Shown: in pieces, positions 1-64,000 of the stretch | Layout of the letters: the number at the start of each line of letters is the position of its first letter | Position numbering within the stretch: the first letter of the stretch is position 1 | DNA from: a virus | Strand: one strand, 5' to 3' | IMG/VR virus record: IMGVR_UViG_3300023240_000018 | Location: 1 to 64,000 of that record | Length of the DNA: 64,000 nucleotides | The notes under the pieces: generated by a model | Told to the model about the DNA's origin: nothing | Database searches by the model: none | The model's input: only the letters and a program-made list of their open reading frames with translations | Translations under genes and position numbers: made by a program

Positions 1-384
1 TGCTGGTTTTGGTGTCGGTTTTGGTGTCGGTGCGAGCTCAACAGCTGCAGACTCAATAGCTGCCTTTTTTGCTGCCTTTTTAGCTGCCTTTTTAGCTGCC
101 TTTTTAGCTGCCTTTCGCTCTCGTTTTTCGTCCGCGTCCGGAACGACAATCTCCGCAGGTGGATCGGGCTGCGCTGATTTTGCGTTTGCGATTGCAGATC
201 CTAGTTCGTCATCTTCCATTATTGCGGCCTCGATAATCGGCCGCAAATGATCGGCCTCACACAGTTTGGCGCATTTGTCTTCGTCCGATAGTAGCTCGGC
301 GCGCTTTGTGGGATCTCTCAGGATCGCCTGCAGGCTGGTAATTTGCTGGTCTTTTGGTGTGGTGGTTGGTGTCATTGTGGTCAT
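1..384 (-). CDS. Lys/Ala-rich tailed protein, C-terminus cut by window edge
   Basis: Open from an ATG at 384 to the window edge (128 codons, no stop). The ATG follows AGGA at a good distance, and MTTMTPTTTPKDQQ begins the protein. The first ~85 residues are ordinary and mixed. They are followed by four tandem AAKK units and then a Pro/Thr/Lys stretch (APTPKPTPKPA). AAKK/PK tails resemble those of histone H1-like bacterial proteins, so nucleic-acid binding is plausible but inferred. A coiled or linker-like tail of a virion protein is an alternative. It lies downstream of the gene at 440-1009 on the same strand. Confidence 0.75.
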   Translation of the reverse strand, partial: MTTMTPTTTPKDQQITSLQAILRDPTKRAELLSDEDKCAKLCEADHLRPIIEAAIMEDDELGSAIANAKSAQPDPPAEIVVPDADEKRERKAAKKAAKKAAKKAAKKAAIESAAVELAPTPKPTPKPA

Positions 385-439
385 TGTAGTGTTGTCCTGT
401 GTGGATTGTGGTTTGTGGTTTGTGGTTTGTGAGTGAGTG

Positions 440-1009
440 TTACTGCAGAGATGACATGCCGCCCAATATATCAAACGCGGCATCCAGATACGCATCTCGC
501 GCCGTTTCAGCGGTTGGTGCGCAGTGCTCTTGCGCAGCAATCGCGGTTGCCATGCTGCGGATTTGCGGGTAGTCCAACGGCTGCGATTTGCGATAGCGCC
601 GAACGGTTTTAATCGCTCGAATCCGAACCAACAATTTGGCGCGTCCCCCCAGCAGCTCTGGATCGTCGGTGAGCGATCGTCTGCAGTCCGATAGCAGCCA
701 GTGGGATGTATCGTCAGCAATTACAACGTCTGTGAGGCTGATTGCGTGATCGTCCGGTATTGCTTGCCACTGCAGCGCGGAGAGCGTCGATCGTCGGTCG
801 AAACCAGCCTGTTTTGCGATCGTCCGGGTCGCCTCGAGCAGTGCGTTGCGGGCTTGTGATCTCAGCCGGCTTGGATTATCCCAGCTGGTCGACCGACTCA
901 ACAGGATCACCCACGCATGCTGACGTCTGTCGTGATGGTGATGCGCAGATAACGCAGCAGCGGATCCAAAAGTGTTGTTAACAAGGTCGATTTGCTGTTC
1001 AGTTAGCAT
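440..1009 (-). CDS. hypothetical protein, 189 aa
   Basis: The start ATG at 1009 is preceded by AAGGA. It has an N-terminal MLTEQQIDLVNNTF, a HHHH run near residue 23, and an Arg-rich C-terminal half (KTVRRYRKSQ). No family is recognised. It is the first gene of a leftward unit divergent from the plus-strand cassette array, with the 3'-truncated Lys/Ala gene 55 bases downstream. The antisense frames across it lack ribosome sites and are not credited. Confidence 0.7.
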   Translation of the reverse strand: MLTEQQIDLVNNTFGSAAALSAHHHHDRRQHAWVILLSRSTSWDNPSRLRSQARNALLEATRTIAKQAGFDRRSTLSALQWQAIPDDHAISLTDVVIADDTSHWLLSDCRRSLTDDPELLGGRAKLLVRIRAIKTVRRYRKSQPLDYPQIRSMATAIAAQEHCAPTAETARDAYLDAAFDILGGMSSLQ

Positions 1010-1039
1010 TGTAGTGGTCCTTAAACGGGTTTGGGTTTG

Positions 1040-1061
1040 CGTCCGGCAAAATCACCGGACG
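1040..1061. promoter_or_regulatory. perfect 7-bp inverted repeat in divergent intergenic region
   Basis: CGTCCGG and CCGGACG face each other across an 8-base A/T-rich loop, 31 bases ahead of the minus-strand start at 1009. There is no T-run on either side, so a terminator is unlikely. An operator for the divergent transcription units is the simplest reading. No convincing sigma70 boxes were seen in 1010-1220; GATAAT near 1119 has no matching -35. Confidence 0.35.
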
Positions 1062-1220
1062 TCTGAACCTTATCGGGATCTCGACACCAAAATCCAGCCT
1101 GATTTGCTGATTTTTGGTGATAATTTTCGACGCCGCAGGGGAACTGAACAGAACCCCCCAATGGTAGAAGGCGCGACACCTTTCTACGTTCGTGTTTTTC
1201 GTGTTTACGAGGAGGATGAC

Positions 1221-1313
1221 ATGCCGCACGACGTGTGGACCGAACTGCTGGGTGCTGTTGGTGCTCCCGTGTGCAGTGCGGGTAACGCAGGAGGGAATGC
1301 AAAAGTAGAGTAG
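1221..1313 (+). CDS. short ORF, 30 aa, first of the plus-strand array
   Basis: The ATG at 1221 follows AGGAGG with ideal spacing, one of the strongest ribosome sites in the left arm. The peptide MPHDVWTELLGAVGAPVCSA ends in residues encoded by the first purine-rich repeat (1279-1316), so the repeat supplies its stop. The reading frame is also open upstream to an ATG at 1161, which lacks a ribosome site. Function unknown; could be a leader peptide. Confidence 0.4.
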   Translation: MPHDVWTELLGAVGAPVCSAGNAGGNAKVE

Positions 1314-1316
1314 ACA
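1279..1316 (+). repeat. purine-rich leader repeat A, copy 1
   Basis: Shows the family core GGGTAACGCAG, then GGGAATGCAAAAG and TAGAGTAGAC. It differs from the other five copies by a GGAGGG centre. It overlaps the end of a short ORF and precedes hairpin leader B1 and the gene at 1393. Confidence 0.8.
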
Positions 1317-1332
1317 ACACCTTCCGCCTTCA

Positions 1333-1356
1333 TCCGGGATAGGCTCCGGGATTTTT
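1333..1356 (+). promoter_or_regulatory. CCGGG hairpin leader B, copy 1 (terminator-like)
   Basis: TCCGGGA, loop TAGGC, then TCCGGGA again, which can pair with itself at six of seven positions, followed by TTTTT. This has the shape of a weak intrinsic terminator or attenuator. It is followed by GGCCAGTGAGACGGCC and the ribosome site of the gene at 1393. The whole leader is almost identical to that at 6645-6700. Confidence 0.6.
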
Positions 1357-1392
1357 CAACTGGCCAGTGAGACGGCCAACAAGGAAACGAAA

Positions 1393-1590
1393 ATGAAAAA
1401 GATCACAAAAGACAACACAAACAACGTTGAACTTTTCTGGGGCCTGTTCCGCGAGGCAATGCCCTGCGTGTCGGAAGCCCTCGAACGACACGGCAATGTC
1501 ATCGTCTCCGAGGCTGGTTGGGTGGCGATCCAGCGAATTCCGAGATTCACCGACGGCCTTGGCCGCACCGCGTTGGTTGAGTGCGAGTAG
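1393..1590 (+). CDS. hypothetical protein, 65 aa; paralogue of 6714-7034
   Basis: The start at 1393 follows AAGGAAACGAAA. It contains NNVELFWGLFREAMPCVSEA and GWVAIQRIPRF. The same pattern (NNATLFWASFRETMPSVSAA, GWAAIQNIPGF) occurs in the 106-residue protein at 6714-7034, so the two are paralogues. This copy lacks the last ~40 residues of its partner, ending at LVECE where the other continues. Their leaders are duplicated as well, so gene and leader moved as a unit. No known family recognised. Confidence 0.75.
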   Translation: MKKITKDNTNNVELFWGLFREAMPCVSEALERHGNVIVSEAGWVAIQRIPRFTDGLGRTALVECE

Positions 1591-1605
1591 TCTGATCCGC
1601 CCTTT

Positions 1606-1628
1606 TCCGGGTTGGGCTCCGGGGTTTT
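1606..1628 (+). promoter_or_regulatory. CCGGG hairpin leader B, copy 2
   Basis: A variant of the hairpin (TCCGGG, TTGGGC, TCCGGGG, then TTTT) between the genes at 1393 and 1647. It is less regular than copies 1 and 3 but has the same arrangement of stem, T-run and ribosome site. Confidence 0.5.
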
Positions 1629-1646
1629 CACATAGGGGAACGAACG

Positions 1647-1985
1647 ATGAGTGTGATTGTTAATGATGTGCGGGTCGTGGGTAATCCGAAGGGGTTTGTT
1701 GGTTTCGTTGGCAGCGTGGGAGCATGGTGGGCCAATGTGGAGCGATTGCGTGGGCAAGGTGGGATGCCCGATTGGTGCTTTGACTTCGTGAGTATTCACA
1801 GCAGCCGATTCAGCAGCCAGAAGCCCTATACGATGATGGGACCGAGTAAGCTTACTGACGCAAACAGCAAACGACCGCACTGGGAGACGGTTGCGTATGG
1901 TTCGAAGGCTGAGGCGATGGCTGCAGCGAAACGTGTGGCGAGACGGTTGGGACTTTTGGGTGTTGTGGATTGCTGCCACGAGTAG
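1647..1985 (+). CDS. hypothetical protein, 112 aa
   Basis: The ATG at 1647 follows AGGGGAACGAACG. The N-terminal half is Gly/Val-rich (GFVGFVGSVGAWWANVERL). The C-terminal third is a basic helix (SKAEAMAAAKRVARRLGLL) that could bind nucleic acid or DNA-processing proteins; this is inference. No family recognised. It ends 22 bases before repeat A copy 2. Confidence 0.65.
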   Translation: MSVIVNDVRVVGNPKGFVGFVGSVGAWWANVERLRGQGGMPDWCFDFVSIHSSRFSSQKPYTMMGPSKLTDANSKRPHWETVAYGSKAEAMAAAKRVARRLGLLGVVDCCHE

Positions 1986-2006
1986 GACGTGTATTTCACA
2001 CGTCGC

Positions 2007-2045
2007 ACGGATAACGCAGAAGGGAAAGCAAAAGATTAAGTAGAC
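2007..2045 (+). repeat. purine-rich leader repeat A, copy 2
   Basis: Core GGATAACGCAGAAGGGAAAG followed by CAAAAG and AGTAGACC. It lies between the 112-residue gene and the coupled pair at 2080/2172. Confidence 0.8.
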
Positions 2046-2079
2046 CAGTCGACGTTCGGCTGGTATCGAATTGACCCAC

Positions 2080-2175
2080 ATGAAAGACAATCTCATGCGA
2101 ATCATTCGACGATTGCTCGGCCTGCTTCAGCCTGCCGGGCGACGACTGAAACTCTATGGAAAGGCGAGAAAATGA
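2080..2175 (+). CDS. short cationic amphipathic peptide, 31 aa, coupled to next gene
   Basis: Encodes MKDNLMRIIRRLLGLLQPAG followed by a basic tail. Arg and Leu alternate so that a helix would have one charged and one greasy face. Its stop overlaps the start at 2172 as ATGA, so translation of the downstream gene can be coupled. No strong ribosome site is seen ahead of it. It could be a regulatory leader peptide or a membrane-active small protein; neither can be shown here. Confidence 0.45.
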   Translation: MKDNLMRIIRRLLGLLQPAGRRLKLYGKARK

Positions 2176-2519
2176 CGTTGACGTACGACGATGCGAAGGA
2201 ATACGTGAGCTACGTGGTGGACGATGCACTGTGTGGTCGACGGCTGGGAGATGACCAGCATGCTGTGATTCGTGAGGGCGGTGACGATTCATTGCCGTCT
2301 CGAGAACGGAAAGGGTTTAAGTATCCCTCGGTGCTCGTGGGATGGAAATGGGGATTCGAGCCGATGTTCGTAGCGGTTCACAGTTATCTGGACGTTCGAT
2401 TGGACGATGAAGAATGTGAGGAACTAGCGAGAGACTTCCTCGCAGAAAAGGGTTGGTTCTCGGGAGAGCCGATCGCTGCCGATTACGTGTTACGAAAACA
2501 ACAGGAGGAAATAGTGTGA
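2172..2519 (+). CDS. hypothetical protein, 115 aa
   Basis: Starts at the ATGA overlap with the 31-residue peptide and ends with GTGA overlapping the next gene at 2516. The protein is acidic (LDDEECEELARDFL) with a central aromatic part (VLVGWKWGFEPMF). No family recognised. The tight overlaps on both sides place it in the middle of a three-gene coupled unit. Confidence 0.7.
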   Translation: MTLTYDDAKEYVSYVVDDALCGRRLGDDQHAVIREGGDDSLPSRERKGFKYPSVLVGWKWGFEPMFVAVHSYLDVRLDDEECEELARDFLAEKGWFSGEPIAADYVLRKQQEEIV

Positions 2520-2773
2520 GCTTGAAATCGAAAAGCGTGTGTTCAGACGTTCCTGTGAAGCGGGGACGGACTGGGGTGATACGGCCAGTGTGGATCGGCG
2601 ATGTTCTTAGTGGGTATGCGTTGTGCAAGGAACACGAAGTGATGATTCCAAGTGACGTACTCCGGCGATTCGACATGACGCAAACTGCGACGACCATCCG
2701 GCGGGTCGCGAAAGAATGTGGAATCACAGAGATCGAGTGGGGCAACCCGCTCGTGGTTGAGAGTGAATCGTGA
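2516..2773 (+). CDS. hypothetical protein, 85 aa, GTG start
   Basis: GTG at 2516 was chosen because AGGAGG lies seven bases upstream and the start overlaps the previous stop by four bases (GTGA). An in-frame ATG further upstream would overlap its neighbour by 60 bases. The protein has a basic N-terminus (SLKSKSVCSDVPVKRGRTG) and a C-terminal part TATTIRRVAKECGITEIEWG that could be a small helix-turn-helix. Function unknown. Confidence 0.65.
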   Translation: MSLKSKSVCSDVPVKRGRTGVIRPVWIGDVLSGYALCKEHEVMIPSDVLRRFDMTQTATTIRRVAKECGITEIEWGNPLVVESES

Positions 2774-2790
2774 ATCGCTTGAGAGACCCT

Positions 2791-2856
2791 AATTATCCGA
2801 TGTGTTGTCTGGGAAACCGGGCATCACTTCAGGCAATTACGCTTGGTGGAGAACGA
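2791..2856 (+). ncRNA. structured 5' leader, copy 1 (duplicated at 3437)
   Basis: About 60 of 65 bases match the leader at 3437-3504. The core CTGG-GAAA-CCGG is a stable stem with a GNRA tetraloop. GATG and CATC flank it and can pair around it. The 3' end contains GGTGGAGAACGA, the ribosome site of the gene at 2858. It looks like a folded mRNA leader; ligand or protein binding cannot be judged. Confidence 0.5.
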
Positions 2857-2857
2857 G

Positions 2858-3112
2858 ATGCTTCGATTACAAGCCCGAGCAGAAAGTGATGTGGATTTCC
2901 ATTTCCGCAATGGAGATAAATTGCCAGCCAATGAATGGCACTATGTGTTCTGCCGTGCCATGCCATCGCGTCTAGTTCACAGAACCCTGCGTAGGCGATC
3001 AGCACTAGGTCATCGCGATCTGGAATTCTTCCGCAAGGAATTCCCCGCTGTCGAGTTCCGCTGCATTTCTGACACACGCAAGCGGGTAACGCAGAAGCAG
3101 AACCAAAAGTAG
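2858..3112 (+). CDS. hypothetical protein, 84 aa
   Basis: ATG at 2858 is preferred over an in-frame TTG at 2843 because GGAG sits eight bases before it. Arg-rich middle (RLVHRTLRRRSALGHRDLEF). Its last nine residues (RVTQKQNQK) are encoded by purine-rich repeat A copy 3, so the repeat has been incorporated into, or evolved from, the end of the frame. No family recognised. Confidence 0.55.
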   Translation: MLRLQARAESDVDFHFRNGDKLPANEWHYVFCRAMPSRLVHRTLRRRSALGHRDLEFFRKEFPAVEFRCISDTRKRVTQKQNQK

Positions 3113-3125
3113 AGTATAGAGTAGA
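3083..3125 (+). repeat. purine-rich leader repeat A, copy 3
   Basis: Core CGGGTAACGCAGAAGCAG followed by CAAAAG; the TAGAGTA part is partly duplicated (TAGAGTATAGAGTAGACC). It overlaps the C-terminal codons of the 84-residue gene and precedes the gene at 3156. Confidence 0.8.
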
Positions 3126-3155
3126 CCAGCCAACCAAACCATTGAGGACAACACC

Positions 3156-3434
3156 ATGATCAATGCAGATGACAATGAGTATTACAACACGACGAAATAC
3201 CCACATTACGTGGGACAGCATGCGTCAAAATGGAAGATGTACGCAGATGATGATGGAATTATTGCATCGATTGCCTGCGTTCAGGGATGCCGTTCATCAC
3301 GATATGGCAGCGTGGATCACCTGAAATCCGTAATTCGTGACATGCCGAATTCTGACTGGGAGATGTCGGACTACGGGGCCAATCTTCTCGGCGAGAAATT
3401 CATGGCGTACTGGGCATCAAAGAAAATTTCGTAA
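3156..3434 (+). CDS. hypothetical protein, 92 aa
   Basis: ATG at 3156 follows GAGGACAACACC. It has an acidic, Tyr-rich N-terminus (NADDNEYYNTTKYPHYVG), a central IASIACVQGCRSSRYGSVD and a C-terminal MAYWASKK. No recognised domain. It lies between repeat A copy 3 and the second structured leader. Confidence 0.65.
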   Translation: MINADDNEYYNTTKYPHYVGQHASKWKMYADDDGIIASIACVQGCRSSRYGSVDHLKSVIRDMPNSDWEMSDYGANLLGEKFMAYWASKKIS

Positions 3435-3436
3435 CG

Positions 3437-3504
3437 GGAATTGCCCGATGTGGTGTCTGGGAAACCGGGCATCACTTCAGGCAATTACGCTTGGTGGAGA
3501 ACGA
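3437..3504 (+). ncRNA. structured 5' leader, copy 2
   Basis: Near-identical to 2791-2856. In this copy the outer arms TTGCC and GGCAA also pair, giving a longer closed structure around the GAAA-capped stem. It ends in the same ribosome site, but is followed only by a 15-codon frame and then repeat A copy 4. The missing cassette gene suggests a deletion downstream of a duplicated leader. Confidence 0.5.
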
Positions 3505-3508
3505 CACA

Positions 3509-3556
3509 ATGCAAATTAACCACCGCGATTACACAACGCGTCGCAAACCGAACTGA
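3509..3556 (+). CDS. 15-residue mini-ORF after duplicated leader
   Basis: ATG at 3509 stands at the usual distance from GGAG in the leader and reads MQINHRDYTTRRKPN before a stop. Either a true micropeptide or the remnant of a longer cassette gene. No similarity to the 84-residue protein behind the other leader copy. Confidence 0.3.
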   Translation: MQINHRDYTTRRKPN

Positions 3557-3568
3557 CCCGCTAATCGC

Positions 3569-3608
3569 ACGGATAACGCAGAAGCAGAAGCAAAAGAGTG
3601 AGTAGAGA
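3569..3608 (+). repeat. purine-rich leader repeat A, copy 4
   Basis: Core GGATAACGCAGAAGCAGAAG then CAAAAGAGTGAGTAGAGA. Similarity with copies 5 and 6 continues through GATTTGAAAC and CCGAACT-like bases to the ribosome site of the gene at 3641. Confidence 0.85.
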
Positions 3609-3640
3609 TTTGAAACTGAAACCTAACTGAGGAACACACG

Positions 3641-3982
3641 ATGAAAAGAACGACCATGACCGACGACTCAAGCAAATGGTTTGACCGTGACAAGTCCATC
3701 GAATTTAACGAAAAAACGACGTGGGACGGCAACAACCACATCAGCGATGCAACAGGAAGTCAGTGGAACCACGAAACACTGTACTTCACCAAAGGTGGCA
3801 ACTGGGTACTCCACTGGTGGAGCCAATATCAGGGAACAACGGAATCATACTCCATAATCCCTGAAAACGCCGCGATCGATTGGCTGATCAGCCAGTCACG
3901 CACTGAGTGTGATGAAATCGAAGAGTTGCCCAAGTCTGTCCGAGAAGCAATCAAAAACCGCGATCGATCGGCTGAACTGTAA
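3641..3982 (+). CDS. hypothetical protein, 113 aa
   Basis: ATG at 3641 follows GAGGAACACACG; a second in-frame ATG is six codons in. Trp-rich central part (LYFTKGGNWVLHWWSQYQG) and an acidic helical end (CDEIEELPKSVREAIKNRD). No family recognised; the composition suggests a small globular protein. It follows repeat A copy 4. Confidence 0.7.
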   Translation: MKRTTMTDDSSKWFDRDKSIEFNEKTTWDGNNHISDATGSQWNHETLYFTKGGNWVLHWWSQYQGTTESYSIIPENAAIDWLISQSRTECDEIEELPKSVREAIKNRDRSAEL

Positions 3983-4054
3983 ACGCAGAGTGAGCCGGGG
4001 CAACCCGGTGTAATGCGGCTTCCCATTGTGGGAACCAGTCACAAGCCTGGTGAG

Positions 4055-4111
4055 ATGGAGATGAAGATGAAAATCAAAGACGACCTTGCGGATTGCACGA
4101 TCAAAGAATAG
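4055..4111 (+). CDS. possible 18-residue micropeptide
   Basis: Three in-frame ATGs (4055, 4061, 4067); the last lies after GGAG. It reads MEMKMKIKDDLADCTIKE. It lies in a 290-base stretch that is otherwise rich in small hairpins (CCGGG-GCAA-CCCGG near 3995) and ends in a strong terminator. Weak case. Confidence 0.25.
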   Translation: MEMKMKIKDDLADCTIKE

Positions 4112-4149
4112 GATGAAACGTTGTGGTGTGTTCTCACCACGGTTTGGGA

Positions 4150-4182
4150 GACTCGTCACCATTGCGGTGGCGAGTCTTTTTT
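4150..4182 (+). terminator. strong intrinsic terminator
   Basis: An 11-bp stem (GACTCGTCACC with GGTGGCGAGTC, one T-G wobble), a 5-base loop and six T residues. It is the clearest terminator in the left arm, and it closes the transcript carrying the 113-residue gene. Repeat A copy 5 begins 16 bases later, which supports a promoter or re-initiation role for repeat A. Confidence 0.9.
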
Positions 4183-4198
4183 AATGCGCGAGTGGGGG

Positions 4199-4239
4199 CA
4201 CGGGTAACGCAGAAGCAGAAGCAAAAGAGTGAGTAGAGA
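4199..4239 (+). repeat. purine-rich leader repeat A, copy 5
   Basis: Identical in its core to copy 4 (GGGTAACGCAGAAGCAGAAG, CAAAAGAGTGAGTAGAGA) with identity running on to about 4270. It stands directly behind a strong terminator and ahead of the gene at 4271. Confidence 0.85.
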
Positions 4240-4270
4240 TTTGAAACTGAACCGAACTGGAGGACACACG

Positions 4271-4696
4271 ATGAATCACGAGAAAATCCGCAAGAACTCC
4301 AAAACGCTTCTGGAGCCATACCACTTCTTGGGACTTGAGGTGTACGGCGACGTTTCCTTCGTGTCATGGCTCGCCAAAGAGGAAAAGGCGTTGGAGCGAA
4401 TGAACGTGCACTCCTGCAACGAAGGGCGAACCAAAGGAGGCCAGACACGATACGAGAATCGATGCAAGAACACAATATCCAGCATTGAAGACGCAATGCC
4501 CAAACTGAAGGGTTGCGTTTTTATTAACGGAGACCCTCGGGGTGCTGCGATCAAGATCGATAACACAGCGGAGATTGGCGGACACAACAGCCGACATGGC
4601 TGTATTCCGAACCCCGTGGTCGCTGAGATGATTTGTGACTCGGGGATCACTCAGGACTGGGGCGGATACGGAATGCTTGCGCCGCAACACCAATAG
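4271..4696 (+). CDS. hypothetical protein, 141 aa
   Basis: ATG at 4271 is chosen for GGAGGACACACG ahead of it; upstream in-frame codons run into repeat A. The N-terminal half has a charged helix (WLAKEEKALERMNVHSC). The C-terminal half LKGCVFINGDPRGAAIKID and IPNPVVAEMICDSGITQDWG resembles small phage proteins of unknown function with an NGDPRG-type motif. No enzyme signature. Confidence 0.7.
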   Translation: MNHEKIRKNSKTLLEPYHFLGLEVYGDVSFVSWLAKEEKALERMNVHSCNEGRTKGGQTRYENRCKNTISSIEDAMPKLKGCVFINGDPRGAAIKIDNTAEIGGHNSRHGCIPNPVVAEMICDSGITQDWGGYGMLAPQHQ

Positions 4697-4769
4697 AATC
4701 CTTCACGTCGAGCGTCCCGCAGTGTGGGACGTTCATCGAGGTGGATTTCTTACTTTCAATGGAGTGAAC

Positions 4770-4856
4770 ATGAAATGTTTCCTGTGGGGCGTTATCGACG
4801 CCTGTGGATTACTGATTATCGCATTGGCCTTTACGTGGATCGTGACATGCGGGTAG
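4770..4856 (+). CDS. single-pass membrane micropeptide, 28 aa
   Basis: ATG at 4770 follows GGAG. The peptide is nearly all hydrophobic (WGVIDACGLLIIALAFTWIV) with Cys at residues 3, 12 and 27. It would form one membrane helix. Its stop overlaps the first bases of repeat A copy 6. Phage early micropeptides of this type can act on host membrane proteins, but no target can be inferred. Confidence 0.5.
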   Translation: MKCFLWGVIDACGLLIIALAFTWIVTCG

Positions 4857-4896
4857 CGGGTAACGCAGAAGGGAAAGCAAAAGTAGAGTAGAGATT
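4856..4896 (+). repeat. purine-rich leader repeat A, copy 6
   Basis: Core GCGGGTAACGCAGAAGGGAA then AGCAAAAG and TAGAGTAGAGA; continues in common with copies 4 and 5 through GATTTGAAACCGAACTGGA. Precedes the AAA+ gene at 4919. Confidence 0.85.
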
Positions 4897-4918
4897 TGAA
4901 ACCGAACTGGAGGACAAC

Positions 4919-5626
4919 ATGGCGTCATTGTTTCAGAAGTACCGACCACAAACATGGGGGCAACTGATCGGACACAGCAAGCTCAAGCTGGCGATCAAGC
5001 GAATGAACAAGAGCGGAAGCTTGGGAGGCCGAGCGTTCCTGATTAGCGGAACGTCAGGCATTGGGAAATCGGTTTCCGGGTTCCTGATTTCACAAGACGT
5101 TTGCGATTCGGAAAACATCGTCGAGGTCAACGCCACCGCCGTCACTCCCAAGATGATTCAGGAGTGGTCAAAGCACCAAGGGCAACTTCTCATGGGGAGA
5201 AAGCCAGGGAAAGCCTACGTCATCAATGAAGTCCACAAGATGCGAACGGACTGCGTCACACTGATGCTGGAAATCATCGGTGGTGCTGTGCCGATCGCAG
5301 ACCACGTCGTCTGGATCTTCACCACCCAAGGGCACGGAAAGCAAAAGGGATTGTTTGACGATGAAGATTCCGGGGCTCTGGAGAGTCGCTGCGTGAATTT
5401 CAAACTGAGCGGTACGGACTACAGGCTTCACTTTGCGAAGTGGGCAATGGCAATTGCTGAGAAAGAAGAACTCGGCGGCGCAAATTTCGAGGCCTATCTC
5501 GAGGCCGCGGACGCAACAGAATGCAATTTAAGAGCGATGCTGAGCATGGTCGAAGCTGGCGAATTCTTGGCCGGCGAGAGCAATGAGGTGCTCATGATGG
5601 AACTGGCGGAACTGGCGGAAGCGTAA
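4919..5626 (+). CDS. clamp-loader-like AAA+ ATPase
   Basis: 235 residues starting after GGAGGACAAC. Opens with LFQKYRPQTWGQLIGH, typical of RFC/DnaX subunits. It has Walker A GTSGIGKS (44-51), Walker B AYVINEVHKM (99-108) where the usual DE is NE, a sensor-1-like IFTTQ (133-137) and an SRC motif (156-158), the clamp-loader signature through which one subunit triggers ATP hydrolysis in its neighbour. It is shorter than cellular DnaX and lacks its zinc finger. No sliding clamp or polymerase is recognisable in the window, so it may act on a host clamp or have another role. It stands alone among unknown small genes, far from the replication operon. Confidence 0.85.
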   Translation: MASLFQKYRPQTWGQLIGHSKLKLAIKRMNKSGSLGGRAFLISGTSGIGKSVSGFLISQDVCDSENIVEVNATAVTPKMIQEWSKHQGQLLMGRKPGKAYVINEVHKMRTDCVTLMLEIIGGAVPIADHVVWIFTTQGHGKQKGLFDDEDSGALESRCVNFKLSGTDYRLHFAKWAMAIAEKEELGGANFEAYLEAADATECNLRAMLSMVEAGEFLAGESNEVLMMELAELAEA

Positions 5627-5692
5627 TGGGTAACAGGCTGCGACCTGCAGCAACTCGGCGGTGACGAGTTTATCACCAACACGGAGAACGAT

Positions 5693-6031
5693 ATGAGTAA
5701 ATTCACAATCACACTGACCGACAGACCACCAGTTCAGATTGAAAAAGATGATTGGCCGATCGTGGCAGGAGCTAAGTCTTGGGACGGCGAGTATGAGTTC
5801 CAAGCAAACCGAAAATGGAAACTGTTCGTAAGGCAGCACGAAGACGGGCGATGCTTGGTCTACGGGATTAAAGAAACCTCGTTTCGAAACGAAGTCGAAC
5901 GCCGTGGCGGGAAAGTGATCGACGACATCAGCGAGGCCCCGTTGGCGATCAGAAATGTCGCCGATCGATTGTCATTCCCCGTGAGCCTGGCTGACGACTG
6001 CATTGCAAGTCTTCCAGCGGAAACCATCTAA
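5693..6031 (+). CDS. hypothetical protein, 112 aa
   Basis: ATG at 5693 follows CGGAGAACGAT. The protein is beta-rich (KFTITLTDRPPVQIEKDDWP, WKLFVRQHEDGRCLVYGIKE). The pattern of a short strand pair followed by a conserved DWP is common in small phage and mobile-element proteins of unknown role. It is followed directly by a long stem-loop. Confidence 0.65.
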   Translation: MSKFTITLTDRPPVQIEKDDWPIVAGAKSWDGEYEFQANRKWKLFVRQHEDGRCLVYGIKETSFRNEVERRGGKVIDDISEAPLAIRNVADRLSFPVSLADDCIASLPAETI

Positions 6032-6032
6032 T

Positions 6033-6084
6033 CATCGCACGACACTGGCCATTCCTGTAAGGGAGTGGCCAGAGTCCTGCGATG
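6033..6084 (+). ncRNA. long intergenic stem-loop
   Basis: CATCGCA pairs with TGCGATG at the base. Above an internal bulge, CTGGCCA pairs with TGGCCAG, with a short top stem and TGTAA-type loop. There is no T-run after it, so it is probably an mRNA processing, stability or protein-binding element rather than a terminator. A GGCCAGTGAGACGGCC element follows near 6109. Confidence 0.6.
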
Positions 6085-6143
6085 GTGCGGGATGGTATTG
6101 GAGTTCACCGGCCAGTGAGACGGCCACAAACGGGGGAAAGACT

Positions 6144-6437
6144 ATGAAGACACGACACGATCTAAAACGGGCACGTCAACACGTCGCACAATGGACACGC
6201 AAGAACGCAAAAGCCATTCGCGTCTGTGGCGACTATGGAATACATGTTTCGGAATCCGAAAAAGATTCCAGTTTACAAAACTCTCTCCTGTACGCTGACG
6301 AGGTTGAGTCCGGACAACACGATAACAATTTCAGCGTCTGGCAAGAGATGCACTATTTTCTGACCGGTGAGTGCGTCAGTTTTCTCCCACCTACCCGAAA
6401 AGCATTCCTGTCAGATACAACGGAGACGATACTATGA
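6144..6437 (+). CDS. hypothetical protein, 97 aa
   Basis: ATG at 6144 follows GGGGGAAAGACT. Starts MKTRHDLKRARQHVAQWTRK, a basic N-terminus. The first six codons match those of the next gene (MKTRHEL), so the start regions are duplicated. The stop overlaps the next start as ATGA. Function unknown. Confidence 0.65.
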   Translation: MKTRHDLKRARQHVAQWTRKNAKAIRVCGDYGIHVSESEKDSSLQNSLLYADEVESGQHDNNFSVWQEMHYFLTGECVSFLPPTRKAFLSDTTETIL

Positions 6438-6637
6438 AGACACGACACGAACTGTCCAGCGGCGAAGATGCAGTCGAGGTTGATAGCGTTGGAACCCCGA
6501 CATACACCACTTACACACGAGGTTGCCGTGACCCACTGTACGTCGGTGACGACTTCACGGACGCTGCAAAATCCCTGAACCTTGGAGAGCAGCAGTTCGA
6601 CGACTTGCTTGCCTCGGATGACGTGTGTCCTGAGTAA
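6434..6637 (+). CDS. hypothetical protein, 67 aa
   Basis: Begins at the ATGA overlap with its neighbour; ACGGAGACGATACT supplies the ribosome site inside the preceding gene. The protein is acidic with a Thr/Tyr cluster (GTPTYTTYTRGC). It shares only MKTRH(D/E)L with the upstream protein. It is followed by hairpin leader B copy 3. Confidence 0.6.
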   Translation: MKTRHELSSGEDAVEVDSVGTPTYTTYTRGCRDPLYVGDDFTDAAKSLNLGEQQFDDLLASDDVCPE

Positions 6638-6652
6638 CACGCTCCGCCTTCA

Positions 6653-6676
6653 TCCGGGATAGGCTCCGGGATTTTT
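6653..6676 (+). promoter_or_regulatory. CCGGG hairpin leader B, copy 3
   Basis: Same sequence as copy 1 (TCCGGGA-TAGGC-TCCGGGA-TTTTT); identity extends over about 60 bases, from CTCCGCCTTCAT-like bases to GGCCAACAAGGA. It precedes the paralogue of the gene behind copy 1. Confidence 0.6.
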
Positions 6677-6713
6677 CAACTGGCCAGTGAGACGGCCAAC
6701 AAGGATTGAGACT

Positions 6714-7034
6714 ATGTATTACAAAATCGAAGCAGACTACGAAAACAACGCCACTTTGTTTTGGGCCTCGTTCCGCGAGACGATGCCCAGCGTGTCGGCA
6801 GCCATGGAGCGACACGGCCACGTCGTTGTGTCGGAGAACGGCTGGGCGGCGATCCAAAACATTCCGGGATTTGCTGACGGGCCTGCACACGCCCGTGCCG
6901 CGCTAGTTGAGTGCGGGGACACTGACACAACGGGTCACGATGCGTGGCATCTACTCAATTCGGAGGACTCCGGAACCGTCTGGTGTACCGAGAGCGAGAT
7001 GACCGACACTGTACGGGCGGTTTTTGTAGACTAG
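6714..7034 (+). CDS. hypothetical protein, 106 aa; paralogue of 1393-1590
   Basis: ATG at 6714 follows AAGGATTGAGACT. Residues ~10-60 match the protein at 1393-1590 (NNATLFWASFRETMPSVSAA, ERHGHVVVSENGWAAIQNIP). It then extends with an acidic region and a Trp/Cys segment (WHLLNSEDSGTVWCTESEM). The shared part is presumably the functional domain. With its leader it forms a duplicated cassette. Confidence 0.75.
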   Translation: MYYKIEADYENNATLFWASFRETMPSVSAAMERHGHVVVSENGWAAIQNIPGFADGPAHARAALVECGDTDTTGHDAWHLLNSEDSGTVWCTESEMTDTVRAVFVD

Positions 7035-7049
7035 CACCAGCTCGCCTCC

Positions 7050-7072
7050 ACCGGGATAGGCTCCGGGGTTTT
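7050..7072 (+). promoter_or_regulatory. CCGGG hairpin leader B, copy 4
   Basis: CCGGGATAGG-CTCCGGGG-TTTT arrangement between the genes at 6714 and 7099. Confidence 0.5.
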
Positions 7073-7098
7073 GAACCACACACAAGGGAAATGAAACA

Positions 7099-7449
7099 AT
7101 GACACAAGTACGACAAATCAGACAGACACGAGACGCAATCACTGTCATCGACGAGATGGCCTGCAAGACGATCGTACTCACGATCATCACTGAGGACTGC
7201 GAGATCTACGCCGTGCAGGATGACGACGCAGCCTATCAGCTAATCCCTGACGGTGGCGATCGGTGGGAGCTATCCCCACAGTCGGTGGGATCGACATTCG
7301 ACGGCATGGACACCAGATACGTAGTGGCCAAAAAAGGCGACAGGGCACTTGCCAAGGTTTCCGCCTTTGCGGTCCCCACCAGATACGTAGTGGCCGCAAA
7401 CGGCGACGGGGCACGGTGGGAAACCATCACTGCCTATGCAATAGAGTAA
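7099..7449 (+). CDS. hypothetical protein with internal duplication, 116 aa
   Basis: ATG at 7099 follows AAGGGAAATGAAACA. The last 45 residues contain two copies of a ~22-residue unit (TRYVVAKKGDRALAKVSAFA and TRYVVAANGDGARWETITAY). At DNA level the repeats share a CCAGATACGTAGTGGCC block, so the duplication is fairly recent. The N-terminal part is strand-forming. Function unknown. Confidence 0.65.
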   Translation: MTQVRQIRQTRDAITVIDEMACKTIVLTIITEDCEIYAVQDDDAAYQLIPDGGDRWELSPQSVGSTFDGMDTRYVVAKKGDRALAKVSAFAVPTRYVVAANGDGARWETITAYAIE

Positions 7450-7462
7450 CACCTTTGCCGTT

Positions 7463-7484
7463 TCCGGGATCGGCTCCGGGTTTT
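7463..7484 (+). promoter_or_regulatory. CCGGG hairpin leader B, copy 5
   Basis: TCCGGGATCGGCTCCGGG followed by TTTT and the ribosome site of the gene at 7500. Confidence 0.5.
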
Positions 7485-7499
7485 CAAGGAACGGGCAAT

Positions 7500-7730
7500 A
7501 TGACTGATCTCGAAAAGACACGCACGGATCTACAAATTGATCAACTAGTCGAAGCGTTCCGCAACGACCTAACGAGTCGATCAATTGCGATCGCGAAAAA
7601 AGGCAACCGTGAGTCACTCGACATTAGCGACGTGGCGATAGCGGCTCGTGGGCTTGTCGACATGAAAAGCATTGAGGAGGATTTCGGTTGCGAACTATTC
7701 TCAGAAATTGCAAACTTAATGATCAACTAA
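7500..7730 (+). CDS. hypothetical protein, 76 aa
   Basis: ATG at 7500 follows AAGGAACGGGCAAT. Predicted helical throughout (LEKTRTDLQIDQLVEAFRND, SIEEDFGCELFSEIANLM). No family recognised. Ten bases separate it from the next gene. Confidence 0.6.
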   Translation: MTDLEKTRTDLQIDQLVEAFRNDLTSRSIAIAKKGNRESLDISDVAIAARGLVDMKSIEEDFGCELFSEIANLMIN

Positions 7731-7739
7731 AGGAGAGTC

Positions 7740-8075
7740 ATGACTGAACCACTCACACACGGAGATTTCCACGTGTTCTTTCGTGGGATCTCACGGGCAC
7801 TGGGCTCCATCCCGTACAAAACCATGTACGTCGATATCGCGAAAATCGTGTGGGGCATGGGCGTTGGAGAGACCGACCATGACCCGCTGTTCCTATTCGA
7901 TCGATACGACCTGCTGGCGACCTACTGCCCTGTTGAAAGCCGTCGTTCGGCCTACGGGGAAACAGAAGTCGTCGAGGTGCGATCGTTCGACGTGGCTGAC
8001 GGGCTTGACGGTCGCACAATTGACACAGTAACGTTTCAGAGAATGCGACAACTAGAGGAAGGGGAAGTGGTTTAA
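7740..8075 (+). CDS. hypothetical protein, 111 aa
   Basis: ATG at 7740 follows AAAGGAGAGTC. Last gene of the plus-strand array; its end faces the convergent minus-strand gene at 8091 with only 15 bases between. Contains YKTMYVDIAKIVWGMGVGET and a charged C-terminus. Function unknown. Confidence 0.65.
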   Translation: MTEPLTHGDFHVFFRGISRALGSIPYKTMYVDIAKIVWGMGVGETDHDPLFLFDRYDLLATYCPVESRRSAYGETEVVEVRSFDVADGLDGRTIDTVTFQRMRQLEEGEVV

Positions 8076-8090
8076 TCTCGCAAGACTTGG

Positions 8091-11000
8091 TCATTCCGTT
8101 TTCTTCTTGCGACGAATCGTGAACACCTCCCGCGCCCATTCGGGCGTGCCGACATCCCTGCCAGAGTCGATCCATTCCTGGTGTCGCTCGGCTTGGGAGT
8201 TGGTCAACTTCTTGAATCCATCTTGGTCCGTCTTCACCCCGTACTGTTCGAGCGTGGCGTCGTCGACGTCAAGCATGTTGCCCGCGCTCTTTCGCTCAAT
8301 GCGAGACTCACGATTCCAAAGGTCTCGAAGATCTTTAGTGGCCTTCACTTTCTCGTATTTCTCAGGAGTCCGCGACTTCACGTCCTCAGCTAATTCATCA
8401 GCGATCGAAAAGGTTTCGAATGAGCGAGCACCAGCATCACGAGCGATCTTGTTTCCGAGTGCGCGGAGTCCATACCGTGCCTGTTCGGGGGAAACTGTCG
8501 TGATCTGTACACCACTCATGAACCTGAGCGCATTCTGAGCGTATGTCTTCCTGGTGTCCCCCAGGTTCTTAACCGTGCTCAAGATTCGAGATATCGGGCT
8601 GTTGGAGGCCGCAAACTCCAGAGCCCTCGAGCCAAACAAGGGAGACACACCACCACCGGGAGCTTCGTCTTTAAGTCCCAACTGTGTTGCTATCCTCCCC
8701 AGAACTGGGTCCATGTCATCTAGGTCTCGCCCACCCATTGGGCCACCCTGGAATGATGACCGGCCAAGACCAAATTCAGCAAAGCCTTTTATGAGCGGAT
8801 TCATCATGCTTAAAGCCGATCGCATGCCCTGCTGCGGATCAGCCAAGCCACCCGCGATATCGGAGAGCACGTCCTCGTGCATCAGTCCCATTCCCGTCAG
8901 GAAGGTCCGGCCACCATCATTGGAGTCCCCGAGGGGAATCGCCATTTTACTTCTCACATGTTCCGGCAGGAATTCGTCCTGTGATGATTCGCTGCCATGT
9001 CGTTGCAAACGGATCAGTTTTCCCAGCCGGCCAGCCGGGTTTGTCCACAGTTCATTGCTTAGATACTTCGCCTCACGTGAGAAGAACGAGTAAAACGGAA
9101 AGAATCGTTTCAAGGCCTGCTCGGTGGGCGTAAACGTGCGAGGGTCATAGTTCAACTGAACCCTGTCCACGATCGCCATCGCCTCATCGGCCGACTTCCC
9201 CTGCCGCATGGACTCAATGAATCCCACCAGTCGGTTGGAGTCGTCGAAGTATTTACCAATAAGATTACCGGCCTGAACAGGAGCAAGGGTGGTCTCCCTG
9301 CGGCGATTGACACCTGCAATGTTAAGCGGGTTGAAATCCCCGCCGCGTCTCCCCATGGCCGTCGCGAAGAGTTCCTTGATAAGATCACCAACGCCATTGA
9401 TCTTGGGGTTTCCAGGCAGAGTGTCAGTGATTGACGCGAAATCTCTCGCTGCATCCACGCTGGTGTCGAGATTGTCAACGTCGTGATAAATTGACGATGA
9501 GTGCCCGTGTCGTGCAGAATACATCTGACGAACAGCCTTGGTTGCGTTCTCGCCGGTCGCATCCATCCCTCGCTGTCTCATAAATTCCGTGACTTCGTCA
9601 AATTGCAGCAGCCCTTCGTCTGATCGATTGAACAGGACGTTAAACATCGACTTCATGGAATCGTACGAGAAAATCCCGTGAGTCATATTCTGGATCTGAC
9701 CAGTCACGCCGTCGCGAATGTACCTAGCCTGATGGGTCAACACGCCAGTCTTGAACATCGCGGTGAATGAGCGGAAGGCGTTCTCGACCGACCCAGCCAC
9801 ACCAGGTGAGTCTGCGGTTGCCTTGAATTCCCACGCGCGATTCATGTCCTCAGCAATCTCGGGGTCAATCCGGATTGTGCCCATGTAGTCATGGATTGCT
9901 TCGAGGTCCAAAAACTCATCATCCTCATTGGTTTTCAGGATATCCTCCGGCCCTAAATCGTCCATCGCCTTTACGAGATCAGGATTGCTCGAAAGCATTT
10001 CGTCATAGACGGCACGCCGATCCATGGCTGTGAACGAACTCATATCAAACAGTTTGTCCAATGTCATCGCATGGCCACGAACCTCAGAAGGCATCTGTAA
10101 AATGCCTTTCCCAAATGCGTCTCCAGAACCAAAACCATTTTTCAGGACGTGTGTTGTCGCTGCGGAATTCCGGACAGCGACGGCGAACGCACGGACACCG
10201 GTCTGCATGGAGTGAAACGGGTTAGTGAAGATTCCTCCCGTTTCCTTGTAGATTGGCCGGTTGTAGATGTGGTCAGCCAGTTGCTGGAAACGATCGTCCA
10301 TTTGGTGAGTGAGGGTTTTTGTGTAATCCTCCATCACAACATTGCCATCTACGTCGACCTTGGGCGTGCCGGTAGCGTCCAGCACGGGACGCGTCGACTG
10401 CTCAACTCGGCGAGTCTTACTCGCATCTGCCGTGTTTTTTGTGGCGTCGTCCCAGTGACTCAGTTGATCCATCGGAGCGTAGCTTTCACCCTGCGTGGCT
10501 TCGTCAAAGAATTTCGCCATCGGAGGGATTTCATTCACGCCATGATTGGTAATGATTTCCTGAATCTTGCGACCATTCGCCCAAAACCACTGGCCATTCA
10601 CCGTCCACTGAACCGTATCGCCGACCTGGATGCGTGGGTCGTAATTCAGTTTGTTAAGCGCAGCACCCGTTCGAAGCTCGGGGACGCCAGCATCATTCAA
10701 CATTTTGAAATTCTGCTCACCCTTGTCCATGGCTTTTGCATCCCGAAGAATGCGGCCACCAGCAACCTCCTCTATGCGGTCACGAACCTTTGTCATCAGT
10801 TCTGCAAATGCCTTGGGGTCATCCTTCACTGCATGCGCTTGGTCAGCCAAGGCGTGAGCTTGCGGATCAGAAGTCACATCATTGAACGCATTCGTTTCCC
10901 CGTCTTTTAGCATCTGGGATCGCTTGCCATGAACCTGTGAGTTTGTGACACCCATTGGTCGAGCACCAGAGCCACCAACTGAACCGGGATCGTTCCGACT

Positions 11001-12206
11001 GATCCAGTTTTTCACAGGCGTCATCATCTGTCGATGAAGATGGTCGACCATTTCGTCCTGCAGCACAGAAAGGTTCATGTTGTTCTGCTTGGCGTACACC
11101 TGGAGCTTCTCATTCATGAACGTCTTTATCCGCTGCAATGGGAGGTGCATCGACTCAGGCATGTCTGGGAAGTTTTTAGCATTGACATCCAGTTTAGATT
11201 CCATCGTGGTTCGCATCGTCTTTGAGAACCTGTCCATCCAGCCTTCCAGCTCGTCCACTGGAGTATCCTTGGATAGCTCCCGGATTTCATCGAACGCGTG
11301 GTAATACTCACCACCGAACTCGTTCATGATGGATTTCTCAATGCGAGACGCTGCGATAGCACCCTCTTGGACGGGGGCATTCACAGCGCTGTTGGCCCTT
11401 TTGTCGAACGCCTCCGTCAACCGCTCGCCGACCTTGACCTTGGCAACCTTGGCCGCCGTGAATGCTCGGTTCGCGCCGCGGACAGCAGCTGACCCTGACC
11501 GCTTGATTTTACCATCCGTTGGGTCAACATTATCCGCCCATTTGTTCGCAGCACGAGCACCACCGAGGGCTTTGTCAATGCGACTGCCCAGCCCGTCACG
11601 CATCTTGCCGCCGTATTTCTGAATGAACTCTCGACTGGCGGGATTATTGTGTGCTGCCCGTCCGATATTGAACCCCGGATCGAGTGTGTCGATAACCTTG
11701 CCCGTGGCTGACATTGCACGACTGATTCGACCAGCGGGTTTCGCGGCCTGGCCAGCTTTCCCTGCGAGGGAGATTGCCTTTGCTCCCTTGCCCGCGGCAG
11801 AGGACATCCAACCTGTCGCCCAGCCCAGAGGGTCAAGAGCCAGTTCAGCGCCGAAACCAATCACGTCGCGAGCAAACTCACCGGGATCTTCAAGTGGAAC
11901 CCAGCCTGTTTCCTTGTTGGGCCGCATCCCAAACTGCTCCATCATCGTCCGCCCGTCTGTACGGTTTTCCCCTGACAAGGGAGAGAGTAACTGATCAAAC
12001 GGGTTTGCGGCGGCTGGGCCACCGGGAAGCCACGTGACCGCGTCGCGGACCATAGAGCCCGGCAAGTCCAACGCGTTTCCAACCATCCCGAGGCCAGACA
12101 CGACACCAGATGAAAGCTTGCCGACGAGAGATTGCTCGGTTTCGGCTTCGGGCTGACCTAATTGCTGAGATGCCTGAGGCAGGCGGCGAATCGTAAAGTC
12201 TTCCAT
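8091..12206 (-). CDS. very large virion-like protein, 1371 aa
   Basis: Starts at 12206 after AGGATAAGTTGTC. The N-terminal ~150 residues are rich in Gly/Ala/Leu (LVGKLSSGVVSGLGMVGNAL, GFGAELALDPLGWATGW) and could insert in or pass membranes. The middle is helical and charged. Near residues 1020-1070 it has FFPFYSFFSREAKYLSNELW. This layout fits large phage internal-virion or polyvalent proteins ejected with the DNA. With no ordinary tape-measure gene elsewhere, it might also organise the tail interior. No catalytic motif identified. It lies downstream of the fibre-like genes behind its own terminator hairpin, suggesting late expression. Confidence 0.7.
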   Translation of the reverse strand: MEDFTIRRLPQASQQLGQPEAETEQSLVGKLSSGVVSGLGMVGNALDLPGSMVRDAVTWLPGGPAAANPFDQLLSPLSGENRTDGRTMMEQFGMRPNKETGWVPLEDPGEFARDVIGFGAELALDPLGWATGWMSSAAGKGAKAISLAGKAGQAAKPAGRISRAMSATGKVIDTLDPGFNIGRAAHNNPASREFIQKYGGKMRDGLGSRIDKALGGARAANKWADNVDPTDGKIKRSGSAAVRGANRAFTAAKVAKVKVGERLTEAFDKRANSAVNAPVQEGAIAASRIEKSIMNEFGGEYYHAFDEIRELSKDTPVDELEGWMDRFSKTMRTTMESKLDVNAKNFPDMPESMHLPLQRIKTFMNEKLQVYAKQNNMNLSVLQDEMVDHLHRQMMTPVKNWISRNDPGSVGGSGARPMGVTNSQVHGKRSQMLKDGETNAFNDVTSDPQAHALADQAHAVKDDPKAFAELMTKVRDRIEEVAGGRILRDAKAMDKGEQNFKMLNDAGVPELRTGAALNKLNYDPRIQVGDTVQWTVNGQWFWANGRKIQEIITNHGVNEIPPMAKFFDEATQGESYAPMDQLSHWDDATKNTADASKTRRVEQSTRPVLDATGTPKVDVDGNVVMEDYTKTLTHQMDDRFQQLADHIYNRPIYKETGGIFTNPFHSMQTGVRAFAVAVRNSAATTHVLKNGFGSGDAFGKGILQMPSEVRGHAMTLDKLFDMSSFTAMDRRAVYDEMLSSNPDLVKAMDDLGPEDILKTNEDDEFLDLEAIHDYMGTIRIDPEIAEDMNRAWEFKATADSPGVAGSVENAFRSFTAMFKTGVLTHQARYIRDGVTGQIQNMTHGIFSYDSMKSMFNVLFNRSDEGLLQFDEVTEFMRQRGMDATGENATKAVRQMYSARHGHSSSIYHDVDNLDTSVDAARDFASITDTLPGNPKINGVGDLIKELFATAMGRRGGDFNPLNIAGVNRRRETTLAPVQAGNLIGKYFDDSNRLVGFIESMRQGKSADEAMAIVDRVQLNYDPRTFTPTEQALKRFFPFYSFFSREAKYLSNELWTNPAGRLGKLIRLQRHGSESSQDEFLPEHVRSKMAIPLGDSNDGGRTFLTGMGLMHEDVLSDIAGGLADPQQGMRSALSMMNPLIKGFAEFGLGRSSFQGGPMGGRDLDDMDPVLGRIATQLGLKDEAPGGGVSPLFGSRALEFAASNSPISRILSTVKNLGDTRKTYAQNALRFMSGVQITTVSPEQARYGLRALGNKIARDAGARSFETFSIADELAEDVKSRTPEKYEKVKATKDLRDLWNRESRIERKSAGNMLDVDDATLEQYGVKTDQDGFKKLTNSQAERHQEWIDSGRDVGTPEWAREVFTIRRKKKTE

Positions 12207-12219
12207 GACAACTTATCCT

Positions 12220-12290
12220 AAAAAAAGACGGGCACCGGACACTCTGGCTGGCGAGGCGAACCAACCGTGGTGAAGAGACCGATGCCCGCC
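12220..12290 (-). terminator. intrinsic terminator with large loop
   Basis: On the minus strand GGCGGGCATCGG (12279-12290) pairs with CCGGTGCCCGTC (12227-12238), 12 bp with two wobbles. TTTTTTT follows immediately. The loop is unusually large (about 40 bases). It ends transcripts from the gene at 12320-12640 just before the ribosome site of the 1371-residue gene, so it may act as an attenuator for it. Confidence 0.7.
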
Positions 12291-12319
12291 GTGAGCGGAT
12301 GATCTTGAACGTTAGCCAC

Positions 12320-12640
12320 TCAATTGGAGTGCGTACCTTCAACACCCTTAGCTTTACGATCTCGCGTCCGTCGCTGTAGAGCGTCGATCGCCTTTCGGAG
12401 ATGGTCAATCGCCTCAGCGTTGTAGTCGCACGCAAACTTGCTCGACTGATAAAACTCAATCCGATCCTCAGCCGCTGCGATCACATCCTCCACAAACGCC
12501 CCATTCGGTCGGCGATCATTGCCACGGCCTAGCGGGCCGTTCTGCCAGCTCACAACAAAGCCCCGACCACTTGTGCAGCCGCCTGCCGGGTTACCATTAT
12601 CGTCACTCCAGTGCTCTGAAAAGAAACCTTGTGCTGCCAT
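12320..12640 (-). CDS. small phage protein resembling Acb2/Tad1-hairpin family
   Basis: 106 residues. Has RGFVVSWQNGPLGRG, NGAFVEDVIAAAEDRIEFYQ, FACDYNAEAIDHLRKAID and RTRDRKAKGVEGTH. This constellation recurs in small phage proteins. Its C-terminal two-helix part, with conserved Ala/Leu/Glu spacing, resembles the hairpin fold of Acb2 and Tad1, phage sponges for cyclic nucleotide signals of CBASS and Thoeris defence. The family call is from memory of the motif and is moderate at best; a virion role is the alternative. It is flanked by hairpins on both sides, so it may be expressed separately from the fibre genes. Confidence 0.55.
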   Translation of the reverse strand: MAAQGFFSEHWSDDNGNPAGGCTSGRGFVVSWQNGPLGRGNDRRPNGAFVEDVIAAAEDRIEFYQSSKFACDYNAEAIDHLRKAIDALQRRTRDRKAKGVEGTHSN

Positions 12641-12681
12641 TGCTCATCAATCTTAAAAAGTGACTAACCATAAAATACACC

Positions 12682-12704
12682 GGAGCGACGATTGTCGCCG
12701 CTCC
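12682..12704 (-). terminator. hairpin, probable terminator
   Basis: GGAGCGGCGA and TCGTCGCTCC form a 10-bp stem with a 3-base loop and one wobble. The following bases are GGTGTATTTTA, a weak T-run. It separates the fibre-like gene from the gene at 12320. Confidence 0.6.
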
Positions 12705-12719
12705 TGAATAGCCGGACTG

Positions 12720-14441
12720 TCAGCCAAGAGGCTGCAGGAATAGTGGCTCGACTGAGACTCCGTGCTTAACTGAAACGATCAGCTGAGCCTCAGCGTACTC
12801 ACCCGACTCCGAATCATACCCATCGACATCGAAAATGTCATAGTTGTGAAGACCTTCGTAAAGCCTCGAGGAGTCCTTCGAAGTGATATTGAACGTTCCG
12901 ACCAGTCCGCTTATCGAACCTGAAACCTTCAGCAGAGGCCGGCCAGAGTCATCGGAGATGCCGAGCAGGATCGTGTCGTATTCCGGCTCAGACAGGAACG
13001 TAAATGACAGCGAGATAGCGCTCGACTGCTTGAGAGAGATCGGATCACCGACTTCACCAGCCCCGAGGACAGTGACATCAATCGCCAAGGTGTCGCGAGG
13101 GAGCCCGCCAACAATTGCCCCTGCAGTTCCAGCACCGTAAGATCCAGGAAGTGGCGTTATCCAAGGATCTCCAGCTAATCCTGCAGCAGAGAGGGCCGCC
13201 CCAGCCGAACCAGATTCAGTGTGATCACTAAGTTGTGTATCGAAGACCGCTTCAGCAAGTGCCTCGGCGCTCACCCCACCCGGCCCATTGGCAAGGCTGG
13301 CGGTGGTATAAACATTGGTAGAAATCATCGCGGCAAGGCTGGTCAGCACCGCCAACCGCTCCGCCGACAGTTTAGTGTCCAGCGATGCCTGCGTGGCGAA
13401 TCCGGAAACCATATCCGTGTTAGTTGTCGTCGTATCAACAAGCGCCACGCGTGGAATGATTGCCCCAGTATGTGTGACACCTGACAACACGATCCCAGTC
13501 GCTGACGTTATATTTGTCGGCGTCGCGAATCCTGTCGCCGTCACCAGCGATGTAAGGTCACTCCCCGTGCCAAACGCAGCCAGGACCGCCGCAGCATTGT
13601 GCGTCGAAAACCCGGTTGCAGTCGCCCAATCGCCTTGATTACTCTGTAGGTCGTCCGTGTCCTCCAGTATCGATGTGATGTTGGTTTGCATCGTCACCAA
13701 ATTCGACCATTGAGCGTCCGCCTTCAACGCGGCAACAATTGCCAAAGGTGAAGCATCCCCCTGGACCCAATCAGCAGCGATTGCATCAGCTAACGCCCCG
13801 ATGAAATCTGCCCCATCCCCGGTGTTGATTAAGGCCAAATCGATGACTCCAGCCAGTGTTGACCGCTCGCCGCTTGTTAACGCATATCCTGTTTTGTCAG
13901 AGTTGGTTCCTACGGTGACGGCAAACGTAAACGCTGACAAGGTCCGAGTCGTCGAAGTCCAAACATCAGATGCGGAATGAGTGCTCAATCCGTCTTGAAT
14001 CGCAGTCACGGCTGTAGTGTTCGGTGCGTCAACTAGATCCATTTCATCGCCCGCCACGGATGCACCTAATGCCACCGCTGACCCATCATAACCGCCGACA
14101 TAGATGTCCGTCGGTCCGGAATCACAATCTGCTAACTCAATCCACACTCTCACCCGCGTTCCTGCGGTTGCCAGCACAGCATCAGCAAGTCCAATTTTGT
14201 ACCACCCGTTGCCGACGTGATAAATGCCCCAGTCAGCATGTGACCCGCCTGCAGACATGGATGCTGGTGCTGGCGAGCCTGCAACTGTAACCGACACGAT
14301 GGCCGCATTGCCGATCTGGTATTTGATCGATAGGCCAGACGTGTTGTAAACGGCGTCTGTCTTTGGCAGGCCGTCGGCTACTGTCCAGAGTTTGCACTCA
14401 GTGTATTGATCGACGGACGCCGATTTGTAGACGTTGCTCAT
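12720..14441 (-). CDS. tail fibre/baseplate-like protein, 573 aa
   Basis: ATG at 14441 is chosen over an upstream ATG because AAGGATGGCCCC precedes it and it overlaps the previous stop as ATGA. The N-terminal ~150 residues are beta-rich (IVSVTVAGSPAPASMSAGGS, GNGWYKIGLADAVL). A long low-complexity Ala/Thr/Ser middle follows, with many short repeats of the form SALADAI / TATGF. The end (SLSFTFLSEPEYDTILLGIS) is again beta-rich. This matches phage tail-fibre or upper-baseplate proteins in style; no exact family. It is co-transcribed with the repeat adhesin. Confidence 0.7.
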   Translation of the reverse strand: MSNVYKSASVDQYTECKLWTVADGLPKTDAVYNTSGLSIKYQIGNAAIVSVTVAGSPAPASMSAGGSHADWGIYHVGNGWYKIGLADAVLATAGTRVRVWIELADCDSGPTDIYVGGYDGSAVALGASVAGDEMDLVDAPNTTAVTAIQDGLSTHSASDVWTSTTRTLSAFTFAVTVGTNSDKTGYALTSGERSTLAGVIDLALINTGDGADFIGALADAIAADWVQGDASPLAIVAALKADAQWSNLVTMQTNITSILEDTDDLQSNQGDWATATGFSTHNAAAVLAAFGTGSDLTSLVTATGFATPTNITSATGIVLSGVTHTGAIIPRVALVDTTTTNTDMVSGFATQASLDTKLSAERLAVLTSLAAMISTNVYTTASLANGPGGVSAEALAEAVFDTQLSDHTESGSAGAALSAAGLAGDPWITPLPGSYGAGTAGAIVGGLPRDTLAIDVTVLGAGEVGDPISLKQSSAISLSFTFLSEPEYDTILLGISDDSGRPLLKVSGSISGLVGTFNITSKDSSRLYEGLHNYDIFDVDGYDSESGEYAEAQLIVSVKHGVSVEPLFLQPLG

Positions 14442-16207
14442 GGGGCCATCCTTATGTTTCGCAGGTTGTTGTGTTGTGCGTTTTGTGCGGGGGCTCCTGA
14501 TGATGGAGGAACGTATGTTGCATCGTATCCACCGTCGGTTATCGTCCAATTGCGTGGGGCCGCTGTGAGGATATCCCTCTGAGTTTGGCCTGTGTCGTGG
14601 TATTTACTAGAACCTCCGCCCCACGTGACGCTGTTGTTTGCATTAGCGGATAGCCCTGCCAATAGTGCGTTATAATCTCCGGTGTTTATCGTATTGCCGG
14701 CCCACGCGATCCCAAAATTAGTTCCGCTGCTTGTGTCGATCAGCGGGAAACTTGTTAGGGAATTATCTCGCCATGCGCCTGAAAAATCAGTTCCGCTGCT
14801 TGTGTCAATCAATGGGAAACTTGTTAGGGAATTCCCGTCCCATGCGCTCTCAAAATCAGTTCCGCTGCTTGTGTCGATCAGCGGGAAACTTGTTAGGGAA
14901 TTCCCGAGCCACGCGCCTGAAAAATTAGTTCCGCTGCTTGTGTCAATCAATGGGAAACTTGTTAGGGAATTATTGAACCATGCGCTCCCAAAATTAGTTC
15001 CACTGCTTGTATCGATCAGCGGGAAACTTGTTAGGGAATTCCCGAGCCACGCGCCTGAAAAATTAGTTCCGCTGCTTGTGTCGATCAGCGGGAAACTTGT
15101 TAGGGAATTATTGAGCCATGCGTTCCCAAAATTAGTTCCGCTGCTTGTGTCGATCAGCGGGAAACTTGTTAGGGAATTATCTCGCCATGCGCCTGAAAAA
15201 TTAGTTCCTCTGCTTGTGTCAATCAATGGGAAACTTGTTAGCGAATTCCCTCGCCATGCGTTCCCAAAATCAGTTCCGCTGCTTGTGTCGATCAGCGGGA
15301 AACTTGTTAGGGAATTCCCGTCCCATGCGAATGAAAAAGTAGTTCCACTGCTTGTATCGATCAGCGGGAAACTTGTTAGCGAATTCTCTCGCCATGCGCC
15401 TGAAAAATTAGTTCCGCTGCTTGTGTCAATCAATGGGAAACTTGTTAGGGAATTATTGAGCCATGCGAATGAAAAATTAGTTCCGCTGCTTGTGTCAATC
15501 AATGGGAAACTTGTTAGCGAATTGTTGACCCATGAATATCGAAAATTAGTTCCGCTGCTTGTGTCAATCAATGGGAAACTTGTTAGCGAATTGTTGAACC
15601 ATGCGAATAGAAAATTAGTTCCGCTGCTTGTGTCGATCAGCGGGAAACTTGTTAGCGAATTCTCTCGCCATGCGAATGAAAAAATAGTTCCACTGCTTGT
15701 GTCAATCAATGGGAAACTTGTTAGCGAATTCCCTCGCCATGCGTTCCCAAAATTAGTTCCGCTGCTTGTGTCAATCAGCGGGAAACTTGTTAGCGAATTA
15801 TCTCGCCATGCGAATGAAAAATCAGTAACAAACCCAGTCACTGCTGTTGCGTGATCCGTTGCTGTGATGGTCAAATTGGAGCATCCGTAGAACGCATCCT
15901 CAAACGTGATCCACTTGTTCGTTCCCCAGTTGGCCAACTCCAAGACCTTCAGTTTATCGCCGCCATTATTGAATTTAATAGCGGGAAATCCACCGGTTGA
16001 TGACTCCGTGATGCTCAGAGTGTAATCTCCACCAGATGAATACGTGTGAGTCCAACTTGATCCGCTATTTATCGTCTCGTCCGCTCCACCGTCGCCCCAA
16101 TCGATGACAAAATCGTACGTCTCGCCCGAATCACCCGGCAGGGTGAATTGCGTGCTACTGGATGTGCCAGAGTTGGTTGTTCGGATCAATAGCTGGAATG
16201 CACTCAC
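14438..16207 (-). CDS. repeat adhesin with PKD-like domain (BspA/DUF285-type), 589 aa
   Basis: Residues ~20-70 have the PKD-type pattern WGDG and HTYSSGGDYTLSI, a surface beta-sandwich. LEDAF-like FEDAFYGCSNL follows, as in BspA/DUF285 leucine-rich repeat proteins. Residues 134-501 are sixteen perfect-length 23-residue units on the theme WxxNSLTSFPLIDTSSGTNF plus three residues. Variation is confined to positions 2-3 and 19-22. It likely binds a host-surface receptor as a fibre or decoration. It starts three bases from the gene at 16210. Confidence 0.8.
   Translation of the reverse strand: MSAFQLLIRTTNSGTSSSTQFTLPGDSGETYDFVIDWGDGGADETINSGSSWTHTYSSGGDYTLSITESSTGGFPAIKFNNGGDKLKVLELANWGTNKWITFEDAFYGCSNLTITATDHATAVTGFVTDFSFAWRDNSLTSFPLIDTSSGTNFGNAWRGNSLTSFPLIDTSSGTIFSFAWRENSLTSFPLIDTSSGTNFLFAWFNNSLTSFPLIDTSSGTNFRYSWVNNSLTSFPLIDTSSGTNFSFAWLNNSLTSFPLIDTSSGTNFSGAWRENSLTSFPLIDTSSGTTFSFAWDGNSLTSFPLIDTSSGTDFGNAWRGNSLTSFPLIDTSRGTNFSGAWRDNSLTSFPLIDTSSGTNFGNAWLNNSLTSFPLIDTSSGTNFSGAWLGNSLTSFPLIDTSSGTNFGSAWFNNSLTSFPLIDTSSGTNFSGAWLGNSLTSFPLIDTSSGTDFESAWDGNSLTSFPLIDTSSGTDFSGAWRDNSLTSFPLIDTSSGTNFGIAWAGNTINTGDYNALLAGLSANANNSVTWGGGSSKYHDTGQTQRDILTAAPRNWTITDGGYDATYVPPSSGAPAQNAQHNNLRNIRMAP
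14705..15808 (-). repeat. 16 tandem 69-bp coding repeats
   Basis: Sixteen head-to-tail 69-base units inside the adhesin gene, each nearly identical apart from two short variable windows. Identical units recur non-adjacently (for example the WLGNS and WRDNS types), a sign of shuffling or gene conversion rather than simple stepwise duplication. The array also creates a long antisense frame that is not a gene. Confidence 0.95.
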
Positions 16208-16209
16208 GA

Positions 16210-16881
16210 TTAACCCCCGCTCGGATTGCCGTCATACCCACTCGGATGACCGACCGGATTGCCGTCAGTCGTCGACAGCAACTCATCGGCGTACGATTGC
16301 AGTGCGGCTGGCGTCATGTCGTCCGTTGTCTCAAGCCACGCCGCCATTGCGTTCAGACGCCTCTGCTGCGGGTCAATGATCGCCTGCGGAATCGCCAATG
16401 TCGCGGCAATGATTGTCCGTTTAGCATCCTCGTCCATGACCGCTGCCACGACATCCGCTGTCACGTCGCGGTACTTAACACCGCCAGTCAGCTCGTCCAT
16501 GTCGGCTTGGATGTCCTCAGCGGATTCCGGTCGTATTGCCTTTGCGGTATTTGTGATCGTCGTGGTCAACTGACCAATCGCAGCCACGTCCCCGCTGTGG
16601 ATCACTCGATTGTGTGTGTTCATGTATCGGATCAATTTGTCGTACGCTGACGATAGGCTTTTACTGCCGACATTGTCGACCGACGTCTTCAGCGACCCGT
16701 CGAGTAAGTCATAACGCTCTAAGACTTTTTGCAGGTCAGGACTCGATCCGTCAGAGTCCACTCCAACAGTGTTACGCACGTGCTGAGTCATCGCACGAAA
16801 CGCGGCCGCAATCGTCTCAGTATTTGTAGTGTCGTCGTTGGCAGCTCGCACTGCGTTGATCTCATCGATAGTCGGTCGCAT
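16210..16881 (-). CDS. hypothetical virion-associated protein, 223 aa
   Basis: ATG at 16881 follows AAGGATCAAACGAC. Helical throughout (IDEINAVRAANDDTTNTETI, SLSSAYDKLIRYMNTHNRV). It ends with a Gly/Pro/Asn tail holding two GNP repeats (DGNPVGHPSGYDGNPSGG). It is the first gene after a strong terminator and heads the fibre operon, so it may be a fibre adaptor or assembly protein; inference from position only. Confidence 0.65.
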   Translation of the reverse strand: MRPTIDEINAVRAANDDTTNTETIAAAFRAMTQHVRNTVGVDSDGSSPDLQKVLERYDLLDGSLKTSVDNVGSKSLSSAYDKLIRYMNTHNRVIHSGDVAAIGQLTTTITNTAKAIRPESAEDIQADMDELTGGVKYRDVTADVVAAVMDEDAKRTIIAATLAIPQAIIDPQQRRLNAMAAWLETTDDMTPAALQSYADELLSTTDGNPVGHPSGYDGNPSGG

Positions 16882-16901
16882 GTCGTTTGATCCTTGAGAG
16901 T

Positions 16902-16931
16902 AAAAAACCCGGTGTCTCCCGTCACACCGGG
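16902..16931 (-). terminator. strong intrinsic terminator
   Basis: On the minus strand CCCGGTGT, an 8-base loop, ACACCGGG and TTTTTT. It separates the lysis/host-interface cluster (upstream, 16.9-23.5 kb) from the fibre operon that begins at 16881. Confidence 0.9.
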
Positions 16932-16940
16932 AAGCCGCAT

Positions 16941-17135
16941 CTATGACGGTCCTGATTCGTTGTGCTTCACGCGGTCGAATGCAAGCAATTCTTCCGCCAA
17001 TTTCCAGCGCTCGCAGCACTCGCAGCCGGGCTCATAATGGTCGCACTTGTCGCCAAAATTCTGCGACAACCAAGCATCGAGTCTTGACCTAAGTGACTTC
17101 GCTGTTCGTTCGAACTCCTCGTCCTCGTCGTCCAT
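16941..17135 (-). CDS. hypothetical acidic Cys-containing protein, 64 aa
   Basis: ATG at 17135 follows GGAGCGATCG. Starts MDDEDEEFERTAKSLRSRLD and has HYEPGCECCERWKLAEELL, with three Cys in CECC that may bind metal. It overlaps the end of the membrane protein at 17089-17397 by 47 bases in another frame. Last gene of its operon before the terminator. Confidence 0.6.
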   Translation of the reverse strand: MDDEDEEFERTAKSLRSRLDAWLSQNFGDKCDHYEPGCECCERWKLAEELLAFDRVKHNESGPS

Positions 17136-17397
17136 CGATCGCTCCGATTTGCTTCTCAATAATCCGCTCGAGCCATCTGTCGAATTCGATCCTGATCGTC
17201 TCACGCTCTTGCATGTGACGATTTTCAAGCGTCTCGTATCCACGTTGGATTTCTCGAATGTGATCTGGAATTGCCTTCGTGACTGCGAAGTGAATCGCCC
17301 ACCCACCGGACACCAAGATACACATCAGCAGCACGTTGTTGAACGACTGCCCTGCGAGCCAATCAACGGCTTTTGTTTTGAGATCTTCAGTGGTCAC
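17089..17397 (-). CDS. single-pass membrane protein, 102 aa; holin/spanin candidate
   Basis: A hydrophobic segment at residues ~21-42 (NVLLMCILVSGGWAIHFAVT) is followed by a charged, coiled-coil-like tail (LENRHMQERETIRIEFDRWL). One N-terminal membrane helix with a long soluble coil is seen in some phage holins and in i-spanins. It starts at a 4-base overlap with the next membrane protein. Assignment to lysis is inference from this pair and the nearby peptidase. Confidence 0.6.
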   Translation of the reverse strand: MTTEDLKTKAVDWLAGQSFNNVLLMCILVSGGWAIHFAVTKAIPDHIREIQRGYETLENRHMQERETIRIEFDRWLERIIEKQIGAIDGRRGRGVRTNSEVT

Positions 17398-17798
17398 TGA
17401 GTGTTTCCGTCGTTGGTTGTGTGCTTACTTGTGTCGTCGTAAAGCCCCATGGCCTGCGACTGTGCCGCAATCTCGTCCAGTAGTCGTGCCGACTGTCGCT
17501 CGCTGTACAGCCCCCAAATAAAGTCGACCCACTTCGCAATCTGCCAGCCCCAATAAATCCACGAAATAACCGACAGGCCCATGCGTAACCGGACCTGCTT
17601 TCGCAACTGCCGACGTGTCAATGGTTCGCCGAACGTTGCGTAGTCGATCACCACGGATGCCGCCGCCTGACTTACTCGCCGAGACATTTTCCCGGCCTCA
17701 GTTTCGGCCATGTGTCCGGTGCTGTTTTTGCGATGCGGGGCGATGCCGAATTGCCGATTGATCCGGTTGTTTGTGTCGGCCATTACTAGGTTTGTCAT
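17394..17798 (-). CDS. membrane protein, 134 aa; lysis-cluster candidate
   Basis: Has a Trp-rich hydrophobic segment around residues 76-100 (SVISWIYWGWQIAKWVDFIW) between a basic N-terminal half (RRQLRKQVRLRMG) and an acidic C-terminus. ATG at 17798 or 17783 are both possible. It overlaps neighbours by four bases at each end. Basic residues before the helix suggest the N-terminus stays in the cytoplasm. Confidence 0.6.
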   Translation of the reverse strand: MTNLVMADTNNRINRQFGIAPHRKNSTGHMAETEAGKMSRRVSQAAASVVIDYATFGEPLTRRQLRKQVRLRMGLSVISWIYWGWQIAKWVDFIWGLYSERQSARLLDEIAAQSQAMGLYDDTSKHTTNDGNTQ

Positions 17799-18085
17799 TT
17801 GGTGGCAATCGTAATGTCAGCCCACGGCCAGACAGTAATCTCGATCCGGTCCCGATATTGACGGATTTCTGTGACGCTAGAATCAGGTCCCGGCGTGTCA
17901 ACTTTTGCTGGCTTGTCGAACGTCCAAACCACTGCATCGCCCCGTACTGTAGGCGTCGGCAGTTTTCGGCTTCCGAGCCTGATTTCTCGACCGCCTACCG
18001 TTAGCTTGCCGGCATGAAACAACTCCCACACCAGAGCGTTCGCTGGCGACGGATGCCGCTCGTTGATTTTGAGCAGTGTCGCCAT
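17795..18085 (-). CDS. hypothetical protein, 96 aa
   Basis: ATG at 18085 (MATLLKINERHPSPANALVW) is preferred; the frame upstream runs through the neighbouring lipoprotein gene and has no ribosome site. Beta-rich, ending ITVWPWADITIATK. It starts one base after the preceding stop and overlaps the next gene by four bases. Function unknown. Confidence 0.6.
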   Translation of the reverse strand: MATLLKINERHPSPANALVWELFHAGKLTVGGREIRLGSRKLPTPTVRGDAVVWTFDKPAKVDTPGPDSSVTEIRQYRDRIEITVWPWADITIATK

Positions 18086-18086
18086 G

Positions 18087-18917
18087 TTATCGCCTCCGGC
18101 CAAACAGACCGCGACGTGTCGAGCGTGACCGCGTAGGACACACACCACCCGGACAGGACGACGTGTTGCTGTATCTGACTGGCTGAGATTGGGCTCCAGA
18201 ATCGACACCGTGAGTTTCGCGCAGGTGCGTGGCCAGATCACCGGGCCACGTCCACGACCCGCCACCGTGAAGTGCGTTGTGCGTCGCGACCATATCGCTG
18301 TGTGATGCTGCTGCAGGGCGCGACGGACGAGCAGGGCGAGACACGATCATCTCCGCCTGTGTGTCCAGCAGATTAGACTTAAGCCACCTGAGCATTGTGT
18401 CGCTGTATCCGTACTGCACTGCGTAGCCCGTCTCTGATGTCGCTGAGCGGAAACGGATTGCGGGTCTACTGCCGCCGATCCCGTTACCTGATGCCACGGC
18501 GATCGTAAATTCGTCGAGCATGCCGGATGCAATGTCGGCGCGAAGTCGGTCACATGGCGGGCAGTTGAAATCAGCGTAGGTGACCCACAGCGTCGGCTTG
18601 TCATTGGACTCGACAGTCTTACCCCCACAGACACACGGGTCGCACTCGCAGTCGGCACAATCACAATCCACAGTGGACGCCCCACCCGTCTCCGTCACTA
18701 GTGGCACTAGATCCTCAGGGCTAGCGTCCAGCTGCTGGATTATCCTGTCGAGCTTCGCTGTCTGGTCGGTCAATTGTGCGTGCGTCGTGTCGTTTTGGCT
18801 GGCCAAAGCGGACACTCCGGAGAGCGATCGTTTGAGCATCGTCAGTTCGGCTGAGTCCGGTGCTGACTGAGTACAGCCGCACAGGCATATTGTTATCGTC
18901 AACAAAATGGTTCGCAT
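18087..18917 (-). CDS. thioredoxin-like lipoprotein with CPPC motif, 276 aa
   Basis: ATG at 18917 follows AGGAATAGAAT. Residues 1-15 are a lipoprotein signal peptide with lipobox LCGC (Cys15 acylated). A helical linker follows, then a six-Cys cluster (residues 85-97, CDCADCECDPCVC). Next is a thioredoxin-type strand and active-site motif LWVTYADFNCPPCDRLRADI (CPPC 119-122). Near the end SWTWPGDLATHLRETHGV recalls short motifs I associate with planctomycete-group proteins. It is probably anchored on the outer face of a membrane as a disulfide reductase or isomerase. Such a protein in a phage cluster with membrane proteins and a cysteine peptidase is unusual. Confidence 0.75.
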   Translation of the reverse strand: MRTILLTITICLCGCTQSAPDSAELTMLKRSLSGVSALASQNDTTHAQLTDQTAKLDRIIQQLDASPEDLVPLVTETGGASTVDCDCADCECDPCVCGGKTVESNDKPTLWVTYADFNCPPCDRLRADIASGMLDEFTIAVASGNGIGGSRPAIRFRSATSETGYAVQYGYSDTMLRWLKSNLLDTQAEMIVSRPARPSRPAAASHSDMVATHNALHGGGSWTWPGDLATHLRETHGVDSGAQSQPVRYSNTSSCPGGVCPTRSRSTRRGLFGRRR

Positions 18918-18920
18918 ATT

Positions 18921-19199
18921 CTATTCCTGTTCTAGCGACAGTGGCGTGTATTCCATGCCGCATTTAGCAGCGGCAATTATAACAGCGGATCGAAACACGC
19001 CTTTGCTTGCGAATGCACCGTGTCCCCCTACCCAAAAGGGTATGGCTTTTTGAATCTCTTGGGCGATTTTGTTGCGGCCTTTTACGCTGTCTCTCCAATC
19101 TGGCCACACCTGTTCTTGCCACGTATCGAAAAAATGGACGAGCGTCAGGTAATCGGCAGTGACTGTGACGGTTTGTCCGTCAGCGTTGTTTGTAATCAT
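18921..19199 (-). CDS. hypothetical protein, 92 aa
   Basis: ATG at 19199 follows AGGAAACTACACG. Contains YLTLVHFFDTWQEQVWPDWR and IPFWVGGHGAFASKGVFRSA. No family recognised. It lies between the papain-like peptidase and the thioredoxin-like lipoprotein and is co-transcribed with both. Confidence 0.6.
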   Translation of the reverse strand: MITNNADGQTVTVTADYLTLVHFFDTWQEQVWPDWRDSVKGRNKIAQEIQKAIPFWVGGHGAFASKGVFRSAVIIAAAKCGMEYTPLSLEQE

Positions 19200-19233
19200 C
19201 GTGTAGTTTCCTGCGTTTTGGGTAGGAAGTAAT

Positions 19234-20061
19234 TCAAATCCTCAAATCGTTTTTCATGTCGTCGAGCGTGTATTCTCGGGGCTGCATGTTGGGCATGTCC
19301 GACAGCCCCACAAACGTCGTGTTTTGATAACGCAACATCTGTTTGATCGCTGTTGGGCTCCATTCGGCCCAGCCGTTTTGCCCCCAAGTGTTGGCCCACG
19401 AATTTAGAATCCAGGCGTACGGATCGCCGTTGGAATCAACTCTGGTTGACAGACACAGAGCGCAGATCGAATGACCGCCGTCTCGCCCGCCGCTGGAATA
19501 CGAATCCACCAGTTTTCGATTGACGGTGCTGTTCCAGCCGATGCCCTGATGGATTCCGCCGAGCCCAGCGCCGAGGAACGTCCGGTAGCCGTCGTAGCTG
19601 GTGATCTGCGTGCTGCTGCCGACTGTGTAGTTTTTTGCGTCTGCCAAAACTGCTGAGTAATCCGACGGCCGTGCTGGACTGTAACTGCGTGGATACCTCC
19701 ACAATTCCTCGCGGCACAAGCCTGTATTGATGGCCAATTTAACGCCCGCTGATATGGTTGAGCCACGGTCGCCACGGATGTTGCTCAGCTTCTGAGCCTC
19801 GTAGTATCCCATGGCCCGGCTGAGCTGAAACCATTTTGCCTCGCCGTGGAGCACGACGTAAATCCATTCCATCACGGACGACAGCGAGTGACCAGCGCAC
19901 GCCCCTTGGCCGCCCTGATTTTCGACGATCGCCAGCGACCGGACGTCTAACCGGACCTCATTGTACGTGCCACGCATGGCCAAAACGTTAGTCTCGCGAG
20001 ACAGTGACCGGATGTATTCTTGGTCTTCTAGCTCGATCGGATAGCCGGTAAAGTTGGTCAT
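19234..20061 (-). CDS. papain-family (C1) cysteine peptidase, 275 aa
   Basis: ATG at 20061 follows GGAGGCGTCGCA. All C1 signatures are present: NQGGQGACAGHS with oxyanion-hole Gln49 and nucleophile Cys55, GGHSICAL with His197, and ILNSWANTWGQNGWAEWS with Asn220. Length fits a bare catalytic domain without a long pro-region or signal peptide. Papain-type enzymes are rare in phages. It may process virion proteins, act as a lysis enzyme on a protein-rich envelope, or degrade a host factor. A neighbouring CPPC lipoprotein could keep the active-site Cys reduced; this is inference. Confidence 0.9.
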   Translation of the reverse strand: MTNFTGYPIELEDQEYIRSLSRETNVLAMRGTYNEVRLDVRSLAIVENQGGQGACAGHSLSSVMEWIYVVLHGEAKWFQLSRAMGYYEAQKLSNIRGDRGSTISAGVKLAINTGLCREELWRYPRSYSPARPSDYSAVLADAKNYTVGSSTQITSYDGYRTFLGAGLGGIHQGIGWNSTVNRKLVDSYSSGGRDGGHSICALCLSTRVDSNGDPYAWILNSWANTWGQNGWAEWSPTAIKQMLRYQNTTFVGLSDMPNMQPREYTLDDMKNDLRI

Positions 20062-20612
20062 TGCGACGCCTCCAGTTTGTCGGCCATCTGAACCAGCGTC
20101 CCGGCGTCAATTGCCTCGGCCAGCATGTCGGTATACGGCACCCAGTCCGTCCTGCGTGCGGCTGCTCGTCGGTCATTTACGGCGACGACGATTGCTCGGC
20201 GATCGGCTGCGGTTTCTGCTGGCATCGTCGCGGCGTCTCGCAGGATTGCGGCTTGGCTGGCTCGGTCAGCCGCATGGCACGTGGCCAACACGTCGCCGAC
20301 AACCATCTGATCCAGCGTCCCGGCGTCAATTGCCTCAGCCAACATTTCGGTGTACGGCATCCAGTCCGTCGTATGCGCTGCTGCTCGCCGATCGTTTACT
20401 GCTACGACGATCGCCCGGAGGTCATCCGAAGTCACCGCGGGCATCGTGGCGGCGTCTCGCAGAATTGCAACCTGGCTGGCACGGTCAGCCGCATGGCTGT
20501 TTGCTAACGCCTCGCCGACAGCCGACGTGGTATCTGACGTACTATCCGACGTAGGCACCAGCAGCAAAACGCCGCCGATAATCGCGATAATTGCGGGGGC
20601 GAATCGTTTCAT
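20058..20612 (-). CDS. membrane-anchored or secreted protein with duplicated domain, 184 aa
   Basis: Residues 1-20 (MKRFAPAIIAIIGGVLLLVP) form a signal peptide or anchor. Two ~70-residue units follow, each with HAADRASQ(V/A)AILRDAATMP and RAIVVAVNDRRAAA, ending MLAEAIDAGTL. The units are about 85% alike, so a recent in-frame duplication. It overlaps both neighbours by four bases. Function unknown; extracytoplasmic location is inferred from the signal. Confidence 0.7.
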   Translation of the reverse strand: MKRFAPAIIAIIGGVLLLVPTSDSTSDTTSAVGEALANSHAADRASQVAILRDAATMPAVTSDDLRAIVVAVNDRRAAAHTTDWMPYTEMLAEAIDAGTLDQMVVGDVLATCHAADRASQAAILRDAATMPAETAADRRAIVVAVNDRRAAARRTDWVPYTDMLAEAIDAGTLVQMADKLEASQ

Positions 20613-20953
20613 TCTGCCACCGCCGTTTCAACCGGCCTGCCCTCAAGATCTCTGATCCTCGCGACCTGAGCTGCATCCCGAGACGCACCGGAGGTGAGCT
20701 GCGCGATTATACTGTCGGCGGAGGCGCTGCCCATTGATTTGACGATGTCCTCCACCCACGCGACGGCACCGGGTGGCGGTAGTTCATCCGCCAATCGAGC
20801 TGTCAAGGAATCCTTGACAGCTGAATCGTCAACTGTTGAGTGATCCTTAACAGTTCGGCCCGTCCACATCTGATAGGCCAGAGTTCCGACGCCGCCCACG
20901 GCCATGACAGCCCCGAAAATCGGCATCCAGTTAATCGTGATCGTTGCAATCAT
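20609..20953 (-). CDS. membrane-anchored protein, 114 aa
   Basis: ATG at 20953. Begins MIATITINWMPIFGAVMAVG with one membrane helix to ~residue 26. A soluble Asp/Ala/Ser-rich domain follows, including TVKDHSTVDDSAVKDSLTAR, where the DNA shows a short inverted duplication (gtcaaggaatccttgac, a palindrome, near 20802). Overlaps the next gene by four bases. Function unknown. Confidence 0.6.
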   Translation of the reverse strand: MIATITINWMPIFGAVMAVGGVGTLAYQMWTGRTVKDHSTVDDSAVKDSLTARLADELPPPGAVAWVEDIVKSMGSASADSIIAQLTSGASRDAAQVARIRDLEGRPVETAVAE

Positions 20954-20967
20954 CGGCTCGACCTCGG

Positions 20968-21303
20968 TTATACGTAGATTGACAGACCTGTTTTCGCAAG
21001 GTCCAGAACAGCCTGCACGACCGGCCGCAGAAGACTGGCCTCCATACTCTCGGTCATCCACGGGATGTCGATCCGATCGTTGAGCACGTTGACCAAGATG
21101 TCCTCAAGCCGGCCCAACTCCTCAGCGCTCAATCCGTCTGCTGCATCGAGGACAAACGTCTTGATTGAGTCAGGGATTCGCGGGCCGATCAGATTGACGC
21201 ACCACGCGATTGCGACCGCTTCCTGCTCTTCGGAAAGAAACGGCAGGTCAAGCTGTACGTTGATCCGGGCCGTGAGTGCCGCGTTGAAATCGTGGTCGGT
21301 CAT
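20968..21303 (-). CDS. hypothetical helical protein, 111 aa
   Basis: ATG at 21303 follows AAAGGCGTTCCC; a longer frame to 21342 lacks a ribosome site. Acidic and helical (LPFLSEEQEAVAIAWCVNLI, LSAEELGRLEDILVNVLNDR). No family recognised. Confidence 0.6.
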   Translation of the reverse strand: MTDHDFNAALTARINVQLDLPFLSEEQEAVAIAWCVNLIGPRIPDSIKTFVLDAADGLSAEELGRLEDILVNVLNDRIDIPWMTESMEASLLRPVVQAVLDLAKTGLSIYV

Positions 21304-21366
21304 GGGAACGCCTTTGGTGGTGTGCGGAATGGTTCCTGCCACATTCTGCGGATTCCGGGCTGATTG

Positions 21367-21597
21367 TCAAGGCCAATCCCATGACAGGCCCTTCAGCGCT
21401 TCTGCGATTTTTCGCTTCAGGTCGTTCAGCTGTTTTTCGGCTTCGTCGGCACGCTGCTTTTCGATGAGCAGTTCTTTCGACAGCATTCGCGCGCGATGAT
21501 TCGAGCTTATCACCTGATCTATCAGCTGCATGTTCCGGTCGCGCATGGCCCGCAACTTCAATCGGGACGTCAGAATCTCCGTTAGCGTTTTGATCAT
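21367..21597 (-). CDS. short coiled-coil protein, 76 aa
   Basis: ATG at 21597 follows AAAGGCTTGTACG. Heptad-like pattern over most of its length (LLIEKQRADEAEKQLNDLKR), typical of a coiled coil, with a basic N-terminus. It is the first gene downstream of a regulatory region with iterons and an inverted repeat. Confidence 0.6.
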   Translation of the reverse strand: MIKTLTEILTSRLKLRAMRDRNMQLIDQVISSNHRARMLSKELLIEKQRADEAEKQLNDLKRKIAEALKGLSWDWP

Positions 21598-21636
21598 CGT
21601 ACAAGCCTTTCGTTCGAACCCTGGAAACGTATGTTC

Positions 21637-21652
21637 ACGAAACAGATTTCGT
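21637..21652. promoter_or_regulatory. inverted repeat, operator candidate
   Basis: ACGAAA-CAGA-TTTCGT, a perfect 6-bp dyad with 4-base spacer, 40 bases upstream of the minus-strand start at 21597 and next to the iterons. Typical size and place for a dimeric repressor site. Confidence 0.45.
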
Positions 21653-21667
21653 TAACATGGCGGGTTT

Positions 21668-21700
21668 TTATGCGCCGATTATGCGTCGGTTATGCGTCGT
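21668..21700. repeat. three tandem 11-bp iterons
   Basis: TTATGCGCCGA, TTATGCGTCGG, TTATGCGTCGT stand head to tail with exact 11-base spacing, so they lie on one face of the helix. They sit between the HTH gene (21710-22096) and the coiled-coil gene. Either operator sites for the HTH protein or an origin-type iteron cluster. Confidence 0.75.
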
Positions 21701-21709
21701 TTTCGTGAC

Positions 21710-22096
21710 TCATTCTGGGTTCCTCAGCTTGTCGTTCGCGGCCCTCAGTTTGTTGTTCTCGTGCCGCAGGACTGCCATTTTGCCTTGGGTCTGATGCACC
21801 AGTTTTTTCCATCGTCTCGCCTGCCGTTTACTGCATTCCAATCGGCTTTTAAGCATCTCGGTTTCTTGGCCCGTTGCATTCCATTGTCGCTGCAAATACA
21901 TCCACGTCTGCGGATCATTGCCGAACAGGATCGCCAGCCGGTCTGCAATGGCCTGAGTGACATGAGTAGTCCCGTCGAGCAGATCAGCGATCTGCTGAGT
22001 CGTCATGTCGTCCCACGCGTTTGCGAGATCCTCACGCGTCATGCCTCGGGCGGTCATTTCGTCTCGAATGTAGACCGCAGGTTTAAACCCACTCAC
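21710..22096 (-). CDS. HigA-like helix-turn-helix protein with coiled-coil tail, 128 aa
   Basis: Residues 1-70 (PAVYIRDEMTARGMTREDLA, TTQQIADLLDGTTHVTQAIA, RLAILFGNDPQTWMYLQRQW) follow the HigA/XRE antitoxin-type HTH pattern. The second half is a predicted coiled coil (LRHENNKLRAANDKLRN). No HigB toxin is next to it; the neighbour at 22093 shows no toxin motif. It probably regulates transcription, perhaps through the adjacent iterons. Its start overlaps the previous stop by four bases. Confidence 0.75.
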   Translation of the reverse strand: MSGFKPAVYIRDEMTARGMTREDLANAWDDMTTQQIADLLDGTTHVTQAIADRLAILFGNDPQTWMYLQRQWNATGQETEMLKSRLECSKRQARRWKKLVHQTQGKMAVLRHENNKLRAANDKLRNPE

Positions 22097-22464
22097 TGGA
22101 CCACCTCCGAATAAGCCGCCAGCAGTTTTTCGATTCGCGATTCCTCGGCGTGTTTCTCCGCGAGAAACGTCGCCAGCAGCTGGGCTTTTGCAAGCTCAAT
22201 CTCTGCACGTCGATCGATCACCAGTCGCTCGAAATCATCCTGCCACGGCCCGTCGTGTTTCCATCCGTACTCTTCGGTGCCGAGGAGTCCATAGACCTGA
22301 ACTGCGTCGCGGCCTAGGTATCCCGGCACGAACCCTTCGGGCACGACGTAAATCTCAAACGCCCTGCCTTGGCGAGCTGCTCCGACGTGAAGCCACAGCC
22401 GACCGTACAGTCCGGTTTCGAACAGCTCGGCGTATTCTCTTGCGCTGCCAAAATCTTCAGTCAT
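22093..22464 (-). CDS. hypothetical protein, 123 aa
   Basis: ATG at 22464 (MTEDFGSAREYAELFETGLY) is preferred; the frame upstream overlaps the zinc-ribbon gene. Middle GRAFEIYVVPEGFVPGYLG, end a charged helix (AKAQLLATFLAEKHAEESRI). No family recognised. Overlaps its neighbours at both ends. Confidence 0.6.
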   Translation of the reverse strand: MTEDFGSAREYAELFETGLYGRLWLHVGAARQGRAFEIYVVPEGFVPGYLGRDAVQVYGLLGTEEYGWKHDGPWQDDFERLVIDRRAEIELAKAQLLATFLAEKHAEESRIEKLLAAYSEVVQ

Positions 22465-22726
22465 CGGTATCTCCGCATTTAAAGCAAATCGTGCGAACAT
22501 CATCATCCTCTGGATCCCACTGGCAATCGGGGCAGCACTCGTCGCCACAGACGTCACACGTGCTGGCCGAGTGGCCTTCACCGCCGCCGCCGCAACCCCT
22601 GCACCAGACCATGATGTCGCCGCAGTTATCGCACCTGCTTCCGTGTTCGATTGAGCCGCGATACTCGACACCACAACACGGAAACCAATCGGGCCGTGTC
22701 TCGTCAGATTCCCGTAAATTATTCAT
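22457..22726 (-). CDS. zinc-ribbon protein, 89 aa
   Basis: ATG at 22726 follows GGAGGGACAGCG. Twelve Cys in CxxC-type pairs (CCGVEYR, CDNCGD, CRGCGG, CDVCGDECCPDC, CFKCGD) predict two or three zinc ribbons. Such proteins bind nucleic acid or mediate protein contacts; no specific role can be assigned. Confidence 0.65.
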   Translation of the reverse strand: MNNLRESDETRPDWFPCCGVEYRGSIEHGSRCDNCGDIMVWCRGCGGGGEGHSASTCDVCGDECCPDCQWDPEDDDVRTICFKCGDTDD

Positions 22727-22979
22727 CGCTGTCCCTCCATCCCATGCCATTATCGATCCAACGCAACTCCGCGTCGTCTCCAGCGATCACCTGACCGATC
22801 GTCTCCCACGGGTCGTGTTCGAACGTGCATTGTGCTAGTTCGAATCGTTCTGTCTGCTCTGTCTGCGCGGCCACAAACCAGAAGTCATGATCAGGCTGGT
22901 AAAAACAGCACCCGAAATACCACTTGCTGGTCGCTGTCGGTCGGTGCTTAAATCTCTGCGGAAGTAGCTGTCCAGTCAT
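22719..22979 (-). CDS. hypothetical protein, 86 aa
   Basis: ATG at 22979 follows AGGAGCGCGCA. Contains KWYFGCCFYQPDHDFWFVAA and FEHDPWETIGQVIAGDDAEL, a pattern common in small phage proteins. Overlaps the zinc-ribbon gene by eight bases. Function unknown. Confidence 0.6.
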   Translation of the reverse strand: MTGQLLPQRFKHRPTATSKWYFGCCFYQPDHDFWFVAAQTEQTERFELAQCTFEHDPWETIGQVIAGDDAELRWIDNGMGWRDSDE

Positions 22980-23039
22980 TGCGCGCTCCTAGTAAATCCC
23001 CTTTTGAGCCGAGAGCAGAAGACACACCCCCCGACCCCC

Positions 23040-23057
23040 ATCGCCGAAACCGGCGAT
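23040..23057 (-). promoter_or_regulatory. perfect 7-bp hairpin
   Basis: ATCGCCG-GTTT-CGGCGAT on the minus strand, 60 bases before the start at 22979, followed by G-rich sequence rather than T. A processing or regulatory hairpin between two genes; the 136 bases 22980-23115 hold no gene I can support. Confidence 0.4.
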
Positions 23058-23115
23058 AGTTTACGGAGGCAGTCCCCTTCGTCACGTCGGACGTCGGAAC
23101 CACTTCTTCGGCCTT

Positions 23116-23220
23116 TTATTTTGCGTGGCGAATCCAAAAAACTGATTTGTTCCGGGATTCGATCGTTTTTAAAACTCCCGAGACAGAACCTTTCGCGACA
23201 TATTGCACGCCATTTATCAT
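23116..23220 (-). CDS. short protein, 34 aa, coupled to upstream gene
   Basis: ATG at 23220 overlaps the stop of the 81-residue gene as ATGA and has AGGAG seven bases upstream inside it. Encodes MINGVQYVAKGSVSGVLKTI with a basic end. This frame is better placed than an overlapping 93-codon frame that starts inside the upstream gene without a ribosome site. Confidence 0.5.
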   Translation of the reverse strand: MINGVQYVAKGSVSGVLKTIESRNKSVFWIRHAK

Positions 23221-23462
23221 TGTACTTGCTCCTCATCTTCGGTTTGTAAAACATCAAGGACTACCTGAATCCGTTCACACTGCTCAGCGTCCTGCGATTT
23301 CTCCAACTTCACAACCAACCCGCGAATGAACTTTTCATCACACACCATCCAAACACCCCGGGGAATCGTGCAGTTATCAGTCTTGACCTCCACTCGATCA
23401 GCGAACCAGACCGGCAAGCTGATAATCTGGGCAGGACGGGGGGTTAGGCTAATATATTTCAT
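23217..23462 (-). CDS. hypothetical protein, 81 aa
   Basis: ATG at 23462 overlaps the stop of an 11-codon frame (ATGA). Begins MKYISLTPRPAQIISLPVWF, with a beta-strand pattern, then an acidic helical C-terminus. First full-length gene of the leftward 16.9-23.5 kb operon. Function unknown. Confidence 0.6.
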   Translation of the reverse strand: MKYISLTPRPAQIISLPVWFADRVEVKTDNCTIPRGVWMVCDEKFIRGLVVKLEKSQDAEQCERIQVVLDVLQTEDEEQVQ

Positions 23463-23494
23463 AGGCTTGTTACTTTTTTTGCCCGTCTGTTCAT
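23459..23494 (-). CDS. 11-residue leader peptide
   Basis: MNRRAKKVTSL from an ATG at 23494, with AGGAG 13 bases upstream, ending in an ATGA overlap with the 81-residue gene. The same layout (short basic frame, ATGA coupling) occurs at 2080 and in related form at 38806-38889. Probably translated to couple or attenuate the operon. Confidence 0.35.
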   Translation of the reverse strand: MNRRAKKVTSL

Positions 23495-23813
23495 GCTTGT
23501 ATCAGTCTCCTGAAACAGCGTTTCACTAACGTATGCGTTGACGAAGTGACCCACTGTAACGTTGTACGCTTTTTTCCCGACACACACACACCAACAGAGA
23601 GATAAGAGTAGAGTCAAGATAGTCAGCTTGGTTTATTTTCCCAAAGGTGTGTCTACTCTAATTACACAGTTACACTGTTACACTACTACTACTACTTCTT
23701 CTTCTTTCTTTCTTTCTTCCTTCTATAGAAGGGAGAAAGTCTAGCATCCCCGGAAAACATGGCTGTCACAAAGCCGTAACTAAACTGCCGAAAACGAAGA
23801 CTCCGTCACAAAC
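23495..23813. other. intergenic region with microsatellite and hairpin
   Basis: No gene seen in about 320 bases. It separates the replication operon (upstream) from the 16.9-23.5 kb operon. Holds a microsatellite of ACT, TTC and TTTC units (23680-23720) and a hairpin at 23712-23739 (CTTTCT and AGAAAG flanking the palindrome CCTTCTATAGAAGG). It should contain the promoter of the 23.4-kb operon, but no clear sigma70 boxes were found. Confidence 0.6.
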
Positions 23814-26663
23814 TCACATGGAATCCAAGTCACCGTCTATCTCAACGGTGGCAAACGGCTCAACCTTGGTGTCATTAACATTGCCAATGTTCGACGAGGG
23901 GATGAATGTGCCTCTGGTTGGATTGCCAACGCGGCACAATCCGGAGAACGCCCCGGGCAACCGCTTCAGGATTGTCTTCAGGTCTTGACGTACATGGTCC
24001 GTTCCTTTCAGCAGCGTGCGCTTCAGCTGATTCCCTGACGCGAGGAACACGTAGGACTCATCACGTCGGAACGGGCAATCCTTCCAGTCCCTCATGCTCT
24101 GGACCTCGGAAAATGGTATTCGTCGAATCCCGTACGTTTGCAGTATCTTCCCGGAGTCATGACCGTTCAGACCGTGGCTACCCTCAGTTGCCAGCACCGT
24201 TCCGATAGTTGTTTGCGCTCCACTCCCCAGTTGCACGATTGATTCGAGGATCGAGTTCATTAGCATTTTCTGTTCACTCTCCTCCTCCTCGACCACTGAG
24301 CCCTCCCTGAGCTTCCCCATGAGCGTTGCATGGTGTTTGACTGCCCGTGCGTCACTATCGCCGCAGATGGCCGCGTAGATAGCACAGGGGAGCGCGTACG
24401 ACTCAGCCTGCCTTGAGTATGACTGGTCCATCGACTTGATAATGGTCGGGCACAGCTCTTTTACCCGAGCCCAGCACCGCATTATCGTAGCGATTGACTT
24501 ATTTCTCAGCTCGCTCAGGCGATCTGGGTCGTTTGGGATGTCGAAAAACGGCAGACCATCCCGATTCCCAAGCTCAAACGTAATGTAGCGGTTGCTTTCC
24601 GTTTGTTTGTCGCGCTTCATGTCCGTCGCACTGAACCATGGAATCAGCTGAAGCTCGGATTTCGTGCTCTGGAGGCTAGAGCTTGAGCGGACAGTCACTC
24701 CGAACCGGCTTCGTCGGCTCGACGACATCAGCCGGGCAATTATTTCGTCCCTGTATTTGCTACCCTCGAATTCGTCGTACATCAGGATCAGGCCGGAACT
24801 GCCAATCTCATCCCGGATCCCAGCGGCCGAGGCATCGCAGGTGGCAAATGCGAGTTTGTCGAAATAGTTCGCGATGAATTCCATCAACGCGGTCTTGCCA
24901 GTCGAGCTCTCACCTTGAATCGCGATCCACGGTCTCCAGTCCCAGATTGACTGCGCCCACGTTCCGATAGCTAGGCAGGCCAAGATCATCCCGGCGTCTG
25001 GATGCGTATGGTTTTCCCAGCGACCGAAAATTTCCGTCAGTTCCATCAGGTGATTCTCGCGCCATTCCGGCGACTTCGCGGATTCCAAATAGTTGAACAG
25101 CAGGTCTTTGTCGTACCAGCCCTCCTCGGTTTCCCCGAAGTCCACGATTTTGTCATCGATCAGTGGTGACGTGTATGCTTGCACGCCACCATTCACAGCC
25201 AACCACTCGCCAGCCCCGACCGCAAACATCCGGCCACCAGACTCCCACATTCCCACCCCGATGGTGTTCATCCGCGAAAGTTCTTTGCCACCAGCCTCGC
25301 GAGAAATGGCGACTTGCACGTCTACGTGGTAGATCATGTCCTCATCCGCGTCTTTATCGGACGGGTCGGCGATTTTCAGGACGGCCTGCTGCCCGATGTG
25401 GATCAACTGCTTATTGTAAGAAAACCTGTCGATGTCTGAGATTGTAAATTTCCGGCACTGCGCGGCGTTAAAAACTTGGATGCTGCCATTCTTGGTGTGG
25501 CCAAGCACGATCAGGTCGAGCTCTCGCAGGATCACCTGGTGCTCGGACAGACCCTCGTGTGTGACAATGGGCTCCTGAGTAATTGTCCCGCGCTTCTCAG
25601 CCGGCGTGGCCTTCACCAAATCCATAAACTGATCGTAGGTGTGGCCTTCCTCGATCCAATCCCGCAAATCTTTCCCTTTTTTCATTTCGATTGCGTACGG
25701 CAGTTGCACATTTTGCACCGACTTCGCGCCGCCAGACAAGCAGCTGGCAACCCACTTCTGTGCGCCGCCGGTTTTCGATCCCGATTCACCGAACTGGCCC
25801 GGCTCATCTGCGTCGTGGAGGATTACTATCTGCCGGCCGCGAGCAAAGTCCCCGAACGCATGTGCTGTTCCGCCATCGCACCCATCGGAGTTTGTCACAA
25901 CCAAGTGCCTGCCGCGATGCTCTTCGGGAATCAACTCCTGCAAGGCCAGCATGTCTGACACGCCCTCGACTTTGTAAATCACCTGAGACTGCTGCCAGTG
26001 CGTGATTGCATGGTGGTTCATTATCCCCTTCGTGCCGATGGACATCTTGCCGAGCATCTCAGCCGGTGCGCCTTTGCCGCGGTAGCGTGTTATTTCGCGA
26101 CCGTTGGAATTCATCAGCACCCAGCCCTTCTGTTCGGTATTGAACCCCAACGAGGCGTCAACGATCGGGAAGCAGACGGCGAGCTCTCCGGAGTTGGTCT
26201 TCGCCATGCACGCACCAACGAGCTTTAGGGTTTCCTGACTGACACCTAGCTTTTTTGCCAGGGGTCGGGCTGCAATGTAATTCCATTTCTGGAATTTGAT
26301 CTTCGACCAAAACGAACTGCCCTTGGTTGATTTCGGTTTCAGGGACAAAACCTTTACCTCTTTGCCCAGTGAGTCAACACATTCGTGGAAGTGTGCGAAT
26401 GGTCCGTACTCAACGCCGAGGCGGAAAAACGGGAATGACGGACCTGGTCCGAGGTCGCGGTAGTATCCTGTTCCAAGGTTCACAGCAGCCGAGGCGTTTT
26501 CGTCTGACCGATTCTTCGCCCTGCACTCTGCCCAACCAGAGCCTGACTCAGTGCCGGTGAACTCTAATCCCCACTCCTCGCATTTCTTCTGGATGCCATC
26601 AGCGCCCAATGCGTCAATAATAGCCTGGAGATATTCGTCCCACTTTTCCTTCTGAGTCTTCAT
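23814..26663 (-). CDS. primase-helicase (TOPRIM plus SF3-type/AAA ATPase), 949 aa
   Basis: The N-terminal ~200 residues carry a primase-like region (YIAARPLAKKLG, ELAVCFPIVDA). A TOPRIM-like part follows with VIYKVEGVSDMLALQEL (Glu ~233) and IVILHDADEPG (DxD ~284-286). The C-terminal ATPase has Walker A GESSTGKT (584-591) and Walker B LILMYDEFEG (625-634), the arrangement of phage primase-helicases that prime and unwind at the fork. It is the last gene of the replication operon. A C-terminal ~150-residue extension is unassigned. The classic zinc finger of T7-type primases is not evident. Confidence 0.85.
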   Translation of the reverse strand: MKTQKEKWDEYLQAIIDALGADGIQKKCEEWGLEFTGTESGSGWAECRAKNRSDENASAAVNLGTGYYRDLGPGPSFPFFRLGVEYGPFAHFHECVDSLGKEVKVLSLKPKSTKGSSFWSKIKFQKWNYIAARPLAKKLGVSQETLKLVGACMAKTNSGELAVCFPIVDASLGFNTEQKGWVLMNSNGREITRYRGKGAPAEMLGKMSIGTKGIMNHHAITHWQQSQVIYKVEGVSDMLALQELIPEEHRGRHLVVTNSDGCDGGTAHAFGDFARGRQIVILHDADEPGQFGESGSKTGGAQKWVASCLSGGAKSVQNVQLPYAIEMKKGKDLRDWIEEGHTYDQFMDLVKATPAEKRGTITQEPIVTHEGLSEHQVILRELDLIVLGHTKNGSIQVFNAAQCRKFTISDIDRFSYNKQLIHIGQQAVLKIADPSDKDADEDMIYHVDVQVAISREAGGKELSRMNTIGVGMWESGGRMFAVGAGEWLAVNGGVQAYTSPLIDDKIVDFGETEEGWYDKDLLFNYLESAKSPEWRENHLMELTEIFGRWENHTHPDAGMILACLAIGTWAQSIWDWRPWIAIQGESSTGKTALMEFIANYFDKLAFATCDASAAGIRDEIGSSGLILMYDEFEGSKYRDEIIARLMSSSRRSRFGVTVRSSSSLQSTKSELQLIPWFSATDMKRDKQTESNRYITFELGNRDGLPFFDIPNDPDRLSELRNKSIATIMRCWARVKELCPTIIKSMDQSYSRQAESYALPCAIYAAICGDSDARAVKHHATLMGKLREGSVVEEEESEQKMLMNSILESIVQLGSGAQTTIGTVLATEGSHGLNGHDSGKILQTYGIRRIPFSEVQSMRDWKDCPFRRDESYVFLASGNQLKRTLLKGTDHVRQDLKTILKRLPGAFSGLCRVGNPTRGTFIPSSNIGNVNDTKVEPFATVEIDGDLDSM

Positions 26664-26677
26664 TCTGTTCCGTTCGT

Positions 26678-26706
26678 AAAAAAACCCGAGCTGCGAGGCG
26701 TCGGGT
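26678..26706 (-). terminator. intrinsic terminator/attenuator
   Basis: ACCCGA and TCGGGT pair around an 11-base loop and are followed by seven T residues on the minus strand. It lies between the RMF-like gene and the primase-helicase, 15 bases before the latter, and could lower its expression relative to upstream genes. Confidence 0.7.
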
Positions 26707-26738
26707 GGAAAGGTATTGAAGTTAGTGTGAAGCAGCCT

Positions 26739-26936
26739 TCAGCACGACGAGGTTTCGAAGCCATCATTCCATGACCCGTGCAGTTCATGGGATGAAGAAT
26801 ACGGATTGTCTGACCGATCCTTTCGCTGCTCGCATGCAGTCCAGCCAGCATCGAACGCTGAAGCTCGCTGTCGTTCTTTCATCGGGTTGACCTTGATTGT
26901 CACACTGCCGCGTTTTTTTCGGGGTCCGCGTTTCAT
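26739..26936 (-). CDS. RMF-like small protein, 65 aa
   Basis: ATG at 26936 follows GGAGAAAGCAGCA and overlaps the previous stop (ATGA). Basic N-terminus (MKRGPRKKRGSVTIKV), then AFDAGWTACEQRKD, NPYSSSHELHGSWNDGF. The GW...NPY...W..GF spacing resembles ribosome modulation factor and RMF-like phage proteins. A ribosome-binding role is possible but unproven. Confidence 0.5.
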   Translation of the reverse strand: MKRGPRKKRGSVTIKVNPMKERQRASAFDAGWTACEQRKDRSDNPYSSSHELHGSWNDGFETSSC

Positions 26937-27433
26937 TGCTGCTTTCTCCAATACCGATCTAGTATTCTGAATGTTATTTTTTCTGCGAACCGTTTTCCTG
27001 GTGCCATCCACCAATGCACGTTTCGGAACTCTTTCCGTTGCTGCCATCCAATCACTGAGCGAGAGACGGTCTTCGGGTCCAGTTTAGACCTCTCCACGCC
27101 TCTCATGATCCTGGCCCAGTCTGCCTCGACGACAACGAATCCATGATCCAATTCATTAAGCCGGAACAGCTGCCGTTCGAATCGGTCACGATCACCACCA
27201 ACGCAATTGAACAGGTCGGAAATTTCTTTCCGTTCAACTGAGATTTTATCTTCGAATCCCTCAATCGAATAGTCGCCAGTCTTCAGTCCATCACGCTTGG
27301 TCTTCACCACAATTGTGCCGCCACCTTCGGCCTTATTGGCTTCGATGTCGCGGAAATCATAAGAGCTTTGTTCTCTCGAATCGACGATCAGAGTGTAGGG
27401 TCGGTAGACGAGATTCAGTTCTGGTTCATCCAT
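26933..27433 (-). CDS. ERCC4/XPF-type nuclease, 166 aa
   Basis: Has the full catalytic pattern: VDSREQ (17-22), GDYSI (53-57) and VERKEISDL (66-74), the ERKxxxD signature of structure-specific nucleases that cut branched DNA. It lacks the helicase and helix-hairpin-helix parts of cellular XPF, as expected for phage versions. Position between the methylase and the primase-helicase fits a role in recombination or fork processing. Its stop overlaps the RMF-like gene. Confidence 0.85.
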   Translation of the reverse strand: MDEPELNLVYRPYTLIVDSREQSSYDFRDIEANKAEGGGTIVVKTKRDGLKTGDYSIEGFEDKISVERKEISDLFNCVGGDRDRFERQLFRLNELDHGFVVVEADWARIMRGVERSKLDPKTVSRSVIGWQQRKEFRNVHWWMAPGKRFAEKITFRILDRYWRKQQ

Positions 27434-27489
27434 GGCCGATTGATGCCTTCTGTGTGTGACGTTTGTGTGTGACGTTTGTATTTACGAAC

Positions 27490-28338
27490 CTAGAAGTTCG
27501 TCCAGACGCATTCTGTTTTGATGTCTTTTGTTTTCTTCGAACTGGCATTGTTCACAATGCCGAACTCATGCCGTTTCCAATTACTACCGCTAGCTGTCGC
27601 GTCGTAAAGTTCACTCCTGTAGCCACTCAGCAGAAACTTGCCTTTGATGTCGCGGAGCTTCAGCAATAGCTGAGTGTGCGATTCGGGAGACATTTCGTAT
27701 TCGTAATCCTGAGTCGTCCTCCTAGTTTCATGGAGGTACGGTGGGTCAAGGTAGAACACGGTGCTTGGACCATCCTGAGTGTTGATCACACTGATTGCAT
27801 CACGGTTCAAAATGACGACTCGTTTCATTCTTTTGTGAACATCCGGCAACCCCTCGATCGCCGTCAACCACGACGACACCTGTTCGTTCATTCCGCGTCG
27901 CGTGCGGTTCCGAGACAGAGTTGCGAAGTCCTTCATCAAGCCCTGGCGAGACTGTCTGGCACGGATGAAAAACCGGTAGGCCCTAGCGACACATGCTCGG
28001 GTGAGTTGCTCGTTCGTTCTCATTTCTGATGGGTTGTCGACTGGGCAGCCATCAAACATGGATTCCGAAAATGGCGTGGCCTCAACTGTTCGAAGAAGCA
28101 GATCGAACCATTCATCCGAACGAAGAACCGACCAGAATTGAATCAACTCGCCATGGATGTCATTCACCACCTCACTCACACCCTCCGGGTTTTTGTTTAG
28201 CAGCACACTGCCGCCACCAAAATACGGCTCAACGTAATGGGTGTGGCACGGCATCAGTGAAATAATCCACTTGGCGAGTTTGCCCCCGAAGGCACCTTTC
28301 CCGCCGTGCCACTTCAATGGTTGTGTCAGTGTTTTCAT
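27490..28338 (-). CDS. DNA adenine methyltransferase, D12 class (Dam-like), 282 aa
   Basis: ATG at 28338 is chosen (MKTLTQPLKWHGGKGAFGGK); a frame start at 28380 has no ribosome site. Shows KWHGGKG (SAM-binding motif I), YVEPYFGGGSVLL and YLDPPY (catalytic motif IV DPPY), the order of D12-class N6-adenine methylases such as Dam. No cognate restriction enzyme is adjacent. In a phage it probably protects DNA from host restriction or marks its own genome; target unknown. Confidence 0.9.
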   Translation of the reverse strand: MKTLTQPLKWHGGKGAFGGKLAKWIISLMPCHTHYVEPYFGGGSVLLNKNPEGVSEVVNDIHGELIQFWSVLRSDEWFDLLLRTVEATPFSESMFDGCPVDNPSEMRTNEQLTRACVARAYRFFIRARQSRQGLMKDFATLSRNRTRRGMNEQVSSWLTAIEGLPDVHKRMKRVVILNRDAISVINTQDGPSTVFYLDPPYLHETRRTTQDYEYEMSPESHTQLLLKLRDIKGKFLLSGYRSELYDATASGSNWKRHEFGIVNNASSKKTKDIKTECVWTNF

Positions 28339-28413
28339 AGTTTGCCTATCGTTTTCGTTTTGTAGTACCGGAAAATCCATCGCCCATTCGCCGGGTTATG
28401 GGTGTAAACCCAC

Positions 28414-28683
28414 TCAATCAAAACAAGCATCTTTCAGTTTCCCGTTCGTTCGTCGGTCCTCCATCTCCATCGCACGAACAACAGCGTCACGTGCCTCCGA
28501 CAAGTCCTGCGTGCTGTCGCCTTTTCCACGAATACCAGCGCATAGCAACTTCTTAATTGCATGCTGCCGCGCCGAACAAGTGACATTAAACGCATCAAGC
28601 ACTGCGTAAACATCGACAGTCGCCGTCTTACTCCGTGACGTAATGTCAAACACCGTGCGGTGATATTTGTTACCACTGCTCAT
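28414..28683 (-). CDS. conserved phage protein of unknown function, 89 aa
   Basis: ATG at 28683 overlaps the ThyX stop (ATGA), with GGGG upstream. Contains KYHRTVFDITSRSKTATVDV, YAVLDAFNVTCSARQHAIKK and RDAVVRAMEMED. This arrangement, with VDVY(A/D)VL and CxxxQHA(I/V)KKLL, is common in phage replication neighbourhoods but has no known function that I can name. Confidence 0.7.
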   Translation of the reverse strand: MSSGNKYHRTVFDITSRSKTATVDVYAVLDAFNVTCSARQHAIKKLLCAGIRGKGDSTQDLSEARDAVVRAMEMEDRRTNGKLKDACFD

Positions 28684-29525
28684 GCACATTCCCCTGCAAA
28701 CAGTTTTCGGTACTGCACCCACCCGAGACCGAGATTTCCGCCCAGTCCGGGCTCACGGAACAATGCAGGGCGAGCAGCGTGCTCGAACGGAGACCAGTGC
28801 CCACTCTCCATCAAACGATCGTGCAACTCGATGTCTTTGCTTGTGTCTCGGATACCATCGTGAGTCAGGTAGGAGACTCTGGCGCAGCGCCCGACGCAGG
28901 CCCTCACCTGATCCATCGAGGTCAGTCCGTCGTCTCCAGCAAAGCCTATTAAAGGCAAGTGCCAATCGCCCTTCCCAAGATACTGAGGGTCTGAACCATC
29001 CATTGCATCGCGAGCCATGTACGCGATCTTCTGTATGTGCGGTTCGGCATCCTTATGGCAACGCAACCCAAAAAAATTAGCCCAGCCGCGATCGTTCGCC
29101 GTCGTGATAACAGTGATCCACATCCACGGTTCGAGCAGCCGGTTAGCAATTTGCTTGTGAAGGCCGATACCATTCAGAACAGTGACAGTCCTCAACATTT
29201 CATCCCTAGCAATCAGCCACTCAACCCTGCACTCTTTCTGTTTATGGTCGCTTAAAACAGAATCAGCCTGCATCCCTGCCTGATTCGCACCCCAGTGCAA
29301 TGGAATGAAAGGGGACTCCTTCACATTCTTCAGCATCCGGCTAATCGGAATCGCACGGCTCGAAGCCGCATTCCGCGAATGAGACCGGTGCGTCATAAAC
29401 TCACTGTGGATACAGCGAGGATACGTCAATTCCATCGTCGTAATTCGATTGTCATTCGTCACAGAATCAGCCAATACTTTCGCGTGAAAATCAATCACTC
29501 CAAAACTCCAATTAAATCCACTCAA
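28680..29525 (-). CDS. thyX: flavin-dependent thymidylate synthase ThyX, 281 aa
   Basis: Residues 45-60 are THRSHSRNAASSRAIP, the ThyX motif in the form frequent in phages, where RHR is replaced by THR. LWARDEM-like and HWSPFEHAA segments match substrate and flavin binding parts. It makes dTMP from dUMP with methylene-tetrahydrofolate and FAD. Its presence fits a phage that boosts dNTP supply. The stop overlaps the gene at 28414. Confidence 0.9.
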   Translation of the reverse strand: MSGFNWSFGVIDFHAKVLADSVTNDNRITTMELTYPRCIHSEFMTHRSHSRNAASSRAIPISRMLKNVKESPFIPLHWGANQAGMQADSVLSDHKQKECRVEWLIARDEMLRTVTVLNGIGLHKQIANRLLEPWMWITVITTANDRGWANFFGLRCHKDAEPHIQKIAYMARDAMDGSDPQYLGKGDWHLPLIGFAGDDGLTSMDQVRACVGRCARVSYLTHDGIRDTSKDIELHDRLMESGHWSPFEHAARPALFREPGLGGNLGLGWVQYRKLFAGECA

Positions 29526-29566
29526 TCAAAATAACCATCTCTATCCCTACGGGTTACTACTCGTCA

Positions 29567-30844
29567 CTAAATTCCTTGCAGCAGTCGTTCCTTCAGGAAC
29601 GTCTTTCTCTTCTGCAGGTTGCTGCTCAGCAACTGACCCTGCAATGTCGCCATTCGCCCAACAGTGAACATGATCTTCTTAGCCCGTGACAGGCCAGTGT
29701 AGACTAGTTGCCGATCGTTTAGCCGGCAGTCATCAATCATGTACGCAGCGATTGGGTAGCCACTGCCTTGCACTGAATGGGTTGTCAGTGCATAACCCAT
29801 AACCACCTCTCGTTCATAGCCGCCACTGCCAAACCGGACCATCCCGTCACGGAACTGAACGAATATTGCACGGTCATCGATGCTGTGGACGATGCCATCC
29901 TCTCCATTCGCGGTGTACAATTTTCCGCTAGTTTTCTCAGGCTTGTTTCCTATCTGGATGTACTCCTCTCGATAAGCGTTGCGCTTGCAAACAACCTTGT
30001 CGCCGATCCTGAACGGGCATTTCGACCATCGACCACCGTTAGGATTCAGCAACTGTTGCAGTCTAGGATTCACGATCTTTCTGCAGATGCCGCCAGCGTC
30101 ATTCCGGGTGACGATCACTTGCATGTCTTTCATTGGCGAGAACCCACGATCCTTCACCTTCTCGCATAACAGGTCGATCGTCTCCAGCATTTGAATTGAT
30201 GTTCGCCGCTCAATGTGCCGATAATTCTCAGGCCCGAACTCACTGGCATCTGGGTCTAGGTCGAGTTTCGGGGATGGTTGAATCGTCTGGCCATCCCGAA
30301 CGGATTTGCACACATGTGCGATACGGCCAGCGTAACGATGAACTTCAGTGAGGTGCGCGTTCGGGAACACGCCACTGTCGATCATGTCTTTGAATGGCCG
30401 CCCTTTGCCCACTGGGGGCAACTGGCCTACATCACCGATTGCGACGACCTGCGTGTTCGGGCCGATCGCACTGAGTAACCACGAGCACTCCATTGACCCG
30501 ACCATTGAAAACTCATCAATCAAAACCCTGCTGCACGGCAGAGGATTCTCTCTGTTAAACTGAAATTTCCACCCTCGCCCGTTGTACCCCGATTGCGTTG
30601 GGATCAGGCCTGAGTGAATCGTCTTCGCGCCGAGGCTCACGCCACACTCAAGGAACGCCTCCTCCATTCTCTGTGCGGCCTTGCCTGTCGGTGCGAAACA
30701 TCCTGTCGGTATGTCTGGAGTTTGCCGTAGCCATTCAGCGAGCAATGTCGTTTTTCCAGTGCCACCACCTCCAGTCAGAAGACTAAAGGAGGATTGACTC
30801 ACTAATGTTCTCGCTTTTCCTTGGCTCTCCGTTAATTGAATCAT
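29567..30844 (-). CDS. RecD2-type helicase core, 425 aa
   Basis: Motif I TGGGGTGKTT (24-33), motif II LIDEFSM (108-114), motif III GDVGQLPPVG, then HSVQGSGYP and QLVYTGLSRAKK (motifs V and VI) mark an SF1B 5'-3' DNA helicase. It starts directly at the helicase domain and lacks the N-terminal OB and helix-hairpin-helix parts of RecD2. The gene upstream supplies exactly such parts. They overlap by 62 bases. Confidence 0.85.
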   Translation of the reverse strand: MIQLTESQGKARTLVSQSSFSLLTGGGGTGKTTLLAEWLRQTPDIPTGCFAPTGKAAQRMEEAFLECGVSLGAKTIHSGLIPTQSGYNGRGWKFQFNRENPLPCSRVLIDEFSMVGSMECSWLLSAIGPNTQVVAIGDVGQLPPVGKGRPFKDMIDSGVFPNAHLTEVHRYAGRIAHVCKSVRDGQTIQPSPKLDLDPDASEFGPENYRHIERRTSIQMLETIDLLCEKVKDRGFSPMKDMQVIVTRNDAGGICRKIVNPRLQQLLNPNGGRWSKCPFRIGDKVVCKRNAYREEYIQIGNKPEKTSGKLYTANGEDGIVHSIDDRAIFVQFRDGMVRFGSGGYEREVVMGYALTTHSVQGSGYPIAAYMIDDCRLNDRQLVYTGLSRAKKIMFTVGRMATLQGQLLSSNLQKRKTFLKERLLQGI

Positions 30845-31760
30845 GTGCGTTCCTGATTTCTAGTGCATATTTCGCAATCAGCGACTCGGCGATTGCGTCT
30901 TGTCGTTCTGCCAACCACAGTTTCCCATCGGCGTCCTTTTTTCGGCTGAGCCACTTCGCCCGTACCCCCAATTGAATCGCCTTGCGCGGGTTCGTTTTCG
31001 AACTGACCAACCGCGACAATTCCTCAGCCGCTTCTTTCGCTCCGATCCACACACTGCCACTCGCCTCTTGGATTTGATGCCACAAGCAAATCGTTTGCCG
31101 TTTCAGCTTCCACTCCGGCAGGCCAAGGTCGCGATACAACTGGTCACACCTCAGGAAACCTACACTCGCATATCTCCTCACCAGCATCGTGAACGGATCT
31201 CGTTTGATTCGCTCGTACGCCAATACGCCGAAATCGTTGATGCAGTTTTCAATGCAATCCTGGCTGAATCCTCGGCCCTGAAATAACTGCACTAATCGCA
31301 TTCGAGTCTCCTCGAACCGCTCAATTTCGATCAGTATTTTCGCAACCGCTTCAGCCTGCGGTTTTGTGATCCCAGTCAACTCTGCAACCTTTGCGGGTTC
31401 TGACTTGAGTGTAGCCAAGCATCGTTCAGGCCCGACTTCCGCCAGCACTTTGCGCGCCTTGACCGCACCGAACTGATAACCAGACCCAAACAGAAACCGC
31501 TGGAGGTACGACATCACTGCCCCGTCAGTCACTGGAGCACGGGCAACGAATGTCTCGAATTTGAATTGCGGGCCGTAACTGTCGTTGTCCTCCCATCGCC
31601 CAGAAAACGTGTACTCTACGCCACGAATGAATAGTTCCGGGGACGCAGAGCCAACGATGCTGGTCCCGTCTTCAAGGATCGCAATAAGCCAGGTGTTGTC
31701 AGGCTTAGACCAACGCACCTGACCGAACGTTCCAATGAGTTCTGTGATGGGTGACTTCAT
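30783..31760 (-). CDS. RecD2 N-terminal-like protein, 325 aa
   Basis: Begins with an OB-like segment (ITELIGTFGQVRWSKPDNTW, GVEYTFSGRWEDNDSYGPQF) as at the start of RecD2. FLFGSGYQFGAVKARKVLAE and AELTGITKPQAEAVAKIL correspond to the helix-hairpin-helix region. No Walker motifs. Together with the overlapping downstream gene it makes one RecD2 in two polypeptides. The overlap (62 bases, different frame) suggests a real split or translational coupling rather than a sequencing slip, though a frameshift error cannot be excluded. Confidence 0.75.
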   Translation of the reverse strand: MKSPITELIGTFGQVRWSKPDNTWLIAILEDGTSIVGSASPELFIRGVEYTFSGRWEDNDSYGPQFKFETFVARAPVTDGAVMSYLQRFLFGSGYQFGAVKARKVLAEVGPERCLATLKSEPAKVAELTGITKPQAEAVAKILIEIERFEETRMRLVQLFQGRGFSQDCIENCINDFGVLAYERIKRDPFTMLVRRYASVGFLRCDQLYRDLGLPEWKLKRQTICLWHQIQEASGSVWIGAKEAAEELSRLVSSKTNPRKAIQLGVRAKWLSRKKDADGKLWLAERQDAIAESLIAKYALEIRNAHDSINGEPRKSENISESILL

Positions 31761-32671
31761 AGTTCCAGAACCGCCATGACTCGTTTGAACAATTCCATCT
31801 CAGACCACGCATCGCTCGCAACATAGAAGGCCAAGTCCTCCCACTGGCCACCCTCGACCATTGCCAAGACGTGACTGCCGTTGATCTCTCCAGCTGGCGG
31901 GAAGATCCCCAGCGATGGCAGTAGCAACTTCAGTTGAATTGCATCGGATAGGCCGCCGGGAAACATCTTCAACATGAGGTCAATACTCTGCTTGCCACCC
32001 CATCTCCCAACGTGTAGCTTTTTCGGCACTCGCACGTTCAGTTTGATTGCACGCCAAAAAATCAGCATGTCGTCATAACTGGCAATGTTGTATCCCACGC
32101 GGATCTTTCCGGTCATGTGGATGTCGAAAAATGCAGCGATGAGTTCCCGTTCTTCCTTCTCGTTCTGAGCCAACCACACCTGTGGCTGATCTTCGTTCAA
32201 GTGCTGAATCCCCATCGACACAATACGGCAAGTTGCGGGATTCTTAGACCTGTTCATCCAGTTCACGATCTCCTCCCCGCCAGCAACAGCCATTTTCTCC
32301 AGAATGTTAAGCACGCCTTTGCGTTTTTTGCCGTCACGTTCAGCGATCAGCAATGTTTCCGCGTCGTCACAGTTGCATGGCGTGCTGAAGAATTTCTTGC
32401 ACGTTGCTTCAGATTTCAGGACGTTTGAAATGTCGAACATGCGAGGTTCAATGATCACCTCCTCAGGTCGAGGCGTGTCCGGAACAGACTCCAGATCGTA
32501 GGCGAAAAAATTCCCTTCGCTGGGGCACTCACAGTCCTCGCCGTATCTCCAAGCCCACTTCTTTGCCGGGCTTTCCGGCTCCAGTTCGAACGGTGGTTCT
32601 TCGATTTGGTCCATTGAATTCATGTCAACGTCAAGGGTTGACACTTCTTGGTTAAACACATCGAAACTCAT
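31757..32671 (-). CDS. 3'-5' exonuclease, DnaQ/PolB-exonuclease fold, 304 aa
   Basis: Has exonuclease motif I FFAYDLES (Asp59, Glu61), motif II VGYNIASYDDM and a motif III-like region YVASDAWSEMELFKR. Matches the DEDD superfamily group related to the exonuclease domain of family-B polymerases. The N-terminal 45 residues are acidic and unassigned. It could proofread for a host or unlinked polymerase, or resect DNA for recombination; no polymerase is seen in the window. Confidence 0.8.
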   Translation of the reverse strand: MSFDVFNQEVSTLDVDMNSMDQIEEPPFELEPESPAKKWAWRYGEDCECPSEGNFFAYDLESVPDTPRPEEVIIEPRMFDISNVLKSEATCKKFFSTPCNCDDAETLLIAERDGKKRKGVLNILEKMAVAGGEEIVNWMNRSKNPATCRIVSMGIQHLNEDQPQVWLAQNEKEERELIAAFFDIHMTGKIRVGYNIASYDDMLIFWRAIKLNVRVPKKLHVGRWGGKQSIDLMLKMFPGGLSDAIQLKLLLPSLGIFPPAGEINGSHVLAMVEGGQWEDLAFYVASDAWSEMELFKRVMAVLEL

Positions 32672-32699
32672 AGTTGCATCCAGTCTGGTTTGGTTTTTA

Positions 32700-32963
32700 T
32701 TAGCAGTACCCGCATTCAGTTGTGCCCGTCGATCGCTCCGACTCAGGCGTTAAGTCACCACATCCCGAACAGAAGAAATAATCCTCTTCATCCATTTCGG
32801 CCAACTGTGATTCAATTTCCCTTCGCCCCTGATGGCGACCCGTCTTGTGTAGGAGCTGCCTGTCGCGGTGGCGGCCTTTGTATCCGCTTCCGGTGTATGT
32901 ACTCGGAGGACCGCAGTCTTCGCCCCTCCACAGCCCCCGTTTCCATCCGTATGGTCGAGTCAT
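32700..32963 (-). CDS. small zinc-ribbon protein, 87 aa
   Basis: ATG at 32963 follows GAGGAGGCGGATCA, a very strong ribosome site. Basic N-terminal half with a GSGYKGRHRDRQ segment, C-terminal CSGCGDLTPE and CGYC Cys pairs for one zinc ion. It fills the gap between the ssDNA-binding candidate and the exonuclease. Function unknown. Confidence 0.6.
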   Translation of the reverse strand: MTRPYGWKRGLWRGEDCGPPSTYTGSGYKGRHRDRQLLHKTGRHQGRREIESQLAEMDEEDYFFCSGCGDLTPESERSTGTTECGYC

Positions 32964-33040
32964 TGATCCGCCTCCTCATTGCTGTGAAACCTTGGGCCTC
33001 TCACCCATCCGGCGCGCACGCTCCTCCCGTGAACCAACGA

Positions 33041-33667
33041 CTAGATGTCGTCAATGTCGCCACCATCTATCACGCCATTTGTGGCACACGCCTTGGCTTC
33101 CAGATCCATGGGCACGTCATTCACCTTCTCGTGCGTAAGCGGCCAAACGTCGTTGTTCCACGCAATCTTTTGGGTGGTCTTGCCATTGAACTCGCTAGGC
33201 GTAACCTTCACAATCGCCTGCGTTTGTTCGAGACGGTCGAACATGTCGCGATTTAGTTTGAACACTTCTTTTCCAAAAGCATCTTCGCCGATTGTTCCGA
33301 ACGCATGGAGCAGCGCGAGGATGCCATGCACCTGCTTCTCCTCCAATTTCTTCATGACTCCGTCTTGCTTGCTTTCCCAGCCGGCCATGTAGATTCGGTG
33401 GTAGATTTTTTTGCCGACTTCAGAATCGTGCTCACCGGCTAAGCAAGCCATCTGGATTTTGAAGTTTGGCAACGATCTTTTTTTATCGTCGTCATCTGCT
33501 CCACCTGAGATGTCAGCTTCTAGGTACTCGACGCTTTCCACTTGGACGTGGTATCGACCCTCGATATTTACGCTACCGCCGCCGCCTTCGTGAACCGTTT
33601 CTTCGCTCAGGTTCTCCGTGTTGTGGTCTTCAGAAAACGGATCGTAGTTGTCAGTTTCAGTATTCAT
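33041..33667 (-). CDS. ssDNA-binding protein candidate (DUF669-like), 208 aa
   Basis: Acidic N-terminus, then EGRYHVQVESVEYLEADI, LPNFKIQMACLAGEHDSEVG and KKIYHRIYMAGWES. The beta pattern (a short strand pair, then a statement-like xxGxxxxxRIYMxG) fits DUF669-type proteins found next to RecA-like ATPases in phages. C-terminus is acidic, as in many SSBs. The functional call is by similarity of pattern and context. Confidence 0.6.
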   Translation of the reverse strand: MNTETDNYDPFSEDHNTENLSEETVHEGGGGSVNIEGRYHVQVESVEYLEADISGGADDDDKKRSLPNFKIQMACLAGEHDSEVGKKIYHRIYMAGWESKQDGVMKKLEEKQVHGILALLHAFGTIGEDAFGKEVFKLNRDMFDRLEQTQAIVKVTPSEFNGKTTQKIAWNNDVWPLTHEKVNDVPMDLEAKACATNGVIDGGDIDDI

Positions 33668-33813
33668 AACAGTTTCCTTAGTCGTTTCAGTTCACAAAAT
33701 TCCGTGATCCAGGTCGCCGGATACCCCAGCAAATCAAGTCCCTGATCCCACACTCGTTCTTCACCATGCCTCACGACCAGCCCGATAACGGTTACGGGCC
33801 AGTCGCGTTTCAA
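33664..33813 (-). CDS. small protein, 49 aa, TTG start
   Basis: TTG at 33813 overlaps the stop of the ATPase gene by four bases with AAAAGAAG ahead; an alternative GTG lies at 33867. Encodes KRDWPVTVIGLVVRHG and WDQGLDLLGYPATW. It ends in a four-base overlap with the next gene. Start uncertain, function unknown. Confidence 0.5.
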   Translation of the reverse strand: MKRDWPVTVIGLVVRHGEERVWDQGLDLLGYPATWITEFCELKRLRKLL

Positions 33814-35084
33814 TGCTTCTTTTTTTTGGCGTCGTTTCCCATATCTGCCTGTGTGAGCTTTGACCACAATGCCGCATGCAGATTGCAGAGTTGATCGATG
33901 TCTAGCCCTGCCAGTTTCGCGCCTACACCACCACGCTTTTCAATAGCCTTGACCATTGCTTCCTTTGTTAGACTCAGGCTTTTCATCTGCCCCTTAATCA
34001 CTGCCACTCGGTCAGCAAGGGACAGATTCGCGTCCTTCCATGACTCAGTAGTTTTCGTGACGCTTCCTTCGTCCTTCACTGCTGCCTGCGTCGCCGTAGC
34101 GGAAGCAGACGTACGGGCATCTGCATTGCGCTGTGCCGCAATAGCCGCAGAGTCCAGCCGGCCATTGCGCAATTCCTCAGCGACAACATTGTCCGCAGCG
34201 ATGCTTGCCTGAATTTGCAGTTTCTCGTCATCCGTGAGCGGTCTCATCTCCAGTCGCTCACCAGCCTTGAGAGAATCGTAGTTGGGTGGCTTCGCAACAT
34301 ATTCACGGAGTCGCTTCCAACTAAAGTCCTTGACTTGCGGCGGAAGAATCGGCAACACTTTCAACTCGCCATCGACCATCGTTGTGTGTGCCAGTCGGGA
34401 TTTTCCAAGTGGCGGAACGATTGACGCAACTGGCATTGCCGGAACCTTGCCATCCTTGGGGTTCACGTCACGGCGAAGATGCAAGTAAAGGCTGGCCAAC
34501 TCGTAGAACGTGTCGACACCCTTCGCCTTCATCTTGCCCTCGACTGGCGAACCACCACGCCAGATGGTGCCCATGTGAGCGGTAAAAATAAAACACTCAA
34601 CTCTGCGACTCAACCGCCCCAGTGTCATTTTGAGGTGCGACTTCACATCAGCCCACAGTAATCCACTGGCTTTGTCGTACTGCGCTTTGGTTCGCCCGAA
34701 CTTTTCTGGGTTTGCCTTGACCCATTCAACGACCCCGCTTTGCAAGTCCGTGATTGGGTCGACAAACAAAACGCGAGAATCAATGTTTGAGATCACGTCC
34801 TCGAACCACAGCCAGCACTCAATGGGTGATGGTATCCCATTCGCGGCCTTCGCGTGGACCTCATCGTACAGACTGTATCGTTTTTTGAGCGGAAGATTGT
34901 ACGACGCTGACGAGTCCTCATTGTCGACAACAGTCGTGTTCTCCGGGTCCAGAGATAGCCCCGCGATCGTCTTCCCGCTGCCCTTCACTCCACATACGCC
35001 TATGATGGGAATTCGGAGCGGTTGCCCCCCCACGTCACCAAACAACGACTTGCTATATTTCACAGTCTCGGTAGTTTCACTCAT
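33810..35084 (-). CDS. RecA-like ATPase (Sak4/AAA_24 type), 424 aa
   Basis: ATG at 35084 (MSETTETVKYSKSLFGDVGG) is preferred over a frame start at 35300. Walker A GVCGVKGSGKT, then VDNEDSSASYNL, and Walker B SRVLFVDPITDLQ. Later a motif HMGTIWRGGSPVEGKM. This matches phage single-strand annealing/RecA-like ATPases encoded beside an SSB. The last ~150 residues, rich in Ala and charged residues, are unassigned. It likely loads or forms filaments on ssDNA in recombination. Confidence 0.75.
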   Translation of the reverse strand: MSETTETVKYSKSLFGDVGGQPLRIPIIGVCGVKGSGKTIAGLSLDPENTTVVDNEDSSASYNLPLKKRYSLYDEVHAKAANGIPSPIECWLWFEDVISNIDSRVLFVDPITDLQSGVVEWVKANPEKFGRTKAQYDKASGLLWADVKSHLKMTLGRLSRRVECFIFTAHMGTIWRGGSPVEGKMKAKGVDTFYELASLYLHLRRDVNPKDGKVPAMPVASIVPPLGKSRLAHTTMVDGELKVLPILPPQVKDFSWKRLREYVAKPPNYDSLKAGERLEMRPLTDDEKLQIQASIAADNVVAEELRNGRLDSAAIAAQRNADARTSASATATQAAVKDEGSVTKTTESWKDANLSLADRVAVIKGQMKSLSLTKEAMVKAIEKRGGVGAKLAGLDIDQLCNLHAALWSKLTQADMGNDAKKKKH

Positions 35085-35160
35085 ATCAATTTCAACCTCT
35101 CGTAGTGCGACGGGATTGCCCCGCCAATCGTCAGGAAACACACAACTCAGAACTCTCAAG

Positions 35161-35460
35161 TCAGCTGGTGGTACGTGGTACTGCCTCTTCTTGCATTGAC
35201 AGTTTTTCGACGCGCCTCGCGTCAGTAGCAACGGGCAACTTTCCAGAATCAAGTCTTCCAGAATCTGGCTCTTGCTGAACGTGCAAAGATTCATTTTCAA
35301 TTCTGTCCCTCACCTTCTTTCGGAGAATTTTCACAATCGGGTCCGCGTCCCAAGACATGCGAACGGTGTTGCCGCTGATCGCTTGGACCCGCACGCTAAA
35401 TCTCACCTCGCCAACTTCGAGATAGGTCACATCGCCGACTTTACTTCCGAGAACTAACAT
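35161..35460 (-). CDS. CsrA-like translational regulator with C-terminal extension, 99 aa
   Basis: MLVLGSKVGDVTYLEVGEVR and FSVRVQAISGNTVRMSWDAD then VKILRKKVRDR align with CsrA (ML-L-RxxGE..., V--I-G--VR-G--AP...V-R-E). The first ~60 residues fit the CsrA fold; ~40 charged residues follow. CsrA binds GGA in mRNA leaders and blocks ribosome sites. Here the RxxGE part is SKVGD, so RNA affinity may differ. It could act on phage leaders or host mRNA. Confidence 0.7.
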   Translation of the reverse strand: MLVLGSKVGDVTYLEVGEVRFSVRVQAISGNTVRMSWDADPIVKILRKKVRDRIENESLHVQQEPDSGRLDSGKLPVATDARRVEKLSMQEEAVPRTTS

Positions 35461-35576
35461 ACTTCATCCTTGAGTTAAAAAGGCCACTAGGTTGCGTTGC
35501 GGTGAATCTCTAAGGTTTGGGCGCAACGGTAGCACAGAAAAAAATTACGGGAGAAATTACAGGGCAAACACTGCCG
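35461..35576. other. 116-base intergenic region
   Basis: No gene. Contains an A-rich stretch (cagaaaaaaattacgg) and no strong hairpin. It separates the CsrA-like gene from its upstream neighbour, one of the longer gaps in this operon. Confidence 0.5.
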
Positions 35577-36386
35577 CTATGGGGCAGGAGAAACCGTGAC
35601 CTTGTTGGGGTCGACACTTTCAGTGATGTCTAGTGCTAGAGTAGCAAGACAGTCCGACTGCAGTTTTTGAAGTTGCCCACCGTATGGGCTTAGAGCCAGT
35701 TTCTGGTTCTGGATGTCGAATTCCCAGAAACATTGTATGTCAGCACTCCCAGTCATCGAATGGTCGCTATACGCTCGCACGTTCCTCAGCGTGAAGTCGG
35801 TGAGTGCTGAATCAGGCTCCGACACAGCTTCCTCGACAACATCATTGCCGTAGCTGGCTCGAGACGCCTTCATCCCACTGTCTGAAGATGCACTTGCGTT
35901 CACTCTCCACTTCAGATCTGCAATCTGAAACACAAGTTTTTCAGGATGAACAATGTGCTGATACATTTCGGACGCCCGGATTAGCCGGATGACCTCACTA
36001 GTCGACAGCATCACTGTTTTCTCAGCAAAGTCAGACAGCATGCTCAAGACGGGCGATCGTTGAATCGCAAGACTTAAATGCACAGGCTCCATTCCGTCGG
36101 TGCTGTCTAAATCGTGGACGCCATCTGCACGCACGAGGACGATATCATTCTGAATCGAGATATGAATTGAATCATGCGGGAGTGTTTTCACAACGGCAAT
36201 CAATCCGGCCACTGAAGACGGAACATGGTGGTGAAATGACCGAGGGTTTTGGTGATACTCGTATTCCCCCTTGCCGTTAACAATGAGCCTCTGATTGCAG
36301 TCAAGATCCATCAACTGAACCTTGTCTTTCGCGCCCACTGAACCAGTGACCGCGTCTTTGAATAACTTTAGTGCCTCTGCGAACAT
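35577..36386 (-). CDS. hypothetical protein, 269 aa
   Basis: ATG at 36386 follows GAGGCAATC. Contains FHHHVPSSVAGLIAVVKTLP, IHISIQNDIVLVRADGVHD and a helix-rich middle. The two-half beta/alpha pattern and setting (early in a replication operon) recall DUF2303-like phage proteins, but the match is not secure. A sliding-clamp fold was considered and could not be supported. Confidence 0.6.
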   Translation of the reverse strand: MFAEALKLFKDAVTGSVGAKDKVQLMDLDCNQRLIVNGKGEYEYHQNPRSFHHHVPSSVAGLIAVVKTLPHDSIHISIQNDIVLVRADGVHDLDSTDGMEPVHLSLAIQRSPVLSMLSDFAEKTVMLSTSEVIRLIRASEMYQHIVHPEKLVFQIADLKWRVNASASSDSGMKASRASYGNDVVEEAVSEPDSALTDFTLRNVRAYSDHSMTGSADIQCFWEFDIQNQKLALSPYGGQLQKLQSDCLATLALDITESVDPNKVTVSPAP

Positions 36387-36447
36387 GATTGCCTCGATCT
36401 AAAAAACTGTGACTGTGAAACGTAACTCAACAGGAACTCAACAGAAA

Positions 36448-36849
36448 CTATTCCTCTTCTGGTCCCTCAGCAGGTTCTTGTGTGAACGGAAGCGGTTGCT
36501 GTTCGAACTGACCGGGGAACGCCTTGTTCAGCATTGGCACGCCAGTTTTGCTTAGCCGGATATCAGTCACGCCACCAACCACAGACGGGAGCATCCCAAC
36601 GACGGTCGGTTCCATGTCGATGCCAATCAGTTCCTCCGTCTCTGTCGCTTTGTCGTACTGTAGCCGCGGAGAAAATGAAAGCTGAATTTTTAGCTTGCGG
36701 GCACCGGTCGCTTTGCCCGCGACGGTCTTCGGCCGCTGACGAATGTCATTGACTGCAGTGCGAATTTGACGAGTGATTTCTCGGCCAAGCGCACCTTCGT
36801 CGATCTGACTAATGAATTGGCCGGTAAGTTCTTCGATGTGCTCGTTCAT
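36448..36849 (-). CDS. hypothetical protein, 133 aa
   Basis: ATG at 36849 (MNEHIEELTGQFISQIDEGA). A TTG at 36885 overlapping the previous stop is possible. Middle GKATGARKLKIQLSFSPRLQ is strand-forming, end Glu/Pro-rich. Co-occurs with the gene at 35577; unknown function. Confidence 0.6.
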   Translation of the reverse strand: MNEHIEELTGQFISQIDEGALGREITRQIRTAVNDIRQRPKTVAGKATGARKLKIQLSFSPRLQYDKATETEELIGIDMEPTVVGMLPSVVGGVTDIRLSKTGVPMLNKAFPGQFEQQPLPFTQEPAEGPEEE

Positions 36850-36881
36850 GATTGCTCTAAAGTTTGGGGTTACGGGTTGAA

Positions 36882-38555
36882 TCAATTCACAGTCTGGGTG
36901 AAATTCCTGAACGTGTCACTAGCAGAGCCACTGCGGCTTTCAACTGCTGGAGCCTGAGAATCCATGAACTTTTGAAACCATGAATTCACAACTGACTCAT
37001 TAGTTAAGTCAAGACTCGCAGATGATTCCATTGCGACCCGGAAAGCCTCTCGGCTTTGCTGGCTAAATCCGATAGACTCAGACTGAGCTCCCCCCAGCCA
37101 AGAATCGCCCTGTCTGCGATAGTTTCCCTGAATCTGCATCGCGAAGGCTTTTGCCGAACGCGACTTCAATTCGGGGCTTCCCATGTCGTATGTTGCACGA
37201 AAAGACGGATCAATCATGGCTGAGTGAACATCCTTCGCACTCGATTGAGCCGTTACTCCTACTGAGTTCAGAATGGCTCCCTCAGGACTGTCAGTAGTAG
37301 CCAACTGGTTGAGCTGGTCTACCCCAGCCTGCTGCGTCTTAGGATCGAACGTCCCATCGTAACCCTTCACGGCAGCCGACTTCGCCAGCGAGTTTGATTC
37401 ACGCTTGATGATCTTCGCAAGTTTTGCCTTGTCCACTTTACCCTGGTCGTTCAGGTAATCCTTGGGCTCAATTCCCTTTGCTGCCAAACCCGCCTCGGCA
37501 GCTGACGTCATCCGGCCAGTCTTTTGTAGAGCCGCCAGTCCTCGCTTCTGAACTGCGGGATCTTGCAAATGATCCTGTCGATTCTGTGCATTCTGAGAAA
37601 CATCAGATTCAGTCATCGGCCTCCGTGAGCTAGTAGTCAATGCAAATGAACCATCACCCCGCTGAACTACAGGAAATCCGTTCTGAGCCATTCGGACCTG
37701 CTCACCTGTATCGCGCTTGTACAGATCCCTGCCTTCATGGAAACCGCTAGACAATGCGTCCTTGCCTGCTTGAATGTGGGCAGCAGTGTCCTGTTGTGCA
37801 GGCGAGCGTGAATCCTGACCACGCAAAGCAGCCAGTCTTGAAAACCGATCAATCATTTGCTGCCCACCGGGTGATGAACCAGCGAAGATCCGGTTTTCGT
37901 TTCTTTTCTGAGCACCAGCAAAGTCAGTATCCCCCATCAGCCCCGGAACTGGACCACTCAAAGAGCCAGAGCCGGCGAGTCCCTGCTGGTATCCGACGCT
38001 ACCGCTCGCAGCCGCCATGCCCTGCTGCTCTCGCATGTCATTCATCTGTGACAGATAGTTGGTCTGGGCACTGGGCTGAGGCTCTGCCTTACGCATGTCG
38101 CTGATTCGCTTTGACGCTTGACTGTTCAGTGACTGCAATTTGTTCGTGAGTGTTTTTGTTGCCTGCAAGCGATTATTTGCTGATTCTAAATTTGATTTGT
38201 AATCCTGTTCATGACCCATACCCGGAGTCAACAATCCGTACCCAGCAAGGCCCGCTGGAGAAACCCCACCAGACAGGCCTGACATCTGTATCGCACGCTG
38301 GATCATATGGTTACTTAAAGCATCTCCACCACCATAGCCACCCAGCCCTTGCTTCCGGTAAGAATCTGACACGCCGGCAACATTCGGCTTTGGCGGCATG
38401 GCCAGCCCGAAAAAGTGCGCTTGCGGCCCAGCCGTCGGACTACCTGAGACGTTCGACGTGTACTGATCAGCCTGTGAAGACGGACCTGAAGCGAGATAGT
38501 TTTGTGTGCGGCCGTACTGATTGCCCATGCTACGTGAGAATGGTCGGATTGGCAT
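36882..38555 (-). CDS. Gly/Ser/Gln-rich, largely disordered protein, 557 aa
   Basis: ATG at 38555 follows AAGGGAATCACA. Residues 1-150 are Gly/Pro/Asn/Ser-rich (GLGGYGGGDALSNHMIQRAI), the middle Gln/Ala-rich (AAASGSVGYQQGLAGSGSLS). The last 200 residues are more ordered and helical. In composition it looks like a virion or assembly protein, yet it stands second in the replication operon. It may be an injected or nucleoid-organising protein; no motif recognised. Confidence 0.65.
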   Translation of the reverse strand: MPIRPFSRSMGNQYGRTQNYLASGPSSQADQYTSNVSGSPTAGPQAHFFGLAMPPKPNVAGVSDSYRKQGLGGYGGGDALSNHMIQRAIQMSGLSGGVSPAGLAGYGLLTPGMGHEQDYKSNLESANNRLQATKTLTNKLQSLNSQASKRISDMRKAEPQPSAQTNYLSQMNDMREQQGMAAASGSVGYQQGLAGSGSLSGPVPGLMGDTDFAGAQKRNENRIFAGSSPGGQQMIDRFSRLAALRGQDSRSPAQQDTAAHIQAGKDALSSGFHEGRDLYKRDTGEQVRMAQNGFPVVQRGDGSFALTTSSRRPMTESDVSQNAQNRQDHLQDPAVQKRGLAALQKTGRMTSAAEAGLAAKGIEPKDYLNDQGKVDKAKLAKIIKRESNSLAKSAAVKGYDGTFDPKTQQAGVDQLNQLATTDSPEGAILNSVGVTAQSSAKDVHSAMIDPSFRATYDMGSPELKSRSAKAFAMQIQGNYRRQGDSWLGGAQSESIGFSQQSREAFRVAMESSASLDLTNESVVNSWFQKFMDSQAPAVESRSGSASDTFRNFTQTVN

Positions 38556-38657
38556 TGTGATTCCCTTCAGGATTTTCAAATTCAGATTGTACAGTGATCA
38601 GTCTAATCACTCACCATGCGGTGGTGACGCCTCTTCTTTTCTAGTTGATGTGCCCCA

Positions 38658-38843
38658 TCACGAATTCACCCTCTTCATCCCCACGATCTTCTTGACATCC
38701 GCCCTTGACAGCATGTAGTAATCGCCGAGCGGACTTTTCACTTTTTCCCCAATGTTGTAGTCGCGGCACCGCCTTCGAATCATGGACATTGTCAGCCCGA
38801 TCTCTTCAGCGCATTCTGTAATTTTTCTTCGCTTCAGTGCCAT
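38658..38843 (-). CDS. MerR/excisionase-like HTH protein, 61 aa
   Basis: KRRKITECAEEIGLTMSMIR and RRCRDYNIGEKVKSPLGDYY then LSRADVKKIVG follow the winged-helix pattern of MerR N-termini and phage excisionases. It has no good ribosome site of its own and starts inside a 27-codon leader frame. It lies right behind the operon promoter, so it may autoregulate through the dyad there. Confidence 0.7.
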   Translation of the reverse strand: MALKRRKITECAEEIGLTMSMIRRRCRDYNIGEKVKSPLGDYYMLSRADVKKIVGMKRVNS

Positions 38844-38889
38844 AGTTGTTTACCAGTCCAGCTCCGGAAGGTCGTATCAGGTTCGCCAT
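38806..38889 (-). CDS. 27-residue leader peptide overlapping the HTH gene
   Basis: ATG at 38889 lies eight bases after AAGGAG, the best ribosome site near the promoter. It reads MANLIRPSGAGLVNNYGTEA and stops at 38806 inside the HTH gene in another frame. Ribosomes translating it would pass the HTH start at 38843, so it could couple or limit HTH synthesis. Confidence 0.4.
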   Translation of the reverse strand: MANLIRPSGAGLVNNYGTEAKKNYRMR

Positions 38890-38915
38890 TGCGTCGATCT
38901 CCTTCAGACGAAGGT

Positions 38916-38944
38916 AGTGTACCGAGTGCGGTACAGCCCGTCAA
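38916..38944 (-). promoter_or_regulatory. sigma70-type promoter with operator dyad
   Basis: TTGACG (38939-38944), a 17-base spacer and TACACT (38916-38921), reading leftward. The dyad TGTACC-6-GGTACA (38918-38935) covers the spacer and the -10 box, so a bound repressor would block RNA polymerase. This is the best promoter in the window and precedes the whole replication operon. Confidence 0.75.
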
Positions 38945-39083
38945 TGGCGTGTTTTATATTTTGTGAGATTGGCCGAGCGGGACTCAAAGGATGGTTTCAA
39001 AGGCCGCTATCTACTGCGTTTTTCCCACGGGAATCCATACACCCAGCAGTCGTCAATTGCGTACTGGCCTCTGGCAACCATAC
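38945..39083. other. intergenic stretch between structural and replication operons
   Basis: About 140 bases without a supported gene. A GGCCGAGCGGGACTC stretch near 38971 recalls a tRNA D-arm, but no acceptor or T-arm follows, so it is not called. Confidence 0.4.
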
Positions 39084-39710
39084 TTAGCCCTTGATGTCGC
39101 AGACTCTATCAAAACTGGCGATGGTCGGAGTGACTGCCGTGCCGGTCGCGCCGTCATTGCACACGATCGTGACCACGACATCCAAAACGTCACCCGGCTC
39201 CAGTCCTGCCGGATTAAACGCGAACAATTTGTCCGCCAATGTCGTATGATTAATCGTCATAGCGGAGGTCGTGCAAAGGTCGCTGCCGATACTGCCAAGT
39301 TTGTCGAGAAGATAGGCCTCTACGTCGATTGTGCAGGACGTGTCGGCCACTGTCGTGACGACGCCAGCAGACAGACTCAGGCCGGCTGTTTCTCCAGGGT
39401 CGTAACTTTCGGGAAGGATGTACGAAAGTCTCAACTTGCGCGTCGTTGACCCCGCTGCTTTCAGGTCGCCCGCCTCTACTTTTGGTGGGGCAGTTCCGAA
39501 CGTGCCGCCAATCAAAGCAAGATCGTCATTTGCTGCGGTGCCCGGCAGGACCGTCTGGTATGCGTCCCAGACTCGCAGCGTCGCCATGTCGATCGGCAGG
39601 ACTGCGTTTGGCGTTTGCTTCAGAATCGTATCGCGGTCCTGCGCGGAAACCCCATCCGATTTAATTGTCAGCGTGCCGGTCAGTTTGATGTTGTCATGCT
39701 TGAGAGTCAT
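39084..39710 (-). CDS. structural-like protein, 208 aa
   Basis: ATG at 39710. Starts MTLKHDNIKLTGTLTIKSDG and is beta-rich (LRLSYILPESYDPGETAGLS, PGDVLDVVVTIVCNDGATG), a style typical of phage virion surface proteins. Last gene of the 39-60 kb structural operon. Family not recognised. Confidence 0.65.
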   Translation of the reverse strand: MTLKHDNIKLTGTLTIKSDGVSAQDRDTILKQTPNAVLPIDMATLRVWDAYQTVLPGTAANDDLALIGGTFGTAPPKVEAGDLKAAGSTTRKLRLSYILPESYDPGETAGLSLSAGVVTTVADTSCTIDVEAYLLDKLGSIGSDLCTTSAMTINHTTLADKLFAFNPAGLEPGDVLDVVVTIVCNDGATGTAVTPTIASFDRVCDIKG

Positions 39711-39752
39711 GGTGTTTCTTTCGCTTTGTGGGTTGGAGATCTGTAATTTTAT

Positions 39753-39836
39753 TTATGGCTGGTTGGAATTGCGGAGGGAAGTCGTTTGGCCAGCTCGCAG
39801 TGTTGGCGGGTCTTTGATGGTATCGATTATCGTCAT
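39753..39836 (-). CDS. short ORF, 27 aa
   Basis: ATG at 39836 follows GAGGCAGCACA. Encodes MTIIDTIKDPPTLRAGQTTS and stops 43 bases before the gene at 39710. Low-moderate support. Confidence 0.3.
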   Translation of the reverse strand: MTIIDTIKDPPTLRAGQTTSLRNSNQP

Positions 39837-39893
39837 TGTGCTGCCTCAAAAATAGATGGCCGGTGGTGTGTGGTGGGTCTTCATTTCGTTCAT

Positions 39894-39992
39894 TCAGTCC
39901 GATTCTAACACACTGAAGTCAGCAGGATCGATCACGTCGACCGTGTACGTTGGGCCGGAGGCAAGGTAGGGGAGTTTGATTGTGGATGTCAT
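39894..39992 (-). CDS. short ORF, 32 aa, coupled to upstream gene
   Basis: ATG at 39992 overlaps the stop of the 769-residue gene as ATGA. Encodes MTSTIKLPYLASGPTYTVDV and an acidic end, with a normal codon pattern. Possibly a small tail or assembly factor. Confidence 0.45.
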   Translation of the reverse strand: MTSTIKLPYLASGPTYTVDVIDPADFSVLESD

Positions 39993-42298
39993 AAGGATAC
40001 GGCCTCGATTGTTTTCGGAGAAGAATTCATCACAGCGGTGGCGGTCTCTTTTGACAGGTCGTCGTAGTCCGGAGTGCTGAGATAGATCAGCGGAGTAGTC
40101 AGATTGTCGACGCCTGCACCGACAGAGATCACGACCGTGCGAGTGACAGAAGGCTGTGATTCCGTGTCGGACCCCTCACGAGTGAGATCAGCGACTAACT
40201 CGCCATCACGCCGCATCTTCGATCGGCTGACGGGCTCTGATTCCCACGGTGGGCTATCAGCGGCGCCATACTGTTTACCCCACGAATGCGGATAGTAATT
40301 CAGCTGTTGATTTATTCCGGCACCGAATTGCGAGTGGACAAACCTAAAGTCAAAATCTGCCTCTCCGACGTACGTTGGCCGTGCGTTGCGTGCATGGATC
40401 GGAAACTGCACTTGCATCTGTGAATCGAGGCCGAACCCGAAGCCTGAAATGATCGTATAGATGCCGTGCTTTGTGGGAATGCTGTCGCCGCTGCCTTTGC
40501 CGAGGAAACTAGCCCACTCATTGATCGCGGGCAGCGCTGGTAGTGGGAACAGCCACTCGGATTCGGGAACTTCTAACACGTTAAATGTGACCGACTGGTA
40601 AGAACTCTTTTCGTCGTCGTCAAGGTTCATGTCTGCGACGAAGTAATCGTCTAAATCCGCTGCGAAAAACAAATACTCGTTGCTGATGTTTGCGTAGTTG
40701 CCTTGCCAATTTCCATTCTCCAGCGCGTGCGCGTCGGCGAAATCCTTTGCTTCTTGCTGCGTTTGAAACGGGCCACCTAGTACCGGATTCCCAACAGTTG
40801 TCGATGCTTCGTTTTGATGAAAACGAAAATCAACCGCTTGGTAGAATTTGAATTGGTAAAAGCCGTAGCCGGATTCCGTCGGGTTGTTTTCGAGGCCCAC
40901 GCCAGTGATCGCCGCCGGAGGCATTCGGCCCCACGCATGCCGAGCGTCAGGCGGGAAAATGCACTCGCTTGTTACACGAGTGATGTTATTATGATTTACG
41001 GAAAACGGCGAGCCCCAAGATTGATCTGTTCGCTTTGACTGTACGGTTATCGGAGTCAACCTCGTTGATCGAGCGACGAACGTTTGCGGGTTTCCGTTAA
41101 CGATAAACACGCCGTTTTCGAACGCGGAACTAACATTCACTATCGACATGATTTCATCGACTCGCCCGACCGTAGGCGTGCCCCACGAATACGGAACATC
41201 AGGTGACCACGTGCATTGACGGTTGGCGTAACCGCCAAGAATTTCGTTTCGAAAGATGTTGTACACCGCAGTGGAAACGAATCCCACATCGTCTAACGTC
41301 GCCAGAATGAGACCTCCGCGGTAATTTGCTTGGCATCCGTCCGCCTCGTAGACGTCTGGAATTGTCGGGTCTCCATCAGGTGACTCATGCGACCCCAGAA
41401 CAATCAACCATCCCCGACTGGGGTGGCTAGGCCATGTCTCTGTGTGCCCAAAGTTACCGCCTGCTGTGGGGGCAAGATGCACAGGCGAGCCATCCGTGTA
41501 CACCAATTCGGACTGCGGAAACTCATCTAGCTTGATTGGAGCGTATCCGATCGTGGAGTTGTACTTCCGCACAAACCAGACTGTTGGTGTGTAGGTGAAT
41601 CCAGCCGGGGAAACCTTGCTCAGCGTAATCGGCAGTCGTTCCTGCGTGTCGTACATAAACCCCACAGTCGACGGATTAGGTGCAACGGGCAGGCTGTCGA
41701 ATGTCCAGTGCTCGTCAGGCCCAGTGTTGTAAGCTTCCGACGTGTTGTCGATCGGTGCCCCGGTCACGACGTGTTCTGCGTTGCCGGAGATTCCGCCAGT
41801 AATGTAAGCGCCAAGCGATGCAATCGCCGCGGGCGGATACGCGACAACTCCGCTGAATGTGCGATTGAAGTAGCTTTTCGTGACGCTTGCACCAAGATTG
41901 CAGTCTGGCGGAAATTGAAACTCGCCGAACGTGATTGAAAAACTCGGTGGCGTGATGTATCGACCGTCGTCAAGAATTGCATCGGTTGAAACCGTGGAAA
42001 CGGTTTGGTCCGGCCATTCCAGAAGCGACGTGTATCGCAATGATCTTGAATTCGCGTTGAAGAATCCCACGCCCGTGTTTCCGCCCGGCCCGAATGACCG
42101 CGCGCCACCGGGCAGCGTCTTTGGCCCAGTCGGGTATCCGTCCAAAGCGACCGTGTAACTGCTGCCGAGCAGGTCAGCCAGCGGGTTTTCCGCCAGTTGG
42201 AAGTTCACAGCGTCGAACTCGAATATGCGTGGATCTTCTGTTCGCATCCACATTTGAAGGCAGTTTTTCACACCACAACAACATGACATCATCGGCAT
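39989..42298 (-). CDS. large tail/receptor-side protein, 769 aa
   Basis: Begins with a Cys cluster (MSCCCGVKNC) and then a beta-rich body (NPLADLLGSSYTVALDGYPT; WFVRKYNSTIGYAPIKLDEF). No repeat or catalytic motif. Position after hub and glycosyltransferase genes suggests a distal tail or receptor-binding component. Its ATG overlaps the previous stop as TGATG; a second ATG is three codons in. Confidence 0.6.
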   Translation of the reverse strand: MPMMSCCCGVKNCLQMWMRTEDPRIFEFDAVNFQLAENPLADLLGSSYTVALDGYPTGPKTLPGGARSFGPGGNTGVGFFNANSRSLRYTSLLEWPDQTVSTVSTDAILDDGRYITPPSFSITFGEFQFPPDCNLGASVTKSYFNRTFSGVVAYPPAAIASLGAYITGGISGNAEHVVTGAPIDNTSEAYNTGPDEHWTFDSLPVAPNPSTVGFMYDTQERLPITLSKVSPAGFTYTPTVWFVRKYNSTIGYAPIKLDEFPQSELVYTDGSPVHLAPTAGGNFGHTETWPSHPSRGWLIVLGSHESPDGDPTIPDVYEADGCQANYRGGLILATLDDVGFVSTAVYNIFRNEILGGYANRQCTWSPDVPYSWGTPTVGRVDEIMSIVNVSSAFENGVFIVNGNPQTFVARSTRLTPITVQSKRTDQSWGSPFSVNHNNITRVTSECIFPPDARHAWGRMPPAAITGVGLENNPTESGYGFYQFKFYQAVDFRFHQNEASTTVGNPVLGGPFQTQQEAKDFADAHALENGNWQGNYANISNEYLFFAADLDDYFVADMNLDDDEKSSYQSVTFNVLEVPESEWLFPLPALPAINEWASFLGKGSGDSIPTKHGIYTIISGFGFGLDSQMQVQFPIHARNARPTYVGEADFDFRFVHSQFGAGINQQLNYYPHSWGKQYGAADSPPWESEPVSRSKMRRDGELVADLTREGSDTESQPSVTRTVVISVGAGVDNLTTPLIYLSTPDYDDLSKETATAVMNSSPKTIEAVSL

Positions 42299-43161
42299 CA
42301 GACAATCTCCAATTCAAACGCAGTTTCCATCGCGCCAAAATTCGGGGCGCACTTGCGGCATTTTTTGACAGCCGCAAGGTTGTTGAGAATCGTCTGATTG
42401 TTTCTCGCTCGACCCGTGGATCGCAGCGGAACGATCCCATGCGACAAACTGCCCTGATGCAGTCGCCGTCGCCCCAGAATCTCACGATGATCGATGATCT
42501 TGCGGCTGAACTTGCGAGCGCGTGCGTCGAATTCGAAATCGCCGCCGCTGAACATATTGCAGAATCCATTCAGCGATTGAAAGAAATCTAGCCTGACCAG
42601 CCGCATGGAATTGACGCCGCTGCCGTCTGGGACGCACGAAAAAATGCGGCCCGGAAATAGAAACGGGTCGTTCGCCAATCGTCTCCGCATGTCCTCGTCT
42701 GGGCCGTCGCAGAACTGTTCCATGCCTGAGGAAATCATCACCGAGCGTGACTGCTGAAGCACGCTGACTTGCCGCCACAACCGATCAGGCAGACTGATGT
42801 CATCGGCGTCATTCAATGCCAGATAATCCGTGCGGCAATGCCCATGTCTGACCAGTGCGTTCGTCAGTCGGTACGGGCCTCGTCCGGGTGGCTTGTTGGT
42901 GCGATAGCGGATAATTTCGGCCGACGTGTTTTGCAATGCAGGCAGCGGCGGAAACTCGCAACTGTCGGCGATCACGTGAATGATCGGCGTGCAATGATTC
43001 TGATGCAGCAGGCCTTCAACGCATTCCGCCAGCCACTGCGCGTCGCCTGACCAGAACGGAACGACAACGTCGACGGCGAACGGGTCTGACGGCGCAACAG
43101 GATCGGGCAGCGATCGTTGCTGCTGATTCCGGCGTAGAGTTTTGGGGCTTTGAATTTTCAT
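42298..43161 (-). CDS. GT2 family glycosyltransferase, 287 aa
   Basis: ATG at 43161 overlaps the previous stop (ATGA). VDVVVPFWSGDAQWLAECVE and HVIADSCE open the GT-A fold; YLALNDADDISLPDRLWRQ (NDADD 117-121) is the metal/nucleotide-sugar site. It probably transfers a sugar to a virion protein or host glycan. Finding it inside the tail gene run suggests modification of tail proteins. Confidence 0.85.
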   Translation of the reverse strand: MKIQSPKTLRRNQQQRSLPDPVAPSDPFAVDVVVPFWSGDAQWLAECVEGLLHQNHCTPIIHVIADSCEFPPLPALQNTSAEIIRYRTNKPPGRGPYRLTNALVRHGHCRTDYLALNDADDISLPDRLWRQVSVLQQSRSVMISSGMEQFCDGPDEDMRRRLANDPFLFPGRIFSCVPDGSGVNSMRLVRLDFFQSLNGFCNMFSGGDFEFDARARKFSRKIIDHREILGRRRLHQGSLSHGIVPLRSTGRARNNQTILNNLAAVKKCRKCAPNFGAMETAFELEIV

Positions 43162-44027
43162 TCGCTGATCGCTGGCCACTCCCACGCTGACGAATCGCAA
43201 TCGGTTTTGTACGGCACCCAGTAGCCCGCCTGAAATTCGATTCCGATCAGTGTGTTTGCCGCGATGTCGATCTCGCGAAAGTCGTTGACGACGGGCACGG
43301 TGATCAGAGCGTTTGCCGCGTCGCGAGTCTGAACCAGTCGACCGCAGGCGTTGCGTTTTAAGATCCACACGTCGGCCACTGCGAGGATTCCAATGTCGGC
43401 GTCTGTGACGGCGGTGGTTGCGTCAACGCCCAGCGTGGCCACTGTGGATGTGGCGGCTGTGATCGTGGTGACGAGCGGCACGCCGTCTACGCCAGCGCCG
43501 CAGATGATTACAGTGTAGTCGTCGATGTACCCCGACAGATCAACGGACGTCGTCAACTGATCACTGTCCGCGTCAATCGTGCCAGTCGCGTAGATGGCTG
43601 GCGACGCTGGCAAGTCGTCGACTAGGACCGCGAAGTGCCGTGACTCACCACGGGCAATCGCAGAGCAAATACCTGATTCGACTTCAGCAAGGTGAGTCAC
43701 GAACCCGCCCTCGCTCATTTCCCATGAACCCGCTTCGGCTGCGAGGCCAGTGCCAACGTCGGGGCTCACAGAGCACAAGACGTGTTGTGGAAGATGCCAA
43801 AGGCGCGACGCGCCCCAATCGCCGGCAGGAACAGGCGTCTCGCCATTTGCCAACCAGAAATTTCCGCCGGCTGTCGGTTTTGTGATTGTGTAGGTGTTCG
43901 TCTCCGCGACATACTCGACCAGTTCAACCACGCCATAGGCAGGCACGGTCTCCTCTGACGTGTTCTGCCAGTGAATGACTGAGCTGAAGTCTTGCGTCCG
44001 TAAAGACTGGAATGAGTTTCTATTCAT
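43158..44027 (-). CDS. tail-associated protein, 289 aa
   Basis: Starts MNRNSFQSLRTQDFSSVIHW. Beta-rich with Thr/Val runs (TITAATSTVATLGVDATTAV). Similar in style to phage tail structural proteins; no family. Overlaps the hub-like gene by eight bases. Confidence 0.6.
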   Translation of the reverse strand: MNRNSFQSLRTQDFSSVIHWQNTSEETVPAYGVVELVEYVAETNTYTITKPTAGGNFWLANGETPVPAGDWGASRLWHLPQHVLCSVSPDVGTGLAAEAGSWEMSEGGFVTHLAEVESGICSAIARGESRHFAVLVDDLPASPAIYATGTIDADSDQLTTSVDLSGYIDDYTVIICGAGVDGVPLVTTITAATSTVATLGVDATTAVTDADIGILAVADVWILKRNACGRLVQTRDAANALITVPVVNDFREIDIAANTLIGIEFQAGYWVPYKTDCDSSAWEWPAISE

Positions 44028-45672
44028 TGCCCTTCAATACTTTCTGCTTGGCGACCATGTCTCGCGTGAGATCGCTGCGCTGGCTTAGGACAAACATGTC
44101 CCGTTGCTTCTGCGGTTCCGTTCGAGTGAATGGGTCGGTGTTCATATTACGAGAAGCGACGGTGTGATGCCCCGGCTCGTTACTGTCGCCGTCAGTGATG
44201 ACATGCTTGATTTGCGAAATGAGACCATCCAGCCGAATATCGAACTTCGGGCGGTTGTACCAGCCAACATCACGGGCGGAATACGTGTACATTCCCAAAG
44301 CGTTCGCTGAATACTCAGCCGCTAGTGAGTCAAGGTTCACTCGGTTCGTGATTGTCCCTGTAACCACGTGGTCGGAGTCGTACGTGACAACTGTTCGGGC
44401 GAAATTAGTCGGGTCGTTAATTGAGTGGTATCCGAACCCTGACGAACTCACTTCCGTGTCCTTCATGTATGATGCCAGTTGGTTCGTCACTGAGTTGCGG
44501 AGCCGGAACGCCGATTCCAGATACAACTCTGACGGCGAGATTGTTTCCTCTACTGTGTTACTAACAAACACGGCTTCACTGAACGCAACCAGCCCGCGAT
44601 GCTCGTCGAACGTGAAGGGAAACCCAACCTCGTCATTGATTAGCGAAGGCAGCCGGACAGGCGCAGTTCTCTGCATGTGAATCCCATAGACTCGCGGTTG
44701 AGGATTGTACGGGACGCCGTTAATGAATTCCGTTTCCACAAGCTGTGGCAACATCGGAAGCACTTGGTTAATGCTGGAAATCAGCCCCGATCCGTCTGGC
44801 AAGTTCAATCCACCATCAGCAAATGTGGCGGGAATGTACCACCGAAAAACGGTCTTGATTGCGAGTTTGTATTCATCCGAGTCCTTGTCGTACGTTTTGA
44901 GAACGTTTGGCATTTCAGGGTTTTCAGTTTCCCATCCGGAAAGCGGAGCATAGCTCAGGTCCGCAATTGGCTTGATGTTGCCGTCAGTGTCCATCCCCAC
45001 CGCAATCATCTTGAATCGGGCCTGCGCAACTGACGGTGCAAAGCAGACTCTCACGTATTGTGGAGGAGTCGGCGGATCTAGCCCTTCAGCCGCTGCCATC
45101 AAATTTTCGGTAGGAAGCGATTCCCCAACCCCGACTTGAACAACCTTCACTGGGTCAGCGTTGAAGCCTAAGCAAATCCCGTACCCCCAGTCGGAGGTGA
45201 CTTGGTCGAGCAGAGTATCTGGTCGCATGCAATACACGTCGACCTCAGGATAGAAGTTAGTGGCGACGGCAGACACGTCAATGTTTGTTTCGCCGATGTC
45301 CGCAAGTAACTGGGTAACGATTTGACGGTGGCTGAATAGCGTTGCAGCAATGAGGTTGCCATTAGTATCTCGCTCATTGAAGTGGTAGCTCACAGACGGA
45401 TACCGCGACCATCGCCAGCGTCGATCCTGAAGCGTGATGCTCCCCTTGAAACCGCTTGGCGATATGTGAACGTTGGACTTGTCTGCCAAGCAATCTGGTA
45501 GTGTTTGCGTTTCAATGCCGTAGATGAACGTAACCGCACCGACCGCAGCCAGTGACGTGCTCTGCGGAACAATCTGCACGGAAACCTTGTCCGGCGCCAC
45601 GCCTCGGACCTGAGTGTAAATGGCACCCTTTGCTAGTAGGACGCCCGCGTATGTGACTGACCCCTGTGTCAT
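44020..45672 (-). CDS. baseplate-hub/tail-tip-like protein, 550 aa
   Basis: FKGSITLQDRRWRWSRYPSV near residue 75 and a beta-rich first half recall the tail-tip hub (gpD/Tal-type) fold, placed after the distal-tail-like protein as in siphoviruses. The second half is helical/beta mixed. No peptidase motif seen. Starts at a 4-base overlap with the preceding stop. Confidence 0.6.
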   Translation of the reverse strand: MTQGSVTYAGVLLAKGAIYTQVRGVAPDKVSVQIVPQSTSLAAVGAVTFIYGIETQTLPDCLADKSNVHISPSGFKGSITLQDRRWRWSRYPSVSYHFNERDTNGNLIAATLFSHRQIVTQLLADIGETNIDVSAVATNFYPEVDVYCMRPDTLLDQVTSDWGYGICLGFNADPVKVVQVGVGESLPTENLMAAAEGLDPPTPPQYVRVCFAPSVAQARFKMIAVGMDTDGNIKPIADLSYAPLSGWETENPEMPNVLKTYDKDSDEYKLAIKTVFRWYIPATFADGGLNLPDGSGLISSINQVLPMLPQLVETEFINGVPYNPQPRVYGIHMQRTAPVRLPSLINDEVGFPFTFDEHRGLVAFSEAVFVSNTVEETISPSELYLESAFRLRNSVTNQLASYMKDTEVSSSGFGYHSINDPTNFARTVVTYDSDHVVTGTITNRVNLDSLAAEYSANALGMYTYSARDVGWYNRPKFDIRLDGLISQIKHVITDGDSNEPGHHTVASRNMNTDPFTRTEPQKQRDMFVLSQRSDLTRDMVAKQKVLKGNE

Positions 45673-46421
45673 AGTTCTGGCACCTCGAATGAGCTCAGGA
45701 ACAGGAAGATCGCGGACTCGCCTTCATAGTGCCACTCAACAGAGTGCATGTCCTCGGTCTGAGAGTCGCCGTTCTTCGTGATGGATTTCGGTGCATGATA
45801 GGTGATTCGTGCTCGTTCCCCGTGCATGTTGACAAGGGGGAAGACAGGTTCATTGGCCTCAGGGAGCTCGTCAAGCAGGACAAGCATTCCCCGCTGAACG
45901 TACTTAATTGTTGTTGCCGCCGAAAGGGTTTGGTACTCCGGTGCTCCCGTCAGGCTAGGCATGTATCGCCACCGTGGCCCACCATTGCCAATTCTCAGCA
46001 CCTGCTCTTGGTACTTGATCACCTTAGCGGACAGTCGGTATTCAGCTTGAATGACGGCATAGAATGCACGCCGGTTCGACATCTCGGTGTGCATTTTCCA
46101 AGGACCGGTCATGTAGCCGAAGCTGACAACACGGACGCCTGAGAAAGATGCCGTGTCGCTCAAGGTGTGAGTGTTCCCATTTGCTGTGTACGACACCTCA
46201 CCGTAGTTCTGGGCACCATCTGCGTAAGCTAATTCCAGGTCACGCATGGCGCCATTCAGGCCTTCCGGTGAACCGTCATTGACCAAAGCGCCTGCGATCG
46301 TCCACCGATCAATCCTCGTGAGCGGCTCTTTGTTGGGCGACTCGATAATGCGGGAATCGATCTTGATGCCAACCTCGTCAACGGGATGCACCTTGTTGTT
46401 GAATACCAAGACGCCGCTCAT
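45669..46421 (-). CDS. distal-tail-like protein, 250 aa
   Basis: ATG at 46421 follows GGGAGAGATC and overlaps the previous stop (ATGA). Starts MSGVLVFNNKVHPVDEVGIK. Two beta domains (NTHTLSDTASFSGVRVVSFG; AIFLFLSSFEVPEL). Size and position between chaperone and hub genes fit a distal tail protein, but the family signature is weak. Confidence 0.55.
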   Translation of the reverse strand: MSGVLVFNNKVHPVDEVGIKIDSRIIESPNKEPLTRIDRWTIAGALVNDGSPEGLNGAMRDLELAYADGAQNYGEVSYTANGNTHTLSDTASFSGVRVVSFGYMTGPWKMHTEMSNRRAFYAVIQAEYRLSAKVIKYQEQVLRIGNGGPRWRYMPSLTGAPEYQTLSAATTIKYVQRGMLVLLDELPEANEPVFPLVNMHGERARITYHAPKSITKNGDSQTEDMHSVEWHYEGESAIFLFLSSFEVPEL

Positions 46422-47614
46422 GATCTCTCCCACACTTGAATGCTATTCGATGCTCTCTCAAGGCGTAGGATATTTTCCGATTCTGTCGTGACGCCGGGAG
46501 AGAATGTTTCCAGTGATGGTAGGTCATCAAATCCGGGGACTGTTATCGAAGCCGACAGCCCCCCGCGATCAGCGCTCATTGCCTCATTCTCTGCCTGAAT
46601 TAGCATCTCGGTGAATTCAGCTTCTCGACCTTCTGGTGCTATAATAAGGCTTCCCTGTGGCTTGGCAATTAACTCAGGACTAGCCGGCCCTTCCTGTTGA
46701 ATCTCGGCTGTGAGTTCGTTGTCTGCTGCCTGGACAAGTGCGACTGGAAGCGGCAGGACTTCATTGAATTCCGTGGGTTCAGTGGGTTCCGTTGGGGTTG
46801 CGTCTGTTGCTGATTCATCGATTCGGGGCTTATTGACATCTGCCAGTTCGGACTCTGGCTGACGTGAGTTCTCCTGCTCGACGGCACCGTCTCCGGTGAA
46901 CAAATCTGGGTCAGCAATATCTGCTTCCGGAGTAATAAAAACATCCGGGAGAGTGGGACTCGATACAGTAACTACATCTGCCAGTTCGGACTCTGGCTGA
47001 CGTGAGTTCTCCTGCTCGACGGCACCGTCTCCGGTGAACAAATCTGGGTCAGCAATATCTGCTTCCGGAGTAATAAAAACATCCGGGAGAGTGGGACTCG
47101 ATACAGTAACTACATCAGTGACTGATGCAGGGCTGGCAGATGCTGAAAGGACTTCACTCTGGTCTGGTACTGTTGGACTAATCGATTGACTCGTATCTGC
47201 TCCTGCTGTGATCGCCTCTGCATGTTGTGCCTCTGTGGTTAACGGTTCAGTTGATTCGGCTTCGTCTCCGATCGCAGAAATCAATTCCTCTGGTGGGGAA
47301 ACTAGCGTTGGCTGACTCTCCGGGACTTCGTTCGCGACAGCGGAATCTCCCTCCGTCGCTTCTTCTTGTGTGAAAATGGCCGAGTCCATGGCCGGTTCTG
47401 ACATCAGTGTCAAGCTCAACGAATCCTCCGTTAGCTCGTCAACATCCCTGACTTCACGTTTCTCTCCATCGGAGGAAACTATGTCTGTGCGTTCATCCAG
47501 TTCCTGATCACGCGAAAGACTAATGAGTCCCTGCATGTCATCATCCAGCATGGATGCCGGATCTTTATTTCCCTGGCGTGCCAGGAATTCCGAGATGAAT
47601 TTTCGGTAGTCCAT
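46418..47614 (-). CDS. acidic disordered protein with exact internal duplication, ~398 aa
   Basis: Very rich in Glu/Asp/Ser/Thr/Pro, no hydrophobic core until the ends. Contains an exact 46-residue duplication. ATG at 47614 (or TTG at 47623) lies inside the upstream gene and has no ribosome site, so translation must be coupled or reached by frameshift. Position just after a tail-chaperone-like gene is where a frameshifted chaperone or tape measure is usual. Confidence 0.6.
   Translation of the reverse strand: MDYRKFISEFLARQGNKDPASMLDDDMQGLISLSRDQELDERTDIVSSDGEKREVRDVDELTEDSLSLTLMSEPAMDSAIFTQEEATEGDSAVANEVPESQPTLVSPPEELISAIGDEAESTEPLTTEAQHAEAITAGADTSQSISPTVPDQSEVLSASASPASVTDVVTVSSPTLPDVFITPEADIADPDLFTGDGAVEQENSRQPESELADVVTVSSPTLPDVFITPEADIADPDLFTGDGAVEQENSRQPESELADVNKPRIDESATDATPTEPTEPTEFNEVLPLPVALVQAADNELTAEIQQEGPASPELIAKPQGSLIIAPEGREAEFTEMLIQAENEAMSADRGGLSASITVPGFDDLPSLETFSPGVTTESENILRLERASNSIQVWERS
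46838..47113 (-). repeat. exact 138-bp tandem duplication
   Basis: Two copies of a 138-base unit (46838-46975, 46976-47113) without a difference in the bases compared, in frame (46 codons). Absence of divergence points to a very recent event or an assembly artefact. Confidence 0.9.
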
Positions 47615-48176
47615 ACTGTTCAATCATATCGCCGATCAGTTTCCAATTCCTTCGAACGATCGGGCATTGCTTATGAAGGTCTGGCAGTCCAACGTGACGC
47701 CATTCCAGATAGTGCTTCCATGCCTGTTGATTTCTTGGACTCCACTCTGCTGGGCTGGAGTGGTGGCCTTTCTCGCATCCGGCTGTTGTTTCGCAAGAAG
47801 CCTTTGCGTGTCGCTTCCGCCTGATTGGCCCTCTCTCATTTAAGCAAACGTACCCTGTGTCTTGATTGAACCACCACGCTTTGCAAAGCTCGCAGGAGCG
47901 AAGTGAAAGAAGCGGATGTTTAAGTGCGATCTCAAGGCCGGATCTCAAATTGTTGAAATCATTCTCGTCATCCCACTCCAGCTGTCGCTTCGTGATTTCC
48001 GTTAGTTGTGTCTCGTCAGGCTCCCCCCCATCAAATCGGATTGGCGACCAGAGGATGTCATCGATTCCCCACCAGTCTTCAAGCCTATGAAGCGCCTCGA
48101 GCTTCAGGCGGTCAACCCCCAGCAATGGCCGAAAGCGAAACCCCTGAAACTCTTCGGTGTAGCCGTCATCGATCAT
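47565..48176 (-). CDS. tail-assembly-chaperone-like protein, 203 aa
   Basis: First half FRPLLGVDRLKLEALHRLED and helical; second half Cys-containing (SCELCKAWWFNQDTGYVCLN) that may bind zinc. Directly follows the tail-tube gene (ATGA) and overlaps the acidic protein by ~50 bases, the position of phage tail chaperones. Inverted repeat CCTGGC-AC-GCCAGG lies at the overlap. Confidence 0.55.
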   Translation of the reverse strand: MIDDGYTEEFQGFRFRPLLGVDRLKLEALHRLEDWWGIDDILWSPIRFDGGEPDETQLTEITKRQLEWDDENDFNNLRSGLEIALKHPLLSLRSCELCKAWWFNQDTGYVCLNERGPIRRKRHAKASCETTAGCEKGHHSSPAEWSPRNQQAWKHYLEWRHVGLPDLHKQCPIVRRNWKLIGDMIEQYGLPKIHLGIPGTPGK

Positions 48177-49111
48177 GGTGAGTCTTGTTGCGATATCGTG
48201 ATTGGCGGAATCCGAGTTATATCATCCTCCTCAATATCACGATGCAAGAGCATTGTGACTGGAGTGCGGATCTGATCAGCCTTGCCAGTGATGTTACCCG
48301 GACGGGCAACGCCGATACCGGCTGGCATTGTGAATGTAAGTTCCTTGGTGCCGTTGTCTAAGATCAGAACTGACCCGATTCCTTCGTCGAAGTCGCGAGC
48401 GTTGAAAAACGTGTCATTATGTGCGGTCACATACGGAATCGAGGTGGCGAACACCGACTGCCGGTTGCCAATCTGGATGTCCGTCATCGTGATTGAGTTG
48501 TTGTGTTCAATGATTGGATTGCTGTCAACCTGCAACATGAATCGGTCAAACGGGCGGTTAACGTAGGCTGGTGTTCCAGCATCATTCTCCATCGTCAGGC
48601 TTGAGTGAGTGAACGCGAACTCATCTCCGAAGTCGAGTTTGTCTACAGTGAACGTACCGGCCACTTCATCGACACCAACTACGTCAATGGTCATCTGGAC
48701 TGGGCGACTACCCTTTGATCCCCGAAAAGCAAACTTCGTGATGAATGCTTCAGCAATGCTGTGGATCTCGCCAACCATGTCAATAACAACCGCGAATGAC
48801 ACGAGCGGGTCTGTGGGGCCGAGCGTCCATGGACCATTAGCGCCCGGAGCGATTGTAACACCCAGAAGCGGAAAGATGTGCTCCGCGATCGGGTAAGTGA
48901 GGTCAAATGCGAACTGCCACTTGACCATCTTGCGGCCCTTTTGAGCTCGGGAGATAAATGGGTCCAAGTCGCCGCAGATGTTGTTGTCGGAATTCGTCAC
49001 GATCTCGCGTGTGGACATTGGGGTCGCACTCGCAAAACAGATGGTTTTGGCGTTGATGTTCAGGCGGGCCAAAACGGCTGGTGCGATTTCACTGCCAAGT
49101 GTAATGGTCAT
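48173..49111 (-). CDS. major tail protein (tail tube), 312 aa
   Basis: MTITLGSEIAPAVLARLNIN, then a long beta-rich body with EDVVIDMVG-type and KGSRPVQMTIDVVGV strands. Size, beta content and place between completion and chaperone genes indicate the tail-tube subunit. No sheath gene is present, suggesting a non-contractile tail. Confidence 0.65.
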   Translation of the reverse strand: MTITLGSEIAPAVLARLNINAKTICFASATPMSTREIVTNSDNNICGDLDPFISRAQKGRKMVKWQFAFDLTYPIAEHIFPLLGVTIAPGANGPWTLGPTDPLVSFAVVIDMVGEIHSIAEAFITKFAFRGSKGSRPVQMTIDVVGVDEVAGTFTVDKLDFGDEFAFTHSSLTMENDAGTPAYVNRPFDRFMLQVDSNPIIEHNNSITMTDIQIGNRQSVFATSIPYVTAHNDTFFNARDFDEGIGSVLILDNGTKELTFTMPAGIGVARPGNITGKADQIRTPVTMLLHRDIEEDDITRIPPITISQQDSP

Positions 49112-49120
49112 TCGATTTCC

Positions 49121-49684
49121 TTATCGTTCTACTTTTCTGGGTGTGCGTGTGAAACACTCAACGTTGAGCGCCATTCGGAAATGTTCACTGAATGCCCAAT
49201 CTGTTTCGTCCGAGGGATTCATGTCTGAAACGTGAACCATGTAAACTTGGCCCAATGATAACGGACATTGAGCCAAAGGTGAAAGCGATCCCGGAGCTCC
49301 CTGCAATTGAAATCGAATTGCTGCGGTCCACGCCATGTACGACGCGATGTTCGTTGCATCGCCATCATCGCCTGCATCGACTAACTGAACCAGAATCTCG
49401 ACGACTCCATCATCCACTGTGTTCTCGCCAGCCGTGACTGGTCGCCTGTGGCCGCGGTACGTGACAATGAATCCGGGTAAATCGATCCCCCGTTCTGGTG
49501 CCTGCTGAGAACGCTCATCATTGCTTGGTCTACGATTCAGCCGAATGATGACCGATTCCTTGTTGACTTCCTGAATGCTGTCTCCGGGGATAGCAGAAAA
49601 CCTATGGTTCTTCGCCATTTGACTGATAGTGCCGTGAACAGTGGAGAGACACCAGTGCTCAATGCTCGTTGCTGGACTGGCCAT
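49121..49684 (-). CDS. tail-completion-like protein, 187 aa
   Basis: VIIRLNRRPSNDERSQQ, IVEILVQLVDAGDD-like and MALNVECFTRTPRKVER. Head-to-tail completion proteins of this size lie just before the tail tube gene. Abuts the adaptor gene. Assignment by position. Confidence 0.5.
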   Translation of the reverse strand: MASPATSIEHWCLSTVHGTISQMAKNHRFSAIPGDSIQEVNKESVIIRLNRRPSNDERSQQAPERGIDLPGFIVTYRGHRRPVTAGENTVDDGVVEILVQLVDAGDDGDATNIASYMAWTAAIRFQLQGAPGSLSPLAQCPLSLGQVYMVHVSDMNPSDETDWAFSEHFRMALNVECFTRTPRKVER

Positions 49685-50845
49685 CTAATCAGCCCCCTCG
49701 ACCGAGAAGTAAATTCGCCTGTTCGCAGAACGCTCTTGGCCTGGCGCGTCAGCCCTGAGAGCTGCACGAAACGCCATCATTCGCTCTGCCTTGGATGTTC
49801 GTCGAATCGATGCCTCCGCGCGTGTGAGGATGTCGTACTGTTCCTCAGCCAGTCGCAATAGCAGTTCCCACATGCCTTCGAAGTTCACGTCGATGTGTGG
49901 AGACATCGAGAATCCGACTGTTGACTGGGATTCCGCAGCCGATGACAGGGTCGCAGAGACTGTGCTTTCAACTGAAATGATAATCTTTTCAGAGATCGCC
50001 GGGTTCAACGTGTTTTCGTAGACGCCCGTTGCGTTGTCCTTCACCAGTTTGCCGAATTCACTTGTTGGTGAGTCAGCGTCCACTGAAGTCCTGAATACCG
50101 AACCAACGTGATTCGAGTTGAGGATTCCCTCACTGAAAGTTGCAGTGCTTCCACTCACAGTGACATTGCCATTCGCTGTGCTCGACTCGATTGAATTAAA
50201 CCGGATGACAGTGTTTCGGGCCTGATACAAATAGCGGAGAGTCCGGGATGATTCGACTGACCCAGACAGCCACAGTTCCAAGCGACCGGGGTTTGCCGCA
50301 GACGGCAGGATCGCCCAGTGTGCTGGCATGGAATCAATGTTGATCATCTCCTGCCATTCCCACACATTAACCGCAGGGACGCGACTGAACGAGTAGAACC
50401 CCGTGTCTGTCAGTTCAACAATATCGCCTAGGTCCATAGGCAACAGGTATCGAACCTGTGACCAGCGAACAGATCCCGTGACATCTGCAGCCGGCCCTTC
50501 CTTTAACTGCAGGACTGTGGTAGACAATTTCCTGATGATTCGATATCGGCGATCGGCAATTGTGACCGATCCCATTTCGACATCATCGCCCCATGTGCCG
50601 GAGGACAACGTGAGCTTCAGGTCTGCTACTGTGTACGCGACCCCCTCGTAAGTCACGGGGAGGGATGTGTTGATTGATCCAGTGCGGCGAAAATACTCCC
50701 AATTCGCGAGGGAAGGCAGCAGCCGATAGGCTTCAATAATTGCCCTGCGCAGAACCCGAGCCTGCCGCCCGACGGCTTTACCGTTTTGGTAAAACACGTC
50801 AAGCAGGTGCTCATACACATCACTGTAAGATAGGAGTTCTGACAT
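49685..50845 (-). CDS. head-tail adaptor-like protein, 386 aa
   Basis: N-terminus LLSYSDVYEHLLDVFYQNGK and RRAIIEAYRLLPSLANWEYF forms helices; a beta domain with GSVTIADRRYRIIRKLSTTV follows; LLLRLAEEQYDILTRAE closes. Located between portal-side genes and the tail. Longer than usual siphovirus adaptors and reminiscent of adaptors in short-tailed phages. Confidence 0.55.
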   Translation of the reverse strand: MSELLSYSDVYEHLLDVFYQNGKAVGRQARVLRRAIIEAYRLLPSLANWEYFRRTGSINTSLPVTYEGVAYTVADLKLTLSSGTWGDDVEMGSVTIADRRYRIIRKLSTTVLQLKEGPAADVTGSVRWSQVRYLLPMDLGDIVELTDTGFYSFSRVPAVNVWEWQEMINIDSMPAHWAILPSAANPGRLELWLSGSVESSRTLRYLYQARNTVIRFNSIESSTANGNVTVSGSTATFSEGILNSNHVGSVFRTSVDADSPTSEFGKLVKDNATGVYENTLNPAISEKIIISVESTVSATLSSAAESQSTVGFSMSPHIDVNFEGMWELLLRLAEEQYDILTRAEASIRRTSKAERMMAFRAALRADAPGQERSANRRIYFSVEGAD

Positions 50846-50879
50846 CGGACATATCTCAAAAACAGTCTAAAACGGGGAA

Positions 50880-51164
50880 CTACGCTTCAGGCTCAGTTTC
50901 AGGATCAGTTTCAGGCTCGAGCGCCTCCAATCGCCTTTTCAGATTGACGACGGACTCTGAGAGATCCTCAACCATTTCCCGCAACTGCTGGACTTGACCC
51001 TCATTCGGGCACTTGCCCAGGCTTCCGCCTTTGCGGTCCCGAAGATCTTTCAGGAACTCAATCAAGATCGCAGCTCCCTGCTTGGGAACCTTTACTGTGC
51101 TTCGGATTGCGCCCTCAATCTGCGACCATTTTTTTTCGGGGGTCATTTTGTCTGGTCTCATCAT
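50880..51164 (-). CDS. small coiled-coil protein, 94 aa
   Basis: KKWSQIEGAIRSTVKVPKQG then QLREMVEDLSESVVNLKRRL, ending in an acidic Glu/Pro/Thr repeat (ETDPETEPE). Starts at the overlapping TGATG. Probably an assembly factor. Confidence 0.55.
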   Translation of the reverse strand: MMRPDKMTPEKKWSQIEGAIRSTVKVPKQGAAILIEFLKDLRDRKGGSLGKCPNEGQVQQLREMVEDLSESVVNLKRRLEALEPETDPETEPEA

Positions 51165-51739
51165 CAGTCTTTCTTGTTGTTGCCGTGCCGCTCAATGATC
51201 GAGGCGGCGAGTTCGGCACGGGGTTTTCTTGCCAAGCTGGGATCTGCTTTGATCCTCTCCTGTGCAATGCGATTAACGATTCTGGGATTCAATGCCACAT
51301 GCGGCTTAGGCTTCAGTCGTTCCTCAGCAACATGATTGGCATGATTCTGGACACTCTCACGCGTGTTCGTGTTCGAAAGGACTGCGTTCACGTCACCGGG
51401 GAACGCTGCGGCCGTCGGGATATAGTGATCATCGGACTTGAGGCTGTACCCCTGCTTCGCGAGTTGCCCCCTGAGTCTCTCGACGGCACGGCGGTCTCCA
51501 TTCATCCGGTCAAGAATTGAAAGGCCGTGACGCCGCTGGTCGCTTTGGAAGACAGCATTCGTGATTCCGATACCCGGAGCCTGTTGCATCGCCAGCGTTT
51601 CCGCGAACTTCGGCGTGTTTCCGGCAGCAACAGATTCTAGAAAGAACTGCATGACGGTCTTGTCGCCGCATCGCATCGGGCAATCACCGAATGCCTGAAT
51701 GTCATCAGGGATGTCGAGTTGTTTTAGTTTAGTCTTCAC
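51164..51739 (-). CDS. hypothetical protein downstream of portal, 191 aa
   Basis: GTG at 51739 is chosen for GAAGG upstream; the frame beyond lies inside the portal gene. IPDDIQAFGDCPMRCGDKTV, a charged middle and KADPSLARKPRAELAASIIE. Possibly a head-completion factor; no family recognised. Confidence 0.55.
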   Translation of the reverse strand: MKTKLKQLDIPDDIQAFGDCPMRCGDKTVMQFFLESVAAGNTPKFAETLAMQQAPGIGITNAVFQSDQRRHGLSILDRMNGDRRAVERLRGQLAKQGYSLKSDDHYIPTAAAFPGDVNAVLSNTNTRESVQNHANHVAEERLKPKPHVALNPRIVNRIAQERIKADPSLARKPRAELAASIIERHGNNKKD

Positions 51740-53933
51740 TCTGTTTGCCTTCTTTGAGTTTCTGTTTTCCCTGAGCATCATTGAACAGAAGCATCTGAAT
51801 CTGGTTCTGTCCGTCGTGCGCCAGCAACTGCTCATGCAGTTCTTCCTTCTGCCGCATATTCTGCTCATGCTCCATTTCGCCGATCATCCCACCGGGGATC
51901 TGTGTCTTGATCATCGTTGCTGCAGCATCTGCCATCGCTTTTTTCGCGGCGGCATTCTTCGCTTCGGTCTCAGCGGCTGTCTTCTGCATGTCCAGTTGCT
52001 GAGATTGCTGCTGAATCTGCTGCTGCTCTTCGTTGACTGGTGGCTGCCACGGAGGCAACTGGATTGGCTCGCCAGCAAGCTCCATCGCCTCAGACATCAT
52101 CTCAATGAGCTGATTGATTGGCTTGGTGTCCGTTGTCGATTGGGCGTACTGTTGGAGCGCCGGGAGAAGAAACTGCTGTAAGGCCTGGACGTTTGCCGTA
52201 TCGCGTTCCTTGTTCGGCCGTCGAACCTCAGAGGCTTCAACCGTCGCTTTGGCTTCCCGCATGAGTTGCTCAATGGGCATCTGGCCGAAATACTGATCCC
52301 ATTGCGACGCCCCGAATCCGCCAAGCAAGTGAGTGAGATCGACGCCTTGAACGTGCATCACTGCCAGAAACATTTCCAACTGAGAGGCATCGGTCAGGAA
52401 TCGAGCAACATCGCCAGACATCTTCTCGGGACGAATGTTGACCGCGTCGGACTTCTGACGACTATCAGCTGCGACTCGCACCTGAGTTTTTGATTCCCCG
52501 TAGTGCAATTCCGACAGGCCAACGCGACGATCAAACGCGGCTGCCATCATCTGAATCGCCGCAAGCTGGTCAGTGTTGGCTGCTGGACGCTGCAGGAACT
52601 GCATGACCTCATTGATGTTGCTGTTGATGTTGTCGTTCAGCGGGACTTTCACAAACGCCGCATCTGAATTAAGAGCTTCCTGTAGGCTTATGGTGGCTGA
52701 CTCGACATACGCCAGAATCTGCTGGCGATTATTCCACGCCTGATCGACATAGCTCGATGTGAGCACGTTTAGTGCGATGAGCTCCCCAAGCCCCGGAGCC
52801 AATGGGGCTAAAGGCCATGGTGAGTTGAGAATCGGGTTGTACGAAAGCCGCGCAACAGGCCAGCGGTTGTCTTTATTGCAAGGAAACTCAGCACCGAAGT
52901 TGGTGCATCGCCACTTGAACATGTCTTTGACTTCGTCTGAAGTCGCTGGATTGTCCCCAAAATACTTCTCTGGTGGTGCGTTGAGCGGGAACGGAACGCC
53001 TGGCGCGACAACAAGATAGGCGTCATCACCCACCTGCTGATCAAACGCGTCGACCATCTGGTGGTTCAGGTCTTTTGTGCGAGGACCAACACCGACTTTC
53101 GACCAGACTTCATACCATTCCATGCAGTCGAACGTGTCTTTTTTTTTGTCCTTCTGTGCTTGGTTCGTGTCTTGGCGTGCTTGGTGTTCCTTGCTCTTGA
53201 CTGTGCCCATGCCATCAAGTCGGCCTCGTTCTAGCCCAAACTTGCGTTCAACAAACCAGATGGGGTCCACGTGCTTGCGAACAATGTAGCCAGCAGTGTC
53301 CCACAGCGGATCATGGCAATCCGGATCTACGAATAGATCATCAACTGTACCGTAGGTGTTTTTGGTGTAGACGGCTTCGGAGCCACGAGGGGAATACGTT
53401 TCCGTCCACAGCAGCCCCATGCCCTTAATGAGTGACTCCGTAACCGCGTGCATCCCGTGGACAATCAGCCCAGCCGGCTGCTCACGTTGAGACCAGTCCA
53501 GATACAACGACATCATCTGGTTGCCGAAGTTCGTAAGAGCTTCTTCCTGAGCCTCCTGCAACATGACCTGACCGGCCATCTCCTGAACGGCTGGATCGTT
53601 GGGGTCTCCAAAAATCTCAGGAGTTAACTTCAGTTTTCGCTGAGAGAAAACCTTGCGACTAGCGTACTGCCAATACAAATGCGGCCCGAAAATCGAAACG
53701 AATTCAAACGCCTTGGCAATAGTGAACGCGAATTTCGGTGAAGGAAGATCCCCGTTGAAATACTCCTTTTCTTTCCACATGAACCCAGCTTGGGATTCGT
53801 AGAAATCGTTGCACGTCTTGCCAATGGCAATGAACCGTTTCTTGGCGTGCTTAGCAGCCTTGATTCGCTCTAGCCAGATGGCCGTGAGCGGACCATAGAA
53901 CTGCCCTTGGAGTTGGTGTACGTCTTTGTACAT
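51729..53933 (-). CDS. portal protein, 734 aa
   Basis: Follows the terminase genes with only one small gene between. Helical N-terminal part (KTCNDFYESQAGFMWKEKEY), a crown region and a Gln/Ala-rich C-terminus (EEQQQIQQQSQQLDMQKTAA) as in P22-type portals. Length close to P22 gp1 (725 aa). The dodecameric portal is the DNA entry ring and the docking site for TerL. Confidence 0.75.
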   Translation of the reverse strand: MYKDVHQLQGQFYGPLTAIWLERIKAAKHAKKRFIAIGKTCNDFYESQAGFMWKEKEYFNGDLPSPKFAFTIAKAFEFVSIFGPHLYWQYASRKVFSQRKLKLTPEIFGDPNDPAVQEMAGQVMLQEAQEEALTNFGNQMMSLYLDWSQREQPAGLIVHGMHAVTESLIKGMGLLWTETYSPRGSEAVYTKNTYGTVDDLFVDPDCHDPLWDTAGYIVRKHVDPIWFVERKFGLERGRLDGMGTVKSKEHQARQDTNQAQKDKKKDTFDCMEWYEVWSKVGVGPRTKDLNHQMVDAFDQQVGDDAYLVVAPGVPFPLNAPPEKYFGDNPATSDEVKDMFKWRCTNFGAEFPCNKDNRWPVARLSYNPILNSPWPLAPLAPGLGELIALNVLTSSYVDQAWNNRQQILAYVESATISLQEALNSDAAFVKVPLNDNINSNINEVMQFLQRPAANTDQLAAIQMMAAAFDRRVGLSELHYGESKTQVRVAADSRQKSDAVNIRPEKMSGDVARFLTDASQLEMFLAVMHVQGVDLTHLLGGFGASQWDQYFGQMPIEQLMREAKATVEASEVRRPNKERDTANVQALQQFLLPALQQYAQSTTDTKPINQLIEMMSEAMELAGEPIQLPPWQPPVNEEQQQIQQQSQQLDMQKTAAETEAKNAAAKKAMADAAATMIKTQIPGGMIGEMEHEQNMRQKEELHEQLLAHDGQNQIQMLLFNDAQGKQKLKEGKQSED

Positions 53934-54256
53934 TAGTCTTCAGCGTCCCGTCGAGTCCATGTGCCACTACTAACACGGTGCCTCTTTGTCAGAGTGGGGT
54001 CATCAGAATGCTTGACGGCGTCTTTCGCGTCGTCCCCATTCTCGCCGAAAACCCGCAGACACAACGTTGTGGGCCCCCGGACCTGAATGATCAATGCAGG
54101 CAGAGACCCATTGCGTGTTTCCCCGGCCGGGTGCCAGAAAACAAAGTCAGCAATGGACAACCCCTCAGTGCTGACATAGGGCTTCTTTGCGTTCGGTTTC
54201 TTCGCTGGCTTTGCCGGCTTTGCTGTCTCGTTTGGTATCAATGTTGCCTGAGCCAT
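53933..54256 (-). CDS. small protein between terminase and portal, 107 aa
   Basis: N-terminal AKPAKPAKKPNAKKP, then PALIIQVRGPTTLCLRVFGE. One-base overlaps with both neighbours. May help head assembly; unknown. Confidence 0.6.
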   Translation of the reverse strand: MAQATLIPNETAKPAKPAKKPNAKKPYVSTEGLSIADFVFWHPAGETRNGSLPALIIQVRGPTTLCLRVFGENGDDAKDAVKHSDDPTLTKRHRVSSGTWTRRDAED

Positions 54257-56013
54257 TATGATGGGATTCCTATGTTGAATTGAGTGGCCTTCTTTAGCGG
54301 TTGCCTCGCCGCATATTCTGCCGTTAATTGTCGATGCCTTTGCAATGCAAAGGAAGCGTCATCGATTGAAACTGTTGGTGGAGTGACATATTTGGGACGA
54401 CGGGAAATCCAATACTCCAAGCATTGACGCATGTCATCAACCTGGTTGTCGGCCGCCTCTTCCTTTGCCTCGCCGTCTGGAGTGGTCTTCCGGATGTTGG
54501 ACTTGAGTTGCTTGACGAGATTTGGAACCCCTGGAATAACGCATCGCAACTGCGGTCTGCCACATGGGCGTTGTCGCATTGCGTGAATAACCTGCTTCGA
54601 GCGACGGGCAAAATCATCATCCCCGGCAATGAAGCCGAATCCCGTCTGCCGTGACTCTAGTCCGGCTGCCTTGAACGCCTTTGTGTACTGGTACGAAACA
54701 GTCTCAACGAAGCCCGGTGGCTTCTGCCGTCCCATGCGATTGTCGATAATGAATCGCTCAAAGTGGAAGTTCTTCTCGCGGAGCATGATCGCCTTCGCCA
54801 TATCCAGCGGTTGCATGCGACGGATAAACAACTCGGCGTAGGGAACGAAATATGGCTCGTCGTGATCCCACAATTCCGGTGGAGGGATAGCCCCTAGCAG
54901 GATTGCAGGCTTCTGCGTTCCCGGGTCAAGAATTAACTCCCGCGTCCAGTCCGCGGGTGGTGACCAGTTGTTCTTCTCGAGAACCGCCGTCAACTTGTCA
55001 TTCATCGTCTCGTCGTGATACCGCACGGTGTGGTAATCAGCGTCGAAGTCCTGATAAATTGCAATGATTCGTGAGGACCGAACCCCGTAAATTCGCACCA
55101 GCGCGTCACGATCGCCAGCTTGTTCTTTGGCTAATTCTTTCTGGCGGTCAGGGATGAACGGCGAATCAAGATAGCTCAGGTGAATCTTGGCACAGTGAAG
55201 TTCGTCGGCATCCCGCTCGCCCTTCTCGACTTCTTCTTCGCACGCCTCCATGCGGTCGATGACAGAGTTGAACACGTAGCATTCATCCCTTGGGATCGTT
55301 GACCACATGATCATGCCTTCGTCATCGCGAAGCCGTGAGATCCATTCTTGGTAGTAATCTTTCGTGACGATATTCTCGTCGTTCCAAATAATATCGACCG
55401 GGTCGCCCTGCTTGACCTCAGCGGAAGACGCAAACGCATAGATTGTCGCACCATTTAACAATCGGATATTGCGAAACTCATGGTCGCCCTTGTGAGCCCA
55501 AGATGGTTCACGAGAAAAGGTCGATGGAGGAATGACTGGTGGAGCCCAACGCGTTTCATTCTTACGATCCCAGTCGTTGTCGTACAGTTCCGGCTGCCAC
55601 GCTCTCCACGCCCCAGTTACCTCGTCCTTAATGATTTTGAACAACCCCTTGGACGGTTCAGGATCAAACAGCAGCCGATAGAGAGTTTGCCCAATGTGCT
55701 TCAGGTGGTCACCAATCAGCCACGCATTGACCGTCTGCCCGCGTAGTCGATCAGGGCGGCAGTAGATTTTCTCACCAGACCGGCACGTGACGGGAACGTC
55801 GCGAAGGAACGAAGCAAAGAAAACGGCTGCGAGAACTGACTTGCCAGCACGGTTACCAGCAACAATCAGGACTTCAAAGACGTGCTCTAAGCTCATCCGC
55901 TTGAGTGCGGCTTCCTGCATTTCAGTCGGCCGGAACAGGCGAAGCCCGTCCATGTCGTGATCATTAAGCGCTGCGGCGGCCAGCATCAGTGAGCGGGTAT
56001 CAAGCGGAGGCAT
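54256..56013 (-). CDS. terminase large subunit, 585 aa
   Basis: Walker A IVAGNRAGKSVL (50-61), Walker B DIIWNDEN (207-214), and nuclease acidic sites in LILDPGTQKPAILLG and RFIIDNRMGRQ. This is the packaging motor ATPase and nuclease that cuts concatemers and fills the head. Starts inside the TerS gene (14 bases). Confidence 0.9.
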   Translation of the reverse strand: MPPLDTRSLMLAAAALNDHDMDGLRLFRPTEMQEAALKRMSLEHVFEVLIVAGNRAGKSVLAAVFFASFLRDVPVTCRSGEKIYCRPDRLRGQTVNAWLIGDHLKHIGQTLYRLLFDPEPSKGLFKIIKDEVTGAWRAWQPELYDNDWDRKNETRWAPPVIPPSTFSREPSWAHKGDHEFRNIRLLNGATIYAFASSAEVKQGDPVDIIWNDENIVTKDYYQEWISRLRDDEGMIMWSTIPRDECYVFNSVIDRMEACEEEVEKGERDADELHCAKIHLSYLDSPFIPDRQKELAKEQAGDRDALVRIYGVRSSRIIAIYQDFDADYHTVRYHDETMNDKLTAVLEKNNWSPPADWTRELILDPGTQKPAILLGAIPPPELWDHDEPYFVPYAELFIRRMQPLDMAKAIMLREKNFHFERFIIDNRMGRQKPPGFVETVSYQYTKAFKAAGLESRQTGFGFIAGDDDFARRSKQVIHAMRQRPCGRPQLRCVIPGVPNLVKQLKSNIRKTTPDGEAKEEAADNQVDDMRQCLEYWISRRPKYVTPPTVSIDDASFALQRHRQLTAEYAARQPLKKATQFNIGIPS

Positions 56014-56641
56014 GTACTGTCATCTCCTTCTTGATCTGTTCGGCGACTTCTAAAACCTCAGCAATGAACGTTGGGCACCGTTCAAGGAACCCATGGATTA
56101 ACTGCTTGCGTAGGCTAATGTCATCAGCTGAGTGCTCAATGGCTCCCTGCAACATTGTCGCACGGAGGTCTTCCGGCGTTGCATTGCCGAATGGATTAGC
56201 GCCCTTTAGATCCTCGTCATGAATTTTCTGGGCTTCCTGAAGCATTTTCAGGTAATGACCAATCGTCTTGAAGTCGACTGGCATCGCCGCAAGCTGCTCC
56301 ATGGACAAGTCGTTGCGGTCCTTGGATGGATTCCGCATCTCCAGAATCACCTCAGCCATAACCTCCTGTGGAGACTGGCCGAGTATTTCAAGAGCCTTCT
56401 GGACGCCAGTGACAATCTGAGGGTCAGCAGTTTTTCGCATCTCCACAAGCTGACTCGTGAAGTCGTTGCGAGCGTGCTCATCAGCAGAGATCGTAACCTC
56501 TTGACGCTTCATGACTTTGGGCGTGCAGGACTTGCACACTACGCTGTCGTCATTGAACTTCTTCGGCGGTTTCGGAACTCCACATTCGACGCAGACAATG
56601 TCCTTGCCAAATTCTTGGGAGATTTGAGATTCCGAAACCAC
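56000..56641 (-). CDS. terminase small subunit candidate with zinc ribbon, 213 aa
   Basis: N-terminal CVECGVPKPPKKFNDDSVVC plus KSC makes a zinc ribbon; the rest is helical (LVEMRKTADPQIVTGVQKAL). Adjacent upstream of TerL and overlapping it. No usual HTH is visible; the zinc ribbon may bind DNA instead. GTG start. Confidence 0.55.
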   Translation of the reverse strand: MVSESQISQEFGKDIVCVECGVPKPPKKFNDDSVVCKSCTPKVMKRQEVTISADEHARNDFTSQLVEMRKTADPQIVTGVQKALEILGQSPQEVMAEVILEMRNPSKDRNDLSMEQLAAMPVDFKTIGHYLKMLQEAQKIHDEDLKGANPFGNATPEDLRATMLQGAIEHSADDISLRKQLIHGFLERCPTFIAEVLEVAEQIKKEMTVHASA

Positions 56642-56653
56642 TGGAGACTTTCT

Positions 56654-56746
56654 TTACTTGCCTCCGCGTGTTCCCGGAGACAGGGTCTCTGGTTTAATCG
56701 GAGTGCCATTCGTTTTGGGTAACTGGCTGCTATTACTGTCTGCCAT
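56654..56746 (-). CDS. 30-residue peptide upstream of terminase
   Basis: ATG at 56746 follows CAGGTACAGTC. MADSNSSQLPKTNGTPIKPE, Ser/Pro/Lys-rich and disordered. May be a leader or small virion peptide. Confidence 0.35.
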   Translation of the reverse strand: MADSNSSQLPKTNGTPIKPETLSPGTRGGK

Positions 56747-56804
56747 GACTGTACCTGAGCTTTGAGAAGTAGAGTGAATGGAAGCGACTTCTCGCCTCCG
56801 TCGG

Positions 56805-57323
56805 TTAACCACGTCCCTGACATTGCAGAAAGACGCGGAAGGTTCCGTTGTCAGCCAGCGAAGTTCCGTCTGCCATTGTGCGACCATTAGAGGCAATAAC
56901 ATTCGTGGAGGTCTTGAACTTGCCTGATCCTGACGGGATCACATACTGGCCACTGATTGCGGCACTGACAATGACCTTGCATGGACCCTCAATGAACAGT
57001 AGGAATGTATCCCCTGTTGCCACGTTGGCCGTGAGATCTGGGTCCACAACACCATCTGCAGAAACGCCATCGGCGGGAGAGCCGTCAACGTGCGTACCGT
57101 AGAGGTTTGCGTCGTAAATCGCGTTGACGCCGGGTGCCAGAGCAGATCCAGCGTTTTTGACAATGCGGGCAATTGAGAACATTCCCGTGTTGACTTTTGT
57201 CCCGCGAAGACCTGTGAGTGGGCTCGTGTCTTCAAGCCGGCACAGTTCACCGAGAATACGACCATTGGCCTCGTCGACAATGTTGACTTGGCCACGAAGC
57301 ATGCTTGTGATGAATTCGGACAT
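56805..57323 (-). CDS. capsid decoration-like protein, 172 aa
   Basis: LRGQVNIVDEANGRILGELC, TFLLFIEGPCKVIVSAAISG and YVIPSGSGKFKTSTNV are beta strands as in head-decoration proteins. Directly follows the capsid gene. Starts MSEFITSML. Confidence 0.6.
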   Translation of the reverse strand: MSEFITSMLRGQVNIVDEANGRILGELCRLEDTSPLTGLRGTKVNTGMFSIARIVKNAGSALAPGVNAIYDANLYGTHVDGSPADGVSADGVVDPDLTANVATGDTFLLFIEGPCKVIVSAAISGQYVIPSGSGKFKTSTNVIASNGRTMADGTSLADNGTFRVFLQCQGRG

Positions 57324-57439
57324 ATTTGAAATTCCTGTTTCCTACGAGGCTTTGAGCCAAAGCTGTGATCTATCACCACCTCAAGCTCGCGACAGTTTCC
57401 TGTGCGAGCGTGAGGATGACAAACGGAGAACTTGTCTGC
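57324..57439. other. intergenic region between capsid and decoration genes
   Basis: About 116 bases, no gene. Holds a GAGCTTGAGGTGG-type element and a possible hairpin near 57393 (CTCGCACAGG...CCTGTGCGAG, minus-strand orientation), which could modulate the capsid-to-decoration ratio. Confidence 0.4.
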
Positions 57440-58645
57440 TTATGCAATCTGACCGTTATAGTGAGCAAGTGATGCGAGTTTTGTCACGAACTTCGGCTGA
57501 ATCCGCAGGTTGCCGAATGTGCTTGAACGCATGATGTACGCGCCCATGGCGTCTTCCCAAGTTGGGCCGAACACGTCGATCATTGGTTTTTCGCCGCCGC
57601 CGTTCATGGTGCCGAGATTGAAGAACTCCATGTGGTTGGCGACGAAGCCATAACCGATACCGGAGGGGCAGCCGCTGTCGGACTTGAAACTGCAACCGTC
57701 GATCTGCAGTGTCTGATACTCAGGAAACCCGTGATTTCCAGTTGCGGTCTGTGCGATCCGGAAGCGATCACCAAAGTGGTTTTCCAATCCGGGATACAAG
57801 TCAGGAGCAATCAGGAACGCGATTCTCGCATCTGGGCCAATTCCGGTGCGGTTGTGTAGCACGTTCAGCGCTTCACGGACCACGTCTTCGTTGTTGTCAA
57901 CCCAGAGGTTTGAGCCTGAACCCCATCTCTCCGCGTTGTAGTTCCACAAAACTGGACTCATCGCGTCATACTGGCTGTCGGCCTGACCGTACGGGAAGTC
58001 GTTGTCCGCACCTTGACCCTGATTCATGCGACTGGTGGAAGCAATCTCCGCAGTGCTCGTGCCGCCGAAGTAGCCCAAGTCAGTGCTGTGACCGCCATAA
58101 CTGTCAGACGGCAAGATGACCGCGTCGTCATTGTCGGCATCAGTTCCGCCACGGGCTGAGTTGTTGGCTCCAAGGCAGCTTTCGAAGCCCTGATACCCAT
58201 CCTGATAGGCAGTTGTGTTGCCATCGCGATACAGGCCTTCCACGATGTTTTCACACATTGACTGGCCCATCTGCTTCAGTTTCAACTCAAGCAGGTTGAT
58301 CAGTTGGGTGCTTCCTTGGTTTCGCTTGTAGTCAAGTTCTTTCAGCGAGTCGTCATTTTCGTATCCACGAACATCGACCTGAAGCTCTTCCAAGCCGTTG
58401 TGATCGCCGAAAGTCTTGCGGGTCGTGTTCTGGAACGTCCGAACCTTGGGCTTACGAACCAAGATTTTCCAGACACATGAGATGACTGAATCAGCATTGT
58501 ACTCAACGTTGCCAAACTGCTCCATCATGTCAAGCAGGACATGATTCCGCATCGTGAGGTCTGAGTAGCCACTCATGAACAAAGGCGCGGCAGCGCGAAC
58601 GTTCTGCAAAGCCGCCTGTGCGGTAACAGTCAGGAATCCAGGCAT
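57440..58645 (-). CDS. major capsid protein, 401 aa
   Basis: MPGFLTVTAQAALQNVRAAA, an N-arm, then NTTRKTFGDHNGLEELQVDV and QVRTFQN strands, a Tyr/Gly-rich insertion and a C-terminal IDVFGPTWEDAMGAYIMRSS. It follows the scaffolding gene and is close in size to HK97/P22-type coats. Highest-expressed virion gene expected. Confidence 0.75.
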   Translation of the reverse strand: MPGFLTVTAQAALQNVRAAAPLFMSGYSDLTMRNHVLLDMMEQFGNVEYNADSVISCVWKILVRKPKVRTFQNTTRKTFGDHNGLEELQVDVRGYENDDSLKELDYKRNQGSTQLINLLELKLKQMGQSMCENIVEGLYRDGNTTAYQDGYQGFESCLGANNSARGGTDADNDDAVILPSDSYGGHSTDLGYFGGTSTAEIASTSRMNQGQGADNDFPYGQADSQYDAMSPVLWNYNAERWGSGSNLWVDNNEDVVREALNVLHNRTGIGPDARIAFLIAPDLYPGLENHFGDRFRIAQTATGNHGFPEYQTLQIDGCSFKSDSGCPSGIGYGFVANHMEFFNLGTMNGGGEKPMIDVFGPTWEDAMGAYIMRSSTFGNLRIQPKFVTKLASLAHYNGQIA

Positions 58646-58679
58646 TATGACAATCCTTTATCAACGGGGAATGATCGCA

Positions 58680-59768
58680 TTACTGCGGCAGAGGGAGTTG
58701 GCCTGCTTGCTGCAGGGCCATAATTCGGTCTAGTCTTGGGGGTCCGCTTGGCGTTCTGCCCAGCTGGGGAGAACCATTCGGTTGCTGTGCTGGATGCTGC
58801 GACAACCAGTTGCCATTTGCCGGCTGGGCTGCAGCTTGCTGCATGAATGTCTGTGGCTGAGGTGCCGGCTGAGGTACCGGCTGAGTCTGCGAAACAACAC
58901 CATTGACGGACAGGAGTTTCAACGTCTGATCGTGACGCTGAGACCGAGTCAGTGTTTTCCCCAAAAACTGAGCGTTGCTGTCGGCGACAGCCGCAAACTC
59001 ATTGTACGACTTGGCATACGGCGTAAACTGCTGGCGATCACCACCAACAAATAATTGTGATTCGTTCTGGTTGACCCAATTGTCGACCCGTGTGTCTTCT
59101 TTTTGCTGGCGATCAGCGGCCATTGTCGCCTTGAGTTCAGCAAGTTCCTTCTGAATCGGAGAAGCAAACTGCTGAAATGCCGTTTCGACATGTGGCGTAA
59201 TATATTTGTCGGGAGAGTCGACTAACTGCTGAGCCTGCTGTTGCCGATACTGGTGAACCGAATTCGCCTCGTCCGCAAAATGCTTGAGATTAGGATCGTT
59301 TGCGACCCAAACCCCGCCAGCACCCTGTTTCAATAAGCCCTGAGATTGCAGGGCCTTGGCGGTATCGCTCAGTGCGGGGGCGGCAGGAGTCGGAATAGGA
59401 GCGGGAGCGACGATTCCAGCATCTGGATTGCTGGCAGACTTCTGTGCCTCCCATTCCGACGTGATCTTGTTGGCGTTGTCGATCTGGCTAGCGATCTGGT
59501 CCAGAAACGTCTTTCGGTCCATCCCGGATGGAATGTCATAGCCCAACTGGCGAAACTCCGCAACAACTGCATCCTCAACGGGAGCGGTGGCAGGAACGGG
59601 AGCAACTGGGGCGGGGGCAGGAGCAAACTGCTGCTGAGTCGCGTCGACTACAGGTGCGGGCGCGACAGGCGAGACGCCATCACCGAATGGGGCATCTGCC
59701 GTCGGTTGACTCGCCATCACACTTGTGAGGCTGGGAGCGCTTAGTGGTGTGCCGTTGTTTGGTTCCAT
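58680..59768 (-). CDS. scaffolding protein, 362 aa
   Basis: Pro/Ala/Gln-rich and largely disordered at both ends (APAPAPVAPVPATAPVEDAV, QPVPQPAPQPQTFMQQ), with a helical centre (FQQFASPIQKELAELKATMA). This is typical of internal capsid scaffolds lying just before the coat gene. First gene of the structural operon. Confidence 0.7.
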   Translation of the reverse strand: MEPNNGTPLSAPSLTSVMASQPTADAPFGDGVSPVAPAPVVDATQQQFAPAPAPVAPVPATAPVEDAVVAEFRQLGYDIPSGMDRKTFLDQIASQIDNANKITSEWEAQKSASNPDAGIVAPAPIPTPAAPALSDTAKALQSQGLLKQGAGGVWVANDPNLKHFADEANSVHQYRQQQAQQLVDSPDKYITPHVETAFQQFASPIQKELAELKATMAADRQQKEDTRVDNWVNQNESQLFVGGDRQQFTPYAKSYNEFAAVADSNAQFLGKTLTRSQRHDQTLKLLSVNGVVSQTQPVPQPAPQPQTFMQQAAAQPANGNWLSQHPAQQPNGSPQLGRTPSGPPRLDRIMALQQAGQLPLPQ

Positions 59769-59898
59769 GAACTAAACGTTAGCGACGACACAACAACCTG
59801 AAATACTAGAGTGCAGAGAATGAATCACAACCGCATAAGAGTTGCAAATGCAATCAATGTTCAGTTACGATGCGGAGTAGTTCAAATAAGGAGAACCA
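59769..59898. promoter_or_regulatory. divergent promoter region
   Basis: Between the structural operon (left) and the excisionase-like gene (right). A rightward TTGCAA with a 17-base gap to TTACGA near 59850 is a plausible promoter; TTGC-AAAT-GCAA makes a short dyad there. No clear leftward boxes were found. Confidence 0.35.
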
Positions 59899-60084
59899 AT
59901 GACTGACGAAAAGCTACTGACGATCAAAGAAGTTCGATACATGCTCAAAAAACGTGGGTGCGAAAAAACAACAGCCACGATCACACGGTGGTGCCATAGC
60001 AAGACGTTTGTAAACGCGAGGCAGGTTGGCCACATCTGGTACATCCCGACAATTGACGTAGAGAAGGTGATCAACGGAGTCTGA
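59899..60084 (+). CDS. excisionase-like HTH protein, 61 aa
   Basis: ATG at 59899 follows AAGGAG. LLTIKEVRYMLKKRGCEKTT and ATITRWCHSKTF, then WYIPTIDVEKVI, the winged-helix pattern of MerR-like excisionases and recombination directionality factors. It faces the recombinase gene with two bases between; a directionality factor for that recombinase is a good hypothesis. Confidence 0.75.
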   Translation: MTDEKLLTIKEVRYMLKKRGCEKTTATITRWCHSKTFVNARQVGHIWYIPTIDVEKVINGV

Positions 60085-60086
60085 GG

Positions 60087-61544
60087 CTACGACGACATCA
60101 CATCTTCAAGGAATTCCATGTCCCGCCGCGCGTTCTTCACTGCAATGTAGGACCACTCGCGGTCGATGTACCCGTCCTTGTCCTTCGGACGAGTCTTGAA
60201 CCACTTTTTCAGGGCTTTCCTTTCAATGGCCGTGTGCCTCGCCTTGTTGTTCTTGATCCACGCACACGAATTAAATCGCGTTGCGGGAACAACTGGCCGG
60301 CCCAACCTAGCGGCGATCCTCTCCTCCATGAAATCCGCAACTTCGGTGATCTTCATTCCTTTGACATCCAGCAGTTCCCGGACCTCACGGAACTGTTCGA
60401 CCTTTATCAGATTTGGGTGGCACGTCCATCCATTTTCATTGTAGACAACATCCATCCATTTCGGGACGAACTTGTCGGTGAACCATTTCCCGCGCAGTGA
60501 TCTAAGGTGACTCATCGCCATTTTCGTTCGCCAACTAATATCGCGAGACTCCCACGCCGCCATCATTGACAGGATTTCAATGCTCTGCCGGCCCATTGGT
60601 GTTCGCGTGTCCAATCCACAGCCCGTGACTATGTGAATGTCTCGTTCAAGCAGAGACTTTATCGTGTTCGCCATGTCATGGACTGAGCGGAATATTCGGT
60701 CGAGTCGCGAGACGCAAACGCAGTCGTACGGTTGCAGCTGATCGTACATCTGCTTGCCAAGCGGCCGGTCCTTCCAATCAACGGAGAACGCCGACACCCC
60801 ATGATCAGAGAACAGGTCGGGGATTCGCTGATACCCAATCGCCACCATTCGGTCGATTGTTGCCTGAACCGTTGGTATTTGAGACGCGACGCTTTGGCCC
60901 CCAGTCGAGACGCGAGTGTAGCCCCACGCTCGACCGCATTTTTTCGGCAGCCCGTAGTCGAACGTGATGTTCGCGTCTCTAACCAGTGCGGCCAGCTTGG
61001 GGTTATTCGCCTGCAGTATTTTGGTTTTCGGCTGAGTAAGAAAACCGGCACTCTTCGCAGCAGCGACAGCCTTCCCTTCCCTGACCCTCGCTGAAATCAC
61101 GTCGCTCTTGAACTGCGCGAACGACGCGCACATGTTCGCCATCAGTTTGCCGGTTGGAGTTCGCATGTCGAACTGGTCGCGAACAAAGATTGGATTGATC
61201 TTGGCGGACTGGAACGACTTGCACATCCCGCTGAAGTCATGAACAGAACGGAACATTCTATCAATCGACAGACAAATGAAACTGTCTCCCGGTTTCATCG
61301 CCATCCACATCTTCTTGAAGCCCGGTCGCTCCATCGCAGGAATTTTCCACGCAGAGACACCCGGGTCAGCGAACACGCCGGGGTTGCGGTAGTTCGACTT
61401 CCTGCCGAGTTTGAGACCGTGAGTGGCTGCGTACTCACGGCAAGCCTTTGCTTGAGTGATAAGTGAGTCGCCTTCGCAGGCCTGCTCTTTCGTGGAAACG
61501 CGGACGTAGATGTATGTGACCATCAGGCTGGAGTTTTTTAACAT
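60087..61544 (-). CDS. tandem two-domain serine recombinase, 485 aa
   Basis: ATG at 61544 follows AGGAG. Domain 1 (residues ~10-160): YIYVRVSTKEQ with Ser17, DRMFRS 95-100, TPTGKLMANM. Domain 2 (~205-345): WGYTRVSTGGQ with Ser213, LDRIFRS 281-287, TPMGRQSIEI. Both keep the catalytic Ser and the Asp/Arg pattern of resolvase/invertase enzymes. A C-terminal ~140-residue part may contact DNA. Serine recombinases normally have one catalytic domain and work as tetramers; here a fused dimer is implied. Confidence 0.9.
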   Translation of the reverse strand: MLKNSSLMVTYIYVRVSTKEQACEGDSLITQAKACREYAATHGLKLGRKSNYRNPGVFADPGVSAWKIPAMERPGFKKMWMAMKPGDSFICLSIDRMFRSVHDFSGMCKSFQSAKINPIFVRDQFDMRTPTGKLMANMCASFAQFKSDVISARVREGKAVAAAKSAGFLTQPKTKILQANNPKLAALVRDANITFDYGLPKKCGRAWGYTRVSTGGQSVASQIPTVQATIDRMVAIGYQRIPDLFSDHGVSAFSVDWKDRPLGKQMYDQLQPYDCVCVSRLDRIFRSVHDMANTIKSLLERDIHIVTGCGLDTRTPMGRQSIEILSMMAAWESRDISWRTKMAMSHLRSLRGKWFTDKFVPKWMDVVYNENGWTCHPNLIKVEQFREVRELLDVKGMKITEVADFMEERIAARLGRPVVPATRFNSCAWIKNNKARHTAIERKALKKWFKTRPKDKDGYIDREWSYIAVKNARRDMEFLEDVMSS

Positions 61545-62275
61545 CAGGCGATCTCCTGAATTTTATCGCCCGCAGCTTTCAGGATGTCGCGAATTTGATC
61601 ACTGTACAGTTGCAGTGATTTCGGGATTTCGAAAAACCCAACCTGGTCGGCGAGGTCATTTATTTGAATTTGTAGCTTTCTTTTCGCCATTGACTTAGCA
61701 AATTTACCCGTGTGGCCAGCGACAATCCGCCCTTCGTTTTTCGCTGCTCTAAATTCGTCGGCAGTGACCTGCTCATCTGCCAGACGGTCTGCCGCCAACT
61801 CGTCAGCGATGGCCTGATCATACGCCAGTTGCTGGCGATCCTCCTCGATCCGCAGACGTTCAACCGCCCGCTCTTCATCGATTTCGAGCTGCTCGAACTG
61901 CTGCGCAACACGTAGCGCTTCGCGCTCAGCCTCCAGTTGCTTTCGCTCCTCTTCGAGCCGCAGACGCTCAGCCGCAAGCCCCTGAAAGTACTCTTCGAAA
62001 TAGGCATCGCTCATCAGCGACACCAGCTGCGTTTCCACTCGACACGAAGCCGCGTTGAGCCGGTTGAATCGTGCCTGCATCTTGGCGGCCTTTGCCACCT
62101 CGGCCAACCGTAGCTCTTGCTTATCAATCACTCCCAGCCACGAATCAATCGTCAATAACTCCTGACGTCGGAAAAACGAATCTGGCGACCGCAGCAACCA
62201 CGATTTTTCGAGCAGCAACTTTTCATGCTCGTTTGCGACATGCTCACGCTCAGTCTTTATTTCTTCAGCATTCAT
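61544..62275 (-). CDS. coiled-coil protein, 243 aa; related to 62324-62698
   Basis: Starts MNAEEIKTEREHVANEHEKL, then a long heptad coiled coil (AAERLRLEEERKQLEAEREA) and a basic GKFAKSMAKRKLQIQIND. Its first residues and stem resemble those of the next gene, so paralogues. Its stop overlaps the recombinase start (TGATG). Possible partner of the recombinase. Confidence 0.7.
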   Translation of the reverse strand: MNAEEIKTEREHVANEHEKLLLEKSWLLRSPDSFFRRQELLTIDSWLGVIDKQELRLAEVAKAAKMQARFNRLNAASCRVETQLVSLMSDAYFEEYFQGLAAERLRLEEERKQLEAEREALRVAQQFEQLEIDEERAVERLRIEEDRQQLAYDQAIADELAADRLADEQVTADEFRAAKNEGRIVAGHTGKFAKSMAKRKLQIQINDLADQVGFFEIPKSLQLYSDQIRDILKAAGDKIQEIA

Positions 62276-62323
62276 TTCATCATCTCCAGTAGTAGAATTT
62301 GATCAGGTCAGCTCGGTTTGCCA

Positions 62324-62698
62324 TCAGATCAGGTCCGCAATCTTGCCAGCGGCCTCATCAAGTATCCGTCCGACCTCGCTGTCGTAGCCCTTAATCGACT
62401 GGAAGCCCTCAATCGATTGGTCTCCCGACAGTGTTGCAACTTTGTCCGCGAATAATCTTAAGGCCTCGCGTGCATCTGACGAGCGGCGAGTCGTAACCTG
62501 CAATGAATCGCGGAACTTTCGCTCCTCTTCATCAAGCAGGTCGATCCTGGCCCGGATCGCCAGAGCATTGTCTTTAGCCTCGATCACCTGCACTTGGAGC
62601 GACACTTGCGACAGCAGATTAGACTCTAGGTCCAGTTGTGCTTGCCTCTGTTCGAGTCCGATTCTCTTAGATTCGGCCCGTATTTCCTCATTGTTCAT
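62324..62698 (-). CDS. coiled-coil protein, 124 aa; paralogue of 61544-62275
   Basis: ATG at 62698 after AGGGGATGATGAA. Starts MNNEEIRAESKRIGLEQRQA and stays coiled-coil to residue ~100, ending VGRILDEAAGKIADLI (compare DILKAAGDKIQEIA at the end of its neighbour). Both N- and C-terminal parts match, confirming paralogy; a longer frame to 62773 lacks support. Confidence 0.65.
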   Translation of the reverse strand: MNNEEIRAESKRIGLEQRQAQLDLESNLLSQVSLQVQVIEAKDNALAIRARIDLLDEEERKFRDSLQVTTRRSSDAREALRLFADKVATLSGDQSIEGFQSIKGYDSEVGRILDEAAGKIADLI

Positions 62699-62709
62699 TT
62701 CATCATCCC

Positions 62710-63120
62710 CTAGTAAATGGAAACACCCGAAAAGTTGTTCAGATTTTGCTGTTGGTTTTTTTTGTGGTGGCATTTCTCAATGCACAGTATTTGCAGATGA
62801 TCGGTTTCGCAGAATAGACGTTCACAAAATGCCGCGAACTCCGGCCACGTCTTCATCGGCCCGCATGGATGCAGGTGGTCCACCTGCACCTGTTTTCGCG
62901 GATACCATTCGCCGCATTCCGCGCACTGGAACTCCCACTTCAGTCGTTTGTTGCTGCTCTGACTCGGCCGCTTGGCTGCATCCAGTGCAAGCCTTGCTAG
63001 TGGAGGCCATCGCATTGACGCGCGACGAACATTAGACCGCAGGAATCCCCAGAACGCGGCCTCTGTCCATTCGCCGCCTGCTCTAGTCCGTGGCACTCGA
63101 TTGGTCTTCGGTTTCCTCAT
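62710..63120 (-). CDS. HNH endonuclease, 136 aa
   Basis: Zinc pairs CAECGE (66-71) and CIEKCHHKK (113-121) frame QVDHLHP (Asp81-His82), the HNH/ββα-metal signature. Similar phage HNH proteins nick DNA for homing or packaging. Here it is far from TerL, so a homing or defence role is as likely as packaging. Confidence 0.85.
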   Translation of the reverse strand: MRKPKTNRVPRTRAGGEWTEAAFWGFLRSNVRRASMRWPPLARLALDAAKRPSQSSNKRLKWEFQCAECGEWYPRKQVQVDHLHPCGPMKTWPEFAAFCERLFCETDHLQILCIEKCHHKKNQQQNLNNFSGVSIY

Positions 63121-63141
63121 CGTCTATTCCCGTGACTTTAT

Positions 63142-63168
63142 AAAAAAAATTGGCGGCCTCTCACCGCC
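63142..63168 (-). terminator. intrinsic terminator
   Basis: GGTGAGAGG-type loop between GGCGG and CCGCC on the minus strand, followed by AA and eight T residues. Lies just upstream of the HNH gene, ending transcripts from the right. Confidence 0.6.
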
Positions 63169-63226
63169 CCGAGCGTTGTTTGTCCTGATGGGCCACACGC
63201 CTCCGCCCAACGTTTTCAGTTAGTCT

Positions 63227-63256
63227 AAAAAACAGGGCGACAAACTGCCGCCCCGT
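63227..63256 (-). terminator. intrinsic terminator
   Basis: ACGGGGCG and CGCCCTGT form an 8-bp stem (one wobble) around a 9-base loop and are followed by six T residues. Likely terminates the tRNA-containing transcript. Confidence 0.75.
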
Positions 63257-63354
63257 TCCGACCGGACCCGACCTAGGGATTCGTTCCCGGTGCCTCCTGC
63301 GCGTCGCTCACACATCCTGCGTTAACTATCTCGGTCTGCAGCTGCTTCTGTAAA

Positions 63355-63428
63355 TTGGTGGGGCAGGATTCGAACCTGCAACTTACCGCTTAGAAGGCGG
63401 CTGCTCTATCCAATTGAACTACCCACCA
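63355..63428 (-). tRNA. tRNA-Arg(TCT)
   Basis: Complete cloverleaf: 7-bp acceptor TGGTGGG/CCCACCA, D-stem GTTC/GAGC, anticodon stem GCCGC/GCGGT with loop CTTCTAA (anticodon TCT), T-arm GCAGG-TTCGAAT-CCTGC, discriminator A. CCA is not encoded. Reads AGA codons, which may be rarer in the host. Confidence 0.95.
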
Positions 63429-63429
63429 T

Positions 63430-63560
63430 TCGATCGGGCAGGATTCGAACCTGCAACCAGTCACAAACCGGACGTCGAATCGTTTCCGGGATCTGGTATC
63501 TGAGCTGCTGAGTCGCTTACTCAGTACGGGATGTTGTTTTCCCATTCCCGCGTCCGATCG
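63430..63560 (-). ncRNA. tRNA-like element, 131 nt
   Basis: Ends in a perfect T-arm identical to that of the neighbouring tRNA-Arg (GCAGGTTCGAATCCTGC) and CCGATCG, which can pair with CGATCGG at the far end. Between them lie three small hairpins (including CTGAGT-AAGCG-ACTCAG) but no proper D- and anticodon arms of standard spacing. Too long for a normal tRNA. Possibly a remnant or a rearranged tRNA; the GATC palindromes make the end pairing partly fortuitous. Confidence 0.45.
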
Positions 63561-63698
63561 CTCTGAGTTAATATCTCATATCAATCTCCCTTGTTCTCTG
63601 GCCTGCACAGTCGGCCGTAATTCGAATTCGAGTTCTCAGGCTTGCGGAGTACGCAATCGTCGTTTGTGCTCTGTGTCGGGCCTGATTCCTCTGGTGAC
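63561..63698. other. intergenic region before the nucleotidase
   Basis: 138 bases with no supported gene; contains TTCGAATTCGA-like palindromic bases near 63615 and no clear terminator. Confidence 0.4.
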
Positions 63699-64000
63699 CT
63701 ACAGCTTCACCAACACCACGCTGACCGGATCAGTAGCCAGAAGGTGCGAACTATTCCAGTGCTGAGGGAAAAGGATAGCATGACCGCCAGCATCAACGAA
63801 ACGCTTGATGTTGTGCTCGCCATCGTCGATCAATGTGGTTTCCTGATCCGCCATCAACCACTTGTCTGGACCCATCTGATAACGACGAAACCGCTTTCCG
63901 AAGTTTCGGTGGAGCCATGCCAACTTGCCAGCCAGCGACATCGCATCAGAGCTCGGAGACGTGGCGATCCACCAATCATAACCAGCGTTCTCAATCACGC
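63699..64000 (-). CDS. 5'(3')-deoxyribonucleotidase, N-terminus cut by window edge
   Basis: The last 99 residues: YDWWIATSPSSDAMSLAGKL, YQMGPDKWLMADQETTLID, IDDGEHNIKRFVDAGGHAIL. LIDDGxHN and GGxAILFPQHWN match the C-terminal part of NT5C-type deoxynucleotidases (HAD fold), which remove phosphate from dNMPs. The start lies beyond 64000. Fits a nucleotide-metabolism role with ThyX. Confidence 0.85.
   Translation of the reverse strand, partial: VIENAGYDWWIATSPSSDAMSLAGKLAWLHRNFGKRFRRYQMGPDKWLMADQETTLIDDGEHNIKRFVDAGGHAILFPQHWNSSHLLATDPVSVVLVKL

Follow-up and report, generated by a model that had tools for sequence, protein, structure and literature searches.

Two catalytic domains in one chain: a family of tandem serine recombinases in uncultivated phages

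Introduction

One open reading frame of an uncultivated phage raises the question of what a serine recombinase does with two catalytic domains in a single chain. Serine recombinases are widely used genome-engineering tools and a model for strand exchange by subunit rotation. In the known systems, four one-domain subunits form the synapse and cut, after which one half of the assembly turns about a flat interface (PMC9943657). A natural covalent pair of protomers that has persisted over deep divergence poses the question of which protomers can be joined when the others have to rotate, and it offers protomers that are pre-paired and asymmetric.

The DNA analysed here (the window) is a stretch of 64,000 nucleotides that forms part of a 70,085-bp IMG/VR virus record. 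A sequence-only reading of the window had described a gene for two complete catalytic domains in one chain, with the catalytic serine, the DRxFRS motif and the TPxG region kept in both halves, and knew of no standard family of this layout. It took the protein for a natural fused dimer that might fix how two non-identical half-sites are paired. Many known proteins of the same architecture, or degenerate folding of one half in a model, were named there as findings that would speak against it.

The recombinase gene and its two halves

The gene and its parts are located as follows in the window.

60087..61544, minus strand: gene of the serine recombinase with tandem catalytic domains (485 aa, ATG start, stop TAG, no internal stop)
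61544..62275, minus strand: upstream gene of unassigned function, whose stop overlaps the recombinase start
61050..61520, minus strand: N catalytic domain, residues 9-165 (PF00239, 104 bits; helix E at 130-165)
61494-61496, 61260-61262 and 61107-61109, minus strand: key codons of the N half, Ser17, Asp95 and Lys146 (resolvase position 118)
60933..61049, minus strand: inter-domain linker, residues 166-204 (low pLDDT, evolving fast)
60492..60932, minus strand: C catalytic domain, residues 205-351 (PF00239, 93 bits)
60906-60908, 60699-60701 and 60549-60551, minus strand: key codons of the C half, Ser213, Asp282 and Glu332 (position 118)
60090..60491, minus strand: C-terminal tail, residues 352-485 (beta hairpin and helices; presumed DNA-binding; no Pfam match)

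The Pfam Resolvase model PF00239 matches the 485-aa ORF twice, at 104 and 93 bits against a curated cut-off of 23.3. The active-site residues are complete in both halves, with the equivalents of Ser, Arg8, Arg45, Arg68 and Arg71 that define the serine recombinase superfamily. The motifs lie where they had been placed, Ser17 in YVRVST and Ser213 in YTRVST, followed by DRMFRS and DRIFRS and by TPTG and TPMG. Alignment of the N half with the C half, which had been proposed as a check, gave 32% identity over 143 residues (E = 5e-17). The stop of the upstream gene and the start of the recombinase overlap, which fits a transcribed operon.

A family of tandem recombinases

A search with the two halves led to an independent contig, L005, whose 45% identical homologue is full-length, carries both domains and has the same genes beside it. 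Wider searches brought to 24 the number of viral contigs in which a single ORF holds two domains, including 13 distinct full-length proteins besides that of the window, all in uncultivated phage contigs. Four members were scanned with Pfam, and each gave two Resolvase matches. Nine of the other proteins are 24-47% identical to the window protein in alignment A8, a range that leaves out the four tandem proteins found last, which are not in that alignment. Two DNA or peptide pattern scans of viral contigs gave no new members.

There is next to no chance that the fusion is an artefact of assembly or annotation that joined two genes. The second half recurs, 100% identical, in a contig of another sample, and although that contig begins at the domain boundary (residue 201), the identical sequence, the 24 viral contigs of single-ORF layout and the 13 further distinct proteins show that the tandem ORF is no assembly accident.

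Four contigs (L003, L010, L029 and L169) end inside or within 20 bp of the tandem gene, one of them exactly at the domain boundary; this could be chance or population heterogeneity at the locus. In another contig (L026, 3914-5007) an HNH-type gene and its neighbour are inserted directly before the recombinase. They are absent from the 88% identical L030, and the 1.1-kb length difference between the two contigs just upstream of the recombinase, considered as a possible att junction, corresponds to this insertion and is no such junction.

Outside the phage group, none of the best 80 loci of the genome collection has two domains in one ORF. A family profile was run against 1,331 sampled prokaryote genomes, drawn as four samples by phylum, and the top few candidates of each genome were scored; no tandem protein was found, the matches at E <= 1e-26 being single-domain only. 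As a positive control the profile search recovered 12 of 12 phage records in which the gene is present in full. No record in a phage collection of 50,697 covers 80% of the query, and the one plasmid record that nominally does so matches over 603 bp only. No tandem protein was found in the PDB, and literature searches gave no paper describing natural tandem resolvase domains in one protein. Across the genomes, phage records, structures and literature searched, the architecture was found in no known family, as the sequence-only reading had supposed, and the many known examples that would have spoken against it did not appear. The conserved, specialised tandem arrangement is undescribed as far as searched, while the catalytic unit itself is ordinary.

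Gene neighbourhood and phage genome

Three genes beyond the end of the recombinase gene are of interest.

59899..60084, plus strand: small HTH_17 (excisionase-like) gene, 61 aa, convergent with the recombinase (weak HTH_17 match)
58680..59768, minus strand: gene of a scaffold-like protein (conserved synteny)
57440..58645, minus strand: major capsid protein gene (conserved synteny)

Every distinct tandem member, and the truncated locus L010 as well, has an orthologue of the small HTH gene immediately past the recombinase on the opposite strand; none was found at five single-domain phage loci. The best Pfam match of its product is HTH_17, a weak one, and we propose that it is an accessory or directionality factor. 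The order recombinase, capsid, decoration-like gene is common to every distinct member tested, with the scaffold gene detected in most, and the capsid gene is present in eight further records too.

The first 1133 positions of the window and the end of the record (G000, 68956-70085) form an imperfect terminal direct repeat of about 1.1 kb with stretches 96% and 87% identical. One relative (G308) has a perfect direct repeat of 967 bp, and other relatives have repeats of 87-181 bp at or near the genome ends. Such end repeats make it probable that the genomes of about 65-70 kb are close to complete. A replication set of the phage's own is encoded in the window, with a primase/helicase, a clamp loader, a RecD-like helicase, ThyX, Dam and an ERCC4 nuclease. 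Its capsid protein and terminase have no match in the 50,697 phage records, and the tandem recombinase marks a phage group without a relative there by either sequence.

Two repeats were noted elsewhere in the window. A long tail-like protein (14438-16207, minus strand) holds about 15 near-identical 23-residue repeats (NSLTSFPLIDTSSGTNFxxAW), encoded by an array of 69-bp DNA units, and a perfect direct duplication of 143 bp lies at 46836-47116 within the ORF 46418-47623.

Predicted structure

AlphaFold2 was run with an alignment of 50 sequences and gave a model with a pLDDT of 84.2 and a pTM of 0.52; with two sequences only, the pLDDT was 46 and the model useless. Both catalytic domains fold in the larger run, with pLDDT mostly 85-97 and a 36-residue helix E in each (residues 130-165 and 316-351), and the degenerate folding of one half that would have spoken against the sequence-only reading is not seen. 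As 40 of the 50 alignment rows are single-domain relatives, the predicted fold of each half is partly informed by single-domain proteins, and at this pTM the mutual orientation of the two catalytic domains in the model is unreliable. Foldseek against the PDB placed the Bxb1 integrase (9iu2) first, then the Tn3 and gamma-delta resolvases.

A tail follows the C half only, where the model shows a beta hairpin and helices; the N half lacks one. In hhalign, tails of the window type bear a weak resemblance to the recombinase domain that is found in large serine recombinases (E 0.008, probability 5%). For the tails of the other subgroup hhalign gave no such similarity, and profiles built from the tails of each subgroup failed to match. 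The tail has at most a single cysteine pair (CHPN, NSCAW), against the four cysteines of a zinc ribbon, and the chain ends after about 135 tail residues.

Constraint and divergence of the two halves

The equivalents of Tyr6, Arg8, Ser10, Gln14, Gln19, Arg45, Arg68 and Arg71 are present in 14 of 14 N halves and 14 of 14 C halves. In resolvase, Ser10 is the nucleophile, and Arg8, Arg68 and probably Arg71 contact the scissile phosphate (PMC4499144; PMC9943657). Position 118 in helix E separates the halves completely: Lys or Arg in all 14 N halves, Glu in all 14 C halves. Of the single-domain relatives, 126 of 141 have Glu there and none has Lys or Arg. Asp67 matters for catalysis in resolvase, and its equivalent, kept in every C half, is found in the N halves of the window protein and L005 only; the N halves of the other 12 members have His, Thr or Ser, and because this residue is missing they may have little cleavage activity or none. 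In the window protein and L005 no residue of the N active site is missing. Arg125 is kept in all 14 N halves and in two of the 14 C halves, many of which have an Arg one position earlier.

The dN/dS values for N and C halves are 0.033 and 0.030 for the closest pair, L026/L030, 0.108 and 0.104 for L023/L034, and 0.18 and 0.20 for window/L005; dS is saturated in the more distant pairs, so that their values are rough. The linker and the tail change faster than the catalytic domains. Between L026 and L030, synonymous divergence is about 0.35 in both catalytic domains and about 0.9 in the linker and tail. Judged by dN/dS, both halves are under equal purifying selection; in their residues they have specialised since duplication.

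In a maximum-likelihood tree the N halves form one clade, the C halves another, and N and C halves stand together against 80 single-domain proteins (SH-aLRT 94, 91 and 95); an earlier sequence set gave the same three groupings with support of 86, 94 and 96. The tree is a quick one, and its single-domain relatives were gathered with the tandem family's own profile. Its topology suggests a single ancient internal duplication that preceded the diversification of the group.

How the tandem protein may work

The catalytic residues of both halves are equally constrained and the differences between them are fixed and reciprocal, which favours the halves being non-equivalent protomers of one synapse. 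We therefore lean, at slightly better than even, towards a site-specific serine recombinase of which one chain supplies two non-equivalent catalytic protomers, with the HTH protein as an accessory alongside. The N and C domains would be obligate, non-equivalent partners, and a synapse of four catalytic domains could then need two chains and not four. On this view the C-half tail would contact one half-site, and the product of the adjoining HTH gene would assist in positioning the other half-site or in setting the direction. Ser17 and Ser213 would carry out the cleavage, and the subunits would then rotate as they do in other serine recombinases. The two catalytic domains in one chain bear out part of the sequence-only reading; that they form a fused dimer on one site, or fix the pairing of non-identical half-sites, is conjecture. 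Strand exchange requires subunits on one site to rotate away from each other, and a covalent tether between them would restrain it; the linker might instead join subunits of two sites, in which case rotation would perhaps be unrestrained.

The strongest rival, given the loss of Asp67, is that the N domain of most members does not cleave. It would be regulatory or architectural and control dimerisation or synapsis, and the C domains alone would cleave in an ordinary four-chain tetramer. We regard this as a serious but less probable account. It is consistent with the absence of the Asp67 equivalent from 12 of 14 N halves and no C half, with the charge reversal at position 118 and with the N half's want of a tail, and non-cleaving resolvase dimers at accessory sites do play architectural roles (PMC9943657). 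However, a non-cleaving domain should also lose Ser10, Arg8, Gln14, Arg45, Arg68 and Arg71, as it lost Asp67, and these are kept in every N half, at a dN/dS as low as that of the C half and with a complete N active site in the window protein and L005.

The reading that one chain supplies two non-equivalent protomers can be drawn more tightly, and we give this version with much more reserve, as rather unlikely in all its parts. Here an obligate intramolecular N:C heterodimer would assemble into a two-chain tetramer, the charge pair at position 118 would enforce N:C pairing, the HTH protein would replace in trans the missing DNA-binding part of the N half, and each crossover site would be read by one tail and one HTH protein.

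That the halves are ordinary interchangeable protomers, merely tethered so that fusion raises their local concentration, agrees with the completeness of both in the window protein, but is improbable in view of the fixed reciprocal differences in all members and the separate N and C clades.

Possible biological role

For the biological role we find it plausible, if short of an even chance, that the protein is the integrase of a temperate phage and the HTH gene its recombination directionality factor (RDF). Serine integrases have small, diverse RDFs (PMC5814800); a recombinase that adjoins a small HTH_17 gene in all members resembles an integrase with its RDF, and Bxb1 leads the structural search. 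Against this, the best 80 genome-collection loci and the 1,331 sampled genomes showed no tandem recombinase, and no recognised repressor or partition gene is among the families found in the window. No attP or attB sites and no integrated prophages were found in these loci and genomes.

We hold it somewhat less likely, although no prophage was seen, that the enzyme rearranges the phage genome internally, by inversion or by resolution of concatemers or multimers. The gene does lie among the head genes, and the 65-70 kb genomes that carry it were assembled with redundant ends. However, seven genomes or partial genomes contained no candidate pair of inverted-repeat crossover sites, and no inverted segment was seen between the close pair G307 and G314 among the first 15 alignments listed.

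Two kinds of candidate site were set aside. Inverted repeats around the recombinase gene are short and unconvincing as crossover sites. Dispersed repeats of 55-85 bp in relatives were considered as recombination sites, and the G307 copies, when aligned, resemble terminators combined with ribosome-binding sites in the gaps that separate early genes. That genome holds at least eight such intergenic repeats of about 85 bp at 39973-46897.

Comparison with known serine recombinases

The best NCBIfam match, by domain similarity, is XisF, the excision recombinase of the fdxN element; its 102 bits lie below the curated cut-off of 375, and the protein is no XisF. Like the tandem gene, the cassette recombinases CcrA/CcrB and other adjacent pairs encode two different serine recombinase domains together, but CcrA and CcrB are separate proteins, whereas the tandem domains share one chain, and scores with the CcrA, CcrB and CcrC models fall far short of the cut-offs (for CcrB, 65 bits where 900 are required). 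Adjacent or overlapping pairs of small serine recombinase genes were also seen in Thermoplasmata and Methanomassiliicoccales genomes (L052, L070, L075, L099, L102 and L116). They are a possible unfused counterpart of the tandem protein, but in the tree their proteins fall outside both the N-half and the C-half groups.

A small serine recombinase has one catalytic domain and a small HTH DNA-binding domain in about 180-210 aa. The tandem protein has in each half the catalytic fold, active-site residues and long helix E of this class (gamma-delta and Tn3 resolvase, Gin, Hin), but it falls outside the resolvases and invertases, with two catalytic domains in 485 aa, an N half without a DNA-binding domain and a tail unlike the resolvase HTH. 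Large serine integrases are marked by a zinc ribbon with an embedded coiled coil (PMC3783163). To this class (Bxb1, phiC31 and TP901-1 integrases) the tandem protein is linked by its best structural match and by the weak likeness of window-type tails to the recombinase domain, and it departs from it in having neither the zinc-ribbon cysteines nor the coiled coil and in carrying a second catalytic domain in front.
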